DNA of 64,000 bases from assembly GCA_027036135.1 (NCBI GenBank), contig JALVSY010000007.1:438880-502879 (forward strand), in the 5' to 3' direction. A model generated the notes under the pieces. The model saw only the letters and a program-made list of their open reading frames with translations, did no database searches and had not been told where the DNA came from. This DNA is from Pyrodictiaceae archaeon. GTDB taxonomy: Archaea; Thermoproteota; Thermoprotei_A; Sulfolobales; Pyrodictiaceae. This document shows, piece by piece, positions 1 through 64,000 of this stretch. Each line of letters starts with the position of its first letter. The first letter of the stretch is position 1. The translations under genes and the position numbers were made by a program.

Positions 1-125
1 TAGTTTAGATAAATATATTAGTAGCAACGCTTTATCAGCCGGATAAGTTATCGTCATCTATTATCAGGCCGGGAGTAATTCATCACGTATCTGCTCTTTA
101 CTGTTAGTCTTGGATGGGCTCACTT

Positions 126-1124
126 TTATGAAGGTCTAATCTTTTTCTCAACGATATACGTATTATCCTTAAACCGCCATATAGCTCGTATAATATTAAG
201 ATGGTCTGGCTTCATCTTTATAACAATATTCTTCTTTTCGCCCGCCTCTATTTGTTCGATAACTTTTCTATCTACAACAGTACCTACAGCGATATCAACA
301 ATGACAACATTGGTTGCAACATTATTACCATTATTCTCTACTACTATCTCAGCTTTACTATTATTAAGTTTTCTAATATTAATATCTATATTCGGTCTAG
401 GTATGTTTGTTTCGTAAATTAGGAGTGAGGAAACTATAATTTCCTTAGGAAGGTAGGCACCACTACCTATATGAGCTATAGTCAGTGCTTGAACTTCCTT
501 AATGTTGTCTGTATACTCAAGTGAACCCTGATACCCAGAGATTTCTACTTTTGAATGGTTACTCGCCAATATTAATTGTGCCGAGGAATGAGGAATTGTA
601 AGAGTCATTTTGATGTATGCGTCCCCAAGCCTAAAGGGAAGTCCTATACGAGTTTTTTCGCCAGGACCTAGTATTAGGGGTTCATTTAGATAGACATACT
701 TTGTATGTGCTTTTTTGTTGCTCGTAAGTGTTAAGAACCCTATATGAAGCAAGTTAATTTCGTTATTCATTTCGGGATAAAATATGCTGACCCTATACCT
801 TGCTGAGGGCTTAGACTTTACTATAGGAGTGACATCGAATACAATTTTACATACATAACCATTACTATATCTTTTACATACTTGCGGCTTAAACTCACGT
901 GTTAGGACAACATCGGATAACTCTATTTTCCATTTTCTCGCATTATTACTTTTAATGGATACAACTATATCAAGTAAAGCTCTTACTATTTCTTCCGAAC
1001 CATAAGAGGCGATAGCAAAGTCAATGTAGTAATGTGTCTTATTTCCGACACCGCCTAGAATTACTTGAGGAGCAATGGCCTCGTATGCTAAATCAAAGCT
1101 ACCACTCTCATGTACTACTTGCAT
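126..1124 (-). CDS. Hypothetical protein with CARDB-like C-terminal domain
   Basis: I do not recognise this 332-residue protein. It is beta-rich, and its last 80 residues contain a stretch around NNGNNVATNVVIVDI followed by EAGEKKNIVIKM. That pattern is typical of CARDB or NEW3-type Ig-like domains, where an Asn-Gly turn sits between beta strands. There is no clear signal peptide or membrane segment at the predicted ATG start (1122-1124), so either it is cytoplasmic or the start is wrong. It is the last gene of a minus-strand run behind the XPB helicase, about 90 bases downstream of it, so co-transcription is possible. The base composition is AT-rich like its neighbours. The function is unknown. 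Confidence 0.6.
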   Translation of the reverse strand: MQVVHESGSFDLAYEAIAPQVILGGVGNKTHYYIDFAIASYGSEEIVRALLDIVVSIKSNNARKWKIELSDVVLTREFKPQVCKRYSNGYVCKIVFDVTPIVKSKPSARYRVSIFYPEMNNEINLLHIGFLTLTSNKKAHTKYVYLNEPLILGPGEKTRIGLPFRLGDAYIKMTLTIPHSSAQLILASNHSKVEISGYQGSLEYTDNIKEVQALTIAHIGSGAYLPKEIIVSSLLIYETNIPRPNIDINIRKLNNSKAEIVVENNGNNVATNVVIVDIAVGTVVDRKVIEQIEAGEKKNIVIKMKPDHLNIIRAIWRFKDNTYIVEKKIRPS

Positions 1125-1215
1125 AGTTATTGCATCTTCACCTCCTTCTCTGCTCCAATCATTATTGCTTACCGCTACTATAAGGAAGTTTAATCCTTAC
1201 CCCCCCATAGTAATC

Positions 1216-2886
1216 TTACACAATTAACCCTAGGTATTCTTGCGCCTTGCTTAGTACTTTTTTCATAGTTCTCTCTTCTTGGGTATCTTTGAGCGCCACA
1301 TAATAAAGTCGAGCGGTTTTTCCCTCGGCGGGTCTAAGTAAGCGCCCCAATCTCTGTATGAATTGGCGTGTAGACGAGGTACCTGAAACTATTATTCCTA
1401 CATTCGCATCTGGTATATCTATACCTTCATCACCAAGCGTTGTCAATATTAGTACTTTATATCTATTATTCTTAAATAAATTAAATACAAGGTTCCTAGT
1501 ATTCTTATTGGTCTTGCTAGTGACTACTGGTGCTCCAAGTTTCTTCCCAAGTTTTTTCGCTTGTGATACATATTGCGTAAATATTATTATTTTTGAATTA
1601 TTTTTTAATTCTCTTTCAACTATTTCTTTTACTGAATCAAGCTTCTTTTCAGAGCTTAATAATATCCTCCTTATTTCGTTCATTATTTGTAATGCCTGCT
1701 TAGCCGATTCCTCGCCAAAAGCAGCTGCTTGTATAAGCTCACGTATTTCTCTACCCTTGGCAAGGGCAAAGAAACGTTTCCTTAGTTCTTTATATTTTGT
1801 GCGAAGTTTCTCCTCTAATGGAACCACAACTGGTATTATATTAAAAGGTGCTATAAAGCCAGCACTTATTAGATCAGCTAAACTCCTTGAATAGACTATG
1901 CCGCCTACAAGACTGAATAACTCTTCGTGTTTGCCGTCCTCTCTATAAGGTGTTGCCGATAAACCTAGGCGATAAGGTGCTAAAATACCCTCTGCAATTG
2001 CTCTAAATTTGTCGGCTGGGAGATGATGTACCTCATCAATTATTATTAGAGAGAACTTGTCTTTAAGGAGATTAATGTTGCGAAAAGCTGATTGATAAGT
2101 AGTTACTGTTATAGGTTTAATAATTTTCTTTTCGGAGTAGAATTCGCCGATAAGCCTAGTGGATCCCTTTACAAATCTCCTTATCTTATCAAGCCATTCG
2201 CTCAATTGCTCTTTTGTGTACACAACTATGAGAGTCGGCACACTTAGCTTAACTAAAGCTCCAAGACCTATAATAGTCTTGCCAGCACCGGTAGGAAGCG
2301 CTATCACTCCCCGGTATCGATGTCTTATCCATTCATTGAGCGCTTCCTCTTGATAGGGCCTTAGCGGAACACTAAGTTCCAAATCCCCTATTTTCTCATT
2401 TGCAATAATGAGACCTGTCTTATCAATTATCCTAAGACCTTCGCTTTCTAAGCGTGCTATTACATCGATAATAGCATAAGGTTTTACAAGGAATCCCCTA
2501 TGAAGACGAGAATACCAGACTACACGTTTCTCCTTAAACACTTGAAGATAGTCATTTAAATATATCGGTGAGCGGAGAATATACATATTGTTGTGTTTAT
2601 ATATTTCAACAATTCGAAATTCTCTTAGTCTATTAATAATATCGTTTTTTGATCCTCCTACAATCTCTGCGCCGATTTCATCGATAAGGTCAAGTACCTT
2701 CTCCATAGCTGAAATATTATTCGCATCCACTAAGAAAGTGCTGCACCCATTCTCTCGGCCTATATATGTAGCAAATTCTATAATTTTGTTAAACTCTTCT
2801 TTCTCGAGCCAGCGGCAAACCCTAAGCTTGATAAGCAATCTATAGCCCCTTTTTCTAAATTCTTCTTGTCTTCTCTCTATGAACAC
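1216..2886 (-). CDS. xpb: XPB/Rad25-type SF2 DNA helicase
   Basis: This is a 556-residue superfamily 2 helicase of the XPB (Rad25/Ssl2) type, an ATP-driven DNA translocase linked to repair and promoter opening. Visible motifs are Walker A LPTGAGKT (residues 197-204), DEVH (284-287), SAT (310-312) and QRLGRLLRP near residue 517. Just after SAT comes PYREDGK, matching the RED motif of XPB. A roughly 170-residue N-terminal region precedes the helicase core, as expected for the DNA damage recognition-like part of archaeal XPB. The start is GTG at 2884-2886, overlapping the end of the upstream gene by 32 bases and suggesting translational coupling. Archaeal xpb is usually followed by the nuclease gene bax1; none is recognisable here. 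Confidence 0.9.
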   Translation of the reverse strand: MFIERRQEEFRKRGYRLLIKLRVCRWLEKEEFNKIIEFATYIGRENGCSTFLVDANNISAMEKVLDLIDEIGAEIVGGSKNDIINRLREFRIVEIYKHNNMYILRSPIYLNDYLQVFKEKRVVWYSRLHRGFLVKPYAIIDVIARLESEGLRIIDKTGLIIANEKIGDLELSVPLRPYQEEALNEWIRHRYRGVIALPTGAGKTIIGLGALVKLSVPTLIVVYTKEQLSEWLDKIRRFVKGSTRLIGEFYSEKKIIKPITVTTYQSAFRNINLLKDKFSLIIIDEVHHLPADKFRAIAEGILAPYRLGLSATPYREDGKHEELFSLVGGIVYSRSLADLISAGFIAPFNIIPVVVPLEEKLRTKYKELRKRFFALAKGREIRELIQAAAFGEESAKQALQIMNEIRRILLSSEKKLDSVKEIVERELKNNSKIIIFTQYVSQAKKLGKKLGAPVVTSKTNKNTRNLVFNLFKNNRYKVLILTTLGDEGIDIPDANVGIIVSGTSSTRQFIQRLGRLLRPAEGKTARLYYVALKDTQEERTMKKVLSKAQEYLGLIV

Positions 2887-3346
2887 TAGGAGTCAAGCGT
2901 CCGTTACTCGTTTTTGAGGAGGTAATACATTCTATTTGTTCTCTCAGATCACTAATTTCGTTTAAACATAGCATGCTTCGTCTCTTGCTGTTACTTAGCC
3001 CTAAGCACTTCATTATCTCTTGGTATTCGTTTTCGTCATCAAGAACTAGTAGAGTATAAGGGCCCTCTTTAACTATATATAATATATTATTGATATTTAT
3101 ATTTTTTATACAATTATAATTATTTGTACAAATTATGTAACCATAGAGAAGTACACCGGGTACATTATTATTATCTATCGGTAAATCTATTTTAAATATG
3201 CAGCCAGTAATAAGATCGTCTGAGTCATGAAGAGAAGCTACCAGGTGACAGTCCCAGATACTAGCAAACGCAGCAACATACGTATAATCCACTTTACAAA
3301 GCTCCCTGCGTGGGTTCGTCATCACATATCCCTTTTTCTTCAGCAT
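2855..3346 (-). CDS. Hypothetical protein coupled to XPB gene
   Basis: I do not recognise this 163-residue protein. It has several cysteines (near residues 18, 33, 49, 73 and 79) and a hydrophobic central part, then a charged C-terminus. It lies 12 bases downstream of the PRTase-like regulator gene, and its 3' end overlaps the XPB helicase gene by 32 bases, so it is very likely in one transcription unit with both. The N-terminus begins with a lysine-rich MLKKKGYVM and could start at the second Met. Nothing in it resembles the nuclease Bax1, the usual archaeal XPB partner. It is AT-rich like its neighbours. Confidence 0.55.
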   Translation of the reverse strand: MLKKKGYVMTNPRRELCKVDYTYVAAFASIWDCHLVASLHDSDDLITGCIFKIDLPIDNNNVPGVLLYGYIICTNNYNCIKNININNILYIVKEGPYTLLVLDDENEYQEIMKCLGLSNSKRRSMLCLNEISDLREQIECITSSKTSNGRLTPSVHREKTRRI

Positions 3347-3358
3347 TTAAAACCCCGG

Positions 3359-4057
3359 TCATCGCTCAAGTATACACTTGATACTCATTCCACCATATTT
3401 CTTCAATTCACTTCCGCAAACTATAATTAGTGGAATGACTTCTTTTATCTTTAGTACACTCCTTATACGCTCACAAATAGTTCCTATTGCCTCAACATTA
3501 ATAACCAAAGGAAAGACTAGCAAAGCGTGGGAAGCTCTTGTCCTAAGCGCATCGTATCTAGTGCACGCAAATATAGCTATTGGGTTTGTTGCAATGGAAA
3601 AACATTCGGCACGAGTTCCCGGCACAATAGGGGCGAAATAAAGCACAACTAGGTTCTTCATAAACGCGTCACTAAGCTTCATAGCAAGTGAAATAGACGG
3701 GTCATTAAACGATATAATGACGTCTGCGTTGATGACTTCATTGGCGAATTTCCTTATTGTGAGTAAAAGCAGTGTGTTGGCTACAACGTCATTATATAGT
3801 AGGTCGGGATTTTTTCTTATAAGATTAGCTATTTCTTTCGATATTTTTGAATTAGCAATAAAATTATTAATTATTTTTTCGGCAATATTCTTTCCGGGTA
3901 AGCTGTGTCTATGCAAGTACCTGCTTATCATCGAAGGCGGTATTCCCAGCATTGTTGAGATATCTTTATAGCTATAAAATTTGTGCATTAATTCTATAAT
4001 ATCCACGGCCATGCGTCTATAGTCGATTAGCCTAGTAAATACATTGTCTCTCCGCAT
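3359..4057 (-). CDS. HTH regulator with degenerate phosphoribosyltransferase-like domain
   Basis: This is a putative DNA-binding regulator. The N-terminal 60 residues from the chosen ATG contain a helix-turn-helix around YKDISTMLGIPPSMISRYL. The rest resembles the PRTase-like domain of archaeal GfcR-type regulators, with hydrophobic strands such as NADVIISFNDPSISLAMKL, but the diphosphate- and PRPP-binding loops are not recognisable, so catalysis is unlikely. An open frame continues upstream to a TTG at 4163-4165. I prefer ATG 4057 because a TATA-like box (about 4170-4178, minus strand) would start transcription near 4147, after that TTG. It is divergent from the Mrp gene and heads the operon containing XPB. 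Ligand and targets are unknown. Confidence 0.65.
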   Translation of the reverse strand: MRRDNVFTRLIDYRRMAVDIIELMHKFYSYKDISTMLGIPPSMISRYLHRHSLPGKNIAEKIINNFIANSKISKEIANLIRKNPDLLYNDVVANTLLLLTIRKFANEVINADVIISFNDPSISLAMKLSDAFMKNLVVLYFAPIVPGTRAECFSIATNPIAIFACTRYDALRTRASHALLVFPLVINVEAIGTICERIRSVLKIKEVIPLIIVCGSELKKYGGMSIKCILER

Positions 4058-4223
4058 AGTATCCAGCCTGGTGTTTCCATTACTCTGATTAAGATGATTA
4101 ACTTGAACAACTATTACCTGGTTGTATGTGATTTTCTGCTCGTATAGGACTTTAACACACGGCAATTTAATAAGAGCTTCCTTTCAACAGAAGTGTGCCT
4201 TGGAGGAGTGAGGGAAAAAGTGC

Positions 4224-5093
4224 ATGTCATCGCAGCAAAAAGTGCCTCCTGAGGTAAAAGCTCGTATAGAAGCTATTAAGCGAATTAGAGAACAGGAGGA
4301 ACAAGTTCGGAAAAATCTTGAGAAAATAAAGTACAAGATAGCAATTCTTAGCGGTAAAGGTGGAGTAGGTAAGTCGTTTGTTACAGCTAGTCTCGCTTTT
4401 GCACTGGCTTACTTGGGTAAACAAGTTGGTGTGTTGGATGCGGATATTTATGGGCCATCAATTCCTAAGATGATGGGGGTTGCTGGTCAGCCTGTTATGG
4501 GTACACCGGATGGGCGTATTATACCAGTTGTGGCTCCGCTTGGTGTAAAAGTACTCTCTATAGGTGTTATGCTTCCATCCGAGGACACGCCAGTTATATG
4601 GCGAGGGCCAATGTCTACGTCAGCTATTCGAGAAATGTTGGCGTATGCGGATTGGGGTGAGCTTGATTATCTGCTAATAGACCTACCTCCAGGCACAGGG
4701 GACGAGCAGCTAACTATTCTTCAGCTCATTAAGGACTTGACTGGCACGATAATAGTCACAATACCATCTGATGTGTCTAGAGTGGTTGTTGCTAAAGCAA
4801 TAAACTTTGCAAGAAAGCTCAATGCACCAATACTAGGCATAATCGAGAATATGAGTTATTTTACATGTCCTGATGGTACAAAGCACTATATATTCGGCCA
4901 GGGAGCTGGTAAGAAAATAGCTGAAAAATACAATGTAAGATTTCTTGGCGAAATACCAATAGATCCTAGAATATCCAGAGCCAATGACGCGGGTGAACCC
5001 TTCTTTGTGAAATATCCTGATAGCGAGGCAGCAAAGGTTCTACTAGAGTTAGCCCAGAAAATAATTGAAATTGTTGAAGGAAAAACTCAGTAA
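4224..5093 (+). CDS. Mrp/Nbp35-family P-loop ATPase (Fe-S cluster carrier)
   Basis: This is a 289-residue cytosolic ATPase of the Mrp/ApbC/Nbp35 family, which carries iron-sulfur clusters to apoproteins. The deviant Walker A GKGGVGKS is at residues 44-51 and DADIYGPSIPKMMG follows in the usual place. A basic coiled N-terminal extension of about 38 residues precedes the domain. The family usually has a CxxC pair near MSYF for dimer-bridging cluster binding; here the text is SYFTCPDG, so only the first Cys is visible. That may be a lineage trait or mean altered cluster handling. The ATG is preceded by a purine-rich GGAGGAGTGAGGG. It is divergent from the regulator upstream. Confidence 0.9.
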   Translation: MSSQQKVPPEVKARIEAIKRIREQEEQVRKNLEKIKYKIAILSGKGGVGKSFVTASLAFALAYLGKQVGVLDADIYGPSIPKMMGVAGQPVMGTPDGRIIPVVAPLGVKVLSIGVMLPSEDTPVIWRGPMSTSAIREMLAYADWGELDYLLIDLPPGTGDEQLTILQLIKDLTGTIIVTIPSDVSRVVVAKAINFARKLNAPILGIIENMSYFTCPDGTKHYIFGQGAGKKIAEKYNVRFLGEIPIDPRISRANDAGEPFFVKYPDSEAAKVLLELAQKIIEIVEGKTQ

Positions 5094-5157
5094 CAAATAG
5101 TTAAAACAAAATCCATTTTAAGTTTTAACTATAACTTGTGGTAAACGGTTGGGATTT

Positions 5158-5568
5158 ATGAGAACAACCGAGATAGTGAAAGTTGATAGCAAAGGTAGAG
5201 TTACCATACCTCTCGTAGTGAGAGAAGCATTAAACATTGTTGAAGGGATGAATCTAATTCTCATAGCTGACACGGATAGGAGAGAGATAATACTTACGCC
5301 TCTGCCTAGTATTGAGGCAAAGCTATATGAGCTTAGAATCGAGGTCAAGGATGTTCCTGGAGCTCTAGCCAAGGTTGCTGGTAGATTAGCAGAGCTTGGG
5401 GCTGATATAGTAATATCTCAGTGCACGTCAATTAAGAGAGGAGAGTTTGCCGAGTGTGTTATCGTAGTGGATGTATCCAGGTCTAATAAGGATATTGAGG
5501 AAATAAAGTCCGAGCTCTCAGCGCTAGACGTTGTTAGATTCATTCAAGCTAGGTCCCTAAAGCGTTGA
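5158..5568 (+). CDS. AbrB-like DNA-binding protein with C-terminal ACT domain
   Basis: This is a transcriptional regulator of about 136 residues with two parts. The N-terminal 45 residues carry a SpoVT/AbrB swapped-hairpin pattern (KVDSKGRVTIPLVVREAL). Residues about 60-130 form an ACT domain (ELRIEVKDVPGALAKVAGRLAELGADIV), a fold that usually binds amino acids or other small ligands. An in-frame TTG at 5149 would add three residues. I prefer ATG 5158 because a TATA-like AT-rich element near 5121-5130 predicts a transcript starting at about 5150, leaving almost no leader. The AbrB-ACT combination is common in archaea. Target genes and ligand are not evident. Confidence 0.8.
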   Translation: MRTTEIVKVDSKGRVTIPLVVREALNIVEGMNLILIADTDRREIILTPLPSIEAKLYELRIEVKDVPGALAKVAGRLAELGADIVISQCTSIKRGEFAECVIVVDVSRSNKDIEEIKSELSALDVVRFIQARSLKR

Positions 5569-5648
5569 GGATAATGATAGCATAAGGACACGAGATATCC
5601 AAGGCAGCACTCAATTTTTCTTCTGCGTATTGTTTCTAAAGGTATCGG

Positions 5649-6482
5649 ATGGGCTCTATGACTAGTGAGCGATATGTCTCAATCTATGTCGGTTGTTGTG
5701 GTTTTCCTATGGCGCGTTCACGTTATTATAGGACTTTCAAGACAGTTGAGATCCAGCAGACGTTTTACAATTTACCAACGGCTAATACAGCTATGCGTTG
5801 GCGTGAGGAGGCACCAAGCGATTTTATATTCAACATGAAGGCGTGGCAGGTCATAACGCATCCTCCAAGCAGCCCTACTTGGAGAAGGTTAAGATCCGAG
5901 CCTCCAGGTAATAAGAAGAACTATGGCCTACTCAAGCCAACTGAGGAAAATTTCTCTGCGTGGAGACGCAGTCTGGATATCGCCAGAATTTTAAGAGCTC
6001 GATTGATTGTTCTCCAGACGCCTCCCAGTTTTGGCTATAGCGATGAACATGTTAACTGGGTTAATATTTTCTTTTCACGCGCTGTAATTGAAGCTAATCA
6101 GTTGGGTGTGCTAGTTGGGTGGGAACCTAGGGGGAGCTGGCGAGATGCCCTAGAGACCGTAAAGGAGATTGTATGCAAGCACGGGGTTATTCATATTGTT
6201 GACCCGCTGCGCCTTGACCCGGTTATTTGTGAGAAGCAGACAGTTCTATACTTTAGGCTTCATGGTCTAGGGGGAAAAGAGGTAAATTATAGATATAAAT
6301 ATAGAGACAATGATTTAGTTTTATTAGCTAATAAATTATCTAACTATCTAGAGACTCATAAAGATTTAGAAGAAGTATATGTTATGTTTAATAATATCTA
6401 CATGTTAGATGATGGCATTAGATTTAGGCAGATAGCTTCTGAACACCTTAGCAACAAGTATCCACGGATTAAGATATACTAG
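5649..6482 (+). CDS. DUF72 (YecE-like) TIM-barrel protein
   Basis: This is a 277-residue member of the DUF72/YecE family, whose structures are TIM barrels of unproved biochemical function. Diagnostic stretches are YVGCCGFPMARSRYY near the N-terminus, VEIQQTFYNLP, FIFNMKAWQVITHPPSSPTWRR and a C-terminal YVMFNNIY. The family's conserved start, in which a glycine-rich strand is followed by an aromatic-rich loop, is intact. The gene stands alone between the AbrB-ACT regulator and PCNA. The AT content rises in its last 200 bases. Confidence 0.85.
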   Translation: MGSMTSERYVSIYVGCCGFPMARSRYYRTFKTVEIQQTFYNLPTANTAMRWREEAPSDFIFNMKAWQVITHPPSSPTWRRLRSEPPGNKKNYGLLKPTEENFSAWRRSLDIARILRARLIVLQTPPSFGYSDEHVNWVNIFFSRAVIEANQLGVLVGWEPRGSWRDALETVKEIVCKHGVIHIVDPLRLDPVICEKQTVLYFRLHGLGGKEVNYRYKYRDNDLVLLANKLSNYLETHKDLEEVYVMFNNIYMLDDGIRFRQIASEHLSNKYPRIKIY

Positions 6483-6518
6483 ATGTTAAGCTGTATGTCG
6501 CTCCATTTTACAGTGGGC

Positions 6519-6588
6519 TCAGTCGGTGGTTAGTTCTTCATCTATTGCGGCACGGTCAAGGCGGGTAGAGCGCCATCATCGCCATCTA
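6519..6588 (-). ncRNA. Candidate C/D box small RNA
   Basis: On the minus strand the motif order fits an archaeal C/D box guide RNA: a C-like ATGATGG (6579-6573), a degenerate D'-like CTTGA, a C'-like ATGAAGA (6540 region), exactly 12 nucleotides, then a perfect D box CTGA (6522-6519). The 12-nucleotide C'-D spacing is the canonical guide length. An AT-rich box (6615-6606) lies about 25 bases before the predicted 5' end. Weak points are the non-canonical last base of the C box and the long D'-C' spacer. No target is assigned. Confidence 0.3.
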
Positions 6589-6605
6589 TAGCATAAGTCC
6601 CTAGG

Positions 6606-6656
6606 TATAAATAAAGCTGAAAGTTCTCTACTAAAGATAACGTACGGAGGGTGAGG
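6606..6656 (+). promoter_or_regulatory. PCNA promoter and ribosome binding site
   Basis: A strong TATA box (TATAAATA, 6606-6613) lies about 50 bases before the PCNA ATG, predicting a transcript start near 6635. A GGAGG (6646-6650) sits seven bases before the ATG. The same AT-rich block could also serve a minus-strand transcript. Confidence 0.65.
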
Positions 6657-6657
6657 T

Positions 6658-7419
6658 ATGAGCTTTAGAGCCATTTATCCCGCGGCTACGAAGTTTAAAT
6701 ATATAGTTCAGACACTTGCAAAGGTGATGGACGAGATACCCTTTGTAGCCACAGCTGAGGGGCTCGAAGTTAAGGCGCTAACGCCTGATAAAACTACAAT
6801 GATAATTTTACGTCTCCCATCAACTGTCTTTGATTCTTTTGAGTTAGCAGAGGAGAAGAAAACCTTCATAGTCAGTGCTGACGAGTTAAATAGGATTGCC
6901 AAGCGAGGTACACGCAATGATATTGTTGAGCTAAAACTTGATGAAGAACATCGTAGGTTAGAGATAAACTTTCACGATAAGAAGACAGGTGTAGTTCGGT
7001 CGTTTTATGTGGCTCTCCGGGAGGGCATAGTTGAGGAGCTAAGTGAGCCTCAAGTGGAACTGAGTGTTACTGCGCGCATGATGGCAGAGGACTTCAAGAA
7101 TATAATTAATGATGCTAAGATAGTCAGTGACGAGGTAGAGTTCAAAACATATGAGGATAAGATAGAGGTTCTAGCTGAAACTACCCAGAAACGCTATCGT
7201 GGTGTCCTGGTGCAGGGAGATCCGCTGCTTAGCTTAGATGTTAGTGGGAATCCTCCTATATCAGCTAAGTACTCTATAGATCTATTGAAGGCTACGCTGA
7301 AGGCGACGAGTGCAGCTGATACAGTAACCTTGCAATATGGAGAATCGCTTCCTATGAGGCTTAGCTTCGATCTACCTGGTGGAGGCATACTCGTGTACTG
7401 GGTGTCTCCTAGAATCTAA
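6658..7419 (+). CDS. pcn: DNA polymerase sliding clamp PCNA
   Basis: This 253-residue protein is an archaeal PCNA clamp that encircles DNA and tethers polymerase, FEN1, ligase and other PIP-box proteins. Recognisable features are the N-terminal FRAIYPAATKFKYIVQTL, the DKTTMIILRLPSTVFDSF strand set of domain 1, the interdomain region near residue 120, and the C-terminal LPMRLSFDLPGGGILVYWVSPRI, where the family ends its second beta sheet. Length is typical. Crenarchaea often encode several PCNA paralogues that form heterotrimers; which subunit this is cannot be told from the sequence alone. Its 3' end overlaps the convergent zinc-motif gene by four bases. Confidence 0.95.
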   Translation: MSFRAIYPAATKFKYIVQTLAKVMDEIPFVATAEGLEVKALTPDKTTMIILRLPSTVFDSFELAEEKKTFIVSADELNRIAKRGTRNDIVELKLDEEHRRLEINFHDKKTGVVRSFYVALREGIVEELSEPQVELSVTARMMAEDFKNIINDAKIVSDEVEFKTYEDKIEVLAETTQKRYRGVLVQGDPLLSLDVSGNPPISAKYSIDLLKATLKATSAADTVTLQYGESLPMRLSFDLPGGGILVYWVSPRI

Positions 7420-7655
7420 CTTCCTTCCAGTTTCCTCAGTAGTTCTTCAAGTGCTTTCTTTGCCTCTTCCTTTGTCTCTGTTACTCTAGGTACTACTCCT
7501 CTTAGTGAAGGAAACCAGGCTGGTCGAGGACACTGGTTTCGTTCTGGACAAGCTAGACAGCAATATGGGCACACACTTCTCTCGGGATGAAGCCAGCATT
7601 GACGCGTAGGTCTGTGTCGTCCACATACATCGCATCTTTCCCAATAGATGCTCAT
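7416..7655 (-). CDS. Small cysteine-rich (zinc-ribbon-like) protein
   Basis: This is an approximately 79-residue protein with cysteine pairs CDVC, CPYCC and CPERNQC in its first 40 residues, together with several histidines, which suggests one or two bound zinc ions. The C-terminal 30 residues are a charged helix (ETKEEAKKALEELLRKL). The frame is open upstream to 7706, but I prefer the ATG at 7655 because the cysteine motif begins right after it and a TATA-like stretch lies near 7690-7700. The family and function are not recognised. It converges on PCNA, with the stop codons overlapping. Confidence 0.6.
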   Translation of the reverse strand: MSIYWERCDVCGRHRPTRQCWLHPERSVCPYCCLACPERNQCPRPAWFPSLRGVVPRVTETKEEAKKALEELLRKLEGS

Positions 7656-7731
7656 TCCCGACCCCAGTACTCCTATTGATGCTTGAGGCAAACTAAAAAG
7701 GAGCAAGGCCTTAAAGTGTTATTAAACAAGT

Positions 7732-7739
7732 CTTATAAG
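7732..7739 (+). promoter_or_regulatory. TATA box before candidate small RNA
   Basis: CTTATAAG is a strong archaeal TATA box about 25 bases before the predicted 5' end (near 7760) of the structured element at 7760-7828. Confidence 0.45.
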
Positions 7740-7759
7740 AATACCATATAGATGGCTGA

Positions 7760-7828
7760 CCGATGATAAGCGGTAATCGCGGCGGGGTATATCTCTTACA
7801 AGAGCCCCGTGGAGTAGGCCGCTCAGAG
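7760..7828 (+). ncRNA. Candidate H/ACA-like guide RNA
   Basis: A GC-rich islet in an AT-rich intergenic stretch folds into one hairpin. The lower stem is AGCGG (7769-7773) with CCGCT (7819-7823). Then comes a symmetric internal loop of nine bases on each side (7774-7782 and 7810-7818). The upper stem is CGGGG (7783-7787) with CCCCG (7805-7809), followed by a five-base bulge, a CTCT/AGAG stem and a TACA loop. An AGA (7825-7827) lies about 15 bases from the loop, as an ANA box would in an H/ACA pseudouridylation guide. A TATA box sits about 25 bases upstream. A clear kink-turn is not visible. Confidence 0.4.
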
Positions 7829-7906
7829 GGATGATGCCGTTAGAGACTTCTCTAGCTATTTATTAGGTGTGTGCTATCCTCTAAGGGGTTAACTGAGGGA
7901 TAAGGG

Positions 7907-8287
7907 ATGAAGCGAATAACCATAGAAATCGATTTCGCGAAGTATAAATCAGTAAAACTTCCTAAGGATGAGGCCGAGAAACTCCTCCAGACACTTACCG
8001 AGATACTGGGTAAGAAGCCCAATGATATACAGGAGACACTTAGGTATATCAAGAACTTTGACGAGTTCTTTGAATATATGAGGAAAAAATTCAAGGACTA
8101 TCTCGCGCCACCGCATAGGGCTGATGACTATATTAGAGGTGAAGCAGTTGTTGACAAAGTTAAGTTGCTAAAAAGGAATAACGAAAAATATGTTATGATA
8201 ATATTTGATAGACGTGTTAAGGAAGACTTGATTAGAAAGGCTTTAGAGCAGCTAGGGTACGAGGTCGAAATAAAGAAGGTATTCTGA
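7907..8287 (+). CDS. Hypothetical crenarchaeal protein
   Basis: I do not recognise this 126-residue soluble protein. It is lysine-rich and appears alpha/beta: an N-terminal strand (KRITIEIDF), two helices rich in charged residues (residues about 20-65), and C-terminal strands with a helix (VMIIFDRRVKEDLIRKALEQLGYEVEIKKVF). The ATG is preceded by GAGGGATAAGGG. A TATA-like ATTTATTA near 7858-7865 would give a transcript start near 7890, supporting the start. It is convergent with the Rpo13-like gene. Confidence 0.65.
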   Translation: MKRITIEIDFAKYKSVKLPKDEAEKLLQTLTEILGKKPNDIQETLRYIKNFDEFFEYMRKKFKDYLAPPHRADDYIRGEAVVDKVKLLKRNNEKYVMIIFDRRVKEDLIRKALEQLGYEVEIKKVF

Positions 8288-8304
8288 TCCAGTTCTTAAT
8301 CAAA

Positions 8305-8556
8305 TTATTTCTTCTTTTTACGCCTCTTTGAACCAACAGTAGGTATAGCCACCGCTTGTAGCGAGGAAATAGCCTCTTCAACGCTAAGTTCTCCGTGCAA
8401 AACCTTTTCTAGGATATCTGTGCGCTTCACCATTGCCTCAAGTAGCGACGCGTTTATGTCGATATCGATCGCCTCTTCTAACTCTTCTCCTTCAGCGCTG
8501 CTGGTCTCACTTGTCCCAGTCTCTTCAGCAATTACCGGCTCCTCTGCCTCGGACAT
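8305..8556 (-). CDS. rpo13: Candidate RNA polymerase subunit Rpo13
   Basis: This 83-residue protein has the three-part layout of crenarchaeal Rpo13, the small subunit in the DNA-entry channel of RNA polymerase. It has an acidic low-complexity N-terminus (residues 1-32, rich in Glu and Ser), a short helix-turn-helix-like core and a purely basic tail (SKRRKKKK). The core LLEAMVKRTDILEKVLHGEL followed by SVEEA aligns by eye with the Sulfolobus Rpo13 segment, keeping a hydrophobic-Met-Lys-x-Thr pattern, a Leu-x-Gly turn and a final Glu-Glu-Ala. This is my recall-based comparison, not a search. A chromatin-associated or unrelated basic-tail protein is the main alternative. It is convergent with the 126-residue hypothetical gene. 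Confidence 0.65.
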   Translation of the reverse strand: MSEAEEPVIAEETGTSETSSAEGEELEEAIDIDINASLLEAMVKRTDILEKVLHGELSVEEAISSLQAVAIPTVGSKRRKKKK

Positions 8557-8635
8557 TCAATTTCACCTTCTCTCTTCGCTCACTTCTTGCAGCTTATAAC
8601 CTTTTGCGTTGCCTATTAAAATACTTCATTGTCCA

Positions 8636-9649
8636 TCAGCTTATACGCAGCATTAATGGAGTATTAATATCGTAGTCGCGGACAACGGCGTAACCTTTGG
8701 GTAGTAAGCCGAGTGTTTCCGTAAGTATATCTATCTCGTCGCGATTATTACTAACAGCTATACTTTCCGCAACATATTTTGCTAGTTTTGGTTCAACTTG
8801 CCGTAATGCTATCTTTGTACCAGTATTAGCCAAGATTGATTTGTCTAGGTCGTCTAGGCGCTGTGTTATCAGTATAAGTGCAAGCCCATATTTCCTTAAC
8901 TCAGTAGCCATGTTCGCTACAATATTTCTCCGTGAATTCTTAGATGCAACAAGATGAGCCTCATCGATTACAAGTACTGCCCTAACGGTTTTTGCCAGGT
9001 CTCTTTCCTTCATAGCTATATATAGTTTTTCGAGAAACAACTCTATGTATAGACTTTGCCACGATCTCTCTCCAATACTTGATAAATCTATTATTACTGG
9101 CTTCTCTGAACCAAAGATAGTATCTATTGAAATATTTGTTTTCGCGAATACTCTTGAGGCAAGCGACTCTACATATGTTGCAACAATATATGCTCGCTTC
9201 TCTCTACTAGCAATCCGTCTCAGTATCTGAGCAACATCAAGTAAAGTAGGCGGTGTTCTTCTCCAAGTACTTGGCTCATTCTCTATTATGCCTTTTGCCT
9301 CGTAAGCGAGAAGTATAGCGTCTTCCAGTAAGCGTTCTTGAAGCGGTCCCAGCTTAAAGAGCGATGATATTAGGGAAGTGATCTCGATTGCTCGTTGCCG
9401 TGGACTTTTTCCATGTAGGTCTAAAGGATTAATGGATGAAGTAGAGGCATCTATGACTATGCTATCGTTTAACAAGTTCTTATACTCACCATGAGGATCG
9501 ATGATAATTACACTCGATTTGGCTGATTTGGCTATCTGAGTAGCTATCCTCGCAGCTGTATACGATTTTCCGGATCCCGATGCCCCGCTAATCACAATGT
9601 GGGGGTTCGTATGCACGCCAATACTTATCTTATTATGAGTGGTGCCCAA
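8636..9649 (-). CDS. HerA/VirB4-like ATPase lacking the HAS barrel
   Basis: This is a 337-residue ATPase of the HerA-FtsK superfamily, whose members are hexameric DNA or protein pumps. Walker A GASGSGKS is at residues 22-29, the IIDPHGEY motif at about 49-56 and Walker B LVIDEAH at about 226-232. It then has the LILITQRLDDLDKSI segment and a C-terminal region typical of the family. It begins almost at Walker A, so it lacks the N-terminal barrel of true HerA. The TTG start (9647-9649) overlaps the upstream membrane protein gene by 25 bases, implying coupling and a membrane role rather than the NurA-HerA end-resection complex. Its proximity to the Ced-like operon is suggestive, but the link is inference. 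Confidence 0.75.
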   Translation of the reverse strand: MGTTHNKISIGVHTNPHIVISGASGSGKSYTAARIATQIAKSAKSSVIIIDPHGEYKNLLNDSIVIDASTSSINPLDLHGKSPRQRAIEITSLISSLFKLGPLQERLLEDAILLAYEAKGIIENEPSTWRRTPPTLLDVAQILRRIASREKRAYIVATYVESLASRVFAKTNISIDTIFGSEKPVIIDLSSIGERSWQSLYIELFLEKLYIAMKERDLAKTVRAVLVIDEAHLVASKNSRRNIVANMATELRKYGLALILITQRLDDLDKSILANTGTKIALRQVEPKLAKYVAESIAVSNNRDEIDILTETLGLLPKGYAVVRDYDINTPLMLRIS

Positions 9650-10410
9650 TCATATGAATACCTACGAGTAATTCGTATGTTCTCGTCACGATACCTCACG
9701 AGAGGAGATTCTATTAGGGCTGCAATAGCTTGGCCTAGTTCAGCCCCCTCTCTATTCCGAAGCATTTCAATTACTTCTATCGTTTCTGCGTCCTTGAGGT
9801 AATATAATAAAAGTACTAATGGAGGATATCGTAACGACGATACAAAGACTAATGAGGAGACTACTTGGAGCAGTGGGATGTCTTGTACTGGTGCTATGAA
9901 TAGATATAGAGGTATTGATACGATATAAAGATATATTATATTAGGTGGTATATGTGGGCTTAGAATCCATAGCAAAAGAGTTAGTATGGCGACATAGATT
10001 AATTGGTTCCTAAAACTTGTACTATAATCTTCTAATATGTTTTTATAATATCTTAGAATATTTATTACGCTAGCTAGGAAACTATCTTTTATATTATTTC
10101 TTTTAATATTAATTATTAGAAGTACTATTAAATATATGATTAGTATTGACTCCGTTATTGATACAGCCATTGTTGGTACTAATGTTGGTAATTGGTTATT
10201 AAAATTTGTTATAAGTATTGTTCTCTCTAATATTTTAAAAAATATTACTATATTCATAATAAATATAAGAATTGTAGCTAATATTGATTTGAGTATTAAA
10301 GCAACGAGAATCCCTATTAAAGGGTATACAATACTAGCGTATTGACTAGGCACGAATAATACAGTAGCGGCAAGGAATAACGAGAGAATAATACTAAGTT
10401 GTTGTCTCAT
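9625..10410 (-). CDS. Polytopic membrane protein coupled to HerA-like ATPase
   Basis: This is a 261-residue protein with about six hydrophobic segments in its first 200 residues, several rich in isoleucine, and a soluble C-terminal tail of about 60 residues (DAETIEVIEMLRNREGAELGQAIAALI and onward). I do not recognise a family. An open frame begins at 10452, but I prefer the ATG at 10410 because it leaves room for divergent promoters with the Lhr gene and directly precedes the first membrane helix. It overlaps the downstream ATPase gene by 25 bases, so the two proteins probably act together, with this one as membrane platform. Confidence 0.65.
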   Translation of the reverse strand: MRQQLSIILSLFLAATVLFVPSQYASIVYPLIGILVALILKSILATILIFIMNIVIFFKILERTILITNFNNQLPTLVPTMAVSITESILIIYLIVLLIINIKRNNIKDSFLASVINILRYYKNILEDYSTSFRNQLIYVAILTLLLWILSPHIPPNIIYLYIVSIPLYLFIAPVQDIPLLQVVSSLVFVSSLRYPPLVLLLYYLKDAETIEVIEMLRNREGAELGQAIAALIESPLVRYRDENIRITRRYSYDWAPLIIR

Positions 10411-10443
10411 TAGCACTCTTCCAAGCTCTGAGGTGAACTGGTA

Positions 10444-13260
10444 GTGCAACAAGATAATGTTTTTTCTCTACTCGACACGCGGCTCTATAAAGTGCTCAGT
10501 AAATATGGATATAGAGAACCTACTCCCATACAGTCGGCAGCAATTCCTTTTATTCTTACTGGCTATAGTGTTCTGATAGCTGCTCCCACTGGGAGCGGAA
10601 AAACAGAAGCAGCTTTGTTTCCTGTAATGTCCATGATACTTAGAAACAGACTCTCCGGGATACGTGCTCTCTATATTACTCCTCTTAAGAGCTTAAACAG
10701 GGACATTTTCCAAAGAATGGCACGTATTGCCGAGGAGGCTGGTTTAAGTCTTAGAGTTAGGCATGGTGATAGCAGTGCGTCGGAGAAAAGAGAATTCTTG
10801 ATGAATCCTCCAGCAATAGCTATTATGACTCCCGAAACTTTCTACTTACTTTTATCCTCGGAGCCTTTCAGGAGATCATTAAGATATTTGGAATACGTAA
10901 TAGTAGATGAAGTTCACGAGCTCTTATCGAGTAAACGTGGTGTAGAGTTATCTCTAGCGATAGAGCGTGTTGATGCTCTTTATTCAAGGAAACACCTAAA
11001 GATTATAGCATTATCGGCAACGCTAAGCGATCCATTTGGTGTTGCGAGGCTCATCATGGGGCATAGAGTATTTAGGGTTATTAATGCAGATAGATTAGTA
11101 AAACGCTATGCAATAGAGGTTGATGTGCCATGCCCTAAGGAATCCTGTTCCGATTCGCTAGAGTCTCTTAATGCTAGAGTGAATTATATAGCTAACAAGG
11201 TGGCGAGTTCTCGCGGAAATGTTTTGCTGTTTACGAATACTCGTGACACAGCAGAGGTGCTCGGCGCTTTACTTAGGAGTAGGCTAGGCAATATTGTCCG
11301 TGTTCATCACGGTAGCCTTAGTAGGGATGAACGAATAGAGAGTGAAACATACTTCCGGGACGGCAAGGTGAGATTGCTTATAGCGACTTCAAGCCTAGAA
11401 CTGGGCATCGATATAGGGCGTGTTGACTTAGTTATTCAGTACTTATCTCCGCGCCAAGCCTCTAGGCTTGTTCAGCGTGTTGGTAGGGCTTCACATAAAT
11501 TAGGCTTAGTATCGAGGGGCATCATAGTTGCATCACCTAACGTTTTTGACATCCTTGAATCAGCTGTTATAGCTGCTAGAGCTATGCGAGGCAACTTAGA
11601 GGACCTCTATATACATATGAATGCACTAGACGCTTTGGTTCATCAAGTTGTGGGCTTGGTTATAGAGAGGGGTTCAATAAAGTTACTAGATGCTTACAAT
11701 ATCATTACACGTAGTAAATTCTATGAAAACCTTGACATAGATCAGTTTATTCAAGCAATCAGTGTAGCAGATTCTGTTGGCATTCTTCGTTTTAATGGCA
11801 ACGAGATTAAGCCTGGACCGCGTAGTAAGAGTTACTACTTCTCTACAACGATGATAACAGAGACTAAGCAATATGATGTAATCGACTCCATTAGTGGTAA
11901 GAAGATAGGCGTACTTGACGAGGAATTTGTCGCAACACTCGATAAGGGTGATGTCTTCGTACTAGCGGGTAGGGTTTGGGAGGTAATAGATATCACAAAT
12001 GATGTTGTGCGCGTAATTCCTCAAAGTAATACAGAGCGATTAATGCCTCCAGCATGGGAGGGCGAGCTAATACCAGTCGAATACGGTGTTGCACGTGAGG
12101 TTGGAAGTATTCTGAGAAGATTTAAGGAAAACAATAATGTTTTAGAGAATTATCCCCTATCCGAAAATGCTAAGGCCCTGGTGAATAGAAAGCTTATGAA
12201 TTATCTCAAAGATATAGGAGAACTACCTAGCGATAGAAGCTGCGTCATAGAGCACTATGGTGACGTCTTCATTATTTATAGTTTCTTGGGGTCTAGAGGG
12301 AATAAGGCTCTTGAGTACCTTATCTCAGCGTACATAGCTGAGATAGAAGGCTTTAATCCATCAACAGCCAGTACGCCCTATGTAGTCGCGGTTCGTCTTC
12401 CATCGCGCCGCTCAGCATCTTATGTTAGACAAATACTGCAAGGGCTAATGATGCTAAGTGATAAAGAAATAATAGAGCTAGTTAAAAGGGCAGTTAAAAG
12501 AAGTAAAATGTTTGAGTGGACTCTCTACAGAGTTAGTGTAAGAAGTGGTGCTATTCAGCGCGAGGTAGTTGATACCACGCTTTTGAAGAGAACACTAAGA
12601 AGATTAGCTGATACCATTCTCGGTGAGGAGGCTTTCAGAGAGATCCTTGTGAGAAAGATTGATATTAATGCGCTCTTACAATTCATTAAGGAGTTAAGAA
12701 AAGGAATACGTAAGTTAAAAGTCGTTGAACTAAGAAATATATCCATTTTAGCAGAGGACGCTGTATCAGAGGCAAGGTTTAGTGACAAGATAATTGCAAA
12801 ACAACTACCATCTACTATCATCGCTGAGGCTATTAAGAGAAGACTATCTCGGAAGGAGGTATACCTAGTATGTCTTATGTGTGGTTCGATTAAGAGAGAG
12901 TTAATCTCGAACATAGAAGATACTCCGAAGTGCGAAGAATGCGGCTCGAGAATGTTAGCACCATTTACCAGCATGGAAGAGGCCAAGAAAATCGCTAATA
13001 TTGTAAGGAAGAGACGCCAGCTAAGAACCCTTACGAAAAGCGAGGCTAGGTTGCTAAGAGAGGCTTATGAGAGGGCAAACATAGTGCTTAATTATGGTAA
13101 AAAAGGTATCGAGGCCTTATCTTGGATCGGCATTGGTCCGTCAACGGCTAGAAGGGTTCTGAAAAAACTTGTATTCGGTGAAGAGGCGTTTTATAAAGCT
13201 CTTATAGAGGCAGAGGTTCAATTTCATAAGTATAAGCATAAGCTTCAAAGAAAGGAATAG
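10444..13260 (+). CDS. lhr: Lhr-type SF2 helicase
   Basis: This is a 938-residue Lhr-family helicase. The RecA1 part has APTGSGKT (residues 47-54), DEVH (155-158) and SAT near 188, and the RecA2 part has RVGRASH near 350. The long C-terminal part is the Lhr-specific winged-helix and beta-barrel region. Near residue 815 is a four-cysteine ribbon (CLMCG ... CEECG), and the end has a helix-hairpin-helix-like stretch (GIGPSTARRVL). Archaeal Lhr proteins unwind DNA or RNA hybrids and have been tied to repair or RNA metabolism. The GTG start is at 10444. It is divergent from the membrane-protein/ATPase pair. Confidence 0.9.
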   Translation: MQQDNVFSLLDTRLYKVLSKYGYREPTPIQSAAIPFILTGYSVLIAAPTGSGKTEAALFPVMSMILRNRLSGIRALYITPLKSLNRDIFQRMARIAEEAGLSLRVRHGDSSASEKREFLMNPPAIAIMTPETFYLLLSSEPFRRSLRYLEYVIVDEVHELLSSKRGVELSLAIERVDALYSRKHLKIIALSATLSDPFGVARLIMGHRVFRVINADRLVKRYAIEVDVPCPKESCSDSLESLNARVNYIANKVASSRGNVLLFTNTRDTAEVLGALLRSRLGNIVRVHHGSLSRDERIESETYFRDGKVRLLIATSSLELGIDIGRVDLVIQYLSPRQASRLVQRVGRASHKLGLVSRGIIVASPNVFDILESAVIAARAMRGNLEDLYIHMNALDALVHQVVGLVIERGSIKLLDAYNIITRSKFYENLDIDQFIQAISVADSVGILRFNGNEIKPGPRSKSYYFSTTMITETKQYDVIDSISGKKIGVLDEEFVATLDKGDVFVLAGRVWEVIDITNDVVRVIPQSNTERLMPPAWEGELIPVEYGVAREVGSILRRFKENNNVLENYPLSENAKALVNRKLMNYLKDIGELPSDRSCVIEHYGDVFIIYSFLGSRGNKALEYLISAYIAEIEGFNPSTASTPYVVAVRLPSRRSASYVRQILQGLMMLSDKEIIELVKRAVKRSKMFEWTLYRVSVRSGAIQREVVDTTLLKRTLRRLADTILGEEAFREILVRKIDINALLQFIKELRKGIRKLKVVELRNISILAEDAVSEARFSDKIIAKQLPSTIIAEAIKRRLSRKEVYLVCLMCGSIKRELISNIEDTPKCEECGSRMLAPFTSMEEAKKIANIVRKRRQLRTLTKSEARLLREAYERANIVLNYGKKGIEALSWIGIGPSTARRVLKKLVFGEEAFYKALIEAEVQFHKYKHKLQRKE

Positions 13261-13284
13261 TTTCACCTACCCCATTCCCGGATA

Positions 13285-13593
13285 TTGTTTCTACGAACAA
13301 AGAATCTACGGGGTAAGTTGAGCGATATAGTGAGTTTCATAAACACACTCACTACCCGGATAGTTACCATAGCATGGGGATTATTCCTTTTAACATGGAG
13401 CATTGGCTGGCTTCTCAAAGGCTCTCCCATACCCTTTATGAGAGTAAAGAGAGCCGGGCAAGACCTAGTTGAGGATGCTGTCTGGGCTGCCTTCTGGCTT
13501 GCACTAGGCTCATCAATATTCGCGCTAATATCATATATTGTTAATATGGTTGTTGGGTCACCAAGCATCAATGTAACCTCGGTACAACCCTAG
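13285..13593 (+). CDS. CedA1-like two-helix membrane protein (VirB2-like pilin candidate)
   Basis: This 102-residue protein has two membrane helices, about residues 27-46 (IVTIAWGLFLLTWSIGWLL) and 66-91, joined by a short basic loop with PIPFMRVKR. The size, the helical hairpin and the position before a large polytopic protein and a VirB4-like ATPase match CedA1 of the crenarchaeal Ced DNA-import system, a protein related to bacterial VirB2 conjugative pilins. Identification rests on topology and context. The loop motif recurs in the N-terminus of the next gene. It is 24 bases downstream of the Lhr gene and 16 bases before the CedA-like gene. Confidence 0.6.
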   Translation: MFLRTKNLRGKLSDIVSFINTLTTRIVTIAWGLFLLTWSIGWLLKGSPIPFMRVKRAGQDLVEDAVWAAFWLALGSSIFALISYIVNMVVGSPSINVTSVQP

Positions 13594-13609
13594 TAGGTGA
13601 TAATAAGCC

Positions 13610-15055
13610 ATGGTAGTACTAAGTCCCTCAGCTCTGCTTTTATTAGCCACACAGATATCTGTACTCACGTACCATGTTGGTGTGCTAATCTACTTGGCTC
13701 CAATACCTATACGTAGTCTAAAGAGGTGGGCACCGCTCCTTATTCAGGATAGTATATGGGCCGTGATACTAGCGCTTTCCTTCTCGGCTCTCCTATATCT
13801 TTCAGACCTTATTGCATCATGGAGTGGATATACGCTTCAGGACGTAGTACTTTATGCAAAATCTCGAATGAGTGCAATACTTACAGCACAATTTATACTA
13901 AAGATGTTTATGATGATGACGTCTATATTTGCATCGGCTTTTAATAAATTCTTCTCCTTTTTCCTAATACCTCTTACACTAAATTTTTATGCACTAATAT
14001 CAGCATTTACAGTAGTAATAATAATAGCGGGTATAGTTATGAGTACTAAGGCCGCGCTAGCTGCACTAGGCATAGTATTGATGTCGTTACCCTTTAGGCT
14101 CGGACGTAATGCAGGTGCATCATTACTTGCATTTAGTCTCGTAGCTAATGCAATGCTACCATATCTACCTATTTGGATTAGCTTCTTCTACCAGGGCCTT
14201 ATACAAGGATATACGAATGTTCATGAACTAAATCATGTATCCCTTTACAAGACCTATGATCTTTGGGGGACAATCTACGGAGAGGCCGGCACATATCCCC
14301 ACGGAGGCTTAATTTTCTTTAATAATACAAATCTCCGTACAACGTTCATATTTAGAATACGGCAAGATGGAAGCTATTACATAATATATCCAGAAGGCAT
14401 ACCTAATGGTACATATATAATATATATAGAATATCTCGGAGCAAAGATAGTAAATCAAGGCTTTATAAATATACCACGAGATCTTAGGCTAACGTACGAC
14501 TTAGATGAAGCACCCTACCGCCTAGATATACACCTAAAAGATTATGTGTTTCTGAACCCTGACGTAGTACTCTTTAGTCAGGATTGCTCAAGTGTAAGAG
14601 TGAATAAAAATACAGATTCTCTATCTGTGATTACGTGCACACCTTCTACAAATTATGTGCATATAGAGCTCTATGTACCAGGTACATGTAGCGTTGAGTT
14701 TAAGACAAAAGGAGGCGATGTATATACAAGTGCCTTGTTCTATAAGCGATGGAGAGGAATAGGGGTACGCATTTACAAGTTCGGCGTGTACGGTGGTGTA
14801 GGTTATCCGATAACAATTGAAATAACTAAAAAAGGTACATGTTATGTTAATTGGGATAAAATTATAGCTGGAAAAATAATTCAGCAAACACCTAATAACG
14901 AGGGTCTCAATTTTAGTACACTAATGTACCTAATAGTATACATGACAGCGCTACCTATGGCAGTGTTCTCGTTCCTTACAATTATGAGCTTAGTAGTTGT
15001 TAGTGTTGCTCGCGCCCTTGGCGCTTCGTACTCACGCATAATATTTGAGCTCTGA
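13610..15055 (+). CDS. CedA-like polytopic membrane protein (VirB6-like)
   Basis: This is a 481-residue membrane protein with about six hydrophobic segments in the first 205 residues, a long beta-rich segment of about 230 residues likely outside the cell (residues about 205-440, with four Cys), and a final membrane helix near 447-472. Gene order and architecture fit CedA, the central channel of the Ced DNA importer, related to VirB6. The soluble insertion is larger than I would expect from the shorter Sulfolobus CedA. The N-terminal 60 residues resemble the preceding CedA1-like protein (shared PIP...KR...D..WA pattern). ATG 13610 follows GGTGATAATAAGCC. Confidence 0.6.
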   Translation: MVVLSPSALLLLATQISVLTYHVGVLIYLAPIPIRSLKRWAPLLIQDSIWAVILALSFSALLYLSDLIASWSGYTLQDVVLYAKSRMSAILTAQFILKMFMMMTSIFASAFNKFFSFFLIPLTLNFYALISAFTVVIIIAGIVMSTKAALAALGIVLMSLPFRLGRNAGASLLAFSLVANAMLPYLPIWISFFYQGLIQGYTNVHELNHVSLYKTYDLWGTIYGEAGTYPHGGLIFFNNTNLRTTFIFRIRQDGSYYIIYPEGIPNGTYIIYIEYLGAKIVNQGFINIPRDLRLTYDLDEAPYRLDIHLKDYVFLNPDVVLFSQDCSSVRVNKNTDSLSVITCTPSTNYVHIELYVPGTCSVEFKTKGGDVYTSALFYKRWRGIGVRIYKFGVYGGVGYPITIEITKKGTCYVNWDKIIAGKIIQQTPNNEGLNFSTLMYLIVYMTALPMAVFSFLTIMSLVVVSVARALGASYSRIIFEL

Positions 15056-15073
15056 AAGGTGTGGTGACTAGGT

Positions 15074-15244
15074 ATGTCTCAAAAAACTGTATTGAGGCTG
15101 AAGCTTCAGACGACATTAAAAATAGCTCTTGTGGCTTCATTAATTGGACTGGTAGCAGCGGTTGCTACAAAAGAAAAATATATATTAATAATATCTATAA
15201 TAAATTTAGTATTATCTGTTTATTTAGCCAATGTTCTTAGGTGA
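15074..15244 (+). CDS. Small two-helix membrane protein (CedA2-like candidate)
   Basis: This 56-residue reading frame begins at ATG 15074, 18 bases after the CedA-like gene, and its stop overlaps the start region of the ATPase gene. It has a basic N-terminus (MSQKTVLRLKLQTTLK) followed by two hydrophobic helices, about residues 17-31 and 36-54, separated by KEKY. It fits the extra small membrane component of Ced loci (CedA2), but at this length homology cannot be judged by eye. GGTGTGGTGACTAGGT upstream could provide a ribosome site. Confidence 0.55.
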   Translation: MSQKTVLRLKLQTTLKIALVASLIGLVAAVATKEKYILIISIINLVLSVYLANVLR

Positions 15245-16598
15245 TATTATGATTATAGTTAGCATAATAGCGATAGTTATATTATTTAATATAGTTCCGG
15301 GATACATAGGTGTTAGTTCATTAATAGATAGAATATTTGGTAGAAAAAAGAGGGAAAGTGGTCAAAGATGTTGTATTAATATAGATAATAAATGCTATTA
15401 TTTATATAGAATATATCGTGATGATTGTATATTAGGTCTTCTTCGAAGCGGTGCACTATTAGAGTTAATGAGGGACTCGAATCTGTCGGGTATATTTGTG
15501 GTTTATGAGAGAGTTCAGCTTCACAAGGCTCTTCGCGAAATTGAGGCAAAAATATTAACATATAGAGTTGAACTTGAACGTAACCCGGATAATTTGCGAG
15601 CAAAGCAACGTCTAGAATTATTAGAATACATCTATAAAGAATTATCTAGATTAAATGATCCGATTAAGCCAACGCTTCTAATAGTGCTAGATAGTGAGGC
15701 AAAGCTTAGTGATATAAAGAAGAAACTATCTATATATAGATGCGGCATAAAGAGTGCTTGTAGTTTTTTACTAAATAGACGTAAGCCAATTATATCACGG
15801 AATTCTATTGCAATCAATATCATCCAAGTATTAAATTATGCCTACTCCTTGCTTGCTCTGCAAAGTAGCTCCGGCTTCTTGATAGGCTATGAGATGCTTA
15901 ATAATACTCCCGTAAAGCTCCCTATGTGGAGTAATAGACTAGGTGCTCTTCATACACTGATTGTTGGACCGAGTGGCAGAGGGAAAACAACGCTTCTTGC
16001 ACGTTTGGTGTTCGAAAGCATTGTTAAAGAAAACTATTGTCTAAAAGTTATAGATCCTAAAGGTGATTTAGAAGAATTGATAGGCAGAATTATGTGGCTA
16101 GGTAACCTAGAAATATATGATAGTAGTAAAACGGATCTAATCAACTTAGACACTTTGCTTGATTGGCCTAGTAAGTGTCGATATAAAGTAGTTATAGGTG
16201 ATGAGGCTTGGCGAGTAATAAGTGAACTAGGCTCCAAGTATGATAAACTAATTAGGTCTGCTAGAAGCTTGGGCATAAACCTTGTATTGGCGTCTCAACA
16301 ACCAGAGGATTTTCCGCAGAGCATGTGGAATAATTCCCATAACTTCATAGTGTTTGGATCATCTAGTCCAAGCTATATTGAGTCCATTAAAAGATTTGCA
16401 AATATATCTGAGGAGGAGGCATCTCAGCTTCTTAGGCTTGGAATAGGTGAGGCATTGCTTAAACACTTCAAATCTATGACGGGTATATTCTTTCGTGCAT
16501 ATACTCCACCGATAACAGTTAAGAATCCGGGAGAAGGGGTTGGGAAGGCTGGGAGAAGGGTGCTAAGCTATGGGCAAGCGATTGATTATCCAGCGTAG
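15231..16598 (+). CDS. CedB-like VirB4/HerA ATPase
   Basis: This is a 455-residue membrane-anchored ATPase. An N-terminal helix (IMIIVSIIAIVILFNIV, residues 6-22) is followed by a basic segment and a central region. Walker A GPSGRGKTT is at residues 246-254, VIDPKGD at about 273-279, Walker B VVIGDEAW at about 320-327 and a sensor stretch LVLASQQPEDFP further on. This matches CedB, the VirB4/HerA-type motor of the Ced DNA importer. An internal ATG at 15249 is an alternative start. The gene overlaps the preceding 56-residue gene by 14 bases and the rpl2 gene by 29 bases, so the import operon reads directly into ribosomal genes. Confidence 0.7.
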   Translation: MFLGDIMIIVSIIAIVILFNIVPGYIGVSSLIDRIFGRKKRESGQRCCINIDNKCYYLYRIYRDDCILGLLRSGALLELMRDSNLSGIFVVYERVQLHKALREIEAKILTYRVELERNPDNLRAKQRLELLEYIYKELSRLNDPIKPTLLIVLDSEAKLSDIKKKLSIYRCGIKSACSFLLNRRKPIISRNSIAINIIQVLNYAYSLLALQSSSGFLIGYEMLNNTPVKLPMWSNRLGALHTLIVGPSGRGKTTLLARLVFESIVKENYCLKVIDPKGDLEELIGRIMWLGNLEIYDSSKTDLINLDTLLDWPSKCRYKVVIGDEAWRVISELGSKYDKLIRSARSLGINLVLASQQPEDFPQSMWNNSHNFIVFGSSSPSYIESIKRFANISEEEASQLLRLGIGEALLKHFKSMTGIFFRAYTPPITVKNPGEGVGKAGRRVLSYGQAIDYPA

Positions 16599-17286
16599 GG
16601 GTAGAGGCACACCACTATATCGTAGCAGGCCGTGGCTCCACCCAGCACCGGCTCGATATCCACCGCTAACACCAGTTACTCTTAGAGGCAGAGTTATAGA
16701 ACTGATACATGACCCGGGGAGATGGGTTCCATTAGCACACATTGTGCTAGAGAACGGACAAGACTTCTGGATACCAGCTGTTGAGGGAATGTATGTTGGC
16801 CAAATCATAGAAATAGGGCCCGAAGCTACACCAAGCAATGGCAACATACTGCCAGTAGGGAGAATACCGGAGGGAACACAGGTAACCAACGTAGAGATAC
16901 GGCCAGGAGATGGCGGGAAGATAGCTAGATCCTCGGGGACCTACGCAGTTATTATTGGAAGAAGTGGAAACAAGACACTAATTCAGCTCCCTAGTGGCAA
17001 AGTAAAAGAAGTGCCTAATGATGCAAGAGCGACTATAGGGGTAATAGCTGGAGGAGGTAGGCTAGAAAAGCCATTACTAAAAGCGGGTGCCTCGTACTAC
17101 AAGTGGAGCGCAAAACCACATGTATGGCCGCGTGTAAGGGGCGTAGCAATGAACGCTGTAGACCATCCACATGGCGGTGGCAGCCACCAGAGCCCGAGCT
17201 TCCCAACAACAGTCTCGCGTAATGCGCCTCCAGGCCGCAAAGTAGGCCACATAGCTGCTAGGTCAACTGGTCGTAAGAAGAGGTAA
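16570..17286 (+). CDS. rpl2: Ribosomal protein L2 (uL2)
   Basis: This is the 238-residue large-subunit protein uL2, which contacts the peptidyl transferase centre. Archaeal signatures are the N-terminal GKRLIIQRRGRGTPLYRSR, the GVIAGGGRLEKPLLKAG stretch and the catalytic-core loop VRGVAMNAVDHPHGGG, whose histidine sits at the functional tip. The C-terminus ARSTGRKKR is typical. It starts inside the end of the CedB-like gene. It is displaced from its usual archaeal place between L23 and L22 and is followed by S19 after 44 bases. Confidence 0.97.
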   Translation: MGKRLIIQRRGRGTPLYRSRPWLHPAPARYPPLTPVTLRGRVIELIHDPGRWVPLAHIVLENGQDFWIPAVEGMYVGQIIEIGPEATPSNGNILPVGRIPEGTQVTNVEIRPGDGGKIARSSGTYAVIIGRSGNKTLIQLPSGKVKEVPNDARATIGVIAGGGRLEKPLLKAGASYYKWSAKPHVWPRVRGVAMNAVDHPHGGGSHQSPSFPTTVSRNAPPGRKVGHIAARSTGRKKR

Positions 17287-17330
17287 ACCTAATTCAACCC
17301 CTTAGCTATTGATGTGTAGAGGGAGTAATT

Positions 17331-17798
17331 ATGCAGAGTGCGCGTCTCCGACTAGACGAGGAAATGAAGAAATGGCTTGATGCTCTTCCGCCAGAATGGA
17401 AGAAGTTCAAGTACCGTGGCTATTCCCTAGAGGAACTCTTATCCATGCCTATGGATGAATTTGTAAAACTATTGCCAGCAAGGCAGAGGCGAAGCCTACT
17501 TCGAGGCTTGACGGATCAGCAACGAAGACTGTTATGGAAAATAAGAAAGGCACGTAAGAAGATCCTTGAAGGGAAGAAAGTTGTTGTTAAAACACATGTA
17601 AGGGACATGATAATACTACCAGAAATGGTTGGCTTAACTATAGCTGTATACAATGGAAAGGAATTCGTACCCGTAAGAATACAGCCAGAAATGATAGGGC
17701 ACTACTTAGGAGAATTCAGTCCAACATGTAAGCAAGTGCAGCACGGCGAGCCAGGTCTTAAGGCAACAAGAAGCACCCTACACGTAGCGCTAAAGTAG
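17331..17798 (+). CDS. rps19: Ribosomal protein S19 (uS19)
   Basis: This is the 155-residue small-subunit head protein uS19. The archaeal/eukaryotic N-terminal extension (about 60 residues, with [16 protein letters not shown]) precedes the conserved core [26 protein letters not shown] and the end [16 protein letters not shown]. The ATG at 17331 has GAGGGAG about ten bases upstream. It is paired with rpl2, outside the main ribosomal cluster. Confidence 0.97.
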
Positions 17799-17948
17799 CA
17801 TGCATCAACATTCCTTACCTTACCTCTGTCTTTTCAAAATATAGCTTTAATTCCTGTTTTAATTTACTTGAAAAGCGCCGAAGCTGACAGCATCCTATAC
17901 TTGTAAAAGGAATAGAATGAATGCATTAGCGCGAAACGAGGGAAGCTT

Positions 17949-18491
17949 GTGTCAACTAAGAAGCAGGTTCTAAGACTAAAGTATAATATAACGAGTAAGG
18001 ACTATGATGCAATTTATGCCGAGGAACAACTAGAGAAATATACCGTATCTATAAAGTATATAGATGTATATAATAAGGTGCTTGATTGCGGTTGCGGTAC
18101 AGCACTTTTCATAGAATTCCTAAAAGGTATGAAAAGACTCTGCAACGTGAATTACTACCTATGCCTAGACTTGTCTCCAGGAATGCTGAGACAAGCCAAA
18201 CGAAGAATAAGGAAGCTTGGCTTAGGCTTTCTCGCCGAACTCGTAGAAGCGGACGCAGAGTATTTGCCTCTTCGAGACAAAAGCGTGGAGACGGCTGTAT
18301 CATTCACTGTCATAAATCTGTTGGAAGATAAGACAAAGGGTATTAGAGAGCTCCAACGTGTAACATGTGGCTGTATCCTAGTATCGGTACTAAAGCTTGC
18401 AGAAAAACTCGATATGGTTAGTCTCCGCTTCGGTAAGTATGTAGGTGAAACAAGCAAGGACAAAATATTTCTCAAATGCAATAATGACTAA
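17949..18491 (+). CDS. Class I SAM-dependent methyltransferase
   Basis: This is a 180-residue methyltransferase of the Rossmann-fold class. Motif I is VLDCGCGTALF (residues about 38-48), motif II LCLDLSPGMLRQAKRR, and an acidic motif before LPLRDKSVETAVSF near residue 105 resembles the UbiE/Methyltransf_11 subgroup. The substrate cannot be deduced. It lacks a distinct substrate-binding extension. The GTG start at 17949 follows GAGGGAAGCTT, and a TATA-like AT-rich element lies near 17900-17910. It is convergent with the VWA gene. Confidence 0.8.
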   Translation: MSTKKQVLRLKYNITSKDYDAIYAEEQLEKYTVSIKYIDVYNKVLDCGCGTALFIEFLKGMKRLCNVNYYLCLDLSPGMLRQAKRRIRKLGLGFLAELVEADAEYLPLRDKSVETAVSFTVINLLEDKTKGIRELQRVTCGCILVSVLKLAEKLDMVSLRFGKYVGETSKDKIFLKCNND

Positions 18492-18519
18492 TACGTCATT
18501 AATTGTATGACTGTAGTCG

Positions 18520-20523
18520 CTATAAGCGTAACAATGCGCGCTCAATAACATTGATACTGTCTACCGTAATTATTCTGGCCCCTGTATTGTCGAGGCATGA
18601 AGGATAGTTGTTAGAAGGCGTAAGTATAACAACGCGCCATCCAGAACTTTGAATCCATGCTACTTGATCACATACATCAGTCTCTGTATAGGGCTTAACA
18701 GTTTGCTTAAGATCGCTAATTAATACAAGCTTTGAAGCACTAATACCTTTGACAGCAGCATCTAGTGCTGATACTATGTTCGTATACCCGCTAAACTGTG
18801 TAGAAAAGACTAACTCGATGAGCTTATGAATATTGACCCTGCTTAGCTTATTAAGTACATATACATTCTCGTCAAAGAATACTATCCTTTTTACAAGAGG
18901 CGCTAATGCAGCAGCTGAAAGCAAGGCCGCAATAGCATAGTCGCGCATGCTGCCACTCTTATCAATTACCAATACAATACTCTTCGTTCTCTTATTACTC
19001 CTAACAGTTATCGGGTTCGGTTTCATCCTTACCATATTATGTATCGTATGCCTAGTCGATATCTTACCAAACCCGCTTCTAGTAATAGCAACAGTGGCTC
19101 TTCTACCCTTACTAAAGAGACCAGCATATCTCCTGGTAATAATGTACAGAAGCCTCATTGCATAGTGCTTAGTACGGGAATCCGCACTGCTAGCTATGTT
19201 GCTCAGTAACTTAACTGCATCGGTGAATGAGAGATCCTTTACAAGCGACTTCAACGCTGCATAATTATTTCCCGTCATCAGCGCATTTGCCTCGTAATTA
19301 ACTCTCTCATAGATTTTCCTTAGCTCAGTAAGCACTTCCCCCTCCTTAATCTGGCTCAACATCTCTTTTGCCTTCTCCAATTCAGCTAGCGCGTAGTCTC
19401 TATAGGCTTGTTCATCCTGACCAAGCATGCTCCTAAAAAGCATCTCACGTGCTTCCGCTATCTTCGATAATAGAGCTAGTTCGGTTGAGCCGAGTTCTTT
19501 CTTACGAGCCTTTTCAAGCAGAACATTGTTCGCAAGTATAACTCCGAGAGCCTTCTTATGTATAGGAGGTACCCCTAACGCCTTAGCAGCTATCTCAACA
19601 CTATTCTCGTTATCTCTATCACTTAGCGCTATATCCAATAATTCTTCGCTACTAATACTATTCCTTAAGCGGTCTATTAGCCTTGGATTAGCCTTAATGA
19701 GTTTATTAAGTAATTTCTCGTCAAGCATTTTCTCCCTTATAGCGATATCTAGTACAAGCCTAGCCTCGTTCTCAGATAAGCGATTACGCGAAGCAGCTAT
19801 CCGCGATAAAACACTAGCAACATAGCGCCTTAGAGGCCTACTCCTAGCATACCTATAGATTCTCGCCAGTTGCTCTATTCCTAGCTTCCCGAGATCAACA
19901 TAGTAGGGAAGCTCACTGCCAAGACGAGCAGCAAGCGATAAAACAAAATCATTCCTACCCTTACCAGCAATAGCACTAGCTACGGCTTCACGATAACTAC
20001 TTGAACTCCTAGCCAGTCTTCTAGCTATGTCCTTTATAGCCTTCTCAGATACAACCCGGGCTCTTGACCCCTTGCTTTTAATAACTCCCAATAATCGTAG
20101 CCTAGCATAAGCCGCTTGTGCATCATCACTAAGTCTGCCCCTTAAACTAAAACTAGAGCTCGGCCCTACTCCTAGCTTCTCCAAATCCGACTTAATACCG
20201 CGAATGATATCCTTTACACTATCCCGGCTACTAGTATCCAAGACAAGGTCAGAGAATTTCCTAGAATCCTCCTTTCTCTTACAAAGCACCGAACAAGAAA
20301 CAAACACTATGTCGTCATTAGTTAACATGCCTCCTCGCAGCGTAGCATAAATAGAAAGAATCCTCGCTAATTCAACAAGCTCAGCCGTAGAAACCCTTAT
20401 TCCACGGCTCCTAGCCTTCTTTGCCAGCTTATTTACAAGATCTATTATGAACTCGTCGTAACTTCTTAAGGCACTAGGAACCGAATTAGCCTGAGCCTCC
20501 AAAGACCCTTCCCAGCGCTTCAT
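18520..20523 (-). CDS. VWA-domain protein of a MoxR-VWA pair
   Basis: This is a 667-residue protein. The first 500 residues are helical, charged and repetitive (many Leu-Ala-Arg-rich helices, HEAT-like by eye). The C-terminal 150 residues form a von Willebrand A domain with a MIDAS: DKSGSM at residues 521-526, the Thr of GYTNI near 581 and an Asp of SDLK near 604. Its 5' end overlaps the MoxR-family ATPase gene by 38 bases. MoxR-VWA pairs act as metal- or protein-remodelling chaperones, with the VWA protein delivering the substrate. The client is unknown. Confidence 0.85.
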   Translation of the reverse strand: MKRWEGSLEAQANSVPSALRSYDEFIIDLVNKLAKKARSRGIRVSTAELVELARILSIYATLRGGMLTNDDIVFVSCSVLCKRKEDSRKFSDLVLDTSSRDSVKDIIRGIKSDLEKLGVGPSSSFSLRGRLSDDAQAAYARLRLLGVIKSKGSRARVVSEKAIKDIARRLARSSSSYREAVASAIAGKGRNDFVLSLAARLGSELPYYVDLGKLGIEQLARIYRYARSRPLRRYVASVLSRIAASRNRLSENEARLVLDIAIREKMLDEKLLNKLIKANPRLIDRLRNSISSEELLDIALSDRDNENSVEIAAKALGVPPIHKKALGVILANNVLLEKARKKELGSTELALLSKIAEAREMLFRSMLGQDEQAYRDYALAELEKAKEMLSQIKEGEVLTELRKIYERVNYEANALMTGNNYAALKSLVKDLSFTDAVKLLSNIASSADSRTKHYAMRLLYIITRRYAGLFSKGRRATVAITRSGFGKISTRHTIHNMVRMKPNPITVRSNKRTKSIVLVIDKSGSMRDYAIAALLSAAALAPLVKRIVFFDENVYVLNKLSRVNIHKLIELVFSTQFSGYTNIVSALDAAVKGISASKLVLISDLKQTVKPYTETDVCDQVAWIQSSGWRVVILTPSNNYPSCLDNTGARIITVDSINVIERALLRL

Positions 20524-21490
20524 CCACTATCTCTCCCTCCTCAACACGCTTATACAATACTATTGTAGCAGCATCAATTACCTCTCTTACCGATACCTCG
20601 TCTCGGCCTCGTAGCGCAGCTAATCTACCAGCAATCCTGGCCCATAATACAGTATCAGCTGGCCCAGGTTTATACGTGGCTTTTTCCCGAAGAATATTAA
20701 CAACCATTACCATCTTCTTTACTAGTTCGTCGCTAATACGAGTAGCCGCGTCATAGCGCAGCCTTACAATTTCGAGCTCAAGCTCTGGAGAAGGATAATT
20801 GAACTCAATGCGCACAACCCTTCTAAGAAAGGCATCACTTAGCTCGCCTTGTGCATAGTCCTCGGGATTACTTGTAAATATTATCTGAAACCCATCACCC
20901 CTAGCCCAGAATACACGCTTAATCTCGGGAACAATAATCCTCCTCTTATCAATTATATCAAGCAATAGGTTCTGGAACTCTTCACTGCTCCTCCTTATCT
21001 CGTCAACAAGAACGCCAGCGTCAAGTATCAGGGCAGCAAGCAATGGGCGTGGCATAAAGCTTGCCTCATTAAACCCGTATTTAAGGGCCATCAGTGGATG
21101 AAAATCACCTATAACCCTATACTCGTCATAATTCTCGCTGCAGGGTATGATAAAAGCAGGCTTACCAGCCCATAGGGAAAGTATAGCCTCACCTATCTCC
21201 GTCTTACCAGTCCCGGGAGGTCCCTCAAATAAGACAGGTCTCCCAGCGAGAAAAGCAGCAGCAGTCAAAGTAATAACCTTATCATCGACTATAAGCTTAT
21301 ACCTATTCCTAAGCTCCCTTCTTATAAGATCCGGGTTACGAATAGGCTTCTGAGCTTTTTTCTCAATAATCTGTCCATAAATCTGCCTAACCTTATCCTC
21401 AATAGACTCATTTCTCCCCCTAATAGGCTTCTCATTGTTAGGTTCTAGATAGCTCTCAAAGACCCATATGTCATCAGTACTGTTGTCCAT
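20486..21490 (-). CDS. MoxR-family AAA+ ATPase
   Basis: This is a 334-residue AAA+ protein of the MoxR type. Walker A is FEGPPGTGKTE (residues 88-98), Walker B VLVDEIRRSS (160-169), the sensor 1 region is IIFTSNPEDYAQGELSDAFLRR, and an arginine-rich sensor 2 region lies near the C-terminus (ARIAGRLAALRGRDE). A 60-residue N-terminal extension is poorly conserved. It is the first gene of the two-gene MoxR-VWA operon and overlaps the VWA gene, which supports a complex. Confidence 0.9.
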   Translation of the reverse strand: MDNSTDDIWVFESYLEPNNEKPIRGRNESIEDKVRQIYGQIIEKKAQKPIRNPDLIRRELRNRYKLIVDDKVITLTAAAFLAGRPVLFEGPPGTGKTEIGEAILSLWAGKPAFIIPCSENYDEYRVIGDFHPLMALKYGFNEASFMPRPLLAALILDAGVLVDEIRRSSEEFQNLLLDIIDKRRIIVPEIKRVFWARGDGFQIIFTSNPEDYAQGELSDAFLRRVVRIEFNYPSPELELEIVRLRYDAATRISDELVKKMVMVVNILREKATYKPGPADTVLWARIAGRLAALRGRDEVSVREVIDAATIVLYKRVEEGEIVDEALGRVFGGSG

Positions 21491-21647
21491 ACCCTTGCTC
21501 CCTTTCTAAGAGCCTGTACACGTACCCCCTAATTATGCAAAGTGTACACAATCAATGCCATGAGCAAGGTAACAGAAATAACAATGCAACAATATAATTA
21601 GCCCGAGTAACATTACTTTTATCTAAGCAATAAGGGGAGACAAGCTA

Positions 21648-22115
21648 TTGGCGCACCTCGAGCCAGTACTCTATAGCGTCTGGATAAGAAAAGGTCCAGA
21701 CATAGAGAAATATGACCTAGTATTCGATGAGACTGGAGTCGAGCTACGATTCCTAGGTGAGTACTGGGTCTCCCTAAGACCAAGAACCGGGCTGCAAAGA
21801 CGAACAGACTTATTCATTTACAGCTTAAGGAAACGAAAGGCCAGGCAGGAGAGCGTCCAATCGATACGCATAGACTACTGCGATATAGCTAGGTACGAGC
21901 TAAGGAAGCCACAACAGAAAAAGAAGCAGAACAGGATGAGTACAACGAGCATATCCGTAGAGCAGGAAGCGGCTCGCCTAGTACTTGTGCTAAGGAATGG
22001 AAAGATAATCGAGATAGGTATATCGCCCAAAGTTTATCATATAGCGAAAGCATTGGTGAAAAATTATCTTATAAAGGGGCTTGAGAAATGCCGTAAACAG
22101 GACAAGGGGCAATGA
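21648..22115 (+). CDS. Hypothetical protein
   Basis: I do not recognise this 155-residue protein. It looks beta-rich at the N-terminus, with YDLVFDETGVELRFLGEYW, then a basic, probably flexible stretch (residues about 88-108, KPQQKKKQNR), then strands and a C-terminal helix ending KNYLIKGLEKCRKQ. A PH-like fold is possible but unproved. The TTG start at 21648 follows GGGGAGACAAG. It is divergent from the MoxR-VWA operon. Its stop codon overlaps a candidate C/D box element. Confidence 0.55.
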   Translation: MAHLEPVLYSVWIRKGPDIEKYDLVFDETGVELRFLGEYWVSLRPRTGLQRRTDLFIYSLRKRKARQESVQSIRIDYCDIARYELRKPQQKKKQNRMSTTSISVEQEAARLVLVLRNGKIIEIGISPKVYHIAKALVKNYLIKGLEKCRKQDKGQ

Positions 22116-22179
22116 AGAGGGCCCGATAATCTGAAACAATGCTAGGCTTCTTCTCGGTGATGAAGGATCAACCGTCGGA
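22112..22179 (+). ncRNA. Weak C/D box small RNA candidate
   Basis: Four C/D-like boxes occur in guide RNA order: ATGAAGA (22112-22118), 12 bases, CTGA (22131-22134), 22 bases, a perfect GTGATGA (22157-22163), 12 bases, then CGGA (22176-22179). Both intervals equal the canonical 12-base guide length. The outer boxes each have one mismatch and the first overlaps a stop codon, so chance is a real alternative. No promoter is obvious. Confidence 0.2.
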
Positions 22180-22196
22180 GCCGCCTATATCCTAAC

Positions 22197-22463
22197 TTAT
22201 CTCGTCGCATCTATGCTGTACACCTTTACACCAAACACGGTATCAGTCTTGTTCTCCTGGACTATTCTCTCAACGCGTCTCCGTAACTCCTCTAGGTCGG
22301 CACTCCCAGCATCTATGTCCACGTAGTATAGCTCTGGTGTAACCTTTGACCTACTAAGCTTGAACTCAATACCATTATTCTGTAGAGCAGTAAGTATCCT
22401 TTCCGCGTCGCTTGAGTAATAGGTATTGAATATTAGGCGGACAGCCCTTCGCCCTTTGGGCAT
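22197..22463 (-). CDS. Hypothetical small alpha/beta protein
   Basis: This 88-residue protein has an alternating strand-helix pattern: VRLIFNTYY, a helix SDAERILTALQNNG, strands FKLSRSK and LYYVDIDAG, a helix DLEELRRRVERIVQE and a final strand VFGVKVYSI. It resembles a ferredoxin-like or ACT-like fold, but I cannot assign a family. It begins three bases after the YkgJ-family gene, on the same strand, so it is probably translated from the same mRNA. Confidence 0.6.
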   Translation of the reverse strand: MPKGRRAVRLIFNTYYSSDAERILTALQNNGIEFKLSRSKVTPELYYVDIDAGSADLEELRRRVERIVQENKTDTVFGVKVYSIDATR

Positions 22464-22465
22464 GG

Positions 22466-23032
22466 TTACCCATACCTCGCTATGTACTCGTCTATGTCCA
22501 TAATAGTTGCGCAGGTTTTTAAATCAGTCACTGGTTTAAGCCCCCTCCTCTCCACGTATTCCACTATGCTACTAAACTCTATGAAGGCGTTCTTAGCCGC
22601 CTCAAACTCGTTTGGGAAAACTCTTGGGATTAAGTTAACATTTCGACTTAGTTGCTCAGCAACCCTCTTATTATTAGCTACCCAGTCACACTTACCTGAG
22701 AGCATTAGTTTTCCACTCGGCATTTCGAGAAGCAAGGGATACATCTTGCAAGCATACGGCTTATCCCTATGTATCCTACAGCGGTGTTTCTCCCTATCAT
22801 AAAAAGGGCAGTATCCTTGTATAATCCACCTATAGAGCGTTACAATGCATGATCTCTTATCATCCATGTATACTTGTAATGGCTTGAACTCTAGCGAAAC
22901 ACCAAGGTTCTCGGCAAGTTCTTCAAGTAGTCTTTTCTCCCAGGGAAAGACCGTTGGCATTTCATATTCTTTCTCGAAGTAACAGCAATGATCGCAGTAC
23001 AAGCACTTAAACCGTGGAAGTTGCCTCACCAT
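22466..23032 (-). CDS. YkgJ-family cysteine-cluster protein
   Basis: This is an approximately 188-residue protein of the YkgJ/CxxCxxCC group, presumed to bind zinc or an iron-sulfur cluster. The N-terminus has CLYCDHCCYF, followed by CPFYDREKHRCRIHRDKPYACKMYP (split pattern C-x8-C-x8-C), the second signature of the family. The open frame extends to 23233, but the upstream 67 residues are unlike the family and include out-of-place cysteines. The ATG at 23032 puts the metal motif at residue 7 and is preferred. It is in an operon with the 88-residue gene downstream. Confidence 0.75.
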   Translation of the reverse strand: MVRQLPRFKCLYCDHCCYFEKEYEMPTVFPWEKRLLEELAENLGVSLEFKPLQVYMDDKRSCIVTLYRWIIQGYCPFYDREKHRCRIHRDKPYACKMYPLLLEMPSGKLMLSGKCDWVANNKRVAEQLSRNVNLIPRVFPNEFEAAKNAFIEFSSIVEYVERRGLKPVTDLKTCATIMDIDEYIARYG

Positions 23033-23254
23033 TACTAGTAACCCTAAAGCCCTAGTACCAGCTACTCCCTTGATATGGGCAACGCCTCCGCTGTGATGAA
23101 GGGTGCAAACGCAGAAGAGCCTTACTAGATGACGAAGAGAACCTGTCTGAGCTATCCTAGCCACTAATATGGGCCTCCGAAGAAGGGGTTTGGTCAGCAC
23201 AGCGCTGTGCTCAGTACTCGGCAAACACTTCATCGGCTCCGAGAATAGCTAGGA

Positions 23255-23262
23255 AAAATTAT
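23255..23262 (+). promoter_or_regulatory. TATA box before small basic gene
   Basis: AAAATTAT at 23255-23262 predicts a transcript start near 23287, 17 bases before the ATG of the 36-residue basic frame. Confidence 0.4.
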
Positions 23263-23303
23263 AGGGGTTGATTAATCCCTAGCGCTACTTGGTGAAGGGA
23301 CGA

Positions 23304-23414
23304 ATGGGTGGCAGGCAGAGAACAACTCTATTCATGACAGCTGAGGAGAAAGCTGCTTCAAAGACTAGGGAGGCGAAGCAGACAAAGACCAAGAAGGGTA
23401 AGGGCAAACGATAA
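23304..23414 (+). CDS. Very small basic protein, function unknown
   Basis: This is a 36-residue frame, half of it Lys, Arg or Thr, beginning MGGRQRTTLF and ending in KKGKGKR. It has a purine-rich GGTGAAGGGACGA just upstream and its own TATA-like box at 23255-23262, which is more support than a random frame would have. The basic tail recalls the N-terminal extensions of archaeal S25e-type ribosomal proteins, but the wing-helix body of S25e is absent, so it is either a separate small RNA-binding protein or a truncated relic. It is too short for certainty. Confidence 0.4.
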   Translation: MGGRQRTTLFMTAEEKAASKTREAKQTKTKKGKGKR

Positions 23415-23420
23415 CAATAC

Positions 23421-23428
23421 CTTTTTAT
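23421..23428 (+). promoter_or_regulatory. TATA box, leaderless promoter of SPOUT methyltransferase
   Basis: CTTTTTAT at 23421-23428 predicts transcription from about 23451-23455, essentially at the ATG 23458, so the mRNA would be leaderless. Confidence 0.45.
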
Positions 23429-23457
23429 CGATAAGTTATTAAGTTGCATTTTTATCA

Positions 23458-24363
23458 ATGTATACAGTTTGTGTGCTATACTCGTCTTCTTCAGTGATAC
23501 GAGAAGCGGTGCACCAAAAATTGACTGCTAAGAAGCGTCGATGCAAGCTAGGTGTAGCGCTAGCGGCATCGTATACGTTAACTGAGCCATCGCTTCTCCT
23601 CAAGACGATAAAGATAGGTGTCCTCGGGAGACTATTAGCAGTGTTTAGAGTCGATAATGTGGTCTTCTTCATAGACCGTGCTGATGCCTGGAAAGAGGCT
23701 AGCCTTGCCAAGCGAATACTAGAATACATGGTTACAGCTCCTTATCTACGCCGATACGTCTATCCCCCTAATGTCCCGGATCTACGCTATGCAGGGGTCT
23801 TGCCCCCGCTTCAGCTTCCTACGCATGGTGTCGGTGGACCACGCGAGGGAGAGATTCGGGAAGCCCTTGTACTTAGACCAGTGAGGCAAGGTGTAGTAGT
23901 GGAAGCAGGGCTGAGTAAGCCAGTACTTGCGAGAACGAATAAGAAGTATAGGAGAGGCCAGAGAGTACTGATACGAATAGAGTCTCTTTCCCCGATATCG
24001 GTAACCCTGTTGCAAAAAACCGATATATACTCGGGGTTCTCAGTCCATATAGAGGAGTCCCTTACAAGGCTTTTACGCAAATATCGTGACAAATACTATG
24101 TTATCGCAACTAGTAGAAAGGGTAACACCATAGATATAGAAAACTTACGTGCCAGGAGCCACTCGGTATGCAATAAAGGCGTACTAGTAGTGTTTGGCTC
24201 GCCTAGTGAGGGCTTATTCGAGCTAGCTGAGCATGAGGGACAGAGACTGACTAGCCTCGTAGACGAGGTTGTGAACACGGTTCCGGGCCAAGGCACACTA
24301 ACAGTTAGGGTTGAGGAAGCTGTAGCAGCAACCTTAGCGATACTTAACCTATTCTTGGACTAA
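23458..24363 (+). CDS. SPOUT-fold RNA methyltransferase (DUF171-type)
   Basis: This is a 301-residue protein of the archaeal/eukaryotic SPOUT group annotated as putative RNA uridine N3 methyltransferase. Features are an N-terminal strand-rich half with LGRLLAVFRVDNVVFF, the conserved YLRRYVYP...LRYAGVLPPLQLPTHG (residues about 90-125), a beta-barrel insertion near 145-180, and the knot-forming C-terminal part VLVVFGSPSEGLFEL ... VVNTVPGQGTLTVRVEEA. In many archaea this gene directly precedes rpl3, as here, consistent with a rRNA target. Substrate assignment is by family only. Confidence 0.85.
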   Translation: MYTVCVLYSSSSVIREAVHQKLTAKKRRCKLGVALAASYTLTEPSLLLKTIKIGVLGRLLAVFRVDNVVFFIDRADAWKEASLAKRILEYMVTAPYLRRYVYPPNVPDLRYAGVLPPLQLPTHGVGGPREGEIREALVLRPVRQGVVVEAGLSKPVLARTNKKYRRGQRVLIRIESLSPISVTLLQKTDIYSGFSVHIEESLTRLLRKYRDKYYVIATSRKGNTIDIENLRARSHSVCNKGVLVVFGSPSEGLFELAEHEGQRLTSLVDEVVNTVPGQGTLTVRVEEAVAATLAILNLFLD

Positions 24364-24474
24364 ACGGATCTACCCCTCTCGTTGCTTTATGCGTTGACGC
24401 GTAGGGATAAAAACGAGTAGAGGTAGGGACTGGCTACGGGAGCACGGTAGTAAGGAATACGGTGGTGGTGCAGA

Positions 24475-25518
24475 GTGGGTGCGAGGAAAAAGCATGCGCC
24501 TAGACGAGGTAGCCTAGGACTAAGGCCGCGGAAGAGGGCATCAAGGCTAGTGCCCCGTATAAAATCGTGGCCAGAGGTTGTGAGCGAGAACCCGCTACCC
24601 CTTGCATTCCTAGCTTATAAGGCTGGCATGACGCATGCATTCATGATAGATGATACACCTGGCTCAATGACTCATGGAAGAGAGATATTCGTTCCCGTAA
24701 CGGTTCTCGAAGCACCCCCCATGGTAGCTGTAGCACTCCGCGTCTATGGCTATGACCCCAATATAGGGCTCTATACTATGGGCGAGGCCTGGGCGCAGCC
24801 GGAGGCGCTAATCAATCAGTACAAGCTCGATATAAACCGGGCTATTCCGCGCCTAAGGTTCCCCGATACCGAGAAGGCTGTAAAGAGGCTAGAAGAGAAG
24901 CTCAGCGATATCTACGATGTGAGGATAATAGCAGCGTCACAGCCACGCCTAGTAGGTGGGCTGAGCAAGAAGAAGCCAGACCTAATTGAGATAAAGATAG
25001 GTGGTGGTAAGAGCCTAGAAGAGCGCTTCAACTATGCAACAAAAATACTTGGTGGCGAGATAAAGATAACCGATGTATTTAAGGAAGGACAGCTGGTTGA
25101 CGTCATAGCAGTCACCAGAGGCAAGGGGTTCCAGGGCGTAATAAAGAGGTTTGGAGTAAAGGAACTCCCAAGATGGCACAAGCACAGAAAGGGTAGTAGG
25201 AGCGGTCCAGGCACACGTGGCCCGGCAACCACGTTCTCTTGGAGCGAGGTACCGCAGCCAGGCCAAATGGGGTACCATAGGCGAACGGAGTATAATAAGC
25301 GAATAATCAAGATAGGCGAGAACGGCCTAGAGGTAACGCCGGCAGGCGGCTTCCTCCACTACGGTATAGTGAGGAGCACATACGTACTACTCGCGGGCAG
25401 CGTGCCAGGTACGCCAAAGAGACCAATAGTGTTAAGACACCCAGTGCGCCCCACGTGGACGCCGGAGGCTCCTCCACGAATCACGTTTATCAGCTTACAA
25501 AGCAAACAAGGCAACTAA
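24475..25518 (+). CDS. rpl3: Ribosomal protein L3 (uL3)
   Basis: This is the 347-residue archaeal uL3. Signatures are KRASRLVPRIKSWP, FLAYKAGMTHAFM, the peptidyl-transferase-facing loop KELPRWHKHRKGSRSGPG and GQMGYHRRTEYNKRIIKIG. The GTG start at 24475 has GGTGGTGGTG shortly upstream, and a GATAAAAA box lies near 24408. It opens the main ribosomal cluster and is followed by L4 after 35 bases. Confidence 0.97.
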   Translation: MGARKKHAPRRGSLGLRPRKRASRLVPRIKSWPEVVSENPLPLAFLAYKAGMTHAFMIDDTPGSMTHGREIFVPVTVLEAPPMVAVALRVYGYDPNIGLYTMGEAWAQPEALINQYKLDINRAIPRLRFPDTEKAVKRLEEKLSDIYDVRIIAASQPRLVGGLSKKKPDLIEIKIGGGKSLEERFNYATKILGGEIKITDVFKEGQLVDVIAVTRGKGFQGVIKRFGVKELPRWHKHRKGSRSGPGTRGPATTFSWSEVPQPGQMGYHRRTEYNKRIIKIGENGLEVTPAGGFLHYGIVRSTYVLLAGSVPGTPKRPIVLRHPVRPTWTPEAPPRITFISLQSKQGN

Positions 25519-25553
25519 AAATAATCAATAAATATATGAGGTGAGCCGGCACC

Positions 25554-26387
25554 GTGGGTAGCTTAGTGGGCTCAACAATATTTCTCCTAGCCCGTGAACC
25601 AGCAGTCGTGCCAGTATATTCTAAGAGCGGTGAGAAAGCCGACGAAGTAAGGCTCCCCAGAGTATTCGGTTTACCGGTGCGGGTTGATCTCATAAGGCGG
25701 GCGTTCTTCTCTGAGTTCACCGCCAGGCTTCGGCCGAAGGGCCGCGACCCTCTCGCTGGCAAGCGTACTACAGCAAGGAGTTTTGGAGTAGGTCTAGGTA
25801 TAGCAAGAGTACCAAGAATACCGGGTCTTGGCAGAGCAGCATTCATAAACTCGGCTGTAGGAGGCCACCTGGCTCATCCTCCTAGGCCAGAGAAGAGAAT
25901 ACATGAGGAGATAAACAAGAAGGAGAAGAAACTAGCCACGGCCTCAGCGCTAGCAGCAACATCGATAAAAGACTTTGTACTGAGACGCGGCCACGTATTT
26001 AGTGCAGAGCACGTCCCAGTAATCCTAGTTGATGAAGTTGAGCAATCAATAACAAAGGCTAGAGAGGCCCGTGAGTTGTTAGAAAAACTAGGCCTATGGA
26101 GTGATATCGAGAGAGCCAAGGAACGCACACGCATACGTGCTGGTAAGGGCAAGCGCCGCGGAAGGCGATACGTAACACCTAAGAGCATACTCTTCATACT
26201 GAGTAACCACAAGTCCCCGTTTGCCCAGATAGTGAAGAGCTTTCCCGGCGTAGACGTAGCAGAGCCGTGGAGCGTCAATGTGCTACAGCTCGCTCCAGGC
26301 GCGGTACCGGGCCGTCTCACAGTCATAACCAGGACAGCACTCGAGGAGCTCTCAAAGCGCTTTGATAACATAATATTCAGGGCCTAA
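25554..26387 (+). CDS. rpl4: Ribosomal protein L4 (uL4)
   Basis: This is the 277-residue uL4, which lines the nascent-peptide exit tunnel. Its conserved parts are LPRVFGLPVRVDLIRRAFFSE, the extended loop with RTTARSFGVGLGIARVPRIPG, and GKGKRRGRRYVTPKSILFI toward the C-terminus. The start is GTG 25554, with GAGGTGAGCC just before it. Length and sequence are typical of crenarchaeal L4. Confidence 0.97.
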   Translation: MGSLVGSTIFLLAREPAVVPVYSKSGEKADEVRLPRVFGLPVRVDLIRRAFFSEFTARLRPKGRDPLAGKRTTARSFGVGLGIARVPRIPGLGRAAFINSAVGGHLAHPPRPEKRIHEEINKKEKKLATASALAATSIKDFVLRRGHVFSAEHVPVILVDEVEQSITKAREARELLEKLGLWSDIERAKERTRIRAGKGKRRGRRYVTPKSILFILSNHKSPFAQIVKSFPGVDVAEPWSVNVLQLAPGAVPGRLTVITRTALEELSKRFDNIIFRA

Positions 26388-26403
26388 TACGAGGTGGGCA
26401 TAG

Positions 26404-26661
26404 ATGGGATTAGAGATACTCATTAGGCCTGTACAAAGCGAAAAAGCACTAAGGCTAATAGAGCAAAACAATACATTAACATTCATAGTTGATCGTAAAG
26501 CAACAAAACACGATATAAAAAGGGCAATAGAGGAAGCCTTCGGCGTTAAAGTAGAGAGAGTAAATACGTTGATAACGCCAAGAGGAGAAAAGAAAGCTTA
26601 CATAAAACTAGCACCGGGCTATAGTGCCGCAGACATAGCTGCACGGCTAGGAATTCTCTAA
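26404..26661 (+). CDS. rpl23: Ribosomal protein L23 (uL23)
   Basis: This is the 85-residue uL23, located at the tunnel exit, where chaperones and the signal recognition particle dock. The sequence [19 protein letters not shown] followed by [21 protein letters not shown] and a basic [19 protein letters not shown] is diagnostic. It lies 16 bases after L4. In most archaea L2 and S19 would follow; here a 370-base non-coding gap intervenes. Confidence 0.96.
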
Positions 26662-26844
26662 CATATGTTCATCGAATTATTTTCAGACATTACTAGTCGT
26701 TTTGTCTTCCTTCGTCTTTATTATATTCAAGTAGTCTCCTCATAGTCCATGTCTCTGGATTTGTATGCTATCTTGGTGAGCAGGAACACATTCTACGCTG
26801 GTTACTTATGTTTATTAGGGGACGACGTTTTCCTCATCTATTAT

Positions 26845-26936
26845 GGAGCATGCCCGCGCGAGTGCCCCGCGTAATCGGGGCCCCGTGAGCGCGCGGAGGC
26901 TCCACCCCTAGGCGTCAGGCCCCTCGTACATGCTTC
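26845..26936 (+). ncRNA. Candidate structured non-coding RNA
   Basis: This GC-rich block is closed by an eight-pair stem, GGAGCATG (26845-26852) with CATGCTTC (26929-26936). Inside, CCGCGCG (26854-26860) pairs with CGCGCGG (26890-26896), and GCCCCG (26864-26869) pairs with CGGGGC (26876-26881). Between the inner stems A61-G62 faces A88-G89 (numbering by last two digits of 26861 and 26888), which allows tandem G-A pairs next to the lower stem, as in a kink-turn. A TATA-like box lies about 30 bases upstream. It does not fold as a tRNA. An mRNA leader structure for L22 is unlikely because a second TATA box follows. Confidence 0.45.
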
Positions 26937-26966
26937 TTCTCGCCACCTCAGGTCTAGGTATCATTT

Positions 26967-26975
26967 ACTTATTTA
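26967..26975 (+). promoter_or_regulatory. TATA box for the L22-S3 segment
   Basis: ACTTATTTA at 26967-26975 predicts transcription from about 26997, giving L22 a leader of about 35 bases. It gives the downstream ribosomal genes their own promoter. Confidence 0.45.
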
Positions 26976-27031
26976 GGTGAGTACTCTGCTGAGAGGGCAT
27001 CGGGATTACACTCTAGCGTGAGGGGTTAGCT

Positions 27032-27502
27032 GTGCCCACCTGGAAGTACTCAGTAAGGGTTGATGAGGAGCGCTCAGCTAAGGCTATGGTATGGGATGCC
27101 CCGATATCGTATAAGAAAATAGTTGAGCTTGCTAGGCTGCTTAAGGGAATGCGCGTCAATGACGCTAAAGCGTTTCTTGAGAGAGTAGCAGCGGGCAGGG
27201 AACCAGTTCCCGTGAGGAGGTATAGCGGAAAGCAAGCCCATCATCGCGGCCTAGCAGCCAAATATAAGTGGCCTATCGGCAGGTACCCCGTTAAGGCGGC
27301 TAAGATACTTCTCAAGCTCCTAGACAATGCCGTAAATAACGCAGAAGTAAAGGGACTCGATACGGAGAGACTACGAATAACACATATAGCTGTACACAAG
27401 GGCAGGGTTATCAAGAAGTGGATGCCCAGGGCATTTGGGCGCTCATCGCCGCGCTTCCGGAAGTATAGCCACATAGAAATGGTTGTAACGGAGGAGGAGT
27501 AA
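27032..27502 (+). CDS. rpl22: Ribosomal protein L22 (uL22)
   Basis: This is the 156-residue uL22, a tunnel-wall protein. It has the archaeal N-terminus WKYSVRVDEERSAKAMVWDAPISYK (shown in parts: PISYK then KIVELARLLKGM), a central VRRYSGKQAHHRG and the C-terminal beta hairpin RAFGRSSPRFRKYSHIEMVV. The GTG start at 27032 follows GTGAGGGGTTAG. It is followed by S3 after four bases. Confidence 0.96.
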   Translation: MPTWKYSVRVDEERSAKAMVWDAPISYKKIVELARLLKGMRVNDAKAFLERVAAGREPVPVRRYSGKQAHHRGLAAKYKWPIGRYPVKAAKILLKLLDNAVNNAEVKGLDTERLRITHIAVHKGRVIKKWMPRAFGRSSPRFRKYSHIEMVVTEEE

Positions 27503-27506
27503 GGCC

Positions 27507-28211
27507 TTGGTGCTCATAAAGAAGTACTTTATAAGGAAAGCGATGCTCCAGACGATGATAGACGAGTACCTAGCTAAGCGCTTCTACAGAGCAGGGTACG
27601 CTGGCGTACAAATCATACAGTTCCCTCTAGGCACAAAGATATTCATTGATGCTGAGCGCCCAGCAATGATTATCGGGAGACGCGGCGAGACAATAAGGCA
27701 GCTAGCAGCTATATTCGAGCAACAATTCGGGCTACAAAACCCACAGATAACGGTTAGGAGAGTAGAAAACCCAGACCTCAATGCCCGGGTAGTCGCTTCT
27801 CGAATCGCGGTGCTACTCGAGCGTGGCGCCTACTTCCGAAGAGTAGCCCATGTCATGGCTAGGAGAGTAATGAATGCTGGCGCACTTGGAGTACAAATAC
27901 TAATCAGCGGTAAGCTACGCACAGAGCGTGCACGCTACGAGAAAGTAAGAGTAGGCAAAGTCTACTCAACAGGTCACCAAGTAGAACACATGGTTGATAG
28001 AGCAGTGATGCATGTTCTACTAAAGCCAGGCGTATTCGGTATAGAAGTGACGATAGTTAAGCCAGCGCGGCCCAGCGACTATGTGAGAATCAAGGAGCCC
28101 GAGGAGGTAAGAGAGGACATCGAGGAGATAAGGGCGGAGCTCGAGAAACTTAGAGCAGCTGAGGCCCAGAAACAAATAGCCGAGCAAGCAGGAGAAAATA
28201 AAGGAGAGTAA
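27507..28211 (+). CDS. rps3: Ribosomal protein S3 (uS3)
   Basis: This is the 234-residue uS3 at the mRNA entry of the small subunit. The type II KH domain is visible as MIIGRRGETIRQLAAIFEQ (residues about 52-70, with the GRRG loop). The archaeal C-terminal domain contains ARRVMNAGALGVQILISGKL and ends in an acidic-basic tail. The TTG start at 27507, four bases after L22, has GGAGGAGTAAGG upstream; the GTG at 27510 is an alternative. Confidence 0.96.
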   Translation: MVLIKKYFIRKAMLQTMIDEYLAKRFYRAGYAGVQIIQFPLGTKIFIDAERPAMIIGRRGETIRQLAAIFEQQFGLQNPQITVRRVENPDLNARVVASRIAVLLERGAYFRRVAHVMARRVMNAGALGVQILISGKLRTERARYEKVRVGKVYSTGHQVEHMVDRAVMHVLLKPGVFGIEVTIVKPARPSDYVRIKEPEEVREDIEEIRAELEKLRAAEAQKQIAEQAGENKGE

Positions 28212-28225
28212 GAGGTGCCTAGGCT

Positions 28226-28444
28226 ATGCCCAAGTTCGCGATACGTGTAGACGATATCCGCAAGATGAGCCCCGAAGAGAGGTTGAAGAAGCTCCAGGAG
28301 CTCAGAGAGGAACTCGTAAAGCTAAGACTTAAGGCAGCAATGGGTACCCTTGATAACCCAGGTGCTATAAGGGCTATACGGAAAACCATCGCTAGGATAC
28401 TCACTGTTATGAGGGAAGAGGAGCTAGCTAAGCAGCGAAAATAA
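28226..28444 (+). CDS. rpl29: Ribosomal protein L29 (uL29)
   Basis: This is the 72-residue two-helix uL29 near the tunnel exit. The pattern IRKMSPEERLKKLQELREELVKLRLK and TLDNPGAIRAIRKTIARIL is diagnostic. It starts 14 bases after S3. In many archaea an eIF1-like (SUI1) gene follows L29; here the next gene is the RNase P protein, 34 bases on. Confidence 0.96.
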   Translation: MPKFAIRVDDIRKMSPEERLKKLQELREELVKLRLKAAMGTLDNPGAIRAIRKTIARILTVMREEELAKQRK

Positions 28445-28478
28445 GCTCGCATGGCATTGTTTCTTAGGGCTGCCAAGC

Positions 28479-28835
28479 TTGCGCCGACAAGCATGGAACA
28501 TAACAATACATGTGCTCGTAGGCCTTGAAGCCAAGGTTCTGAATCACCCGGATCCCTCGCTCCGTGGCCTCCGGGGCCGAATTGTGCGAGAGACCAAGAA
28601 TACTCTAGTGCTTGAAACAAGTGATGGTTCTCTCAAGACAGTTCTGAAGCCAAACGCTCTTTTTCTCCTCCGCCTCCCTGGTGGTGAATGGGTGCTTGTG
28701 CGAGGAGAAAAAATACGGGGGTTGCAGCCCGACAGGCTTAGGAGGGTAGAAAGGCTTAGGGGGGTCAAGTGGCTTGTCCGTGAAAGTAAGAAGTATAGGT
28801 ATACCTGGGCTCAAGCCACCGGAGAAAACATGTAA
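28479..28835 (+). CDS. rnp1: RNase P protein component 1 (Rpp29/Pop4)
   Basis: This 118-residue protein is archaeal Rpp29, a subunit of RNase P that matures tRNA 5' ends and pairs with Rpp21. It has the Sm-like barrel pattern HVLVGLEAKVLNHPDPSLRGLRGRIVRETKNTLVLE (key segments GLEAKV and GRIVRETKNTL), followed by a basic KPNALFLLRLP and a basic C-terminus. The TTG start is at 28479. The gene overlaps S17 by 62 bases. Its place between L29 and S17 is conserved in archaea. Confidence 0.9.
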   Translation: MRRQAWNITIHVLVGLEAKVLNHPDPSLRGLRGRIVRETKNTLVLETSDGSLKTVLKPNALFLLRLPGGEWVLVRGEKIRGLQPDRLRRVERLRGVKWLVRESKKYRYTWAQATGENM

Positions 28836-29121
28836 TGATAAGAAGTGTCCCTGGCACGGTAACATAAGAGTCCGTGGACTCATACTCACTGGCGTCGTTG
28901 TCAAGGCGAAGATGAAGAACACTGTTGTCGTTGAGCGCGAATATCTCTACTACAACAAGAAGTATCGTAGGTACGAGAAGAGGAGGAGTCGCATACACGC
29001 ACATAATCCTCCATGCATTAATGCTAAGCCAGGCGACATAGTAGTAATAGGCGAGACAAGGCCCTTAGCGAAGACAGTTCACTTCGTCGTACTAGGAGTT
29101 GTTGGTAAGCAGGGAAGCTAA
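28774..29121 (+). CDS. rps17: Ribosomal protein S17 (uS17)
   Basis: This is the 115-residue uS17 of the small-subunit body. It carries the archaeal N-terminus with PPEKTCNDKKCPWHGNIRVRG, then the OB-fold signature GVVVKAKMKNTVVVEREYL and IHAHNPPCINAKPGDIVVIGETRPL. The TTG start at 28774 lies inside the Rpp29 gene, an overlap of 62 bases. The N-terminal 15 residues are weakly constrained, so the start may lie slightly further downstream. Confidence 0.95.
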   Translation: MSVKVRSIGIPGLKPPEKTCNDKKCPWHGNIRVRGLILTGVVVKAKMKNTVVVEREYLYYNKKYRRYEKRRSRIHAHNPPCINAKPGDIVVIGETRPLAKTVHFVVLGVVGKQGS

Positions 29122-29193
29122 GGATCCCCGTGTCGCTACTTGTTTCTTCACCCGGTGCCCTGCCTGGTGTTGTTAGGGTTTCTTTTGTTTAGT

Positions 29194-29201
29194 CTTTAAA
29201 T
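29194..29201 (+). promoter_or_regulatory. TATA box before L14
   Basis: CTTTAAAT at 29194-29201, in a 125-base gap after S17, predicts a transcript start near 29225, about 20 bases before the L14 ATG. Confidence 0.5.
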
Positions 29202-29246
29202 AGGCCTAGGTGCTTCTCCACCGTCTTCCCGGGGCGTGAAGCCGCT

Positions 29247-29663
29247 ATGCCCAAGGGCTCTAAGGGAGCTTCGCCGCGAAGACACATTGCTGCAGGATTG
29301 CAAGTGGGTACTTACGTTACTGTAGCCGATAATAGTGGAGCAAAGGAGGCGATGATAATAGGTGTAATAGGGTACCGTGGTCGTCTTAGGAGGATACCGC
29401 CAGCTGCGGTTGGCGACATGGTAGTTGTCACAGTGAAGAAAGGCACGCCCGAGATGAGGAGACAAGTAGTTAGAGCAGTTGTTGTGAGACAGCGCCGCCC
29501 ATACCGCAGGCCAGATGGCACCTGGGTAGCTTTTGAGGACAACGCGGTAGTAATAGTGTCTCCCGATGGCACGCCAAAAGGGAGCGAGATTAGGGGCCCA
29601 GTTGCCAGAGAAGCGGCTGAGAGATGGCCAAAGGTAGCCAACATAGCAAGCATAATAATCTAG
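29247..29663 (+). CDS. rpl14: Ribosomal protein L14 (uL14)
   Basis: This is the 138-residue uL14, at the subunit interface. The hallmark [24 protein letters not shown] and the C-terminal [28 protein letters not shown] are present. The archaeal N-terminal leader ([12 protein letters not shown]) is typical. It is preceded by its own TATA box and followed by L24 after 19 bases. Confidence 0.97.
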
Positions 29664-29682
29664 ACACGAGGGGTGTCGTGTT

Positions 29683-30114
29683 ATGAGATGGGTTAAGTCT
29701 TCCCAGCCACGAAAGCAGAGAAGAGCACTCTTCAACGCTCCTCTGCACAAGAGACAGAAGCTCATGTCTGCTCCGCTTAGCCCAGAGCTAAGAAAGCAAT
29801 ACGGTATACGCAACCTGCCAGTAAGGAAAGGCGACGAAGTAGTCATCATGAGAGGGAGCTTTAAGGGGCATAGAGGCAAGATTGTGAGAGTTGATCTGCG
29901 GAGAATGCGTATATACGTTGATGGCGCCACGGTAAAGAATGCGAGAGGCGAGCCAAGATACTATCCTATACACCCATCTAACGTGATGATAGTTAGCCTC
30001 AACCTTGATGACAAGGCTCGCCGCGAGATAATAGAGCGTAAGAAGAAGGGAAGAGAACTCCAACTAGCCCTCATGGGGAGGGGAACAAGTTCTTCAACCA
30101 CTGCAGGCAAGTAG
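29683..30114 (+). CDS. rpl24: Ribosomal protein L24 (uL24)
   Basis: This is the 143-residue uL24, an assembly initiator. The KOW motif [22 protein letters not shown] (residues about 48-68) and the following [21 protein letters not shown] are clear. Archaeal/eukaryotic L26-type N-terminal and C-terminal extensions are present, with the last 25 residues basic and Ser/Thr-rich. Confidence 0.96.
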
Positions 30115-30133
30115 CCCGGCGGGGTGGTAAGTA

Positions 30134-30904
30134 GTGGCAAGAATGGGTGGAAGAAGGCACCTAAAGACGCTTGCGGCTCCAAAGTTCTGGCCTGTTCGTC
30201 AAAGAGCAGGCGTATTTACTGTAAAGCCGTCGCCGGGACCGCATCCTATTGAGCGCTCTATCCCGTTACTAATACTTGTGCGAGACGTACTAGGCTATGC
30301 CAAGACTGGTAGAGAGGCTAGGAAACTCATAGCCGAAGGCCACTTCAAGGTAGATGGAAGAGTTAGGAGGAACTATAAGTACCCAGTTGGCTTCATGGAC
30401 GTGGTAGAGATAGTTGATACTGGCGAGGCCTATAGGGTACTCCCGTACCCTGTGAGGTTCTTCACGCTTCACCCAATAAGTAAGGAAGAGGCACGGTTCA
30501 AGCTCTGTCGCATAGAGGATAAATCAACAGTCAAGGGTGGGCACATACAACTACATCTCCATGACGGAAGGAATGTGCTCATACGAGTAGAGGATCCAAC
30601 AAACCCCGTGGAGGCTAAGGAGTACCGCACACTTGGTACAGTGAAGATAAGCATACCTGAGCAGGAACTCCTAGCATATACGCCTCTAGAGACAGGTAGC
30701 CTAGCAATAATCATAGGTGGAAGAAACGTTGGTAGAGTAGGGAGAATAGTTGATATTAGGAAAGCCTTTGGCAGGAAGAACAGCATAGTTACTATCGAGG
30801 ATGTTCGCGGCGAGAAGGTGCAGACAAACCTAGACTACATATTCGTCATTGCACCGCCTAACGAGGAGCCCTGGATAAGCCTGCCCGAGGGTGCATGGAA
30901 ATGA
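30134..30904 (+). CDS. rps4e: Ribosomal protein S4e (eS4)
   Basis: This is the 256-residue eS4. It has the N-terminal [17 protein letters not shown], an S4-like RNA-binding segment ([32 protein letters not shown] in split form), a central RS4-type domain with [13 protein letters not shown], and a KOW-like [10 protein letters not shown] near residue 196. The GTG start is at 30134. The last ten bases overlap L5. Confidence 0.96.
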
Positions 30905-31500
30905 GCCTGGTAATGGAAGCTGCTCAGCCAGCGCAGCCTCTACCCCTCTCTCCAGAGCAAGTAGAGGAGATTAAGAAGCGCTGGGAATCAAACCCTATGC
31001 TAAAGCCAAGGATAGTAAAGGTTACAGTGAACATAAGCGTGGGAGAGTCCGGTGAGAGGCTCCAGAAAGCTGCTCGTGTACTAGAGATGCTGACTGGGCA
31101 GAAGCCCTCGGTTAGGAGAGCTAAGAGAACAATTAGGGACTTCGGGATAAGGAAGGGAGAACCCATAGCCGTTATGGTGACGCTTCGCAGAGAGAAAGCA
31201 ATCGAGTTCCTAAAGAAAGCATTCCACGCCATGGGGTATAAGCTTAAGGCCAGCCAGTTCGACGAGTTCGGGAACGTATCCTTCGGCATAAAGGAGCATA
31301 CACTGCTACCCGGTGTACGTTACGACCCAGAGCTAGGAGTCTTCGGGATGGATGTTGCGATAACTATTGAGAGGCCAGGCTACCGAGTAGCAAGGCGTCG
31401 CCGGGCTCGGAGACCAATACCGCGGAGACATAGAGTCACAAAGGAGGAGTCAATGGTTCTTCTCAATGAGTTATTCGGAGTAGTCATAGAACCAAAATAA
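30895..31500 (+). CDS. rpl5: Ribosomal protein L5 (uL5)
   Basis: This is the 201-residue uL5 that binds 5S rRNA. Signatures include [52 protein letters not shown] (in parts) and [21 protein letters not shown] start at 30895 or the second ATG at 30901 is possible; both overlap the end of S4e. The N-terminal 25 residues (Pro/Gln-rich) are longer than in many archaeal L5. Confidence 0.96.
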
Positions 31501-31541
31501 ACCTCGGCTAACACTGCGTAGTGAGCGGGGGTGCCTCTAGA

Positions 31542-31706
31542 ATGGGGAAGTATAGGCCGCCAAAAATCGTCAAGTATGGGAAAGGCGCATATAAGTGCCA
31601 GAGATGCGGAAGCAGGGACGCAGTTATACATAAGTACGGGCTAATGCTCTGCCGCCAGTGCTTCCGCGAGCTCGCAGTAAGCCTAGGCTTCCGCAAATAC
31701 AACTAA
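31542..31706 (+). CDS. rps14: Ribosomal protein S14 (uS14, zinc-binding)
   Basis: This is an approximately 54-residue uS14 with the zinc ribbon CQRCG ... CRQC and the usual GKYRPPKIVKYGKGAYK start. An upstream GTG at 31521 is in frame, but ATG 31542 gives the family-standard N-terminus. It lies between L5 and S8 as in other archaea. Confidence 0.95.
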   Translation: MGKYRPPKIVKYGKGAYKCQRCGSRDAVIHKYGLMLCRQCFRELAVSLGFRKYN

Positions 31707-31727
31707 CACGTATTAGGTGAGCTTTGC

Positions 31728-32129
31728 ATGGTAATGCTCGATACTCTTGCAAACGCTATGGCCGCGATAGTTAATGCAGAGGCACGTGCAAAGCCAGAAG
31801 TAGTGATAATGCCGGCATCCAAGCTAATAATTAATGTACTGAAAGTGATGCAGAGAGAGGGCTACATAGGCGAGTTCGAGTACATAGACGATGGTAGATG
31901 GGGAAAGATAAGAGTACAACTCCTCGGTAGGATTAATAAGGCCGGCGTCATAAAGCCTAGATTCCCGGTAAAGTATAAGGATCTACTAAGAATGCCTGAC
32001 TGGATGAGAAAATACCTGCCAAGCAGGGACATAGGAATACTGATAATATCTACAAGCCAAGGCGTAATGTCGCACAGGGAGGCAATAGAGAAGCACATAG
32101 GCGGAGTATTGCTAGCCTACGTGTACTAA
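31728..32129 (+). CDS. rps8: Ribosomal protein S8 (uS8)
   Basis: This is the 133-residue uS8 of the 30S central domain. Diagnostic are [22 protein letters not shown] at the N-terminus and [25 protein letters not shown] near the end, the latter containing the STSQGVMS motif of the RNA-binding loop. ATG 31728 or 31734 may be used. It is followed by L6 after 63 bases that include a TATA-like TGTTATAT. Confidence 0.96.
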
Positions 32130-32192
32130 TCACTGCTACTCCTATTTTTCGTCAACAATGCATGTTATATACGAGAGCGGGGGTGCGGTTTT

Positions 32193-32753
32193 ATGCCCAA
32201 ACTCGTCCACGTAGCTGAGGAGGTAAGGATACCAGAAGGAGTAGAGATTAGCATTGATGGTATGAAGGTGAGGGTTAAGGGTCCCAAGGGCGAGCTAGAG
32301 AGGGACTTCTCACATGTTCGGGGGGTCGTAATCAGGCTTGATGAGGATGAGGAAGGTAAGAAAGTGGTTGTTGAAGCTTACTTTGCTAATCGTAGGCTCA
32401 AGGCCCTTGTTGGTACTATAGCTTCGCACATAGATAACATGATTACCGGGGTAACTAAGGGCTTCAGGTACAAGCTCAAGATAGTCTACTCGCACTTTCC
32501 CGTAACAGTAAAGGTACAGGACGACAAGGTGGTTATCGAGAACTTCCTCGGCGAGAAAGCACCTAGAATCGCTAAAATAATGCCTGGTGTAAAGGTAAAG
32601 GTTCAGAAGGATGATGTGATAGTTGAGGGCATCGATATAGAGGCTGTAGGCCAGACAGCTGCTAACATAGAGCAGGCTACTAAGGTAAAGGGTTTTGATA
32701 GGAGGGTATTCGTAGACGGGATATACATCTATGAAAAGGGGGTGGCTGAGTAA
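32193..32753 (+). CDS. rpl6: Ribosomal protein L6 (uL6)
   Basis: This is the 186-residue uL6, two related beta/alpha domains near the sarcin-ricin region. The domain 1 start [23 protein letters not shown], the middle [18 protein letters not shown], and the C-terminal [20 protein letters not shown] with [10 protein letters not shown] are all typical. Its stop overlaps the first base of the L32e ATG. Confidence 0.96.
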
Positions 32754-33148
32754 TGAGTAATGTAACGGAGCGTGAGTTTGAACGCTTGCTGCGTGTACGG
32801 GCCCGGCAGAAAGCGAGGAAACCAGAGTTCCTGCGCACCCTGTGGTGGAAGTTCCCAAAGTTCAAGAACGATCCCAAGTGGAAGAAGCCAAAGGGCATTG
32901 ATAATCCTATGAGGCTCCGGCTAAAGGGTAGGCCACCAGTAGTCGATGTAGGGTACCGTTCACCAGCAGCTGTTAGGGGGCTACATCCCACGGGACTGGA
33001 GCCAGTAACTGTCGCTAGTGCGAGAGAGCTAGAGAAGCTTGACCCAGCAAAGCACATAATCTATATAGCGTCAAGTGTTAGTCTCCGGAAGAGGCTCGAG
33101 TTAGTAAAAATAGCTAGGTCTAAAGGTTTCCGCGTAGCCAATGCATAA
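32753..33148 (+). CDS. rpl32e: Ribosomal protein L32e (eL32)
   Basis: This is the 131-residue eL32. The conserved FLRTLWWKFPKFKNDPKWKKPKG and the stretch GYRSPAAVRGLHPTGLEPV followed by KHIIYIASSVSLRKRLELVKIA identify it. It is translationally coupled to L6 (one-base overlap). Confidence 0.95.
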   Translation: MSNVTEREFERLLRVRARQKARKPEFLRTLWWKFPKFKNDPKWKKPKGIDNPMRLRLKGRPPVVDVGYRSPAAVRGLHPTGLEPVTVASARELEKLDPAKHIIYIASSVSLRKRLELVKIARSKGFRVANA

Positions 33149-33173
33149 ACAACGTGGTGGAAGGTGGATAGTC

Positions 33174-33638
33174 ATGGCACAGAACCTATCGCTCCAAAAG
33201 AGGCTCGCAGCAGAGCTTCTGGGCGTGGGCGAGTCCAGGATATGGATCGATCCAGCAGCCCTAGAGGATGTAGCCAACGCGATAACCCGCGAGGAGATAA
33301 GGAGGCTGATAAAGGAGGGAGTTATACAAGTAAAGCCAGTTCGCAAGCCATCACGTGGCCGTTGGCGCGAAAAGCACGAGGCCAGGAAGAAGGGTCGTAG
33401 ACGTGGACCCGGCAGGCGCAAGGGCGACGCGTCAGCTCGCCGTGACCCCAAGGAGGAGTGGATGCAGCGAATAAGGAAGATAAGGAGATATCTTCGCTAC
33501 CTAAGAGACCATGGAGTAATTGATAGGAGGACTTATCGACAGCTATACATGTGGGCAAAGGGTGGCATGTTTCCGACATTTGCGTCTCTGCAGAGATGGC
33601 TAAGAGAGCATGGATACCCTACATCAGTGAAGAAGTAG
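33174..33638 (+). CDS. rpl19e: Ribosomal protein L19e (eL19)
   Basis: This is an approximately 154-residue eL19, whose long helix contacts the small subunit. It has LQKRLAAELLGVGESRIWIDP, LIKEGVIQVKPVRKPSRGR and the very basic KKGRRRGPGRRKGDASARR. An upstream in-frame ATG at 33141 overlaps L32e, but ATG 33174 gives the family-standard start and has GGAAGGTGG before it. Confidence 0.95.
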   Translation: MAQNLSLQKRLAAELLGVGESRIWIDPAALEDVANAITREEIRRLIKEGVIQVKPVRKPSRGRWREKHEARKKGRRRGPGRRKGDASARRDPKEEWMQRIRKIRRYLRYLRDHGVIDRRTYRQLYMWAKGGMFPTFASLQRWLREHGYPTSVKK

Positions 33639-33770
33639 CTCTATCCAATCGGCCTCAATAGTATTTTCCTGCCAATTTCGTGATACAAACCAGCTGCTCC
33701 TCTATGATGCTTGTTACTTGGTGCTCCTTTTCCTAGAGGGGTTGTTGTATACTGCTTTCTTCATCACAGT

Positions 33771-33778
33771 TTTATAAC
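33771..33778 (+). promoter_or_regulatory. TATA box before L18
   Basis: TTTATAAC at 33771-33778 in the 210-base L19e-L18 gap predicts a start near 33803 and a leader of about 45 GC-rich bases before the L18 ATG. Confidence 0.5.
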
Positions 33779-33848
33779 TAGTAGCTTATTAGAGGGCTCT
33801 GGGTGCCCTTGCATCGGGGTTGCAGAAGCCCGGTAGCGGTGGCGCAGC

Positions 33849-34481
33849 ATGGCTCATGGTCCGCGGTATAAGGTTCCGCGTCGGCGGCGAAGAGAGGGTA
33901 AAACAAACTACTATAAGCGCTATGTCATGGTTCTCTCTGGTAAGCCTAGGCTAGTAGTGAGAAAGACTAACAAGTACATCTGGGTTCAAGTTATTAAGGC
34001 CAAACCTGAGGGCGACGTAACGGTAGCAGCAGCACATAGCCGGGAGCTAGTAAAGAAGTACGGATGGCTAGGCGGTACAAAGAACACGTCGGCGGCGTAC
34101 CTGACTGGTTTGCTAGCTGCTCTCCGCGCCCTCAAGGCCGGGGTAAACTACGCGGTTCTCGACATAGGTCTTCACCGTCCAGTAAAGGGTGCGAGGGTCT
34201 TCGCTGCCCTCAAGGGCGCGCTTGACGCTGGCCTCGAGGTTCCATATAGCGAGGAGATACTCCCAGATGAGTCGAGGATAAGGGGAGAGCATATTGCTAA
34301 GTATGCTGCGCTACTTGCACAGGAGAACCCCGAGCTATACGAGCGGCGCTTCAGCCTCTACCTGAAGCGGGGCTTGCAGCCCGAGAAGCTACCAGAGCAT
34401 TTCGAGGAGGTTAAGAATAAAATACTAGAAGAGTACCGTGATGTTCTAGAAAGGGTTAAGGCAGAGGAGGCGGTGCAGTAA
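33849..34481 (+). CDS. rpl18: Ribosomal protein L18 (uL18)
   Basis: This is the 210-residue archaeal/eukaryotic-length uL18, which binds 5S rRNA with L5. Signatures are the basic [36 protein letters not shown] (in parts), [19 protein letters not shown], and [27 protein letters not shown]. It has its own promoter, and its stop overlaps the first base of S5. Confidence 0.96.
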
Positions 34482-35131
34482 TGAGCTTGTCGCCATACGA
34501 GCTAGAGCAGGAGTGGAAACCTAAGACCTATGTTGGTAGACTGGTAAAGGAGGGACGTATCAAGAGCCTAGCAGAGATATTCGAGCACAACCTACCAATA
34601 CTAGAACCGGAGATAGTTGATTACCTCATAGGTCCCGAGCTCAAGACAGAGACAGTTGACGTAGCATTGGTCCAGAAGATGACGGACGCTGGCCGCATCA
34701 ATAGGTTCAGAGTCGTGGTGGTAATTGGTAACGAGAACGGCTTTGTGGGCGTTGGCCAGGGCAAGGCTAGGCAGATAAGGGTAGCGATAGACAAGGCGGT
34801 TAGGAATGCTAAGCTAAACATCATACCCGTTAGGAGAGGCTGTGGTAGCTGGGAGTGTCTTTGTGACCAGCCACACAGCGTGCCATTCACTGTGCGTGGG
34901 AAGAGTGGTAGCGTAGAGGTAGTATTGAAGCCGGCGCCGAGAGGCACCGGGCTCGTGGCAGGAAACGCGGCCAAGGTTGTTCTAAGACTAGCCGGGATAC
35001 AGGATGTGTGGACATTCACAAAGGGTGACACGAGAACAACCATAAACTTCGTAAAAGCAACCCATAATGCCCTGAGACAGACCTATAAGTTCGTAACCCC
35101 GATCGACTGGGTAAAAGCAACTCAGGCCTAA
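34481..35131 (+). CDS. rps5: Ribosomal protein S5 (uS5)
   Basis: This is the 216-residue uS5 for decoding accuracy. It has the double-stranded RNA-binding-like [22 protein letters not shown], then [18 protein letters not shown] and [23 protein letters not shown]. The archaeal CGSWEC segment is intact. It is coupled to L18 by a one-base overlap. Confidence 0.96.
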
Positions 35132-35235
35132 GGGGTAGCACAGCCTTACGATTACTCGCTTTTAATTAATCACCCCGTCGACAAGTCTCTTCCCTAGCTT
35201 GACTCGTATTGGTTTAGCTATGCAAGGTGGTATAG

Positions 35236-35781
35236 TTGAGCACTGTGGCCGCGGAGAAAGAAGCGGGAAAGACTGAGCAGAAGCAAGTAAAGCTCTACGC
35301 TATTATAAGGATAAGGGGACGAGTAGACGTAAGACCAGAGGTACGCTATACTCTGTCACTCCTAAGGCTTCATAAGAAATACCATCTCGTACTATACCCC
35401 TCAACAACGCCAGGTCTAGAGGGAATGCTCAGGAAGGTAAGAGACTGGGTAACCTGGGGCGAGATCGACAGAGAAACACTCATGCAGCTGCTACGCAGCC
35501 GCGGCAGAACCCCAGGGAATAAGCCCCTAACAGACGAGTACGTCAGGGAAAAACTTGGGCTATCCGGTATAGAGGAGCTAGCAGACAAGCTACTAAAAGG
35601 AGAGATAATGCTACACAAGCTCTACGACAAGAACAAGAAAATCTGGATAATAAAGCCGGTATTCCGGCTACACCCGCCACGAGGAGGATTCCGGGGCAGC
35701 ATAAAGAAGCACTACGGCGCTGGCGGCGAGCTAGGATACCGAGGCCCAGCCATAAATGAGCTTATTAAGAGAATGCTCTAG
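35236..35781 (+). CDS. rpl30: Ribosomal protein L30 (uL30)
   Basis: This is the 181-residue uL30 in its long archaeal/eukaryotic L7-like form. It has the core [31 protein letters not shown], the Thr-rich tail of strand two, [19 protein letters not shown] and a C-terminal [27 protein letters not shown] (in parts). The TTG start at 35236 may be replaced by GTG seven bases later. A TATA-like CTTTTAATT lies near 35159-35167. Confidence 0.94.
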
Positions 35782-35821
35782 CCTCATTCACCGCGGAGAG
35801 ACGAGCCCAGGTGAATGAGCA

Positions 35822-36280
35822 ATGGTTGTCCGTCGCAGAAAGAAGAGCCGTAAACTAAGAGGACGAACCAGGACCATGGGCTGGGGCCGCATAGGGCAGC
35901 ACCGTGGAAGCGGTAGCAGAGGAGGCTTTGGAGCAGCTGGCATGCACAAGCACATGTGGACATGGGTAGTAAAATACGCGCCCACCTGGTTCGGCAAGCA
36001 CGGCTTCAACAAGCCGCTAAAATACGAGGTCAAAGCCAGCCAGATCAATGTAGGCGAACTAGCAGAGCTAATCGACAAGCTAACGGCAGAGGGTAAGCTA
36101 GCAGAAGAGAACGGAAAGATAATAGTAGTAAACCTAGCCGAGATGGGCTACTACAAGCTACTAGGACGAGGCAAGATAAACAAGGCGGTCAAGGTAATAG
36201 TGCCTGAGGCAACAGAGCTAGCAGTCAAGAAGATAGAGGAAGCTGGCGGCGAAGTAGTACTACTTACAAAGCAAGAATAG
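35822..36280 (+). CDS. rpl15: Ribosomal protein L15 (uL15)
   Basis: This is the 152-residue uL15. It has the basic RRRKKSRKLRGRTRTMGWGRIGQHRGSGSRGG (in parts, with GWGRIGQHR), GAAGMHKHMWTWVVKYAPTWFGKHGF in the middle, and the L18e/L15-type C-terminus. It is the last ribosomal gene before SecY, although a 375-base gap separates them. Confidence 0.95.
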   Translation: MVVRRRKKSRKLRGRTRTMGWGRIGQHRGSGSRGGFGAAGMHKHMWTWVVKYAPTWFGKHGFNKPLKYEVKASQINVGELAELIDKLTAEGKLAEENGKIIVVNLAEMGYYKLLGRGKINKAVKVIVPEATELAVKKIEEAGGEVVLLTKQE

Positions 36281-36655
36281 CTCTTTTCTTGTGTATGTTC
36301 TTGTTCTGCATGATTTTGTGAAATCGGCTTACTTATGGTTATATTATTTGATTTACATTTATGTGTTACGTATTGCTATACTTAGTAAATGGTATTTGGG
36401 TATTCGCATCTCTTATAAGTATCTTAGCTATCATGCGTAAATATACAGGACGGAGGTAATAGGAAGATTACGTTGCTGTAATAATTGATTAGGTAGCCTT
36501 AGGGTTAGAGCGTAACTTATTGGACTTGTTTTTAGATACTTAACTATGACTCAAAAGATGCTGGCTTATCCTTGTCTAAAACTTTACTTCACCGGTGCGC
36601 TAGGCTTAAAGAACTAGGCGCTCAAGGTATTAAAGCCGCGGCTCAATAGTGGGGC
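36281..36655. other. Intergenic gap between L15 and SecY
   Basis: This 375-base AT-rich gap holds no convincing gene. T-rich runs right after L15 (36281-36310) could end transcription. A CTTAAAG-type element near 36605-36612 could serve as the SecY promoter. I see no stable GC-rich fold here. Confidence 0.5.
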
Positions 36656-38047
36656 GTGGGGCGGCTAGTATTGCCAGGTGTCCTTGAGGCTCTTGCCGAG
36701 ATATCGAAGTATATTCCGACGGTTAAGAAGGCTGCTAGGCCTCCATCGCTTCCCACGAGGCTTATGTGGACAGGTATAGTCATCTTACTCTACCTCATAA
36801 TGACCGAGATCCCCCTCGTGGGGGTCAAGATAACGGGTACAGCTACAGCGGCTACGCTGACCTATATGTTGCTGGGCATGAACCTGGGCACATTGATGAC
36901 CCTGGGTATAGGCCCGATAGTGACTGCCGGTATAGTGCTCGAGGTATTGGTTGGCGGAGGTCTAATAGAGATGGATCTAACGAAGCCCCGTGATAGAAAG
37001 ATATTCATGGGCGCCCAGCGTACACTAGCAATACTCTTCGCGATACTAGAGGCAGCTGCCTATGCATTTGGTTGTCGCTTCTGGAGAGTACCTGGTGCAA
37101 CACTAGGTACCTGCCCAGTAGGCCTCGGTGTAAAACTATTAGTTATACTACAGCTAACCATAGCGACACTCATACTTATGTGGTTCGACGAACTAGTCCG
37201 CAATGGCTGGGGCATTGGCTCAGCGCTTAGCATGTTCATAGTCGCTAACGTCGTCAAGGGCATGTTCTGGCAACTAGCGGGCACGGTGAAGTACCGTGGG
37301 CAATACTATGGGTGGTTGACGCAAGTAATTATGCAGCATGACCCAGCTGTCCTTAGACTTGGCTTACCGGATATGGTTGGGTTCCTCGCAACCATAGCTA
37401 TAATCATGTTGCTGGCCTACTTCCAGCTAATGAGGGTATATATACCGGTCACTAGCCCGAGATATGGCAGCATTAAGACAAGGATACCGCTTAACTTCAT
37501 CTACGTGACTAACATACCTATACTATTCGTGGCTATAACGGTATCTGACTTACAGATACTAGCCAATGTAATGGCTAGTATCACTGGCCCTAACAGCTTC
37601 TGGACAAAAGCAGTAGCATACATGTATGCCTATATGAGGCCCCCCAGAGGCGTACTAGAGTCAATACATTATCCGTTGCACTTCCTAACATTTACGGTAT
37701 CGTGGCTGGCCCTAGGCCTCCTCTTCGGCTTCATCTGGGTCGAGGTAGCAGGGCTAAGCCCACGCCAACAAGCAGAGAACATTATCAAGTCGGGTATGGA
37801 GCTACCAGGTATAAGGAGGAACATAAAGCTCCTAGAGAGGATACTAGCCCGCTACATCTACCCATTGACGGTTATAAGCTCGCTACTAGTAACCGGGATA
37901 GCTATACTAGCAGACTTCTTCGGAGCTTATGGAAGCGGCTCGGGCTTAGTACTGCTAGTGGGCATAATCTATAGCTTCTACGAGGCACTGGTATATGAGA
38001 GAACACTGGAGATGTACCCAGCGCTACAGAGAATACTCGGTCGCTAA
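36656..38047 (+). CDS. secY: Preprotein translocase subunit SecY (Sec61 alpha)
   Basis: This is the 463-residue SecY channel of the Sec translocon, with ten hydrophobic segments. Visible are the plug/first helix region TRLMWTGIVILLYLIMTEIPLVGV, the ring-type segment TYMLLGMNLGTLMTLGIGPIVTAGI, and cytoplasmic loop ends such as TSPRYGSIKTRIPLNFIYVTNIPILF, the region that docks the ribosome. The GTG start is at 36656. Its position right after the ribosomal genes is conserved. Confidence 0.97.
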   Translation: MGRLVLPGVLEALAEISKYIPTVKKAARPPSLPTRLMWTGIVILLYLIMTEIPLVGVKITGTATAATLTYMLLGMNLGTLMTLGIGPIVTAGIVLEVLVGGGLIEMDLTKPRDRKIFMGAQRTLAILFAILEAAAYAFGCRFWRVPGATLGTCPVGLGVKLLVILQLTIATLILMWFDELVRNGWGIGSALSMFIVANVVKGMFWQLAGTVKYRGQYYGWLTQVIMQHDPAVLRLGLPDMVGFLATIAIIMLLAYFQLMRVYIPVTSPRYGSIKTRIPLNFIYVTNIPILFVAITVSDLQILANVMASITGPNSFWTKAVAYMYAYMRPPRGVLESIHYPLHFLTFTVSWLALGLLFGFIWVEVAGLSPRQQAENIIKSGMELPGIRRNIKLLERILARYIYPLTVISSLLVTGIAILADFFGAYGSGSGLVLLVGIIYSFYEALVYERTLEMYPALQRILGR

Positions 38048-38266
38048 CCTCTCTTCTCCGCTGCTCTTTCAGCGAAACCCCCATGTACTTAGATATAATT
38101 CTTCGTTTCAATTCAATTAGGTATAGAGGGCTATTAGTGCCGATGCATAGGGGTGGTGGATAAGCACTAGCTAAACTACTTATGCTGGGTCTGCATCAGC
38201 CTAGGACACGGGTTTGCCCCGGGACTAGCCGAAGAGATTGGAGTCACGGAGAAGAGGGATTAGGGG

Positions 38267-38884
38267 ATGGTGCTCCGAAACCCCTTCACGACAATAATCG
38301 TTACCGGTGTACCTGGTGTGGGCAAGACTACGGTTCTTACGCAGGTAAGGAGTATACTGGATTCTAAGGGCAAGAAGTACATGGTGGTTAACTTCGGTGA
38401 CTATATGTTCAAGGTTGCTTCTAGTAAGGGTTGGGTGAAGCACCGGGACGAGATGAGACACCTACATCTAATGAAGCAATTAGAATTACAAGAATATGCT
38501 GCTGAGGCGATAAGGCTTGACGCCGAGAAGGTACTAGGCGAAGGAGACATACTCTTTGTAGACACGCATGCTGTCATACGTACGGATACTGGTTATTGGC
38601 CTGGGCTTCCCGAAGAGGTAGTAAAGAATCTCCGGCCAGACTCGATAGTAGTGATAGAGTCTCCGCCAGAGGTCATCGTTGATAGGCAGAAGAGGGATCC
38701 AACAAGGTACCGAGCCGACCTAGCCAAGATAGAGGTAGTGAAGGAGCTCCTAGACATGGCTCGGCTAGCAGCGATGTCTAGCGCCGTGCTTGTCGCGGCA
38801 AGCGTCTATATAGTTGAGAACGTTGAGGGAGACCCGAGTATAGCTGCTAATAAGATTGCTGAGCTCGCGGAGAAGCTTCGCTGA
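38267..38884 (+). CDS. adkA: Adenylate kinase, archaeal type
   Basis: This is the 205-residue archaeal adenylate kinase that interconverts 2 ADP with ATP and AMP. Walker A GVPGVGKTT is at residues 14-22, followed by VNFGDYMFKVA, RDEMRHLHLMKQLELQEYAAEAI and the FVDTHAVIRTDTGYWPGLP lid-proximal signature, all specific to the archaeal AdkA branch. ATG 38267 is preceded by GAGGGATTAGGGG. It sits between SecY and the EMC3-like gene, as in other archaea. Confidence 0.95.
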   Translation: MVLRNPFTTIIVTGVPGVGKTTVLTQVRSILDSKGKKYMVVNFGDYMFKVASSKGWVKHRDEMRHLHLMKQLELQEYAAEAIRLDAEKVLGEGDILFVDTHAVIRTDTGYWPGLPEEVVKNLRPDSIVVIESPPEVIVDRQKRDPTRYRADLAKIEVVKELLDMARLAAMSSAVLVAASVYIVENVEGDPSIAANKIAELAEKLR

Positions 38885-38895
38885 GGAAACTAGGC

Positions 38896-39393
38896 ATGGC
38901 TGTGAGCATAACGTTCTATACTTTTTACCTAGCAGTGCTAGGGCTCGTGGCTACGCTGCTCTCTGAGTACACGTTTCACACCTTTACCCGGCTCCGCCTA
39001 GTCCGGGTAAGAGCGGAGCTGGAAGCGGCTATAGCGGAGCTAAGGAGCATAACCAGGGACAAGCGGGGCCAGAGGAAGAGAAGCAAGCTAGCAGCACGAG
39101 TAAACATGATGTATGCAACGGTTAAGCGCTATACCCTTTACCGGACAATGCTCCTCCTAGGCTTCTACACAGCCGCAGTACTCGTGAGCATCTCAAACCA
39201 GGTACTGATACCATCGCGCTGCCCGATACCATTCATAACAGCTAGGCTCGAGACAAAAATGGGCCCGATACCTGTTACATCCTCAGCCATCGTCCTCGCC
39301 CTCTCGTTCTTATCATCGATATTCATTGTGCGAGAGGACGTAGTAGGATTATTAATGCTTAAGATACTCCAGCGCAGACCTAGCAAAGAGTAG
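38896..39393 (+). CDS. DUF106 / EMC3-TMCO1-like membrane insertase
   Basis: This is a 165-residue membrane protein of the archaeal DUF106 group, related to YidC, EMC3 and TMCO1, proposed to insert membrane proteins. It has an N-terminal helix (residues about 5-25), a basic coiled-coil (about 32-75, RSITRDKRGQRKRSKLAARV) and two later helices (about 80-100 and 133-152). The coiled coil after the first helix is the family hallmark. It lies 11 bases after adkA and near secY. Confidence 0.85.
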   Translation: MAVSITFYTFYLAVLGLVATLLSEYTFHTFTRLRLVRVRAELEAAIAELRSITRDKRGQRKRSKLAARVNMMYATVKRYTLYRTMLLLGFYTAAVLVSISNQVLIPSRCPIPFITARLETKMGPIPVTSSAIVLALSFLSSIFIVREDVVGLLMLKILQRRPSKE

Positions 39394-39405
39394 CGGGGAT
39401 AGGCA

Positions 39406-39720
39406 ATGCCGCGCCCGCGTCACCGGACAAGCTCGTTCCGAAAGATACACGTAAGACTACCCGGGGGAGAGACAGTAGTACACTATGAGAAGCGGCGACC
39501 AGGACCAGCCCGGTGCGCAATCTGTGGCAGACCACTAAGCGGTGTACCAAGACTGAGACCGGTAGAGCTACGCAAGCTACCAAAGACAGCTAAGAGGCCG
39601 GAGAGGCCATTCGGCGGCATGATATGCCATGAGTGCCTAGAGAAGCTAATAAAGAAGAGCGTGAGAACACAGCTAATAGCAAGGCTCCAAGAGCTAAGAA
39701 AACCAGCCACAGCCGCCTAG
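39406..39720 (+). CDS. rpl34e: Ribosomal protein L34e (eL34)
   Basis: This is a 104-residue eL34. The N-terminus PRPRHRTSSFRKIHVRLPGG and the zinc ribbon CAICGRPLSGVPRLRP ... CHEC are diagnostic, followed by a basic helical tail. It is 12 bases after the EMC3-like gene. Confidence 0.95.
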   Translation: MPRPRHRTSSFRKIHVRLPGGETVVHYEKRRPGPARCAICGRPLSGVPRLRPVELRKLPKTAKRPERPFGGMICHECLEKLIKKSVRTQLIARLQELRKPATAA

Positions 39721-39771
39721 TCAACCAGGCCCAGTTACAGAGAAGACCCCTTGTACCAGCGTCCATATGTG

Positions 39772-39781
39772 ATTTTATAAG
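39772..39781 (+). promoter_or_regulatory. TATA box downstream of L34e
   Basis: TTTTATAAGC at 39772-39781 is a strong TATA box about 110 bases before the Cmk start. Either Cmk has a long leader or a shorter transcript begins near 39805; a weaker box (ATAATTAG, about 39854) also precedes the gene. Confidence 0.45.
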
Positions 39782-39883
39782 CTTCCTAGAACCTAGGGAT
39801 TTCGGCTAGAAGCCTACACTTGCTAGGCCATTGCTAGGTCTATTGCATCTATCCATAATTAGCTGATTTGTCTCCGTAACGTC

Positions 39884-40558
39884 TTGGCAGAGGGTACCTG
39901 GCTAGGCCTAAACGGCTTACCTCGCCGAAAAGGTGTGAGCATATTGGCTCTATTCGCTAAGAATGGCTGCGGGGACAAGAAGGGCCCCACAATAGCTTTT
40001 AGCGGGCCACCGGGTGGCGGCAAGACTACTTACGCTAAGAGGCTTGCCGAGGAGCTAGGCCTAGAGTACTACTCGGCGGGCTCCATTTTCCGCGAGTATG
40101 CCCGCGAGAAAGGTGTTAGCCTCGAGGAGCTGAACCGGCTCGCCGAGAAGGATCCCAGCATTGATTACGAGATAGATTCGCGCACATATAGGCTAGGGTG
40201 TAGGGGAAGCGTTGTCCTCGAGGGCCACTTAGTCGCCTGGGTTGTCTCCTCGGTAGCCGATGTGAAGATCTACATCACTGCCCCTCTGGAGATAAGGGTT
40301 GAGCGAATAGCTAGGCGCGAGAATAGGGGCAGGGACGAGGTCTTTCGCGAAACAGTTGCGAGGGAGTATCTCCATCGTCATCGCTTCCTAAAGCTCTACG
40401 GGATAGACATAGCCAACCTACAGATATTCAACCTGATACTAGACACAGGCTACTTGAGCCCCGACGAGGCCTACGCAATAGTAAAGCAATTTGTCTGCTC
40501 CACGTTATCCCATAGAGGCTATAGGCTAAGAGGCTGTAGAGAAGAGCAACAAAGGTAA
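39884..40558 (+). CDS. cmk: Cytidylate kinase
   Basis: This is a 224-residue (d)CMP kinase of the archaeal type. Walker A FSGPPGGGKTTYAKRLAEELG is near residues 37-57, then YYSAGSIFREYAREKGV, and the lid-region YITAPLEIRVERIARRENRGRDE. The first about 33 residues have no family counterpart. The TTG at 39884 would be nearly leaderless from the weaker TATA box near 39854, and an in-frame GTG near 39935 is an alternative start. It precedes L14e, as in other archaea. Confidence 0.9.
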   Translation: MAEGTWLGLNGLPRRKGVSILALFAKNGCGDKKGPTIAFSGPPGGGKTTYAKRLAEELGLEYYSAGSIFREYAREKGVSLEELNRLAEKDPSIDYEIDSRTYRLGCRGSVVLEGHLVAWVVSSVADVKIYITAPLEIRVERIARRENRGRDEVFRETVAREYLHRHRFLKLYGIDIANLQIFNLILDTGYLSPDEAYAIVKQFVCSTLSHRGYRLRGCREEQQR

Positions 40559-40604
40559 CGCTTAAAGGATTCACTTGCAGAGCCTAGCGCGGGAGGGTTG
40601 AGAG

Positions 40605-40901
40605 ATGCCCGCGATAGAGGTTGGCAGGCTCTGTGTAAAGACACGTGGCCGAGAAGCTGGCAGGAAATGCGTAATAGTAGAGATAATAGATGACAACTTC
40701 GTCGTAATAACGGGGCCAAAGGACGTCTCCGGAGTAAAGAGGAGAAGAGCAAACATTAACCACATAGAACTCCTGCCCGAGAAGATAAACATCGAGCCAG
40801 GCGCAAGCGACGACGAGGTAAGAAAGGCCCTAGAGGAAGCAGGGCTACTAGACTTCGTGAAGGAACGAGTAAGAGTAGAGCTAAAGCCAGGCCTACTTTA
40901 A
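40605..40901 (+). CDS. rpl14e: Ribosomal protein L14e (eL14)
   Basis: This is a 98-residue eL14. The start [20 protein letters not shown] with the following [33 protein letters not shown] (in parts) is diagnostic of its SH3-like fold. Normally cbf5 follows at once; here a HEPN/MNT pair lies between, on the opposite strand. Confidence 0.95.
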
Positions 40902-41045
40902 CCAGCCAATTCTGTAGCGGATAAAGAACAAGAGCGTCTGCGCCTCATCTTGGGCTCTTTTCCGGAGCACCCTTCCCGCGGAACTAGTCCTCTTCTCGGT
41001 GGCCCGAAGGCTGGCTAGAAGGGAGTTTAGCTAATGGTTCCTGCT

Positions 41046-41372
41046 TCATTGCTCGGTTATTTCTATTAGTTTTGCCCTCTTCTTGTAGTATTCTAGCATC
41101 TCTTTTGATACGACGTGTATCTCGAAGGGATCTTTTATCCCATGGCTCCAGAGGGCTGCCAGTACTTCTCCGGGAGGCTTGTCTGTTACCACTAGGATAT
41201 CTATGTCGCTTGAGAGCAAGTGCCTCCCTTCTGCTACGCTGCCAAACAAGTAGACCTTGGCGTCCCTGTCTAGCTGTCTGATCACCCCGGCTATCAATGC
41301 TAAGTACTTGTCCAGCTCTCTATGGATTCTTGCTCTACGCTTGGCTTCCTCTACAAGCAGTTTCTCTGACAA
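41046..41372 (-). CDS. MNT-type nucleotidyltransferase (antitoxin)
   Basis: This is a 108-residue minimal nucleotidyltransferase. The active-site signature YLFGSVAEGRHLLSSDIDILVV places GS at residues 44-45 and the two metal-binding Asp at 56 and 58. In HEPN/MNT modules this enzyme AMPylates and silences the HEPN ribonuclease. It overlaps the HEPN gene by 38 bases. The pair is a movable toxin-antitoxin module inserted in a ribosomal locus. Confidence 0.88.
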   Translation of the reverse strand: MSEKLLVEEAKRRARIHRELDKYLALIAGVIRQLDRDAKVYLFGSVAEGRHLLSSDIDILVVTDKPPGEVLAALWSHGIKDPFEIHVVSKEMLEYYKKRAKLIEITEQ

Positions 41373-41772
41373 TACGTATCACCTCCTCAACGGTCCACCT
41401 TAGTTTCTGGACCTCTTCTGCAGTGTATTCTCTAGGCACGTACCTCGAGGAGATGTAGGCGTCCTCCAGGGCACCTAGTTCAACACTAAACCTGATTAGG
41501 AGCTTCCTCGGCTCTTCTCTACCGCTGGCCTCGCTTATGAGCTCTAGTAGTCTCCTAACACTATGAACCCTGGGATAATCTAGTCCTAGTTCTAAGAGAC
41601 AAGCTTTGAGAAACAATTGGAGAGCCTGCTCAAGACTAAAAGCAGCTAGATCATAGAACCCCTTACTGATCTGCATTAGTGCTGTCTCGTAGAACCTCCT
41701 AGACCTCTCGAGTAGTAGCTCATATTCCTCCCTCCTTGTCACAACGTATCCACCGCCCCGTCTACGCTCCAC
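41335..41772 (-). CDS. HEPN-domain protein (toxin)
   Basis: This is a 145-residue helical HEPN protein. The typical core is LLERSRRFYETALMQISKGFYDLAAFSLEQALQLFLKACLLELG (in parts) and the PRVHSVRRLLELI segment. HEPN toxins are usually ribonucleases with an R-x(4-6)-H motif. I do not see a clear canonical motif, so catalytic activity is uncertain. The GTG start is at 41772; an alternative GTG at 41742 would remove ten Gly/Arg-rich residues. It is encoded upstream of its MNT partner. Confidence 0.82.
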   Translation of the reverse strand: MERRRGGGYVVTRREEYELLLERSRRFYETALMQISKGFYDLAAFSLEQALQLFLKACLLELGLDYPRVHSVRRLLELISEASGREEPRKLLIRFSVELGALEDAYISSRYVPREYTAEEVQKLRWTVEEVIRIVRETACRGSQA

Positions 41773-42004
41773 TTGTACAGTATCTTATGCCGGGTGTTCT
41801 CTATTAGTCTCTCACCCAGACTCGTCCTCTAGGCAACACAGCTATTGCTCCTCTGCTTGCTCGGCACCAGCTAGCCCTATATCCAGCACCTGGTTCTCCT
41901 GGGGCGCAGTTATTGTAAAGCTCTTTAGGTTCTACCCTGTGTACCACGTATCTTGCAAGAGGGGTGCTGCCCCTAGGCGCTTGGCTAGGGAGCACTACTG
42001 AGCG

Positions 42005-43099
42005 GTGAATGGGTGGATGAGTCTCGAGCTTGCTAGGAAGGGTATAGAGTTCGTTAAGGGCCTAGACGAGTTTGCTGGGCTTAGCAGGAAGTGGCTTGTC
42101 AAGATAGAGGATGAGCCCACTAGCCCGGAGTATGGTACTCCTCCCTGGGAGAGGCCTATCGAGCAGCACATAAGGATGGGTGTTATTGCTCTCGATAAGC
42201 CGCCGGGCCCTACGAGCCACGAGGTAGTTGCGTGGATTAAGAGGATGTTTGGGCTGAGCAAGGCTGGTCACGGTGGTACACTCGACCCTAAGGTTACTGG
42301 TGTTCTCCCAGTAGCTCTCGAGGAGGCCACCAAGATTATTGGCCTCGTGGTGCACACTGGCAAGGAGTATGTCTGCGTGATGCAGCTCCATAGCCCTGTG
42401 CCGGAGCGGGAGCTACGCAAAGCAGTACAAATGTTCATCGGGGAGATTTATCAGCGCCCACCTCTGCGGAGTAGTGTTAAGAGGAGCCTCCGCACCAAGA
42501 AGATCTACGACATCGAGCTACTAGAGTACACTGGGCAATACGCGTTGATGAGAGTTGAGTGCGAAGCAGGCACCTATATGAGGAAGCTATGCCACGACAT
42601 AGGCCTAGTACTAGGCGTCGGCGCCCACATGAGGGAGCTGCGGAGGACGAGGAGCGGGCCCTTCCGCGAATCAAAGGGGCTTGTGAGGCTCCAGGAGCTA
42701 AGCGAGGCTCTTTACCGCTGGCGCACAGAGGGCAAGGACGACTGGCTGAGAAGATACATTCTCCCAGCGGAGTATGCTGTGAGCCACCTGGCCAAGATAA
42801 TTATACGCGACACGGCCGTTGACGCCATCGCCCATGGAGCGGATCTCGCTGTCCCGGGCATAGTCATGCTCCACGGGGGCATAAGGCCCGGGGACATGGT
42901 TGCGCTGTTCACTCTCAAGGGCGAGCTAGTAGCAGTAGGGGTTGCGAAGATGAGTAGCGAGGAGATAATGAAGGCTAGGAGAGGAATAGCGGCGCGGATG
43001 CGCCGAGTAATAATGAAGCCGGGAGTCTATCCACGGGCATGGAAGCGCAAAGAACAGGCTAGGGAGCAGGGCGGGGAAGCCAAGCCCGGGAAGGAGTAA
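42005..43099 (+). CDS. cbf5: tRNA/rRNA pseudouridine synthase Cbf5
   Basis: This is a 364-residue Cbf5 (dyskerin homologue), the catalytic protein of H/ACA guide complexes. The TruB-type motif [15 protein letters not shown] has its catalytic Asp at residue 94. Also visible are the thumb-adjacent [24 protein letters not shown] (in parts), [32 protein letters not shown] (in parts), and a C-terminal PUA domain (residues about 262-340) with [13 protein letters not shown]. The GTG start at 42005 follows GAGCG. Its presence makes H/ACA RNAs in the genome expected. Confidence 0.96.
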
Positions 43100-43149
43100 T
43101 AGTGTAGTCTGGCTCCTCATTGTTCTCTCCGTGAAGGGCTGGTGGCGCG

Positions 43150-43740
43150 TTGTCTCACTATTTTAGGCCGGGGCGGCGAAGAGGCCCCCGTATGCTGATA
43201 AGCGATGCACTGCGAGGAGTCACCGTGGAGTTTTATGTCACTGGCGATGTTTTCTCGCCCCGCGGGGTCGATGAGGGTACCCGGCTCCTAGTTGAGAACT
43301 CCATTGTCCCGGAGGAGGGCGTGGTCCTAGACCTTGGCTGCGGCTACGGCGTGATAGGAATTACCCTTGCTAAGGCTTACCCAGGTCTCCGCGTAGTCAT
43401 GGTCGATATCAATCCCAGGGCTGTTGAGCTGGCCAAGATGAATGCTAGGCTTAACCGAGTAGAGAACCGCGTAACTGTGCTGCTAGGCGACCTCTACGAG
43501 CCAGTAGAGGGAATGATGTTCGACGCCATTCTCTCAAACCCGCCGCTAGCAGCCGGCCTTGAGACGACTGAGAGGCTGATAGAGGGCGCGCCGAGTCATT
43601 TACGGAGTGGTGGGAGCCTCCAACTAGTAATGAGGAAGGGGGCATCAAGGGCCCTCGAGGTAATGAGGGAGGTTTTCCCCGAGGCACGTGTCCTTCTAAG
43701 GAAGAAGGGCTACACGATACTCTACGCGGAGAAGCACTAA
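43150..43740 (+). CDS. RsmC-like class I RNA methyltransferase
   Basis: This is a 196-residue SAM methyltransferase of the small MTS (RsmC/TRM-G10-like) group. Motif I VLDLGCGYGVIGITLA is at about residues 58-73, motif II VVMVDINPRAVELAKMNARLN at about 80-100 and the substrate motif ILSNPPL at about 124-130, which usually targets an exocyclic amino group of guanine or adenine in RNA. The frame opens at TTG 43150; ATG 43192 would give a more typical start. It lies close behind cbf5, in keeping with an RNA-modification context. Confidence 0.82.
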   Translation: MSHYFRPGRRRGPRMLISDALRGVTVEFYVTGDVFSPRGVDEGTRLLVENSIVPEEGVVLDLGCGYGVIGITLAKAYPGLRVVMVDINPRAVELAKMNARLNRVENRVTVLLGDLYEPVEGMMFDAILSNPPLAAGLETTERLIEGAPSHLRSGGSLQLVMRKGASRALEVMREVFPEARVLLRKKGYTILYAEKH

Positions 43741-43768
43741 TGGGGCGAGCCCTCCACCAGTTGGCTGG

Positions 43769-44332
43769 GTGCAGTGCTTGATACAGATTGGAGTAGCTGC
43801 TTACTCGGGCAACCCTGGGTCGGAGCTAGTGAAGCGCTGCGAGGCGTTTGTCGACGAGCTTGTGAAGAGGTGTGGCAGGGATAAGCTAGTGCTCCTCCTA
43901 GGCGGTTACTGGGGGCTTATGCGCTGCGTAGTTGACCGCGCCCTTGGGCACGGTGTCTCCGTGGTGCTGTTTCCGCCCATTGACCGGGAGGACCTTGGCT
44001 ACCCCGACGAAGTAATCGTTGTCCGTACTTCTTCGGGGCCCCGGCTCCGCAGCATCTACCTCGTTAGGAGCAGCGATGTCCTCGTAGCTCTCGGCGGCGG
44101 GGCTGGCACTTTGCAGGAGATAGTGACCGCGTATACCGAGGCCAAGCCAGTATACGTTCTAGCAGGAACAGGTCTCGCAACCGATAAGGCGAGGGGGTGC
44201 ATCGAGCCCTACATCGATGAGAGGAGAACCACTCCAATAACCTTCGTCGAGGACCCCGCGGAGCTCGCCCACCGGGCCTGCGTCGAGGCAAAGATGGCCG
44301 CTGGTAGGCGCCTCCTACCCCAACGCGGCTAG
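43769..44332 (+). CDS. LOG-family (SLOG-fold) protein
   Basis: This is a 187-residue protein of the LOG/TIGR00725 type, a Rossmann-like fold related to cytokinin-activating phosphoribohydrolases. Motif pieces are IGVAAYSGNPG, LLLGGYWGLMRCVVDRALG and VLVALGGGAGTLQEIVTAY, the PGGxGTxxE-like nucleotide site with Gly instead of Pro at the first position. The true substrate is unknown. Its 3' end overlaps the convergent DUF1122-like gene by 18 bases. Confidence 0.78.
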   Translation: MQCLIQIGVAAYSGNPGSELVKRCEAFVDELVKRCGRDKLVLLLGGYWGLMRCVVDRALGHGVSVVLFPPIDREDLGYPDEVIVVRTSSGPRLRSIYLVRSSDVLVALGGGAGTLQEIVTAYTEAKPVYVLAGTGLATDKARGCIEPYIDERRTTPITFVEDPAELAHRACVEAKMAAGRRLLPQRG

Positions 44333-44878
44333 TAGCTGCTGAGCCCTCTCAAGCGCCCCCGTGATAACGGGGTCCCTGGAGCCCCTCCAAGCCCTTATGA
44401 ATTCCTCCAGCTCTTTCCTTGTCTCTGCTAGTAGTCTCTCCTCGTGCCTCTTGCCGAGGGGCTTCTCTGCCTGCAGCTTCGGGCCTCCCTCCATGAAGCC
44501 CTCCGGGAAGTACCAGTCCTTAAACCAGCGGAACCCCCTGATGAATAGCTCGTAGCCTAGCCGGGTAGCCGGGGCAGGCACACCTAGCTCCAGGGCCCGC
44601 ATGGTCTCCTCGTCATAGAGGTACTCTATGAACAACCTCTCCCCGGGCCCAAGGCTCGCCGAGACAGCGTCGAGGACGCGTGCCTCTAGCTCGCTGCCCG
44701 GGAACACGAGGGAACCCCTACCGAGGTGTAGCTCGCGCTTAGCCCCGAAGACCTCTATCCACGCCCTGTAGAACTCTCCGCGGCCAAGAAATACGAGAAG
44801 GTAGAGAACAGTCTCCTCACCACCATCCCTAATGACTAGGCGCGGCCGAAGAGTCTCCCTTATCCCGCCCCCTGCCAA
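44315..44878 (-). CDS. DUF1122-like archaeal protein
   Basis: This is a 187-residue soluble protein. The stretch LFIEYLYDEETMRAL followed by GVPAPATRLGYELFIRGF and RWFKDWYFPEGFMEGGPKLQAEKP (split) matches my memory of the archaeal DUF1122 family, with its invariant WFKDWY and EGGPKLQ. The enzymatic role is not known; an acetyltransferase-like fold has been suggested for such proteins, which I cannot verify. The TTG start is at 44878. Confidence 0.65.
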   Translation of the reverse strand: MAGGGIRETLRPRLVIRDGGEETVLYLLVFLGRGEFYRAWIEVFGAKRELHLGRGSLVFPGSELEARVLDAVSASLGPGERLFIEYLYDEETMRALELGVPAPATRLGYELFIRGFRWFKDWYFPEGFMEGGPKLQAEKPLGKRHEERLLAETRKELEEFIRAWRGSRDPVITGALERAQQLLAALG

Positions 44879-45013
44879 GCTTCTCGAGAGATAAGCGGTA
44901 ATCCCCTAGCCACAGCCCATCTAGCTCCGCGACAAGCACCTCAGAATCCATTGTTCCCCTCCCTCATAGACGTAAGAATGAGGTAACTGCCCCTCTAAAT
45001 TACATATATGTAG
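44879..45013. other. Non-coding stretch before broken gene
   Basis: No gene is evident here. The stretch continues into the degenerate region 45014-45491, so more than 600 bases between the DUF1122-like gene and 45492 lack an intact gene. Confidence 0.5.
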
Positions 45014-45411
45014 AAACAAGGGAATAGAGACGCTGAAGCCGAAGAAGCATTACATGGTAACGCAGTACTAAGACAACTAAACAACAACGGCATGCTAGAC
45101 CTCCTACTAGTACTAACAGACATGGACGTTTCCCAGAGAGTAGTAGGCATTGCCGCAAGCACCGGGGTCTTCAAGATAACGGACTACCTCAACGAGTCAC
45201 CAACGAGGCTATCCTAGCTACTAGACGCCCTAGAAGAACCAGCAGAGCCGATCGGTGTCTACAAGCACTCCGGGACCTAGAAGTAGCAAAGGGGCTGGCA
45301 AGGATGATAAAAAATACTCATAATAGGCTCATGGTGACAGGGAGAACACTCAATCGCTTTTCTCCAGGCCCTAGCACAGCCCTTCTCCCTAGGACCAGTC
45401 ATAGAGCATAG
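45014..45411 (+). pseudogene. Broken DUF1641-like gene
   Basis: One frame (45014-45216) reads through LRQLNNNGMLDLLLVLTDM and ends at a TAG after NESPTRLS. A second frame picks up at about 45234 with ADRCLQALRDLEVAKGLARM. Together these resemble the DUF1641 pattern of a Leu-rich helix plus a later KGL-R-hydrophobic helix found in proteins next to redox complexes. There is no start codon in the first frame, one internal stop and at least one frameshift, so the gene is dead. The family call is by eye. Confidence 0.5.
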
Positions 45412-45491
45412 CTCGTTCTTAGTAGAAAAGTGAAAGAAACTGTTATTCGGTTTCACTGTGCTCGTCTCCTCCTAGGACGTGGTGATCCTTT

Positions 45492-45692
45492 GTGAACGAT
45501 GAGTGTGTAGAAGAGTGTCTCTCTGAAAGGGTTAGGAAGTGGCGAAGGCTTGCGCTAGCCACTAGTGCTGAGCTCTTCTCGGAGGAAGCCGGTGATGAGT
45601 GGAAGTGGATGAGCAGGGAATACGCGGAGCACAAGCTAGGGCTACACCAGGGCAAGGAGAGCATGATCCTAGGCAGAGACGCGACGGGGTAG
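45492..45692 (+). CDS. Small hypothetical protein, doubtful
   Basis: This 66-residue frame from GTG 45492 has high charge, a helix-prone ERVRKWRRLALATSAELFSEEAG and a Trp-rich WKWMSREYAEHKLG. Its codon use resembles neighbouring real genes, but it lies in a zone of decay and may be a fragment. I do not recognise a family. Confidence 0.3.
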   Translation: MNDECVEECLSERVRKWRRLALATSAELFSEEAGDEWKWMSREYAEHKLGLHQGKESMILGRDATG

Positions 45693-45709
45693 CATAGGGG
45701 GTAGGGGGC

Positions 45710-46114
45710 TTGTGCTCGTGGTCTATGTGTGGGTTCCTTGAGAGCCTTTACCGCGGCCTCGGTAGCGGCGTGGGCTGCTTCGTTGAGCCCCTTGTCGCTG
45801 AGCACAACCGCTGCTACGTTAACACTAACTTGCTCGGCGCCCACGCGCTCCGGGTCTGCGGCTCAAGCCTAGCGAGCCGGGTCGAGGCCTTCGCTAAGCG
45901 GTTCCGGGGCCTCAGGCTCTGTCGCTACCGGGTACTCTGGAGAGAATCGATCCCCTACCCGCCCCGCGTCGCTAAACGGGTCGGGCTAGGAGCAGTGAGG
46001 AGCACTGCTGGGGAACAACTACTAGTACTAGCCGATACCTGTGGCCTCATACTACCCGACTGGAAGAGCTACGCAGACCTCCTAGCACTCGGAGCACTAG
46101 AGAAGCTAAGATAA
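45710..46114 (+). CDS. Hypothetical protein, possibly a gene fragment
   Basis: This is a 134-residue frame starting at TTG 45710. Third codon positions are rich in C and G, as in real genes of this part, which favours this strand over the overlapping minus-strand frame. It has six Cys and a PIN-like snippet YVNTNLLGAHAL (compare DTNVL of VapC nucleases), but the expected later acidic residues of a PIN domain are not clear. It could be a diverged or broken PIN protein, or something else. Confidence 0.4.
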   Translation: MCSWSMCGFLESLYRGLGSGVGCFVEPLVAEHNRCYVNTNLLGAHALRVCGSSLASRVEAFAKRFRGLRLCRYRVLWRESIPYPPRVAKRVGLGAVRSTAGEQLLVLADTCGLILPDWKSYADLLALGALEKLR

Positions 46115-46385
46115 TACAGCTACCCCACAGCATGGAGTCTCCACAAAGAGCTGCTCGGGATGTGGAGCCGCAGCGGGTTCCGCGACAAAGCATACGCAGC
46201 GACCAGGGCTCTACGAGACCTACAAGCTAGCACTCTACTACTTCCTAGCCAGAGCCCTAAGAGAGAACAACCATGTCACGAAGCGGATACGGGTCCATAT
46301 ATGCCGGCTAACCAGGAGAAACGGCGGCGTAGCTATGCACTACGGCGGCTCGCTGAGGAGAGACTCGACGCGAACCTAGAGACCA
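46115..46385 (+). pseudogene. Decayed sequence, possibly TnpB-like
   Basis: Directly after the 45710 gene, one frame reads AWSLHKELLGMWSRSGFRDK then AYAATRAL. A +1 frame then continues YETYKLALYYFLARALREN and KRIRVHICRLTRRNGG. This helical pattern with a mid-point frameshift recalls the N-terminal region of IS605-type TnpB proteins, but the match is loose. No intact gene is present. Confidence 0.3.
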
Positions 46386-46706
46386 CAGCGCTAACTATAA
46401 CTACTCAGATAAATTCCCATGCTCAGCATGGTTTATGAGGAGGATGTATTACCGCTCAGTATAAATGAGCATGACGAGGAAAATATATGGGATACGAGCA
46501 GTCTCTAATTCCTCTTCAAGACTAGAAAAATAATAGGAGATAAGGATTAGTTACTTAGTCGAGGCGTTTCTTAGTGTTTTAATGAATCCTTATATTTTGC
46601 TGATGGGTGTATGGAGCTATTATAGTAATTTATCTTAATCTTGTACAAAGACTCTATGCGGGGCTAGGTATTGGTTTTACAAAGATCGGAGAAAGAATGT
46701 ATTGCT
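46386..46706. other. Intergenic, AT-rich to the right
   Basis: I see no convincing gene here. The right half (46500-46670) becomes AT-rich and marks the start of the glycosyltransferase island. A TATA-like TAATTTAT near 46625 could be the island promoter. Confidence 0.4.
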
Positions 46707-47795
46707 ATGGTACATGTTAACTATATCGTTAGGCCTAGGACTGGCGGAGAGTACGTATATCGTGTTATCCATGATGAGTTGAAAAGACGCGGTTACCGGG
46801 TAATCAATGTATCAAAGACCGAGCTCGTGGAGAGACTTTGTAGGTGCAGAGAAAAGAAGTCACCGTATATTAGGAACATAGCCAGCGCAGCAGCAGAGAT
46901 ACCGGCCCGACTATACTGCTATCTAGCTAGCATCTATTTTCTTCGGAAAAAGGGGTGCATCGTCATAACTTCCTCGGCGCCTGGCTTTCCCGTCTTAGGC
47001 GATATAACATATCATCAGCCCTTCTCCGGCGTAGGTTTCTGGAGGGAATACATCAAGCCTACGCCGAGAGACATAGTAATGAAGAGCCTTGATGCATTAT
47101 CATCGCCCCTCTGGGAGGTTACTAAGCATCGATTAATACATATCAGTAATAGTAAGTTCACTGCTCGCCTAGTCAAGAAGACATATGGTGTAGACTCTAT
47201 CGTAATTTATCCGCCTGTGCCAGCAAAGAAACTAGTAAGGAGAGTATAAAACGGACAGAGACCTAGGGATTGCATATTAGTGACGAGACTTACCTATGAT
47301 GGAGGAGCACTCCTCCTCCCTCTTATAGCTAGGCATCTTCCGAGAAACATCAAGGTGCGGATAATCGGTAGAATAGATGATACGGGCAGGAATGTGCTAA
47401 GAGAGCTGAAGAGGCTAGACATCAATCATGCTTATCTCGGCTTTGTGGACGAAAATACCAAACAAGAGCTACTAGGTAAGTGTAATGTGTTCCTCCACTT
47501 AGGCGTCAACGAGCCCTTTGGAATAGCTGTCGTAGAGGCCATGGCATCGGGATTAATCCCGATAGCTCATCGAAGCGGAGCCATACCAGAATACATGCCT
47601 AGAGAACTAACATACATTTACCCCGAGGAAGCCGCCCAGAAAATAGCCCAAATCTTAGAGACGAGCCCCACTAGCCTAGACGAGCTGAGAAACAGTCTAC
47701 GCCAACGTGCGCTCAGATTCGACGAGGAGATTTTTAGAGCAAAAATGGCTTACACAATAAAGCTACTCGTTAAAACTAGACAAGAGCAATTATAG
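46707..47795 (+). pseudogene. GT4 glycosyltransferase split by an in-frame stop
   Basis: Two adjacent frames form one GT4-type glycosyltransferase of about 362 codons. The first (to the TAA at 47247-47249) holds the N-terminal acceptor-binding half from VHVNYIVRPRTGGEYVYRV to SNSKFTARLVKKTYGVDSIVIYPPVP. The second, in the same reading phase, continues with LVTRLTYDGGALLLP to EPFGIAVVEAMASGL, the donor-binding signature. No indel is needed, only one ochre codon. The upstream frame also opens at TTG 46671. The gene may be inactive, recently mutated, or wrongly sequenced at one base. The sugar specificity is unknown. Confidence 0.8.
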
Positions 47796-47903
47796 TAATA
47801 GAATCTCGATATAAGACGGAACCTGGCCGAAAGGCTATAGACTGGACAAATCTATATGATAGCATCCTAGCATTTTGGAGAGGGGTTTACGAGGAGCGAT
47901 AAG

Positions 47904-49040
47904 TTGTCGAGAAGGAAGCGTGCCTGCATAGTGCATAACTCTATGAATATTACTGGCGGCGGCGAGCGCCTAGCAATGGCTGTCCTTGAGGCGTTGAAGG
48001 AGCTGGGGTACCGGGTAACGCTCATAACGACTGAGCCCACGAACTGGGAAAAGGTTGACCGCGTATATGGTGGCCGTGCTCCCCGGCCCGATGAGGAGTT
48101 CAGTGTCCTTCCTTTCCCCGTCCGCACCTTCGGCATATATATGAGGCTCCTCACAGCCCTAGGCCTCCTGGCTAAGAGAAAAGAATGCGACCTAACAATT
48201 AATACTCATGGCGATGTACTCCCTCTGTCAACCGATATAGTCTACATGCACTTCCCGACCTTCGCCGTGCTCCGCGAGAGCCCCAGCAACGCCAAGTACT
48301 CAAAGTCCCTATTCTGGAGGCTTTACTTCGCTCCATACGAGGCAATTCAAGGTTTCCTCGCGAAACGCATGAGCTGGAGAATCCTCCTCACGAACTCTGA
48401 GTATTCGCGCGACGTTATACGCAAATACGTAGGAGCCAACGCGCTAGTAGTCTACCCCCCGGTAAACATAGATGAGTTCCTGGAAGCAAGTAAGACACCG
48501 CCAGAGAAGAGAGAAGATATAGTAGTGGCATGCGGCAGATTCACGCCAGAGAAACGACACGACTTCGTCCTAGAAGTAGCCGAGCATTTGCCGGACGTGG
48601 AGTTCCACATAGTGGGGGCCTCGAGCGGCAAAGTCTCACCACCCTACATCGCAAAACTAAGAAAAATAATAGAGAAGAAACACCTGCGTAACGTAAAGCT
48701 CCACGTAGACTACCCGCGACGAGACCAAGTAAAACTATACTCAAGAGCCAAGGCCTACATACACGCAATGATAGGCGAACACTTCGGAATAGCTGTCGTA
48801 GAGGCCATGGCGGCAGGCCTAGTACCAGTAGTACATATGAGCGGAGGGCCCTGGAACGACATAATATACCACGGCAAATACGGCTACGGATACCATAGCC
48901 TAGAAGAAGCAGGAGCAGCCATAGAAAAAGCCCTCAGGAATTACCAAGCGCTAAGGGAGAAAGTGATTAACAGGGCAAAGGAATTCTCGTACCAAAGATT
49001 CAAAAAACGCATAAAGAGAATAGTAGAAACAATTAATTAG
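47904..49040 (+). CDS. GT4-family glycosyltransferase
   Basis: This is a 378-residue retaining glycosyltransferase with two Rossmann domains. The N-terminal HNSMNITGGGERLAMAVLEALKELGYRV contains the GGGE loop, followed by LTNSEYSRDVIRKYVG. The C-terminal domain has VACGRFTPEKRHDFVLEVAE and the EHFGIAVVEAMAAGLVPV donor-sugar motif. Such enzymes resemble Alg11/Alg2-type mannosyltransferases in lipid-linked glycan assembly at the cytoplasmic membrane face. The TTG start is at 47904. It is close to two other GT4 genes. Confidence 0.9.
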   Translation: MSRRKRACIVHNSMNITGGGERLAMAVLEALKELGYRVTLITTEPTNWEKVDRVYGGRAPRPDEEFSVLPFPVRTFGIYMRLLTALGLLAKRKECDLTINTHGDVLPLSTDIVYMHFPTFAVLRESPSNAKYSKSLFWRLYFAPYEAIQGFLAKRMSWRILLTNSEYSRDVIRKYVGANALVVYPPVNIDEFLEASKTPPEKREDIVVACGRFTPEKRHDFVLEVAEHLPDVEFHIVGASSGKVSPPYIAKLRKIIEKKHLRNVKLHVDYPRRDQVKLYSRAKAYIHAMIGEHFGIAVVEAMAAGLVPVVHMSGGPWNDIIYHGKYGYGYHSLEEAGAAIEKALRNYQALREKVINRAKEFSYQRFKKRIKRIVETIN

Positions 49041-49057
49041 CGTTCTAGGGGACAAAA

Positions 49058-50167
49058 ATGAAGATAGCTATTATACATCCGGATATCAATGTCATGGGGG
49101 GCGGCGAGCTAGTATGTTTCCTTATGGCAAAGTCATTATTAGAAAAGGGGTATAGTGTAAGTATACTTACAGCCAAAGAACCAGACAAAACAGAGGCATT
49201 TAGAAGATTTGGTATAGACATCGATGAGTTCGATATAATAGTGAAAAGACCTTTTCTTGACAAGTTCTTGGAGATTAGCGGTAAGTTCGTCGGCTACAGA
49301 TGGGCTAGTATCCTTAATGCACTCTTTAAGGAGGCGAAGAACGGGGGGTACGATATAATAATTGATACACAGACAAACATGCTTACAAAAAGCGATATAG
49401 TTTACATTCACTATGTAAGCTCTATCAAGCTTAGACGGGGACTCTTAACCACCTTGTATAATAGTCTTATTAAGAGAAAGCTTGAAAGAATCCTAGGAAA
49501 TCCTAGAGTGCTACTCACTAATAGTAGTTGGACTGCAAGGCAGGTTAGGGAGCGTTTTGGCAGGGATTCGTTGGTTGTTTATCCTCCGGTTGATGTTAAT
49601 TATTATATGAAGGCATGGAGTAATACTAGTAGGGATAGAGTTGTTGTTACGGTATCTAGGCTTGATCCTGTAAAGAGGCTTGATTCCATAGTGGATATAG
49701 CTAGTATGGTGAAGGATTATACCTTTATAATACTTGGTGCTAGTTTTAGGGATCATGAAAGTGTCGTAGCTAAGATCAAAGAGAAGATGGATAGGCTTAG
49801 AGTAAATAATGTAAAGTTGATCATTGATGCTCCGCGCGATGAGAGGCTGGGTATAATGGCGAGGGCGCGGTATTATGTGCATCCACCGTTTCCCGAGCCC
49901 TTTGGAATAGCTGTTGTTGAGGCTATGGCGGCAGGCCTAGTACCGATAATTTACCGGAATAGTGGTACTTGGATTGATGTAGTATCAAAGGTTTCCAGTC
50001 TCTTAGGTTATAATCATGTAAATGAAGTGCCTAAGATAATTAGGACGCTTGATAATAATGACGAGCTTTATCGTGCAATAAGGAATAAGATACAATTAAT
50101 TATAAGAGATTTTAGCTACGAGAGCTTCAGTAAGAAGATACTCAACGTAATAAAAACCTTAGAGTAG
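49058..50167 (+). CDS. GT4-family glycosyltransferase
   Basis: This is a 369-residue GT4 enzyme parallel to the previous gene: AIIHPDINVMGGGELVCFLMAKSLLEKGY at the start, LLTNSSWTARQVRERFG in the middle, VTVSRLDPVKRLDSI and EPFGIAVVEAMAAGLVPI in the donor domain. It is more AT-rich than its left neighbour and uses more AT-ending codons, which suggests separate acquisition. It starts at ATG 49058, 17 bases after the previous gene, so the two are likely co-transcribed. Confidence 0.9.
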   Translation: MKIAIIHPDINVMGGGELVCFLMAKSLLEKGYSVSILTAKEPDKTEAFRRFGIDIDEFDIIVKRPFLDKFLEISGKFVGYRWASILNALFKEAKNGGYDIIIDTQTNMLTKSDIVYIHYVSSIKLRRGLLTTLYNSLIKRKLERILGNPRVLLTNSSWTARQVRERFGRDSLVVYPPVDVNYYMKAWSNTSRDRVVVTVSRLDPVKRLDSIVDIASMVKDYTFIILGASFRDHESVVAKIKEKMDRLRVNNVKLIIDAPRDERLGIMARARYYVHPPFPEPFGIAVVEAMAAGLVPIIYRNSGTWIDVVSKVSSLLGYNHVNEVPKIIRTLDNNDELYRAIRNKIQLIIRDFSYESFSKKILNVIKTLE

Positions 50168-50271
50168 TCCTTGACTGGTGAATATAAATACCCCTTAGTT
50201 ATGTAGGCATAAAGGGACAAAGTAGCCTATAGCTATGCACGATGACTAATTCCCGGGGCCCAGCCGGAGCC

Positions 50272-50721
50272 ATGACGCTGTTGGCGATTGTTTTGGAGAG
50301 GCTAGGATCGCTATACGCCGAGGCGTCGGAGGGAGCATTGTGTCTTGCTGAGCGTGTGCTGGCTCCGGCTGGGCCTATACCGCGTAGGGCTGTTCGTGGT
50401 CTCTTGGGTCGTGCTCTCCGCAACGGTGCTTGGAGAGCCCTGCCCTGGGAGACCCGGGCCCTCCTCCTAGCCACGGCCCGTGCCCCGGTGCGGGTCTATC
50501 GCTCCCCCGTGTTGCTCGCCCTGCTCCGCCGTGCGTGGCTGCTCGTGGAGCTAGCGACTATGCGTGGGAAAGCCGTGGTAGCAGCACTAACGCACCTCCT
50601 AGCGAGGGGCGTGGCTCAGGGGCTCTACTCGTTGCTCCGGAGAGGCCTAGACAAACTCATAGCTATAGGGATCCAGGTACTAAACAACCCCTGGCTGCAG
50701 AGAATAATCCCCGCGACGTAG
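50272..50721 (+). CDS. Unrecognised helical protein, family member 1
   Basis: This is a 149-residue Leu/Ala/Arg-rich helical protein (from ATG 50272; the frame opens 30 bases earlier at 50242). It is paralogous to the 143-residue protein at 62421, and a 20-residue C-terminal remnant lies at 51704-51769. The C-terminal half (VELATMRGKAVVAALTHLLARG and GLYSLLRRGLDKLIAIGIQVLNNPWL, in parts) is almost unchanged between copies, even at the DNA level. The conserved DNA continues about 16 bases upstream of the ATG. It is weakly amphipathic, without clear membrane helices. Function is unknown, but copies occur close to the archaeal AAA ATPases here. Confidence 0.6.
   Translation: MTLLAIVLERLGSLYAEASEGALCLAERVLAPAGPIPRRAVRGLLGRALRNGAWRALPWETRALLLATARAPVRVYRSPVLLALLRRAWLLVELATMRGKAVVAALTHLLARGVAQGLYSLLRRGLDKLIAIGIQVLNNPWLQRIIPAT
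50600..50695 (+). repeat. Near-identical 3' segment of helical protein gene, copy 1
   Basis: This stretch matches 62740-62845 almost base for base, including more than 50 identical consecutive bases, whereas the 5' halves of the two genes have diverged. Confidence 0.75.
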
Positions 50722-50937
50722 GGCATCCTTGGAGCTAGCCGTCATGGGCCGAGTAATTGTAGTTATTCTCAACAAGGGTTTGGAGCTATAGGGGAGTATA
50801 GGAGTAATAGGGATTGGGCTCCAAAGTAGCATCTCGTGGTAGGCTGGAAGCAAAGATACTGATTACACGTATAATGATGATGGATTTTTGAGGGATTCAT
50901 ATGTATCTTGGCCTAGAGCGAACGAATAGCAAGGCTG

Positions 50938-50960
50938 GAGGAGGCCCATACGCCTCCCTC
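50938..50960 (+). promoter_or_regulatory. Inverted repeat before DUF4258 gene
   Basis: GGAGGC (50940-50945) and GCCTCC (50952-50957) are perfect inverted repeats with a six-base loop, about 20 bases before the GTG start of the DUF4258 gene. It could be an operator for autorepression, as toxin-antitoxin operons often have, or a terminator of a preceding transcript. Confidence 0.35.
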
Positions 50961-50977
50961 TGTAGGAGTGTGATTGT

Positions 50978-51262
50978 GTGCGCATAGTATTTACCGAGCA
51001 TGCTCTCCGGCGCATGGAGGAGCGCGGGGTCACAAGAGAGGACGTCTACGAGGTTCTCGGGGAGCCGGACGAGCTACTACTTGACACCGAGACTGGTCGC
51101 CTCGTCGCGGTAAAGTACGGTGCTGGGCTCTGCGTGGTAGCAGACATCACGGAGGACGTAGCGAAGGTAGTGACGGTGCTAATTAACAGCAACCTAGAAA
51201 GGCTCGTAGAGCGTAGGAAGAGAAAGGGAAGGTGGGCTCCATGGCTGAGGAGACAAGACTGA
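50978..51262 (+). CDS. DUF4258 (RelE-like) putative toxin
   Basis: This is a 94-residue protein of the DUF4258 type, a RelE/BrnT-like fold common in archaeal toxin-antitoxin pairs. The N-terminal IVFTEHALRRMEERGVTREDVYEVL pattern (H-A-x-x-R-M-x-x-R-G) is characteristic. The rest is beta-rich, with an R/K-rich C-terminal tail. The GTG start is at 50978. It overlaps its DUF2283 partner by about 22 bases. Confidence 0.75.
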   Translation: MRIVFTEHALRRMEERGVTREDVYEVLGEPDELLLDTETGRLVAVKYGAGLCVVADITEDVAKVVTVLINSNLERLVERRKRKGRWAPWLRRQD

Positions 51263-51522
51263 TCGAGTACGACCCTGAAGCCGATGTGCTTACGGTGAAC
51301 CTCCAACCCGGGAAGAGGATAGCTAGAGACATACTGCTTGACAACGACGTGGTAGTCTCGGTTGACGAGAACGGTGAGGCCATACAAGTACAGATCCTGG
51401 ATGCTAGCCGCCGCGGCCTCCTCCAAGCACTAATAAAGCTCTATAGGCACAAGAAAGCCCTATTACAACTACTCATGGAGGCGGAGCGCCGCGAAACAAG
51501 CCGACAAACCAGCACAGGGTAG
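51241..51522 (+). CDS. DUF2283 putative antitoxin
   Basis: This is an approximately 93-residue DUF2283 protein. The diagnostic IEYDPEADVLTVNL is at its start, followed by DNDVVVSVDENGEAIQVQILDASRRGL. DUF2283 proteins typically pair with DUF4258 proteins as the antitoxin half. The C-terminal helix (LLQALIKLYRHKKALLQLLMEAERRE, in parts) extends past the usual domain and may bind the toxin. ATG 51241 is chosen over GTG 51232. Confidence 0.75.
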   Translation: MAEETRLIEYDPEADVLTVNLQPGKRIARDILLDNDVVVSVDENGEAIQVQILDASRRGLLQALIKLYRHKKALLQLLMEAERRETSRQTSTG

Positions 51523-51703
51523 TAAGCCGAGAGTGCGCTGCCAGCGAGCCAGTAGCTACACTAGCTCATTGATTGCCTCATAGTAGTTATCTCTAATCCT
51601 AAAGCAGGGCAAAGGTCATGGCTAGAGTTATGGGCGAGGCGCCGGGTGCGAGGATCTAATGGTGGATTGTCCTCGTGGCGTACAGAGACGTTGACTAGAC
51701 GTG

Positions 51704-51769
51704 TTCATAGCTATAGGCGCCCAGGTTCTCAACAATCCCTGGCTACAGAGAATAATCCCGGCGACGTGA
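51704..51769 (+). pseudogene. 3' remnant of the 143/149-residue protein family
   Basis: This fragment reads AIGAQVLNNPWLQRIIPAT followed by TGA, matching the end of the 50272 gene in 19 of 20 residues. Only the tail survives. It is flanked by about 180 bases of unassignable sequence. It shows that three copies of the family once existed here, and supports deletion or recombination. Confidence 0.75.
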
Positions 51770-51866
51770 CTGGTAGGCGTTATTAGGTGCGCAGTAGTCG
51801 AGAGTACCCCTAGGTAGCAAATAAGTGGGCAAGTCAGCCTTAGCGCTTCCTTGGGAGAGAAGGGCT

Positions 51867-52220
51867 ATGGGCCATGTCTGGGTTAGAGTCCGAGTAGGCG
51901 ACCCAGAGAAGAGAAGGATAGTGGAAGTCACAGCCCTAGTTGATACAGAAGCAACATTAACTGTGATTCCGCGAGACTTAGCAGAAAAGCTAGGGCTAAG
52001 GGTAACTGGTAAGGTATCGGCTACAACAGCTACTGGTAAGGTGGTGCTTGACCGCACTAGGGTATGGCTAGAGCTAGAGGATCGAGAAGAGATAGTGCCA
52101 GCAGTCATATCTGATACGATAGACAAGGTGCTCATAGGGGTTACTGCCTTAGAGATCCTAGGGCTACAAGTGGACCCCGTTACTGGGAAGCTAAGGGAAT
52201 GGACAATATTGCTGTACTAG
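51867..52220 (+). CDS. Retropepsin-like protease relative with altered active site
   Basis: This is an approximately 117-residue protein (ATG 51867 preferred; the frame opens at 51825) with the fold signature of archaeal clan AA aspartyl proteases: VEVTALVDTEATLTVIPRDLAEKLGL, then TTATGKVVL and a final LGLQVDPVTGKLR. In the active family the loop is D-T/S-G; here it is D-T-E, so the flexible-loop glycine is lost and proteolysis is doubtful. It may now serve as a binding module. It lies just upstream of the AAA ATPase gene. Confidence 0.7.
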   Translation: MGHVWVRVRVGDPEKRRIVEVTALVDTEATLTVIPRDLAEKLGLRVTGKVSATTATGKVVLDRTRVWLELEDREEIVPAVISDTIDKVLIGVTALEILGLQVDPVTGKLREWTILLY

Positions 52221-52296
52221 GCTGCCGAGACGAGGCGTGCATAGGAGAGTATTGGCTAGAAACCCAGGCCCCCTGCCTTCTGGTAGTGTTTGAGTT

Positions 52297-53319
52297 TTGA
52301 AGAGGGTTAGGCTTCGATTCGCTCGCGGCGTTGAGGTAGAGTTTGTGGATCGTGATAGGGCTGTTAGGCAGGTTAGCGGTATTGCTGAGAGGGGTACTAG
52401 GTTCCCTTTGGTGGTCTATGGCCCAGAGGGTTGTGGGAAGACTGCGCTGCTTAGACAAGCTGGCGCTATTTTCGAGGAGCATGGTTACAGCGTTGTGTAT
52501 GTTGATCCCTTGGCGGAGAGTGTAGGTGATGCGCTGCACTACACCGGGCCCCTCCGCGACATTGTCAGAGAGGTGTTGGGGTTATTCCCGGAGCCTTACT
52601 CGAGGATAGTGGACGCAGCGATAAGGATTATTGGCGAGGCGATGAGGAGGCTCCGGAGGCCCCGCGTGGCCCTCTTACTTGATGACTTATTCCAGGCTGT
52701 GGGGCCTGGGGTGGCGGAGAGGTATGTTAAGGCATTGCTTAATCTCATCGAGTACCCGCCCGGGGACTATGAGAGCATAGTAGTCATGGTCTCGTCTAGC
52801 GAGGGGGCTACTAGGAAGACTATAGGGAGGCATAGCTGGGCATCGCCACGGCTACTCTGGAACATGAGCAAAGATGGCTTCGCAGAGCTCTACGACAAAG
52901 TACCAGGCCCCAAGCCTGGCTACGAGGAGGCCTGGAGACTAGCCGGGGGGAACCCTAGGTACCTAGGAAAACTCTACGAAGCCAACTGGGACCCAGCCCC
53001 CGTCATAGACGAGATAGCGAGGACCCGTGGCCTCGAAGCACTAGCCAAGACCCTGGGCACGAGGGAACGGGAACTTCTCCAAGCCATGCTCAGCGACCCG
53101 GACACGTTGTTCGAGAGACTCGGTGAACCAGAGGCCCAGAGACTCGCTGAGAAACTAGTAGAGCTAAACATGATCGTGGAGCTCTGGGATAGGAACGAGT
53201 GGCTCTGGATAGATACCCCGCCACCCGAGAAGGACCCCGGCCTAGGCATAGGTAGGCACTACGCCTGGCAGACACCACTACACAGAGAAGCAATGCGGAA
53301 AGCACTAGGACATGAATAA
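52297..53319 (+). CDS. Archaeal AAA (PF01637-type) ATPase, copy 1
   Basis: This is a 340-residue STAND/AAA-like ATPase typical of archaeal genomes. Walker A GPEGCGKTALL is at residues 42-52, Walker B RVALLLDDLFQA at 123-134, and sensor 1 VMVSSSEG near 165-172. The C-terminal 100 residues are helical (winged-helix-like). It has a paralogue at 61089 that is alike along its whole length and nearly identical in DNA at the 3' end. The TTG start is at 52297. The function of this ATPase group is unknown; some members have been linked to mobile elements or defence. It is located beside glycan genes. Confidence 0.78.
   Translation: MKRVRLRFARGVEVEFVDRDRAVRQVSGIAERGTRFPLVVYGPEGCGKTALLRQAGAIFEEHGYSVVYVDPLAESVGDALHYTGPLRDIVREVLGLFPEPYSRIVDAAIRIIGEAMRRLRRPRVALLLDDLFQAVGPGVAERYVKALLNLIEYPPGDYESIVVMVSSSEGATRKTIGRHSWASPRLLWNMSKDGFAELYDKVPGPKPGYEEAWRLAGGNPRYLGKLYEANWDPAPVIDEIARTRGLEALAKTLGTRERELLQAMLSDPDTLFERLGEPEAQRLAEKLVELNMIVELWDRNEWLWIDTPPPEKDPGLGIGRHYAWQTPLHREAMRKALGHE
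53176..53310 (+). repeat. Near-identical 3' segment of AAA ATPase copy 1
   Basis: This segment (ending the gene at 52297) matches 61965-62095 with few differences over about 130 bases, whereas the upstream coding parts have clearly diverged. The pattern suits gene conversion or selection on the C-terminal segment. Confidence 0.75.
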
Positions 53320-53332
53320 CTAGAGACAAGAC

Positions 53333-54127
53333 ATGGTGAATGGGTGGCGGAGGGAGTTCCCTGGCTTGAAGCGTGTGGTCGCAGCCATATTGGCTGGTGG
53401 GGAGGGTCGGAGGTTCCGGCCCTATACAGAGATTATCCCGAAGCCCATGATACCTGTGGGGCCGGAGGAGAAGCCCATCCTCGAGCATATTGTGGTGTGG
53501 CTTGTCCGGCACGGGCTACGGGACATAGTGGTTCTCGCCGGGTATCGGTGGAGGCAGATAAGGAACTATTTCCGCGACGGAGGCTACTGGGGCGCCAGGA
53601 TAAGGTACAGCATAGACACGCCGGAGTACAGCGACACTGGCGGCGCCCTACTAAACGCTTATAGGCAGGGACTCTTCGACGGCGCCGACCACGTACTTGT
53701 CTGGTACGGCGATATACTAGCACCCCTGGATATAAGAGAGCTCCTAGACAAGCACATAGGCATCAACGCTGACGCGACACTAGCCCTCGCCGACCGCTAC
53801 CAAGTCCCAGTAGGCGTGGCGAAGCTAAGAGGAGACGATGTGGTTGAGCTAGTTGAGAAGCCCTGGCTAGACATAAACGTGACAATAGGGATACTCGCGC
53901 TCAGAAAAACCGTGCTCTCCGAGGCCGAGAAGAGCCTCGGCAAGAGCTTCGACATAATGACGCACCTAGTCCCCTGGATGATAAAGAACGGGAAACGAGT
54001 CAAGGCCTATACCTACCGGGGCCCCTGGTACGACGTAGGAAGCATGGAGAGATACGCGAAACTAGACCACAACAACCTAGCAGGATTCCTAGCCCCACAG
54101 AGCGCCACGAATGAGAGGAGAGGATAA
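53333..54127 (+). CDS. Sugar-1-phosphate nucleotidyltransferase
   Basis: This is a 264-residue nucleotidyl transferase that activates sugars for glycan synthesis. The signature AILAGGEGRRFRPYTEIIPKPMIPV is at residues 18-42, with G-x-G-x-R-x-R/P loops binding the NTP, then WYGDILAPLD, and VGVAKLRGDDVVELVEKPWLDINV. It resembles GlmU/RfbA-type mannose- or glucose-1-phosphate enzymes but lacks the left-handed helix C-terminal domain. It starts 13 bases after the AAA ATPase gene, so it may be co-transcribed. The actual sugar is unknown. Confidence 0.87.
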   Translation: MVNGWRREFPGLKRVVAAILAGGEGRRFRPYTEIIPKPMIPVGPEEKPILEHIVVWLVRHGLRDIVVLAGYRWRQIRNYFRDGGYWGARIRYSIDTPEYSDTGGALLNAYRQGLFDGADHVLVWYGDILAPLDIRELLDKHIGINADATLALADRYQVPVGVAKLRGDDVVELVEKPWLDINVTIGILALRKTVLSEAEKSLGKSFDIMTHLVPWMIKNGKRVKAYTYRGPWYDVGSMERYAKLDHNNLAGFLAPQSATNERRG

Positions 54128-54338
54128 AGGAACAAAGCGCTATGGCTTTGAAGCAGTACTCGGTGCATAGATGGCCTCGTGAGGCAAAACATAGGCTTAT
54201 TGGTGTAAGCAGGGCTGGCACGGAAACACCGGTGAGCTAGAGTAAGAAGCGAGGAGAACAGTCTTCTGAGCACATACTATAGCTGGGGGCCTGCTGTGAA
54301 GCCTTACTACGGCTGGCTTCTTTCCCGGGTAGGAGTGT

Positions 54339-54590
54339 TTGAGAATACGGTTTACGCGGCATGCACGCGAGAAGATGCAGCTGCTAGCCAGGTACGGCTT
54401 CCACGTCACCGAGGACATGGTGGTTGAGACTATCCGGAGCCCAGCACGTGTAGATCTTAGAGGCGAACAGTTCTTAGCGATCCGGCCAATAGATGGGAAA
54501 TATGCTCTGCGCGTTGTCTACGAGACTCGGGGAAGCGAGATAGTGGTCATAACACTATACCCTGTGCGGAGGGATCGATATGGTGTCTAG
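54339..54590 (+). CDS. DUF4258 (RelE-like) putative toxin, second copy
   Basis: This is an 83-residue DUF4258 protein. RFTRHAREKMQLLARYGFHV followed by TEDMVVETIRSP fits the family, with HAREKM replacing the HALRRM of the first copy. It continues IRPIDGKYALRVVYETRGSEIVVITLYPVRRDRYGV (in parts). The TTG start at 54339 follows GGTAGGAGTG. It overlaps the DUF2283 gene by 11 bases. It is only distantly similar to the copy at 50978. Confidence 0.75.
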   Translation: MRIRFTRHAREKMQLLARYGFHVTEDMVVETIRSPARVDLRGEQFLAIRPIDGKYALRVVYETRGSEIVVITLYPVRRDRYGV

Positions 54591-54807
54591 GCCTACGCGG
54601 ATAGTGAGATACGATCCCGACGCGGACGCCCTGATAATAATCCTACGGCCCCGGGGAAGGCTCAGCTACGCCGAAGAGGAGGACAGTATAGTAATCCACT
54701 ACGACGAGGAAGGCAGGGTACTAGCGATAGAAATACTTGAAGCAAGCAAGATAATTCCTAGGCTAGTAGAGGCACTAGCTAAGAGACAAGCAGCAATACC
54801 GGCATAA
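54580..54807 (+). CDS. DUF2283 putative antitoxin, second copy
   Basis: This is a 75-residue DUF2283 protein: IVRYDPDADALIIILRPRGR, then DSIVIHYDEEGRVLAIEILEAS. ATG 54580 overlaps the toxin gene by 11 bases. It is shorter than the first copy and lacks its extended C-terminal helix. Confidence 0.75.
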   Translation: MVSRPTRIVRYDPDADALIIILRPRGRLSYAEEEDSIVIHYDEEGRVLAIEILEASKIIPRLVEALAKRQAAIPA

Positions 54808-54887
54808 ACGCTCCTAGAACATGTACGAGACCGATACCTTACCGCGGGGCATAGTAGTAACCAGGGTAGTTTGTGAACTAGCTTCAG

Positions 54888-55487
54888 GTGATCCGTTTGT
54901 CCAAGGACCTCGCCGAGCTACTTGACAAGCCGCTGCCTAGGCCGAGGAGAGATATGTTAGGTTATGCTGCAGCGCGTGTCCTGGAGGCCTTGCTGGAGGC
55001 CCTCATAGCGCTGCGCTTCCTCGAAGAAGGATTAACCAGGAACTCTGCTGGCAAGGCCTTCCTAGCCTGGAGGGCTTTGACGGGGGCACTACTGGCCCTG
55101 GAGAGGGACAGGGTACTTGGGAGACTAGTTGGCGTGGAGCAGAGGAAATGGCTGCTAGAGAGAGCAGTACCCAGGGTGCCGAGTAGCAGGCTCCATGCCC
55201 TAGGCCAGCTACTAGAGGATTCCGGGATTACTGGCTTCTCCGCGTACACAGCTATAGCGCTCCTACTACATGACTACCAGTACCACGGCCCAGACCCCGC
55301 TGGAGAGCTAAGCAAGTATACCACACGGGAAGAAGCAGCAAGAGACATACTCTACCTCCTAGACAAGCTCGTAGAGACCGTGGAGAATCTAAAGCCCCGA
55401 CTAAAAGAAGCTAAGAAATGGACCCAGGACCACGAAGAAGCACTACAAAAACTCCAAGAAAGACTCCGCAAGGCCCAGCAACACTAG
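54888..55487 (+). CDS. PaREP1-like helical protein
   Basis: This is a 199-residue almost entirely helical protein. The central ALIALRFLEEGLTRNSAGKAFLAWRALTGALLALE (in parts) resembles PaREP1/PaREP8-type repeat-family proteins of hyperthermophilic crenarchaea, which often accompany toxin-antitoxin or HEPN modules. Later it has HDYQYHGPDPAGELSKYTTREEAARD and a coiled-coil C-terminus (EEALQKLQERLRKAQ). The family call is by eye. The GTG start is at 54888. Confidence 0.55.
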   Translation: MIRLSKDLAELLDKPLPRPRRDMLGYAAARVLEALLEALIALRFLEEGLTRNSAGKAFLAWRALTGALLALERDRVLGRLVGVEQRKWLLERAVPRVPSSRLHALGQLLEDSGITGFSAYTAIALLLHDYQYHGPDPAGELSKYTTREEAARDILYLLDKLVETVENLKPRLKEAKKWTQDHEEALQKLQERLRKAQQH

Positions 55488-55750
55488 AGAGAACAGAGGA
55501 TCATCAAAGCGGGGGGAACTAAGAGACAATAGAGCTAGCTCTACAGGGCTTGCCGAGAACCTTGGAACAAGAAAGAGCTGAGAGCGGTTCCTCAAGGCTC
55601 CCCAGAGGGTTCGGCGAGGCATTGACTAGCATAGAGGCTGGAGGTTGAGTGACTACTGTGAACCCAGGGCCCGGGGGTAAGCCATGTCTGCCGTAGCTAT
55701 GCTTATCCCTGTCCTCGCCCTAGTAGTATCTTTGTTGGGGTTTGCTGGTA

Positions 55751-56374
55751 GTGTCCCTGGTTGATAAGCTGTTGGAGGAGCTTCGGGGGAGCCGGGAGAA
55801 GGCCCGGGAGCTAGGGGAGCTCCTCGCCGAGGAAACTGCTAGCGCTGTGGTAGAGGAGCTGCTCCGGAGCCGCAGGCTGCGCCGAGAACTACTCCTAGTA
55901 GTCGCCAAGGAGGCAGCGACAAAGGATGATATAGAGAAGCTGGAAGAGAGGCTGGCAAGGATAGAGCAGGGGATGGTGACCAAGGAGGAGCTACGCGGGG
56001 AGGTAAATAGGCTAGAGGAGAGGATAAGCGGCTTAGAGCAGAAAATAGCAGAGCTAGCAACGAGAGAGGAGCTAGAGAAGCTGAGGCAAGAGGTACAAAG
56101 CCTAGCAAGGAGAGATGAACTGGAGAAGCTGAGACAAGAGATGAAGAGTCTTGCTACCCGGGAGGAGCTTTACCAGCTGAGGGAGGAGCTGCGCGGGGAG
56201 GTAAAGAGGCTGGAGGAGAGAATAGACAGGCTAGAGGAGAGGATAGACCGTGTATACGATGGCCTAAACCAGCGCCTCGACGCCCTGACAAGGTGGATGA
56301 TAGGGCTACTAGCAACCATCTGGGGCACGATAGTAGTGGCGGCGATAGCAGCGCTCAAGATACTGGCGCACTAG
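55751..56374 (+). CDS. Coiled-coil protein with C-terminal membrane anchor
   Basis: This is an approximately 207-residue protein. The first about 60 residues are charged helices; residues about 60-175 form repeated coiled-coil heptads of 14-17 residues (EELRGEVNRLEERISGLEQK, ATREELEKLRQEVQSLARRDE), and a C-terminal hydrophobic helix of about 20 residues (MIGLLATIWGTIVVAAIAAL) anchors it. This plan resembles archaeal DUF1640/DUF3782-like proteins and may tether or space partners at the membrane. GTG 55751 is the likely start; TTG 55742 is also possible. It is surrounded by 250-base gaps. Confidence 0.65.
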   Translation: MSLVDKLLEELRGSREKARELGELLAEETASAVVEELLRSRRLRRELLLVVAKEAATKDDIEKLEERLARIEQGMVTKEELRGEVNRLEERISGLEQKIAELATREELEKLRQEVQSLARRDELEKLRQEMKSLATREELYQLREELRGEVKRLEERIDRLEERIDRVYDGLNQRLDALTRWMIGLLATIWGTIVVAAIAALKILAH

Positions 56375-56630
56375 GCCCTCCAAGGAGAGCCCCAGGGGTT
56401 GCCCGATCCCTGTTCCACTACAGCCTAGGCACGCTACTAGCCAAGGCCCAGGGGTTCACCAGTACACAGTCACTTGGTTGGGTACTTGCTTAGGCAGGGA
56501 GCCAGAGTAGTAGGTATCGATGATTTCTCCGCGGGTAGGTGTGGAGCCTGGGTTACTGGTTCCTGGGCTTTCTCGGCGAGGACATGTCTATATAGCTCTC
56601 CTCATTAGGTGTGTCTGGGCCTAGTGTAGG

Positions 56631-57479
56631 GTGAGTGGTACGGGGCAACAACTAGTAGCCGCCGGCTCCGATAACGCTAGCATGGCTAGGGCTACACGAT
56701 ACTCGCTCAGCGCTAGTGGTCTCTACAAGGGGTTGTGGCACCGGGCTGTTGCCCGGCTTGGCTGTGTCAGTGTGGTTCTCCCGGTTTATCGCGGGGGCGA
56801 GGTTGCCAGGTTCACGGCTAGCCTCGTCTCATTGGTGCTCGAGGAGACCGGTATCCCTGGGTACGAGGTAATAGTTGTTGATGATGGTAGCCCCGATAAT
56901 GGGCATACCTTCCGCGCAGCGGCAGGGGCATACATCGGGCCTCGTGGTAGGCTCCTCGTGCTCCGCTACGAGAGGAACAGGGGCAAGGGCTTCGCCCTAG
57001 CAACCGGTGCCTGGCACTCTACTTGTCCCTATGTAGCGTTCCTCGACGGCGACGGTGATATTGATCCACGCCAGCTCCTCTACGTTCTCGCACCGCTCCA
57101 CCGCTACGACGCGGTGGTCACTTCCAAGTGGCACCCCGAGTCAAGAACCAGTGCCTCGAGGCTCCGCCGCCTACTCAGCAACGGGTTCCGCTCCCTCGTA
57201 TGGCTCCTCACAGGGTTGAGACTCCACGACACACAGACCGGGGCAAAAGCGTTCCGCAGAGACCTCCTCATCGAGGCGCTGCGCAGGATCCACAGCAGGC
57301 GCTACGTATTCGACGTAGAGCTCCTAGCAACACTCAGCTCCCTCGGAGCCCGCATCCTAGAGGTGCCGAGCCTAGCCCCCCTAAGCCTCCACGGGCGCCA
57401 GCGCCCGAGAATAATCATGGAGATGCTCCTAGAGCTAGCAGCCACAGCCTACCGGCAGAGGAACCCCGTCGAGCAGTGA
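56631..57479 (+). CDS. GT2-family glycosyltransferase (DPM/ALG5-like)
   Basis: This is a 282-residue inverting glycosyltransferase. VSVVLPVYRGGEVARFTASLVS is followed by VIVVDDGSPDN, the diphosphate-binding FLDGDGDIDP (DxD) at about residues 138-147, and the HDTQTGAKAFRRDLL motif of the DPM1/Alg5-like subgroup that charges polyprenyl phosphate. No membrane anchor is visible. The first about 40 residues are low-conservation. The GTG start at 56631 follows GTGTAGGGT. It may make the lipid-linked donor for the island's glycan. Confidence 0.87.
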   Translation: MSGTGQQLVAAGSDNASMARATRYSLSASGLYKGLWHRAVARLGCVSVVLPVYRGGEVARFTASLVSLVLEETGIPGYEVIVVDDGSPDNGHTFRAAAGAYIGPRGRLLVLRYERNRGKGFALATGAWHSTCPYVAFLDGDGDIDPRQLLYVLAPLHRYDAVVTSKWHPESRTSASRLRRLLSNGFRSLVWLLTGLRLHDTQTGAKAFRRDLLIEALRRIHSRRYVFDVELLATLSSLGARILEVPSLAPLSLHGRQRPRIIMEMLLELAATAYRQRNPVEQ

Positions 57480-57563
57480 CTCGGATCCTAGGCCTCCACG
57501 ACTTAGCCAAGAGAGCCCCCGGAGACAGCTAGGCGCCTGGGAGAGACTAGAGACTTAGTCTAC

Positions 57564-57728
57564 GTGGAGGTGTGGCACGCCTCGAGGAGAGGCCTTCTAA
57601 AAACACTAGCAGCCCTAGCAAGGAAGAAAGCAGCCAAGCAGTGCTTGATACCGCCATCCCCCTTAATAGGGCTTAGAGCTATAGAAGAGGAAACTAGGCT
57701 AGTAAAGGAATACGGGGTTCCGGGATAG
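57564..57728 (+). CDS. 54-residue frame ahead of AAA ATPase
   Basis: This short frame from GTG 57564 ends at TAG 57726-57728, overlapping the ATPase GTG start by one base (TAGTG), which suggests translational coupling. The product is basic and helical, with RRGLLKTLAALARKKAAK followed by IPPSPLIGLRAIEEETRLV. It is unrecognised. It could be a small partner of the ATPase pair or a fragment. Confidence is low because it is short. Confidence 0.35.
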   Translation: MEVWHASRRGLLKTLAALARKKAAKQCLIPPSPLIGLRAIEEETRLVKEYGVPG

Positions 57729-59167
57729 TGCCTTCTAGTGGGCCAGCAGCAAAGGTATTAATTACGAGTATAACGGTGGAAAATTTTAAGAGCATACAGA
57801 GGCTTGATCTCAAGCTAAAGCCTGGCCTTAATGTACTTGTAGGGCCTAATGGTAGTGGTAAGAGCAATATTCTAGAAGCATTGTATTTTCTCCGTAAGGC
57901 GCTTGTAGACGAGGTGAACAAGGCACCGTATATGCCCCATGTCCCTGATTACTGGTCACCGCTCGACCTTCTCTATAACCGTGATCCTGCAGCAAGGCTT
58001 ACATACCGTATCAAGATGCTTTATCGTTACCGCTCAAGGCGGGGGGTTCACGAGACTCCCTTAGAGCTACGCGTGGTCTTCGCGGTGACGCGGGGCATCT
58101 CGTCCATCGAGCCGGTGGAGATAGCGCTAAGCTATGGGGACAGTGATACAGTGACAGTGTTTCGCCCGGAAGAGGTGGAGGTACACATCCGTAGTAGCCT
58201 GGCCGACATGTTGCTGGAGAGGCTCAGGAAGAGAGAGCTATTCGTGCCTACCTTTCTGAAAGAGAAGCTGGAGGCTGAGCTGAGGAAAGCACTCAGAGAG
58301 AGCAGAGAATATGCTATCCTAAAAACGCCTAGTGCTTATGCCCCGCTTGATATTATTAGGCTCAGCCGTGTGCGCGGCGCCTGGGCCGAATTCCATGAGG
58401 TGAGGGGAGAGCGGGACGTAGTGCTTGGGGTTATGTTGTCGCCGCTCTTGGTTCCAGTAGCTTATCGTGTGAAGGCGGTGAGCAGTGAGGAGTTCAAAGG
58501 ATACCCTTTGTCGGCCGGCATTAAATTCAAGTTATCATTGAGCACCGTCTTAGGAGTCTTATCTGGCATGATTCTCTTGAAGCATCCTGACGTGGGTAGG
58601 CTTCGTGAGCCCCAGCCGCTCAGGGAGACCAGTAGGCTTGATACAAGGGCCTCTAATCTCGCCGCCGTCCTCTACGCCATCACGGGTAGGAGGGGTGGGC
58701 TCCCCGAGCGTTTCACACACGCTCTCTCGAGGCTGTTTCCCGGTACCCGTTTAAGGTTTGAGACGCTTTATGGCAGGGTGGCTCTCTATGTTGAGGAGGA
58801 TGGTCTCGAGCTCCCGCCGCCAAATATCCCGGATGGCTTGTTTAAGCTTCTCTCGATACTCGCTGCTGTTGAGCTAGGCCCCTCCTTGTTGCTCATAGAC
58901 GAGATAGAGAATAGTATGCATCGCTCCATGATAGAGTATGTTGTTGATACTCTTGATAGCCTCGAGGTACCGGTGCTCGTGGCTACTCACTCTCCTATAG
59001 TAGTGGATCTCGCTGGGCCAGAGAAGACATTGGTTACGGTAAAGGAGCCCGGCAAAGGCACCGCGGTAGAGGCCTTCAGTAGCCCCCGGGAGCTCCTCAG
59101 GAGACTCGATGAGCTAGGAGTAGCTTTCAGCGACTACATATTCCACAAGACATCGATCAAAACCTAG
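57728..59167 (+). CDS. SMC/OLD-like AAA ATPase
   Basis: This is a 479-residue ABC-type ATPase of the AAA21/OLD group. It has VENFKSIQRLDLKLKPGLNVLVGPNGSGKSN (in parts; Walker A at residues 39-46), the signature region before the end, Walker B LLLIDEIENSM (387-397) and H-loop ATHSP (419-423). The middle 150 residues are a helical, poorly conserved insert. It is followed after two bases by a protein with TOPRIM- or RloB-like character, so it is likely an ATPase plus effector module. No TOPRIM is fused in this protein. The GTG start is at 57728. Confidence 0.83.
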   Translation: MPSSGPAAKVLITSITVENFKSIQRLDLKLKPGLNVLVGPNGSGKSNILEALYFLRKALVDEVNKAPYMPHVPDYWSPLDLLYNRDPAARLTYRIKMLYRYRSRRGVHETPLELRVVFAVTRGISSIEPVEIALSYGDSDTVTVFRPEEVEVHIRSSLADMLLERLRKRELFVPTFLKEKLEAELRKALRESREYAILKTPSAYAPLDIIRLSRVRGAWAEFHEVRGERDVVLGVMLSPLLVPVAYRVKAVSSEEFKGYPLSAGIKFKLSLSTVLGVLSGMILLKHPDVGRLREPQPLRETSRLDTRASNLAAVLYAITGRRGGLPERFTHALSRLFPGTRLRFETLYGRVALYVEEDGLELPPPNIPDGLFKLLSILAAVELGPSLLLIDEIENSMHRSMIEYVVDTLDSLEVPVLVATHSPIVVDLAGPEKTLVTVKEPGKGTAVEAFSSPRELLRRLDELGVAFSDYIFHKTSIKT

Positions 59168-59169
59168 CC

Positions 59170-59727
59170 ATGACGCGGCATCCTAGGCTGGTGCTGGTAG
59201 AGGACACGTACGGCGTCGATTTCCATAGGAGGCTCATAGAGAAGCTGAGACAAGCTAACCTGGTTCAGTTCTCTACAAGCATGCCGAGGGTCGAGAGGCT
59301 ACCAGCAAGGGAATGCAACCCCAAAATCACGAGGAGCGTCAAGGCACTAATAGCCGCCAGCTACGGGGCATCCAGGAAGACCCTTGAGAAGACAAAGATA
59401 GTGGTAGTTGTGGACCAGGAGAACCTCAGCCCCGCCGAGGCCAGGGAGCGAGTAGCGATACACTTTGAGAAGGACAGTGCTCTAAAAGGGAAGGCAAGGA
59501 TAGTAATAGTAGCGCCGAGGCACGGGGCATGGCTCTGCATAGGCCTAGACCCCCGCCACTGTAGGAAAAACCCCGAAGACGCTATAGTGCGCGCGAGGAG
59601 CCTCAAAGCCTACGAGAAGCACCACCTAGCACGCCTAGCAGACCAAATAGACCCAACGCGACTACGAGGACAACCAGACTTCAACGAGTACCTAGAAGCC
59701 CTCCAATGGCTAGAGAAGGACCCCTAG
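59170..59727 (+). CDS. TOPRIM/RloB-like putative nuclease partner
   Basis: This is a 185-residue protein beginning PRLVLVEDTYGVDFHRRLIEKL; the pattern of a hydrophobic strand, then Glu-Asp, is like the acidic start of TOPRIM or RloB domains (usually VEGxxD or VEGxTE). A second strand KIVVVVDQENL (residues about 76-86) supplies the usual second acidic group, and VAPRHGAWLCIGLDPRH resembles the late RloB-like segment. It likely acts as nuclease effector of the coupled ATPase, but Glu-Asp in place of the glycine-containing motif is unusual. The spacing to the ATPase gene is two bases. Confidence 0.5.
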   Translation: MTRHPRLVLVEDTYGVDFHRRLIEKLRQANLVQFSTSMPRVERLPARECNPKITRSVKALIAASYGASRKTLEKTKIVVVVDQENLSPAEARERVAIHFEKDSALKGKARIVIVAPRHGAWLCIGLDPRHCRKNPEDAIVRARSLKAYEKHHLARLADQIDPTRLRGQPDFNEYLEALQWLEKDP

Positions 59728-59908
59728 CAGCCAAATAGCTTGACACAGACTCCTCGGGGACCTGGAAAAGTAAGAGGAAAACCAGGCCACGATGAGGCCC
59801 GGGCTTCATAAAAAGCTTCTCCTGTAGCTACAGAAGCCACCAGGGGAGGATACTGGGTAGCACGGCTCCTAGCAAGCCATGATTTCCTAGGCCCTCCCTA
59901 AGGAGGGT

Positions 59909-61072
59909 GTGAGGCAATGCTCTGCTAGTCTAGCCTTGGGTCTCCGCATCCTCTGGCTCAACTGGAGGGATATTAAGCACCCGTTGGCTGGCGGGGCCGA
60001 GGTCTATACCCACGAGGTCGCTAGGCGCTTAGCGGCTATGGGGCACGAGGTCGTACTGGTGACTAGCCGGGCCCCGGGGCTCCCCGCCGAGGAGGAGATA
60101 GATGGCTACCACGTTGTTAGGGCCGGGGGCAGGCTCAGCGTCTACTACCACGCTTACCGCCTCTACCGCAAAACCCGGAGCGCTTGGCGACCCGACGTGG
60201 TGATCGACGAGATCAATACCCTGCCGTTCCTCACCCCGCTCTACGCCCGGGAGCCCATAGTGGTGCTCATCCACCAACTATGCCGAGACTGCTGGCGCTA
60301 CGCCATTCACCCCCTCGCGCAGCCCCCGGGCTGGCTACTCGAGAAAACCCTTCACAGGGTATACACCAGGGCGGCCAAGAAGGGCAAGATACGAGCAGTG
60401 GTAACGGTCTCAGAGAGCACCAAGAGGGACCTAGTAGAGCTAGGCTACCCCGAGCACCTAGTAACCATTGCCTACAACGGCCTAGACTGGGACAGGTACC
60501 GCGAATGCCCAAGCCTAGCAAAGGAGAAAGAAGACCTAGTAGTCTACGTGGGCAGAATAACCCCTTACAAGAGGCTTCAAGACCTCCTAAAAGCATGGAG
60601 CCTAGTAGAAAAAGAGCACCCCGGCCCGAGACTAGTAATAGCAGGGAGACCCGACCACAAATACCTAGAAAGGCTAAAGAGACTAGCAAACAGGCTAGGG
60701 CTAAGAAGAGCAGAGATCCGCGCCAACATAAGCCACGAGGAAAAACTCCAGCTACTAGCACGCGCCAAGACCCTAGTCTACACATCGACCCGGGAAGGAT
60801 GGGGCCAAACAATACTAGAAGCAGCAGCCTGCCAAACCCCAGCAATAGCCTACAACGTCCCCGGGCTAAGAGACGCAGTCAAGCACATGGAGACCGGGAT
60901 ACTAGTAGAGCCGGGAAACACAGAGCAACTAGCCAATGCGATAAAACTACTATTAATCGATGAGGCTCTGAGGAGAGAGTTGTCCGAGAAAGCGCTCCAG
61001 TACGTGAAGAGGTTTAGCTGGGAGTCCACGGCAATGGTTTTCTATAAGGCGCTCCGGAAGTGTACCGGGTAG
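59909..61072 (+). CDS. GT4-family glycosyltransferase
   Basis: This is a 387-residue GT4 enzyme: WLNWRDIKHPLAGGAEVYTHEVARRLAAMGHEV (with the GGAE loop) at the start, VTVSESTKRDLVELGYPEHLVTIAYNG in the middle, and YVGRITPYKRLQDLLKAW with TREGWGQTILEAAACQTPAIAY in the donor domain (E-x7-E motif present as EGWGQTILE). This subgroup resembles phosphatidylinositol mannosyltransferase-type enzymes. The GTG start is at 59909. It is GC-rich, with G/C-ending codons, unlike the AT-rich GTs at 49058 and 62860. Confidence 0.9.
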   Translation: MRQCSASLALGLRILWLNWRDIKHPLAGGAEVYTHEVARRLAAMGHEVVLVTSRAPGLPAEEEIDGYHVVRAGGRLSVYYHAYRLYRKTRSAWRPDVVIDEINTLPFLTPLYAREPIVVLIHQLCRDCWRYAIHPLAQPPGWLLEKTLHRVYTRAAKKGKIRAVVTVSESTKRDLVELGYPEHLVTIAYNGLDWDRYRECPSLAKEKEDLVVYVGRITPYKRLQDLLKAWSLVEKEHPGPRLVIAGRPDHKYLERLKRLANRLGLRRAEIRANISHEEKLQLLARAKTLVYTSTREGWGQTILEAAACQTPAIAYNVPGLRDAVKHMETGILVEPGNTEQLANAIKLLLIDEALRRELSEKALQYVKRFSWESTAMVFYKALRKCTG

Positions 61073-61088
61073 TGCTAGGTAGCTGGGC

Positions 61089-62126
61089 TTGAGGAGGGTA
61101 AGGCTCAAGTTCGTTGGTGGCCTTGAGATAGAATTCGTGGATAGGGATAAAGCCATTGAGCAGATTAACGAGATTGCTGAGAGGGGTACCTACCCCGTTT
61201 ATGTAGTCTATGGCCCGGAGGGTTGTGGGAAGACAGCGTTATTTAAGCAAGCAAGAGAAATACTCGAGGAGCACAACTATAACGTTATCTATGCTAACCC
61301 GCTCGCGGAGGATAGGGAGGAGCTCCTAGACTATACCCCGGCGATAAGAGACCTTGTCAGGGAGGTGTTGAGGTCCTTCCCGGATCCCTATTCGAGGATA
61401 ATCGATGCCGCTATCAACATTGCTAGCCAGGTAGTGAAGAGGATGAGAAAGCCCAGGGTCGCGGTTCTCATGGATGATGTGTTCCAAGCCGTGGGCCTCG
61501 ACAACGCCGAGAAGTATGTAAAAACGCTGCTCAACTTGATCGAGCACCCTCCCGGCGACTATGAAAACATCGTAGTAATTGTCTCCTCGAGCGAGGGAAT
61601 AACGAGGAAAAGGATTGGGAGGCATAGCTGGGCAACTCTTCGCATCCTCTGGAACATGAGCAGAAAGGGCTTTAGGGAGCTCTATGACAAGCTACCCGGC
61701 ACTAAACCCCGCTTCAGGGACGCCTGGAGAGCCACTGGGGGCAACCCCAGATACCTAGGACTACTCTACAGGGCTAACTGGGACACCGAGTCCCTGGTAA
61801 AGGACATAGTAGAGAGTAAAGATCTCGAAGAACTTGTAAAGGGCCTAAACCCCCTAGAGACCAGGATACTCCAAGAGAGCCTTGAGGACCCCGACACGCT
61901 GTTCGAGAAATACCCGGAGACCAAGACGCTCATCGACAAGCTTGTTGAGAGGAACCTAGTAATAAGGCTCTGGGATAGGAACGAGTGGCTCTGGATTGAT
62001 ACCCCGCCACCAGAGAAGGACCCCGGCCTAGGCATAGGTAGGCACTACGCCTGGCAGACACCGCTGCACCGAGAAGCGGTCAGGAAAGCCCTAGAAACAC
62101 TCCACGGACAAGGAACCAGCCCCTAG
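61089..62126 (+). CDS. Archaeal AAA (PF01637-type) ATPase, copy 2
   Basis: This is a 345-residue paralogue of the ATPase at 52297. It has Walker A GPEGCGKTALF (near residues 42-52), Walker B RVAVLMDDVFQAVG, VIVSSSEGITRKRIGRHSWA, and the common end WDRNEWLWIDTPPPEKDPGLG. The 3' about 120 bases are almost identical to copy 1, while the middle has diverged. The TTG start at 61089 lies 17 bases after the GT4 gene. It is followed 294 bases later by the second full member of the 143/149-residue family. Confidence 0.78.
   Translation: MRRVRLKFVGGLEIEFVDRDKAIEQINEIAERGTYPVYVVYGPEGCGKTALFKQAREILEEHNYNVIYANPLAEDREELLDYTPAIRDLVREVLRSFPDPYSRIIDAAINIASQVVKRMRKPRVAVLMDDVFQAVGLDNAEKYVKTLLNLIEHPPGDYENIVVIVSSSEGITRKRIGRHSWATLRILWNMSRKGFRELYDKLPGTKPRFRDAWRATGGNPRYLGLLYRANWDTESLVKDIVESKDLEELVKGLNPLETRILQESLEDPDTLFEKYPETKTLIDKLVERNLVIRLWDRNEWLWIDTPPPEKDPGLGIGRHYAWQTPLHREAVRKALETLHGQGTSP
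61965..62095 (+). repeat. Near-identical 3' segment of AAA ATPase copy 2
   Basis: This is the second copy of the conserved 3' segment of the AAA ATPase genes, the partner of 53176-53310. Confidence 0.75.
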
Positions 62127-62420
62127 CCAAGAAGCATACAAATCAGCTAGCCCCCGGTCAAGACGAACCAGGTACACCTACACACACCCAGCACTCCATC
62201 CAAAAGGCTAAGACACAGCCCCAGCACGCAGAGAACAGAGTACCAACAGAGCCTAGGCGCACACCCAGGGCACCACGACCAAGACTCTCACAAGCCATTC
62301 TACGCGACACAAGCTCCGCGAGCTCAAGAGAGCCCCCGGTGAACACATAAAACCCCGAACCTCAGAGCCGCCACTAACGGCAACCTTAGCCAGCCAACGA
62401 GAGAGGGCCCAGCCGGAGCC

Positions 62421-62852
62421 ATGACACTATTAGCTGTTGCTTTAGAGAGGCTAGGATCACTATACACTGAGGCGTCGGAGGAGGCGCTACGCCTAGCCGA
62501 GGATATCCTGGCCCCGGCTGGGCCCATACCCCGTAAGACTATTCGTGGTCTCCTGGGCCGCGCTCTCCGCAACGGAGCCTGGAAAACTCTACCACGGGAG
62601 ACCCGGGCCCTCCTCCTAGCGGCTGCTCGCAGCCCTGTACGGGTCTATCGCTCACCGCGTTTGCTCGCGTTGCTTCGCCGTGCGTGGCTACTAGTAGAGC
62701 TAGCCACGATGAGAGGCAAAGCAGTGGTGGCTGCACTAACACATCTCCTCGCGAGGGGCGTGGCTCAGGGGCTCTACTCGTTGCTCCGGAGAGGCCTAGA
62801 CAAGCTCATAGCGATAGGGATCCAGGTACTAAACAACCCCTGGCTACGATAA
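62421..62852 (+). CDS. Unrecognised helical protein, family member 2
   Basis: This is a 143-residue paralogue of the protein at 50272. The N-terminal MTLLAVALERLGSLYTEASEEALRLAEDILAPAGPIPR (in parts) and the C-terminal IAIGIQVLNNPWLR match, but the last six residues (QRIIPAT-type) are missing because the DNA changes after TGGCTA. GC-rich DNA from about 62750 to 62835 matches copy 1 almost base for base. The 16 bases before the ATG are also shared. The 294 bases between it and the AAA ATPase hold no gene. Confidence 0.6.
   Translation: MTLLAVALERLGSLYTEASEEALRLAEDILAPAGPIPRKTIRGLLGRALRNGAWKTLPRETRALLLAAARSPVRVYRSPRLLALLRRAWLLVELATMRGKAVVAALTHLLARGVAQGLYSLLRRGLDKLIAIGIQVLNNPWLR
62740..62845 (+). 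repeat. Near-identical 3' segment of helical protein gene, copy 2
   Basis: This is the second copy of the segment at 50600-50695. The direct repeats are about 12 kb apart and could recombine to delete the glycan genes between them. Confidence 0.75.
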
Positions 62853-62859
62853 TCCGGTC

Positions 62860-63681
62860 ATGGCCAGAGAACCCCTCGTCTCAATAGTAATACCCACACT
62901 CAACTCCGAGAAAACCCTGCCACTAACGCTAGAATCCATAAAGAGGCAAACCTACAAAAACATAGAGGTAATAGTAGTTGATAGCTATAGTCAAGACAAT
63001 ACAGTAAAAATAGCAAGAAGATATGGGGCGAAAATTCTGCTAACCCGTGGAGGCTTGCTCTGGGCAAGATATATTGGCCACCTATACGCTAGGGGGAAGA
63101 TAGAACTCCTTCTCGACTCAGACCAAATACTCAGTCCCAAAACCATTGAAATCGGTGTAAATAAGTTATTGGCGGGCTATGACATGTTAATACTTGAGGA
63201 GCAGAGCTACAAGCCTCACACACTTGTACAATGGCTATTCTACATTGATAGAAAACACGTGCACGAAATAATGGATCTGAACCCGTTACACGGTGTGCTC
63301 CTGGCAAGGATGTATAAGTATTCTATCCTAGATAAAGCCTTTAAAAATATAAGACAGAAGCTTCCACTTTCAGTAATGTTTAGGTTAGTGTCTCAAGACC
63401 ATGCAATAATATACTACGAGGCCTGGAATATATCAAACAAAGTAGCATTAGTCAAGAATGCAGTCTACCACATAGAGCCCTCTACGCTAAAAAGCCTAGT
63501 AAGGAAATTCTACAGATATGGTAAAACAGAATATAGAGTGGGTAAGTACTATCACGAACTTGCTAAAAAAAGAACACCCAGAAAGATAGGGTTAACCCCA
63601 CAGTCATGGATTTCACTATTACTATGGTTTTTAAAAGCAGTACCATATATACTTGGAACACTAGCTAGTGTGGAACAATGA
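62860..63681 (+). CDS. GT2-family glycosyltransferase
   Basis: This is a 273-residue GT2 enzyme. The N-terminus VSIVIPTLNSEKTLPLTLESIKRQTYKNIEVIVVDSYSQDNTV (in parts) is the classic fold start, with ELLLDSDQILSPKTIE as the DxD-containing segment. A C-terminal hydrophobic stretch (SLLLWFLKAVPYILGTLA) may associate it with the membrane. It is AT-rich after the first 60 bases. ATG 62860 is used. Its stop (TGA) overlaps the next gene's ATG as ATGA, so the two are coupled. Confidence 0.87.
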   Translation: MAREPLVSIVIPTLNSEKTLPLTLESIKRQTYKNIEVIVVDSYSQDNTVKIARRYGAKILLTRGGLLWARYIGHLYARGKIELLLDSDQILSPKTIEIGVNKLLAGYDMLILEEQSYKPHTLVQWLFYIDRKHVHEIMDLNPLHGVLLARMYKYSILDKAFKNIRQKLPLSVMFRLVSQDHAIIYYEAWNISNKVALVKNAVYHIEPSTLKSLVRKFYRYGKTEYRVGKYYHELAKKRTPRKIGLTPQSWISLLLWFLKAVPYILGTLASVEQ

Positions 63682-64000
63682 CATATAATGATTATCCGCT
63701 AGTATCAGTAGTTATTCCAACTCATAATAGAAAAGATAAATTGATTAGACTCATAGATTCTCTCTTGAAATCCAATTATCCCAGAAATAAGCTCGAAATA
63801 ATAGTAGTTGACGATGCATCAACAGATGGTACATGCGATACTATTAGGCAATTATATCCGGAGGTGAAACTACGATGCAATGATGAGGAAAAATATGTTG
63901 CGGAGTCGCGTAATATTGGTATCAAGATATCTAGAGGAAAATACATATTTTTAATAGATGATGATAATATTGTAGACCCTAATACGATAAAAGAATTAGT
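63678..64000 (+). CDS. GT2-family glycosyltransferase, 5' part only
   Basis: This gene begins at ATG 63678 and runs off the window. The first 107 residues show the GT2 opening LVSVVIPTHNRKDKLIRLIDSLL, the strand VVDDASTDGT and the metal-binding FLIDDDNIVDPNTI (DxD region), so it is a second enzyme for the same glycan. It is AT-rich. It is translationally coupled to the preceding gene through ATGA. Confidence 0.85.
   Translation, partial: MTYNDYPLVSVVIPTHNRKDKLIRLIDSLLKSNYPRNKLEIIVVDDASTDGTCDTIRQLYPEVKLRCNDEEKYVAESRNIGIKISRGKYIFLIDDDNIVDPNTIKEL

Follow-up and report, generated by a model that had tools for sequence, protein, structure and literature searches.

Results

A structured RNA and its neighborhood

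The window, the whole stretch of 64,000 nucleotides analyzed here from a Pyrodictiaceae archaeon, carries at 7753-7839 on its forward strand an RNA element of about 87 nt that folds into a single rod, with an outer stem closing both ends. The fold has a minimum free energy of −30.1 kcal/mol, with a z of −1.98 against dinucleotide shuffles. The original prediction had placed an H/ACA-like guide and its promoter box at 7732-7828, and while that hairpin proved real, the element is longer at its 3′ end. The helix at 7769-7773/7819-7823 (then named the lower stem), the symmetrical internal loop (7774-7782 and 7810-7818), the helix at 7783-7787/7805-7809, and a terminal loop are all confirmed by the fold, and the gene for Cbf5 was correctly located in the window. 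In the features listed below, pairing and covariation refer to 63 aligned model hits, and motif counts to 61, as the weak hits L104 and L105 were excluded from the latter.

7719-7726, + strand: likely TATA element TTATTAAA; A+T fraction highest (0.84-0.89) at −31 to −29 relative to the outer stem, from an alignment of 63 loci
7753-7839, + strand: small RNA of ~87 nt, very probably a circularly permuted H/ACA-type guide (R1 covariance models and searches; covariation)
7753-7756, + strand: outer (terminal) stem, 5′ strand, partner 7836-7839; 87% of cells paired, two-sided changes at 4 of 4 pairs
7757-7761, + strand: non-bulged strand of the outer kink-turn (U-GA) and the C-stem CC (7760-7761) common to both kink-turns
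7762-7766, + strand: bulged strand of the inner kink-turn, GAU bulge and GA; NNNGA in 58 of 61 homologs
7767-7774, + strand: H/ACA upper stem (P2), 3′ strand; 8 nt in 55 of 61, two-sided changes at 7 of 8 pairs
7775-7782, + strand: 3′ guide arm AAUCGCGG, complementary to 23S 5′-CCGCGGUU (rRNA target scans)
7783-7788, + strand: H/ACA lower stem (P1), 3′ strand, CGGGGU; 94% of cells paired, two-sided changes at 4 of 6 pairs
7789-7791, + strand: ANA box, AUA in the window; ACA in 59 of 61 and AUA in 2 of 61, 14 nt past the pocket-closing pair in 58 and 15 nt in 3
7792-7803, + strand: variable linker loop from the ANA box to the P1 5′ strand; 6-21 nt among homologs, without conservation
7804-7809, + strand: H/ACA lower stem (P1), 5′ strand, GCCCCG (covariation)
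7810-7817, + strand: 5′ guide arm UGGAGUAG, its GUAG complementary to 23S 5′-CUAC; GUAG in 59 of 61 homologs
7818-7825, + strand: H/ACA upper stem (P2), 5′ strand (covariation)
7826-7827, + strand: GA, non-bulged strand of the inner kink-turn, originally counted in an AGA box (homolog motif counts)
7828-7835, + strand: outer kink-turn with C-stem GG (7828-7829), GAU bulge (7830-7832), and GA-U (7833-7835); GAUGAN is the commonest form
7836-7839, + strand: outer stem, 3′ strand (covariation)
42005-43099, + strand: Cbf5, pseudouridine synthase and putative user of the guide; Pfam TruB_N (1.7e-27), PUA (3.8e-24), and DKCLD (1.6e-16)

In the window, the outer kink-turn sets CUGA opposite GAUGAUG, and in most homologs it sits between the outer stem and a 2-bp C-stem that is 99% paired, with the variants CC/GG, UC/GA, and GC/GC; at locus L013, a plain helix (CGGCGUCC/GGGCGCCG) replaces it. 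The inner kink-turn (CC-GAU-GA opposite GA-GG) lies on the helix originally called the lower stem, and P2 together with the two G·A pairs makes 10 layers in most homologs. Half of the homologs have a non-standard pair at 7774-7818, which closes the pocket. Within 7754-7838, the two kink-turns have opposite orientations and share the C-stem (UGA-CC-GAUGA opposite GA-GG-GAUGAU), an arrangement whose outline recalls a bulge-helix-bulge.

In the window, the genes close to the RNA include those for PCNA, for a DUF72 protein, and for a small protein rich in cysteine. These neighbors recur at Acidilobaceae, Desulfurococcales-like, and f10 loci, and this common neighborhood across families points to vertical inheritance. 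The cysteine-rich protein (7416-7706, − strand, in the window) is without a Pfam match and is a neighbor of the RNA in other families as well; a second small protein without a Pfam match (7907-8287, + strand) has a relative at L067. One alternative would make the element a cis-acting leader of a neighboring gene rather than a separate RNA, as might be suggested by the Acidilobaceae loci L055, L060, and L067, where it lies just upstream of the cysteine-rich protein gene in the same direction. However, that neighbor is divergent in the window, L053, and L064, a difference in direction between families that argues against a leader, and the RNA has its own promoter signal; we hold this alternative to be highly improbable.

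Relative to the outer stem, 63 loci show two maxima of A+T content, one at −33 to −28 and the other at −12 to −6. The upstream peak in the window is TTATTAAA at 7719-7726, with a predicted start at about 7750-7753; the predicted transcript would therefore have the outer stem at its beginning, which places the permutation described below in the gene itself. The box first proposed as the promoter (CTTATAAG, 7732-7739) stands 21-14 nt before the stem, off the family peak, and was discarded. No conserved T-run was found at the 3′ end of the RNA in the 63 loci. Directly 3′ of the RNA, a short hairpin TTAGAGACTTCTCTAG occupies 7840-7855, with paired changes in L003 (AAAGA/TCTTT), and may be a 3′ end signal.

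Conservation and covariation

A covariance model (R1) built from 15 homologs was searched in 214 genomes of the order, and the RNA was matched in 61 of them, heat-loving archaea of five families (f1, f4, f6, f9, and f10), of which f1, f6, and f9 appear to correspond to Pyrodictiaceae, Acidilobaceae, and Desulfurococcales, respectively. DNA similarity also recovers homologs in related genomes. In an unfitted MAFFT alignment, 86.3% of cells are paired, with two-sided changes at 9 pairs and a covariation score of 0.270, against 0.131 when shuffled and at most 0.111 when the partners are slid. The 63 model hits give 91.1% paired cells, two-sided changes at 16 of 20 pairs, and a score of 0.484 (0.161 shuffled; at most 0.114 with partners slid), values biased towards the structure by the fitting of this alignment to the model, a bias from which the MAFFT alignment is free. 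Conservation and covariation of the hairpin are far above chance.

Outside the order, 398 genomes of the phylum yielded no hit for the permuted RNA below an E-value of 0.05. A pattern scan of GTDB contigs returned matches that were mostly chance, in bacteria. Because the wide searches had strict filters, families without a hit may hold diverged copies. Genome G084 carries the permuted RNA in two copies with differing stems (L095 301-385 and L098 301-391), which could be paralogs or reflect mixed strains in the bin.

Orientation of the guide

The usual view is that an H/ACA guide requires an open lower stem ending in an ANA box, which normally lies beside a free 3′ end. The orientation first proposed would give an ordinary single-hairpin H/ACA RNA, with 7769-7773/7819-7823 as the lower stem and AGA at 7825-7827 as the ANA box; the pocket is then nearly symmetrical, and the AGA lies 15 nt from it in the window's genome alone. 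Conservation refutes this arrangement: A-N-A stands at the AGA position in just 3 of 61 sequences, and what is conserved at that place is a GA that forms one strand of a kink-turn. The supposed apical loop is, moreover, short, variable, and without a kink-turn or K-loop, the kink-turn falls on the supposed lower stem, and the rRNA sites are inconsistent, being scattered with a best tally of 21 of 61 guides. The apical stem with a bulge is likewise not a family feature, since the length from the ANA box to the next helix varies (6-21 nt) and only the ANA is conserved. An ordinary guide in this orientation is therefore extremely unlikely.

In the rotated reading, A-C-A (59 homologs) or A-U-A (2, the window included) directly follows the CGGGG-Y strand of the other helix, inside the loop. 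Two helices flank an internal loop with two guide arms, which show bipartite rRNA complementarity around a U-N, and a kink-turn sits about 10 layers above the pocket, on the helix opposite the ANA side. The orientation of this inner kink-turn is that described for archaeal H/ACA RNAs. The separation of ANA box and pocket-closing pair (14 nt in 58 of 61 homologs, 15 nt in 3) and the layer count agree with the 14-16 nt ANA spacing and the 10-layer GA stem, or 10 base pairs in crystal structures, of archaeal H/ACA RNAs (PMC4652768; PMC7991803).

The covarying order in the 63 hits is upper stem-pocket-lower stem-ANA-loop-lower stem-pocket-upper stem. The ordinary order (5′-lower stem-pocket-upper stem-loop-upper stem-pocket-lower stem-ANA-3′, with the ANA near the free 3′ end) was tested and is absent, for which reason we do not class the RNA among the ordinary H/ACA sRNAs; it would function as they do, and the name that suits it best is that of a circularly permuted variant. 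With its ends at the kink-turn and a loop at the bottom, it satisfies the archaeal H/ACA rules and is therefore, very probably, an H/ACA core in circularly permuted form.

A permuted gene could also have a circle as its working RNA, ligation of the ends restoring a closed apical loop, as in the case of the Thermoproteus permuted SRP RNA. Circular forms are known for the C/D sRNAs of archaea and for a permuted SRP RNA (PMC3695527, PMC4731332), and the double bulge around the 2-bp stem has the outline of a bulge-helix-bulge. Nevertheless, the ends of a linear RNA are already held together by the terminal stem, which covaries, and the second bulge is missing in several lineages (L013, L014), so that there is no conserved cleavage motif. 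We regard a circular product as possible, albeit doubtful, and prefer a permuted guide that would work as a linear molecule.

Predicted rRNA target

In scans of the rotated guide arms against whole 16S and 23S rRNA, the U at 23S reference position 2683 ranked first for 51 of 61 guides and second for 8. We take this U, which lies in the peptidyl-transferase region, to be the equivalent of E. coli U2493, with the AUG at A2503-U2504-G2505 of E. coli as the point from which to count backwards. In the 23S gene of this genome, the site reads 5′-CCGCGGUU[UG]CUAC (L034:14237), and the pairing around the U-G comprises 8 pairs (one G·U) in the 3′ arm and 4 pairs in the 5′ arm, where the GUAG (7814-7817) forms the end of the arm; 1 of 2,000 shuffled versions of the window's guide did as well. 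The original prediction had staked itself on an rRNA match of the pocket arms, and it survives in this respect because the rotated reading ranks the same 23S uridine first for most guides, a consistency obtained in that reading only.

CCCCGCGGTTTGC is present in 17 of 17 23S loci read and is followed by TAC in all except G022 (L118, L077), in which the 23S gene has GCGAC instead of GCTAC and the guide still has GTAG. Many Acidilobaceae guides have one U·U mismatch to the target, and a few guides have an extra base. Position 2499 in the targets varies among A, C, and T, and the opposite guide base often follows (C with a guide G in G007; often a guide U in f1 genomes with A), which makes a co-change of guide and target at this position suggestive. 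In the guide of G013 (L083 301-389, − strand), CCAG replaces the GTAG found in nearly all other guides, and a matching change in its 23S target is possible. Arms drawn to include the closing pair 7774/7818 were rejected, as they give no U2493 hit, have a best site at 16S 491 with mismatches, and leave the conserved GUAG unexplained. The 23S gene at G000:C30 (L034 from 12502) is without its 5′ part, and no 16S gene was found in this genome's assembly.

Two other roles for the permuted RNA were weighed against pseudouridylation of this 23S site. It might guide modification at another or a second target, such as 16S near reference position 1081, which ranks first for 7 of 61 guides, including L101 of the ATCCGGGG group; yet the 23S site is first for 51 and explains both the conserved GUAG and the invariant A atop the 3′ arm, and we consider a different target unlikely. 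The two kink-turns and the strong 8-bp complementarity to the peptidyl-transferase region would also suit an RNA that binds L7Ae and assists the folding of 23S rRNA by pairing with it, with no pseudouridylation involved, but the conserved ANA box and its 14-nt spacing would then be left without a role, which makes a chaperone very unlikely in our view. A guide to the U2493 equivalent remains the preferred reading.

Ordinary-order relatives

The family rotated into ordinary order (R2 model) was used as a positive control. It matches ordinary-order hairpins with a kink-turn, pocket, and ACA in f7 (L119, L120) and in G007 (L136). Two of these, L119 and L136, independently lead to a single 23S site, GAC[UC]UCUUAAGG (reference 2111), when the geometry of the permuted guide is applied to them. 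G007 thus has guides of both orders. The hairpins at L136 1501-1576 (− strand; G007) and L119 1501-1574 (− strand; f7) are not in Rfam 15. As guides to the U2493 equivalent, the f7 and Pyrodictiaceae R2 hits were rejected, their target being another site, and no ordinary-order guide to that U emerged from the R2 search of families that lack the permuted RNA. A hit in G158 (L133) is without an H/ACA-like fold and was taken as chance.

Discussion

Our analysis indicates, with high confidence, that this locus encodes a circularly permuted H/ACA-type guide RNA with its own promoter and with the 23S U2493 equivalent as its predicted target. The original prediction of an H/ACA-type pseudouridylation guide is thereby well supported, although it was wrong in orientation, ANA box, kink-turn placement, and promoter. 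Like the single-hairpin box H/ACA sRNAs with a kink-turn of Pyrococcus and Archaeoglobus, the RNA has a 10-layer upper stem leading to a kink-turn of the same orientation, a two-armed pocket, a short lower stem, an ANA 14 nt from the closing pair, and bipartite rRNA pairing around U-N. Unlike in those sRNAs, its parts are rotated, its ends lie at the kink-turn side, and the ANA is in a closed loop rather than at the 3′ end.

Several other known systems share features with this RNA. The Pyrobaculum H/ACA-like RNAs (sR203-sR210; Bernick et al. 2012, via PMC4652768) are also crenarchaeal, with an atypical architecture and a kink-turn, but they are described as lacking a lower stem and keeping the ordinary order, whereas here a 6-pair lower stem is intact (94% of cells paired) and the order is permuted. 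Circularly permuted archaeal noncoding RNA genes are represented by the Thermoproteus SRP RNA (PMC4731332) and the Nanoarchaeum C/D sRNA24 (PMC3491384); these belong to other RNA classes and are reported to be active after circularization, in contrast to the covarying terminal stem that closes the linear RNA here. The outer kink-turn, with a box D-like CUGA and a box C-like GAUGAUG, recalls box C/D sRNAs, but the D-like CUGA (7756-7759) precedes the C-like AUGAUG (7831-7836), the reverse of the C...D order. No 10-12-nt guide beside a D box was recognized, and the rRNA match lies in the H/ACA-type pocket. Rfam 15 gave no family above the gathering score for the window and eight loci. No permuted H/ACA RNA was found in the open-access literature searched, and a 2023 paper on natural RNA permutations lists hammerhead and twister ribozymes, 5S rRNA, group II introns, tmRNA, rRNA, tRNA, and SRP RNA, with H/ACA not named (PMC10085705).

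The mechanism that we propose follows from placing the ends of the RNA where the apical loop of an ordinary H/ACA RNA would be, with the bottom closed by a short variable loop that holds the ANA box. Transcribed from its own promoter, the RNA would fold into a rod made up of the outer stem, two back-to-back kink-turns with a common 2-bp stem, the upper stem, the pocket, the lower stem, and the ANA loop. If the particle resembles known H/ACA particles, the inner kink-turn would hold L7Ae, and Cbf5-Nop10-Gar1 would contact the lower stem, the pocket, and the ANA box. Both arms may then pair with 23S 5′-CCGCGGUU[U G]CUAC, presenting the U2493-equivalent U in the active site for conversion to pseudouridine. 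We know of no structure in which Cbf5 accepts an ANA box tethered in a loop of 6-21 nt.

On balance, we think it probable, though with clearly less assurance than for the guide assignment itself, that this is the first natural circularly permuted H/ACA guide, a vertically inherited permutation at the level of the gene that yields a linear RNA; two kink-turns would lie back to back at the ends of this RNA, Cbf5 would accept its closed-loop ANA, and it would direct a predicted pseudouridine in the crenarchaeal peptidyl-transferase region. Gene finders search for the ordinary H/ACA order, and a permuted family would be invisible to them. If true, such a family would show that the enzyme reads the three-dimensional arrangement of the guide and not its strand order, and it offers a precise and testable prediction, a pseudouridine near the catalytic center of the ribosome in culturable archaea.

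What the first reader, a model, noticed from the sequence alone, without database searches (positions are those of the whole stretch)
13285..16598. Complete Ced-like DNA import operon fused head-to-tail with ribosomal genes
Seen: a two-helix protein, a 481-residue polytopic protein, a 56-residue two-helix protein and a VirB4/HerA-type ATPase are packed with short gaps or overlaps, and the ATPase gene overlaps rpl2 by 29 bases. Established: the crenarchaeal Ced system (CedA, CedA1, CedA2, CedB) imports DNA and is related to VirB6, VirB2 and VirB4 of conjugation machines; in Sulfolobus cedB is not beside cedA. Inference: this is a full Ced set in one operon, co-transcribed with L2 and S19.
Basis: partly seen in the sequence, partly recalled or inferred. 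Interest (0 to 1): 0.75.

Follow-up and report, generated by a model that had tools for sequence, protein, structure and literature searches.

The report
Ced DNA-import operon beside ribosomal genes
A heat-loving archaeon carries the genes of a conjugation-like DNA-import machine directly in front of two ribosomal protein genes, and relatives suggest that this neighbourhood is old, may have its own DNA-damage switch, and that the channel protein carries an outer domain missing from the Sulfolobus version studied so far.

Summary
Window 13330-16598 encodes CedA1 (pilin, over NCBIfam's cut-off), CedA (VirB6-like), a 56-aa two-helix protein and CedB (VirB4/HerA-type, CedB clade). cedB overlaps rpl2 by 29 bases. 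The genome is of the Pyrodictiaceae.

It is not a one-off fusion: cedB abuts rpl2 in 14 of 14 sampled loci of the family that hold both, in 9 of 12 Acidilobaceae loci (Aeropyrum pernix included) and 2 of 2 of a third family. Elsewhere ced heads the S10 cluster; in 11 of 13 Sulfolobaceae loci it follows the spc cluster. Here L2-S19 are missing from the S10 cluster at 23.5 kb.

New leads: (1) a Sulfolobus-type damage motif 71 nt before cedA1; (2) a ~200-aa beta ectodomain in CedA: CedA is 444-532 aa in 61 of 61 loci outside Sulfolobaceae and 252-329 in 13 of 13 inside; (3) the small protein stands in the CedA2/VirB3 position.

Co-transcription with L2 is unproven. CedD, a later-described component, is elsewhere in the genome; the split ATPase upstream is not CedD.

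The parts
13259..13264 (+). AGTTTC, match to the A(N)TTTC UV-response hexamer of Sulfolobus, 71 nt before the preferred cedA1 start; it overlaps the lhr stop codon
   Evidence: motif definition from PMC5817253
13330..13593 (+). cedA1, VirB2-like pilin, 87 aa (longest ORF starts at TTG 13285)
   Evidence: NCBIfam NF041797 129.5 bits, cut-off 100; profile of 12 loci hits the A. pernix pilus 8dfu, E 6.6e-33
13610..15055 (+). cedA, VirB6-like channel protein, 481 aa, long form
   Evidence: NF041796 E 1.4e-33 over residues 5-208; AlphaFold2 model pLDDT 87.6
14246..14845 (+). part of cedA coding the beta domain (about residues 213-412), probably outside the cell
   Evidence: secondary structure; fold comparison; length split
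15074..15244 (+). 56-aa two-helix membrane protein in the CedA2 / VirB3 position
   Evidence: no family hit (only sub-threshold Pfam hits)
15231..16598 (+). cedB, VirB4/HerA-type ATPase, 455 aa (possible second start ATG 15249)
   Evidence: NF041017 E 1.4e-21; tree; top fold match VirB4 4ag6, Z 21.8
16511..16524 (+). GATAACAGTTAAGA inside cedB, recurring in other genera: weak candidate for an internal L2 promoter
   Evidence: the matrix does not single it out in this genus
16570..17286 (+). rpl2 (L2), first 29 bases overlap cedB
   Evidence: PF03947 158.5 bits
17331..17798 (+). rps19 (S19)
   Evidence: PF00203 116.9 bits
23458..24363 (+). putative RNA methyltransferase that heads the S10 cluster
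   Evidence: 39% identical to the PF02598 protein of L103
24475..25518 (+). rpl3
   Evidence: PF00297
25554..26387 (+). rpl4
   Evidence: 62% identical to L103 rpl4
26404..26661 (+). rpl23
   Evidence: 70% identical to the ORF after rpl4 in L103; that ORF is named L23 by position and recall, not by Pfam
26662..27031 (.). 370-nt gap where rpl2 and rps19 would stand in the usual S10 order; no clear remnant (best L2 hit E 0.15 over 20 aa)
27032..27502 (+). rpl22
   Evidence: PF00237

Best explanation
This is the chromosomal Ced DNA-exchange machine of a Pyrodictiaceae archaeon, a domesticated type IV secretion relative in the gene order pilin (CedA1, VirB2-like), channel (CedA, VirB6-like), small two-helix protein (CedA2/VirB3 position), motor (CedB, VirB4-like). 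Shown here: the identity of the pilin, homology of channel and motor, the order, and its conservation. Inferred: after DNA damage a Sulfolobus-type promoter just upstream of cedA1 turns the unit on; CedA1 builds a lipid-containing pilus through which DNA from a neighbour cell reaches the CedA pore; CedB, with CedD encoded elsewhere, pulls the DNA in for repair by recombination; the CedA beta domain, carried outside the cell, contacts the pilus, the S-layer or the partner cell. The unit sits at the edge of the S10 ribosomal cluster. In this family L2-S19 stand directly behind cedB instead of inside that cluster. They are probably read both through the ced unit and from a start inside cedB; the shared DNA would help to keep the genes together.
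For: CedA1 over the equivalog cut-off; CedA and CedB profile hits. A. pernix pilus 8dfu found by the CedA1 profile, E 6.6e-33 (8DFU named in PMC9905601). In the ATPase tree the window protein lies in one clade with the ced-adjacent ATPases used and Sulfolobaceae CedB (44 members, support 0.712; 0.994 when one stray ORF of locus L143 is counted in), apart from CedD, HerA and the Lhr-side ATPase. CedB model (pLDDT 74.1): top match VirB4 4ag6 (Z 21.8, rmsd 2.7, 217 aligned), with DndH 20.7 and HerA 20.3 close behind; R388 VirB4 chains align over 345-358 residues but at rmsd 11-12. Damage motif: a matrix from 9 Sulfolobaceae sites is reached at p<=0.05 in 11 of 16 Pyrodictiaceae, 10 of 10 f4 and 2 of 2 f11 loci; in f1, f4, f9 and f11 loci the hexamer lies 50-90 nt before 21 of 41 annotated cedA1 starts but 0 of 24 rpl2 and 0 of 87 other ORFs of 300 aa or more. 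Synteny. S10 order with the L2-S19 gap.
Against: No expression, pilus or DNA-transfer data exist for this organism here. CedA and CedB score far below NCBIfam's cut-offs (116.6 against 330; 76.7 against 700 bits); none of 20 family genomes reaches the CedB cut-off. The fold comparison does not separate VirB4 from HerA-type motors. Le et al. (PMC5817253, passages) state that the ced loci of S. acidocaldarius lack the hexamer and may have another regulator; only 8 of 13 Sulfolobaceae loci sampled have it 50-90 nt upstream. The matrix fails in 5 of 16 Pyrodictiaceae, 10 of 11 f3 and 10 of 10 f8 loci. The L2 promoter candidate in the window's own genus is no better than other cedB windows (48 of 88 controls score as high). 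The role and side of the beta domain rest on a model, hydropathy and weak fold matches.
Confidence: 0.8

Rival explanations
1. One reading: cedA1-cedA-orf56-cedB-rpl2-rps19 is one transcription unit, so the import machine is expressed with ribosome synthesis (or L2/S19 rise with DNA damage).
For: 29-base overlap cedB/rpl2 in the window's genus, -35 to +83 nt in all 14 Pyrodictiaceae loci that hold both genes. In the window the 45 bases from -60 to -15 before rpl2 hold nothing better than 6 of 8 positions of a TATA consensus, no more than before other genes.
Against: Own damage-type promoter motif before cedA1. A TTAAA box 25-75 nt before rpl2 in 7 of 9 f3 loci; a matrix from 6 of these beats all 88 cedB control windows in 4 of 16 Pyrodictiaceae loci and 1 of 2 f11 loci, which suggests a separate L2 start there. 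Ribosomal and damage-induced genes would be expected to need different control.
Confidence: 0.3
2. The ribosomal neighbourhood has no functional meaning: ced happened to land at the edge of the S10/spc cluster and has been carried along because that region is rarely broken up.
For: The link is not seen in f8 (0 of 10), f2 (0 of 3) and 2 of 13 f9 loci. Ribosomal clusters are generally stable (established knowledge).
Against: The junction recurs despite rearrangement: in f1 L2-S19 stand behind cedB away from the S10 cluster; in 4 f3 loci (L089, L093, L095, L098) the methyltransferase (with L3-L4-L23 in 3 of them) lies on the other strand upstream of cedA1 while cedB still abuts L2; f9 has ced at the spc/cmk end instead.
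Confidence: 0.5
3. It is part of an integrated conjugative element that exports its own DNA, not a domesticated import system.
For: Order B2-B6-(B3-like)-B4 resembles conjugation operons; CedB is VirB4/HerA-like.
Against: Same chromosomal place beside rpl2 (and mostly lhr) across the family, with housekeeping genes on both sides, and no tRNA found in window 1-31000. Relaxase and integrase were not searched for.
Confidence: 0.04

Closest known systems
Ced system of Sulfolobaceae (Saccharolobus, Sulfolobus)
   Same: CedA1, CedA and CedB homologues; a two-helix ORF directly after cedA (13 of 13 f9 loci); A(N)TTTC 50-90 nt before cedA1 in 8 of 13 f9 loci.
   Different: CedA here is 481 aa with a beta domain (f9: 252-329 aa, 13 of 13); cedB is in the unit (in 0 of 13 f9 loci is it within 300 nt of cedA); the ribosomal neighbour is L2-S19 instead of the spc/cmk side.
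Ced locus of Aeropyrum pernix (pilus structure 8dfu, PMC9905601)
   Same: CedA1 pilin (L089 CedA1 equals the 8dfu chain over all its 84 residues); long CedA (452 aa); cedB directly followed by rpl2.
   Different: No small ORF between cedA and cedB, no significant damage motif (p 0.149), and methyltransferase-L3-L4-L23 on the other strand upstream.
pCF10 prgH-prgI-prgJ (VirB6-VirB3-VirB4; PMC12857230, passages read)
   Same: Small two-helix protein between the VirB6- and VirB4-like genes, overlapping the latter.
   Different: 56 aa against 117 aa; no sequence similarity shown.
Ted system of Thermoproteales (PMC9905601, passages)
   Same: VirB2-, VirB6- and VirB4-like components on the chromosome.
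   Different: According to that paper the components show no recognisable sequence similarity to Ced and the pilin is cleaved; not compared here.

Membership tests
Ced system | CedA1 pilin | tested here: met
   NF041797 129.5 bits over the cut-off of 100; 8dfu hit E 6.6e-33
Ced system | CedA homologue with six or seven membrane helices beside cedA1 | tested here: met
   NF041796 E 1.4e-33 over residues 5-208; seven hydrophobic segments
Ced system | CedB homologue (VirB4/HerA ATPase) | tested here: met
   NF041017 E 1.4e-21, CedB clade, VirB4/HerA fold
NCBIfam equivalogs Ced_CedA and DNA_import_CedB | curated score cut-off | tested here: not met
   116.6 against 330 and 76.7 against 700 bits; 0 of 20 family genomes reach the CedB cut-off
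Ced system | CedD co-occurring with CedB | tested here: inconclusive
   G000:C16:200667 groups with CedD hits of other genomes (support 0.878, a second own ORF, C30:282225, falls in the same group); both are below NF053655's cut-off
Ced system | imports DNA after damage | not testable with these tools
   needs a DNA-transfer assay
CedA2 (NF041798) | profile match | tested here: not met
   window 56-aa protein: 0 families at E<=10; three ORFs of other loci (f8, f1, f4) also miss it; four Sulfolobaceae ORFs from the same position match at E 2e-5 to 3e-13, these too below the cut-off of 80 bits
CedA2 (NF041798) | two-helix ORF directly 3' of cedA | tested here: met
   57 of 75 judged loci have one; 2 of 209 behind unnamed ORFs of 300 aa or more
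VirB3 | two membrane helices | tested here: met
   hydropathy
VirB3 | gene next to virB4 | tested here: met
   14-nt overlap with cedB, or a 4-nt gap with the second start
VirB3 | 10-15 kDa | tested here: not met
   56 aa, about 6 kDa
VirB3 | sequence profile | tested here: not met
   no VirB3 family among the Pfam hits of the 56-aa protein at E<=1
Sulfolobus UV-response promoter | A(N)TTTC at -44 to -39 from the transcription start | tested here: inconclusive
   hexamer present 71 nt before the start codon; transcription start unknown

The most novel reading that the evidence does not exclude
Outside Sulfolobaceae the Ced machine is a minimal four-gene type IV system (VirB2-VirB6-VirB3-VirB4 equivalents) whose channel carries its own surface-exposed recognition domain, doing the job that Ups pili do in Sulfolobaceae; Sulfolobaceae lost the domain. 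The unit is damage-induced, and read-through makes L2 and S19 rise with it, tying ribosome supply to repair.
Probability: 0.2. Interest if true: 0.82.

Novelty: new variant of a known kind. Interest (0 to 1): 0.6.

Why it matters
Ced genetics comes from Sulfolobaceae, where in the loci sampled cedB is apart and CedA is short, and where Ups pili bring cells together. The other Thermoprotei sampled have a longer CedA with a probable outer domain, often a compact unit and a link to ribosomal genes. That makes two open questions testable: what replaces Ups in these lineages (the CedA beta domain is a direct candidate), and what CedA2 does (its place beside the VirB4-like gene suggests a VirB3 role). 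The shared promoter motif suggests that the DNA-damage response known from Sulfolobus is older than that family.

Tried and rejected
CedD upstream: I first took the ATPase beside lhr (window 8636-10452, minus strand) for CedD because it hits the CedD profile, and my marker set carried that label. The tree puts it in a separate clade (19 members, support 0.999) and another ORF (C16:200667) with CedD, so it is rejected as CedD. The label 'CedDc' means this Lhr-side family plus other ATPases; in three f3 loci (L091, L092, L097) it was the better-scoring label of the ATPase behind cedA, which I counted as cedB by position (L092 is in the CedB clade; L091 and L097 were not in the tree).

Frameshift there: the window ORF pair lacks 13 bases that same-genus locus L081 has, before the Walker A region. 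The nearest relative's contig ends too early to compare, so sequencing error, real damage and a split gene are not told apart.

Sequence proof for the small protein as CedA2: the direct profile search failed. Profile-profile scores f1-f8 (23.1) and f8-f9 (19.7) exceed 60 of 60 column-shuffled controls each (maxima 17.7 and 18.6), but the probabilities are only 56% and 20%; f1-f9 directly is 2%. Cross-family HMM scores are mostly only a little above local shuffles, and one of 20 pairs is below. The position rule was set; behind some named genes it is also met (VWA 2 of 10, orf83 1 of 14, CedA1 1 of 75).

Fold of the beta domain: Foldseek gave no hit at E<=0.001. VIA-align gave one Z above 8 (9.3 over 79 residues); the next rows, Z 6-7.6, mix glycoside-hydrolase beta-sandwiches with Ig/CnaB-like domains, among them pilins and the S-layer protein SlaB. 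No family is claimed; VirB6 is not among the 50 rows shown in either call. The domain was not predicted alone.

TATA-box scoring with a simple consensus did not separate genes. Ups genes, relaxase and integrase were not searched for. Literature: six searches of the open library; nothing in their listings pointed to the ced-ribosomal link or the long CedA, and I read passages of four papers only (PMC9905601, PMC11868833, PMC5817253, PMC12857230). The 2016 PNAS paper that (as I recall) first described Ced is not held, so mention there cannot be excluded.
Full report
WHAT IS THERE. NCBIfam names the first CedA1 above its cut-off, and relates the second to CedA (residues 5-208) and the fourth to CedB, both well below the cut-offs; the 56-aa ORF has no family. 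L2 and S19 pass Pfam cut-offs. Upstream is an Lhr-type helicase (10444-13260).

WHOSE GENOME. The window lies on G000:C7 (genome 2.2 Mb in 40 contigs). Families are numbered by the tool (f1 = the window's). Names come by equal contig length: f1 contigs bear the titles Pyrodictiaceae archaeon (8491 bases, as L080), Pyrodictium sp. and Hyperthermus sp.; f3 Acidilobaceae; f9 Metallosphaera, thus Sulfolobaceae; f8 Zestosphaera; f4 Staphylothermus and Desulfurococcaceae. The titles are not strict: contigs of f10 and f11 are also titled Pyrodictiaceae, and one of f2 Desulfurococcaceae. G027 (f3) is Aeropyrum pernix: its CedA1 contains the whole 84-residue chain of 8dfu, the A. pernix pilus.

HOW COMMON. 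The CedA1 profile matches 177 of 229 genomes of the class. I fetched one or a few loci per genus, not all 177. In the sample (which looked for nine marker genes), cedB abuts rpl2 (-35 to +83 nt) in 14 of 14 f1 loci that hold both; 2 f1 loci are cut before cedB; the second contig of G181 (L082) also has the junction. It does so too in 9 of 12 f3 loci (-122 to +20 nt) and 2 of 2 f11 loci. In f4, 8 of 8 loci with enough sequence (2 are cut) have the RNA methyltransferase 150-315 nt after cedB, and L3 follows in the 7 that reach it; Pfam identities for one of them. f5 has this in 1 of 2 loci, one more f3 locus has the methyltransferase 1.06 kb after cedB, f10 has the block within 1.3 kb in 2 of 2, f7 has it 0.8 kb after cedA (no cedB recognised between) in 1 of 1. 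In f9, 11 of 13 loci have cmk directly before cedA1 (-13 to +121 nt), with L15-SecY-adk before it (Pfam for one locus). f8 (0 of 10), f2 (0 of 3), f13 (0 of 1 with enough sequence, 1 cut), f14 (0 of 1), 2 f3 loci and 2 f9 loci show none; f12 is cut; in f6 no cedA was recognised. So ced borders the S10 or spc ribosomal cluster in eight families.

HOW THE 'FUSION' AROSE. In the window the S10 cluster continues at 23458: RNA methyltransferase, L3, L4, L23, then 370 nt without a clear L2 or S19 remnant, then L22 and further ORFs of that cluster (ORFs after L22 named by eye). Compared with f4, L2-S19 are out of the cluster and stand behind cedB. In several f3 loci the methyltransferase-L3-L4-L23 block lies on the other strand upstream of cedA1. 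The direction of change is inferred from the usual S10 order (established knowledge).

PROMOTERS. Le et al. 2017 (PMC5817253, passages) showed that A(N)TTTC, at -44 to -39, is needed for the UV-inducible ups promoters. AGTTTC stands at 13259-13264, 71 nt before GTG 13330. Nine hexamer-anchored Sulfolobaceae sites from 8 of 13 loci (one locus gave two) made a 16-position matrix. Outside Sulfolobaceae it is reached at p<=0.05 against shuffles in 11 of 16 f1, 10 of 10 f4, 2 of 2 f11, 1 of 2 f13, 1 of 11 f3, 0 of 10 f8, 0 of 3 f2 and 0 of 2 f5 loci, and not in the one locus each of f6, f10, f12 and f14; the f7 locus and two cut loci were left out. In f1 all 16 best sites lie 50-90 nt upstream. Control in f1, f4, f9 and f11 loci (f9 being the training family): the hexamer lies at that distance before 21 of 41 annotated cedA1 starts, 0 of 24 L2, 0 of 87 other long ORFs, 2 of 26 cedB, 2 of 41 cedA, 1 of 21 lhr, and 3 of 15 starts of the methyltransferase gene after S19. 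Against: the same paper says that the S. acidocaldarius ced loci lack it. For rpl2, a TTAAA box lies 25-75 nt upstream in 7 of 9 f3 loci; a matrix from 6 of these beats all 88 control windows in 4 of 16 f1, 1 of 2 f11, 2 of 6 f4 and 1 of 1 f5 loci, while the window does not (48 of 88 as good). GATAACAGTTAAGA at 16511 matches (3 mismatches allowed) in 5 of 12 f1 loci outside the closest relatives; few positions in cedB reach that.

CEDA. With 64 sequences AlphaFold2 gives pLDDT 87.6: helices to residue 208, strands 218-408, a last helix 435-469. By helix count and basic loops the beta part faces outside (inference). Complete CedAs are 444-532 aa in 61 of 61 loci outside f9 and 252-329 aa in 13 of 13 f9 loci (2 cut loci left out; lengths are of the longest ORF). 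Only the window's CedA was modelled; that the extra length is the same domain elsewhere is inferred from the alignment. Since f12-f14, outside the order, have the long form, loss in Sulfolobaceae is the simpler history. Between the window and its two closest loci the beta domain changes faster than the N-terminal helices (dN 0.048 against 0.026; 0.080 against 0.033) but under purifying selection (dN/dS 0.14 and 0.11). Fold comparison gives only common beta-sandwich matches. Wu et al. 2025 (PMC11868833, passages) write of an absence of Ups genes in other Crenarchaea; hence the idea that this domain takes over partner contact. That is a hypothesis from one loss event.

THE SMALL PROTEIN. A 40-80-aa hydrophobic ORF directly after cedA exists in 57 of 75 judged loci: f1 16 of 16, f4 10 of 10, f8 10 of 10, f9 13 of 13, f7 and f10-f14 together 8 of 9. 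In f3 (12), f5 (2) and one f10 locus cedB follows directly; in f2 (3) there is none; 3 loci could not be judged. Behind unnamed ORFs of 300 aa or more it occurs in 2 of 209 cases. Four Sulfolobaceae ORFs at this position match the CedA2 profile, the window's does not. Profile comparison links f1 to f8 and f8 to f9 above 60 of 60 shuffles, at modest probability. I call it the CedA2-position protein, probably its counterpart. PMC9905601 (passages) says that CedA2 is not conserved among species; by position it is widespread. PMC12857230 (passages) gives the VirB3 hallmarks: two membrane helices, gene next to virB4, and in pCF10 the order B6-B3-B4 with overlap, as here; but the usual size of 10-15 kDa is not met.

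MOTORS. Window CedB groups with Sulfolobaceae CedB, and its model matches VirB4 best, closely followed by HerA-type motors. The best CedD candidate is C16:200667, which groups with the CedD hit of G182; a shorter ORF, C30:282225, falls in the same clade. The ATPase beside lhr is a third conserved family, here split in two ORFs.

HOW IT LIKELY WORKS. See Best explanation; pilus formation, import and the CedB/CedD division of labour are carried over from PMC9905601 and PMC11868833 and were not tested here.

VERDICT. A real Ced unit and a new variant of a known system. The ribosomal link is genuine and found in eight families; I saw no mention of it in the passages and listings named above. Its function is open.

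Noticed in passing
window 8636-9649 and 9625-10452, minus strand: HerA/VirB4-like ATPase with an N-terminal membrane domain, divergent from lhr, split in two overlapping ORFs; a single 609-aa ORF in same-genus L081, which has 13 more bases before the Walker A region. It belongs to a conserved third ATPase clade beside Lhr, distinct from CedB, CedD and HerA.
   Followed up: partly
window 6658-8556: PCNA, a 126-aa ORF and an 83-aa minus-strand ORF form a block with the Lhr-side ATPase and Lhr in several families.
   Followed up: partly
window 26662-27031: Gap in the S10 cluster where L2 and S19 are expected; both genes lie 9-10 kb upstream behind cedB.
   Followed up: yes
window 17949-18491: Small methyltransferase after S19; the UV hexamer lies 50-90 nt before 3 of 15 homologues.
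   Followed up: no
L268 (G182, f1, 1.84 Mb): CedD hit apart from the ced unit; AGTTTC stands about 34 nt before its first possible start codon.
   Followed up: no
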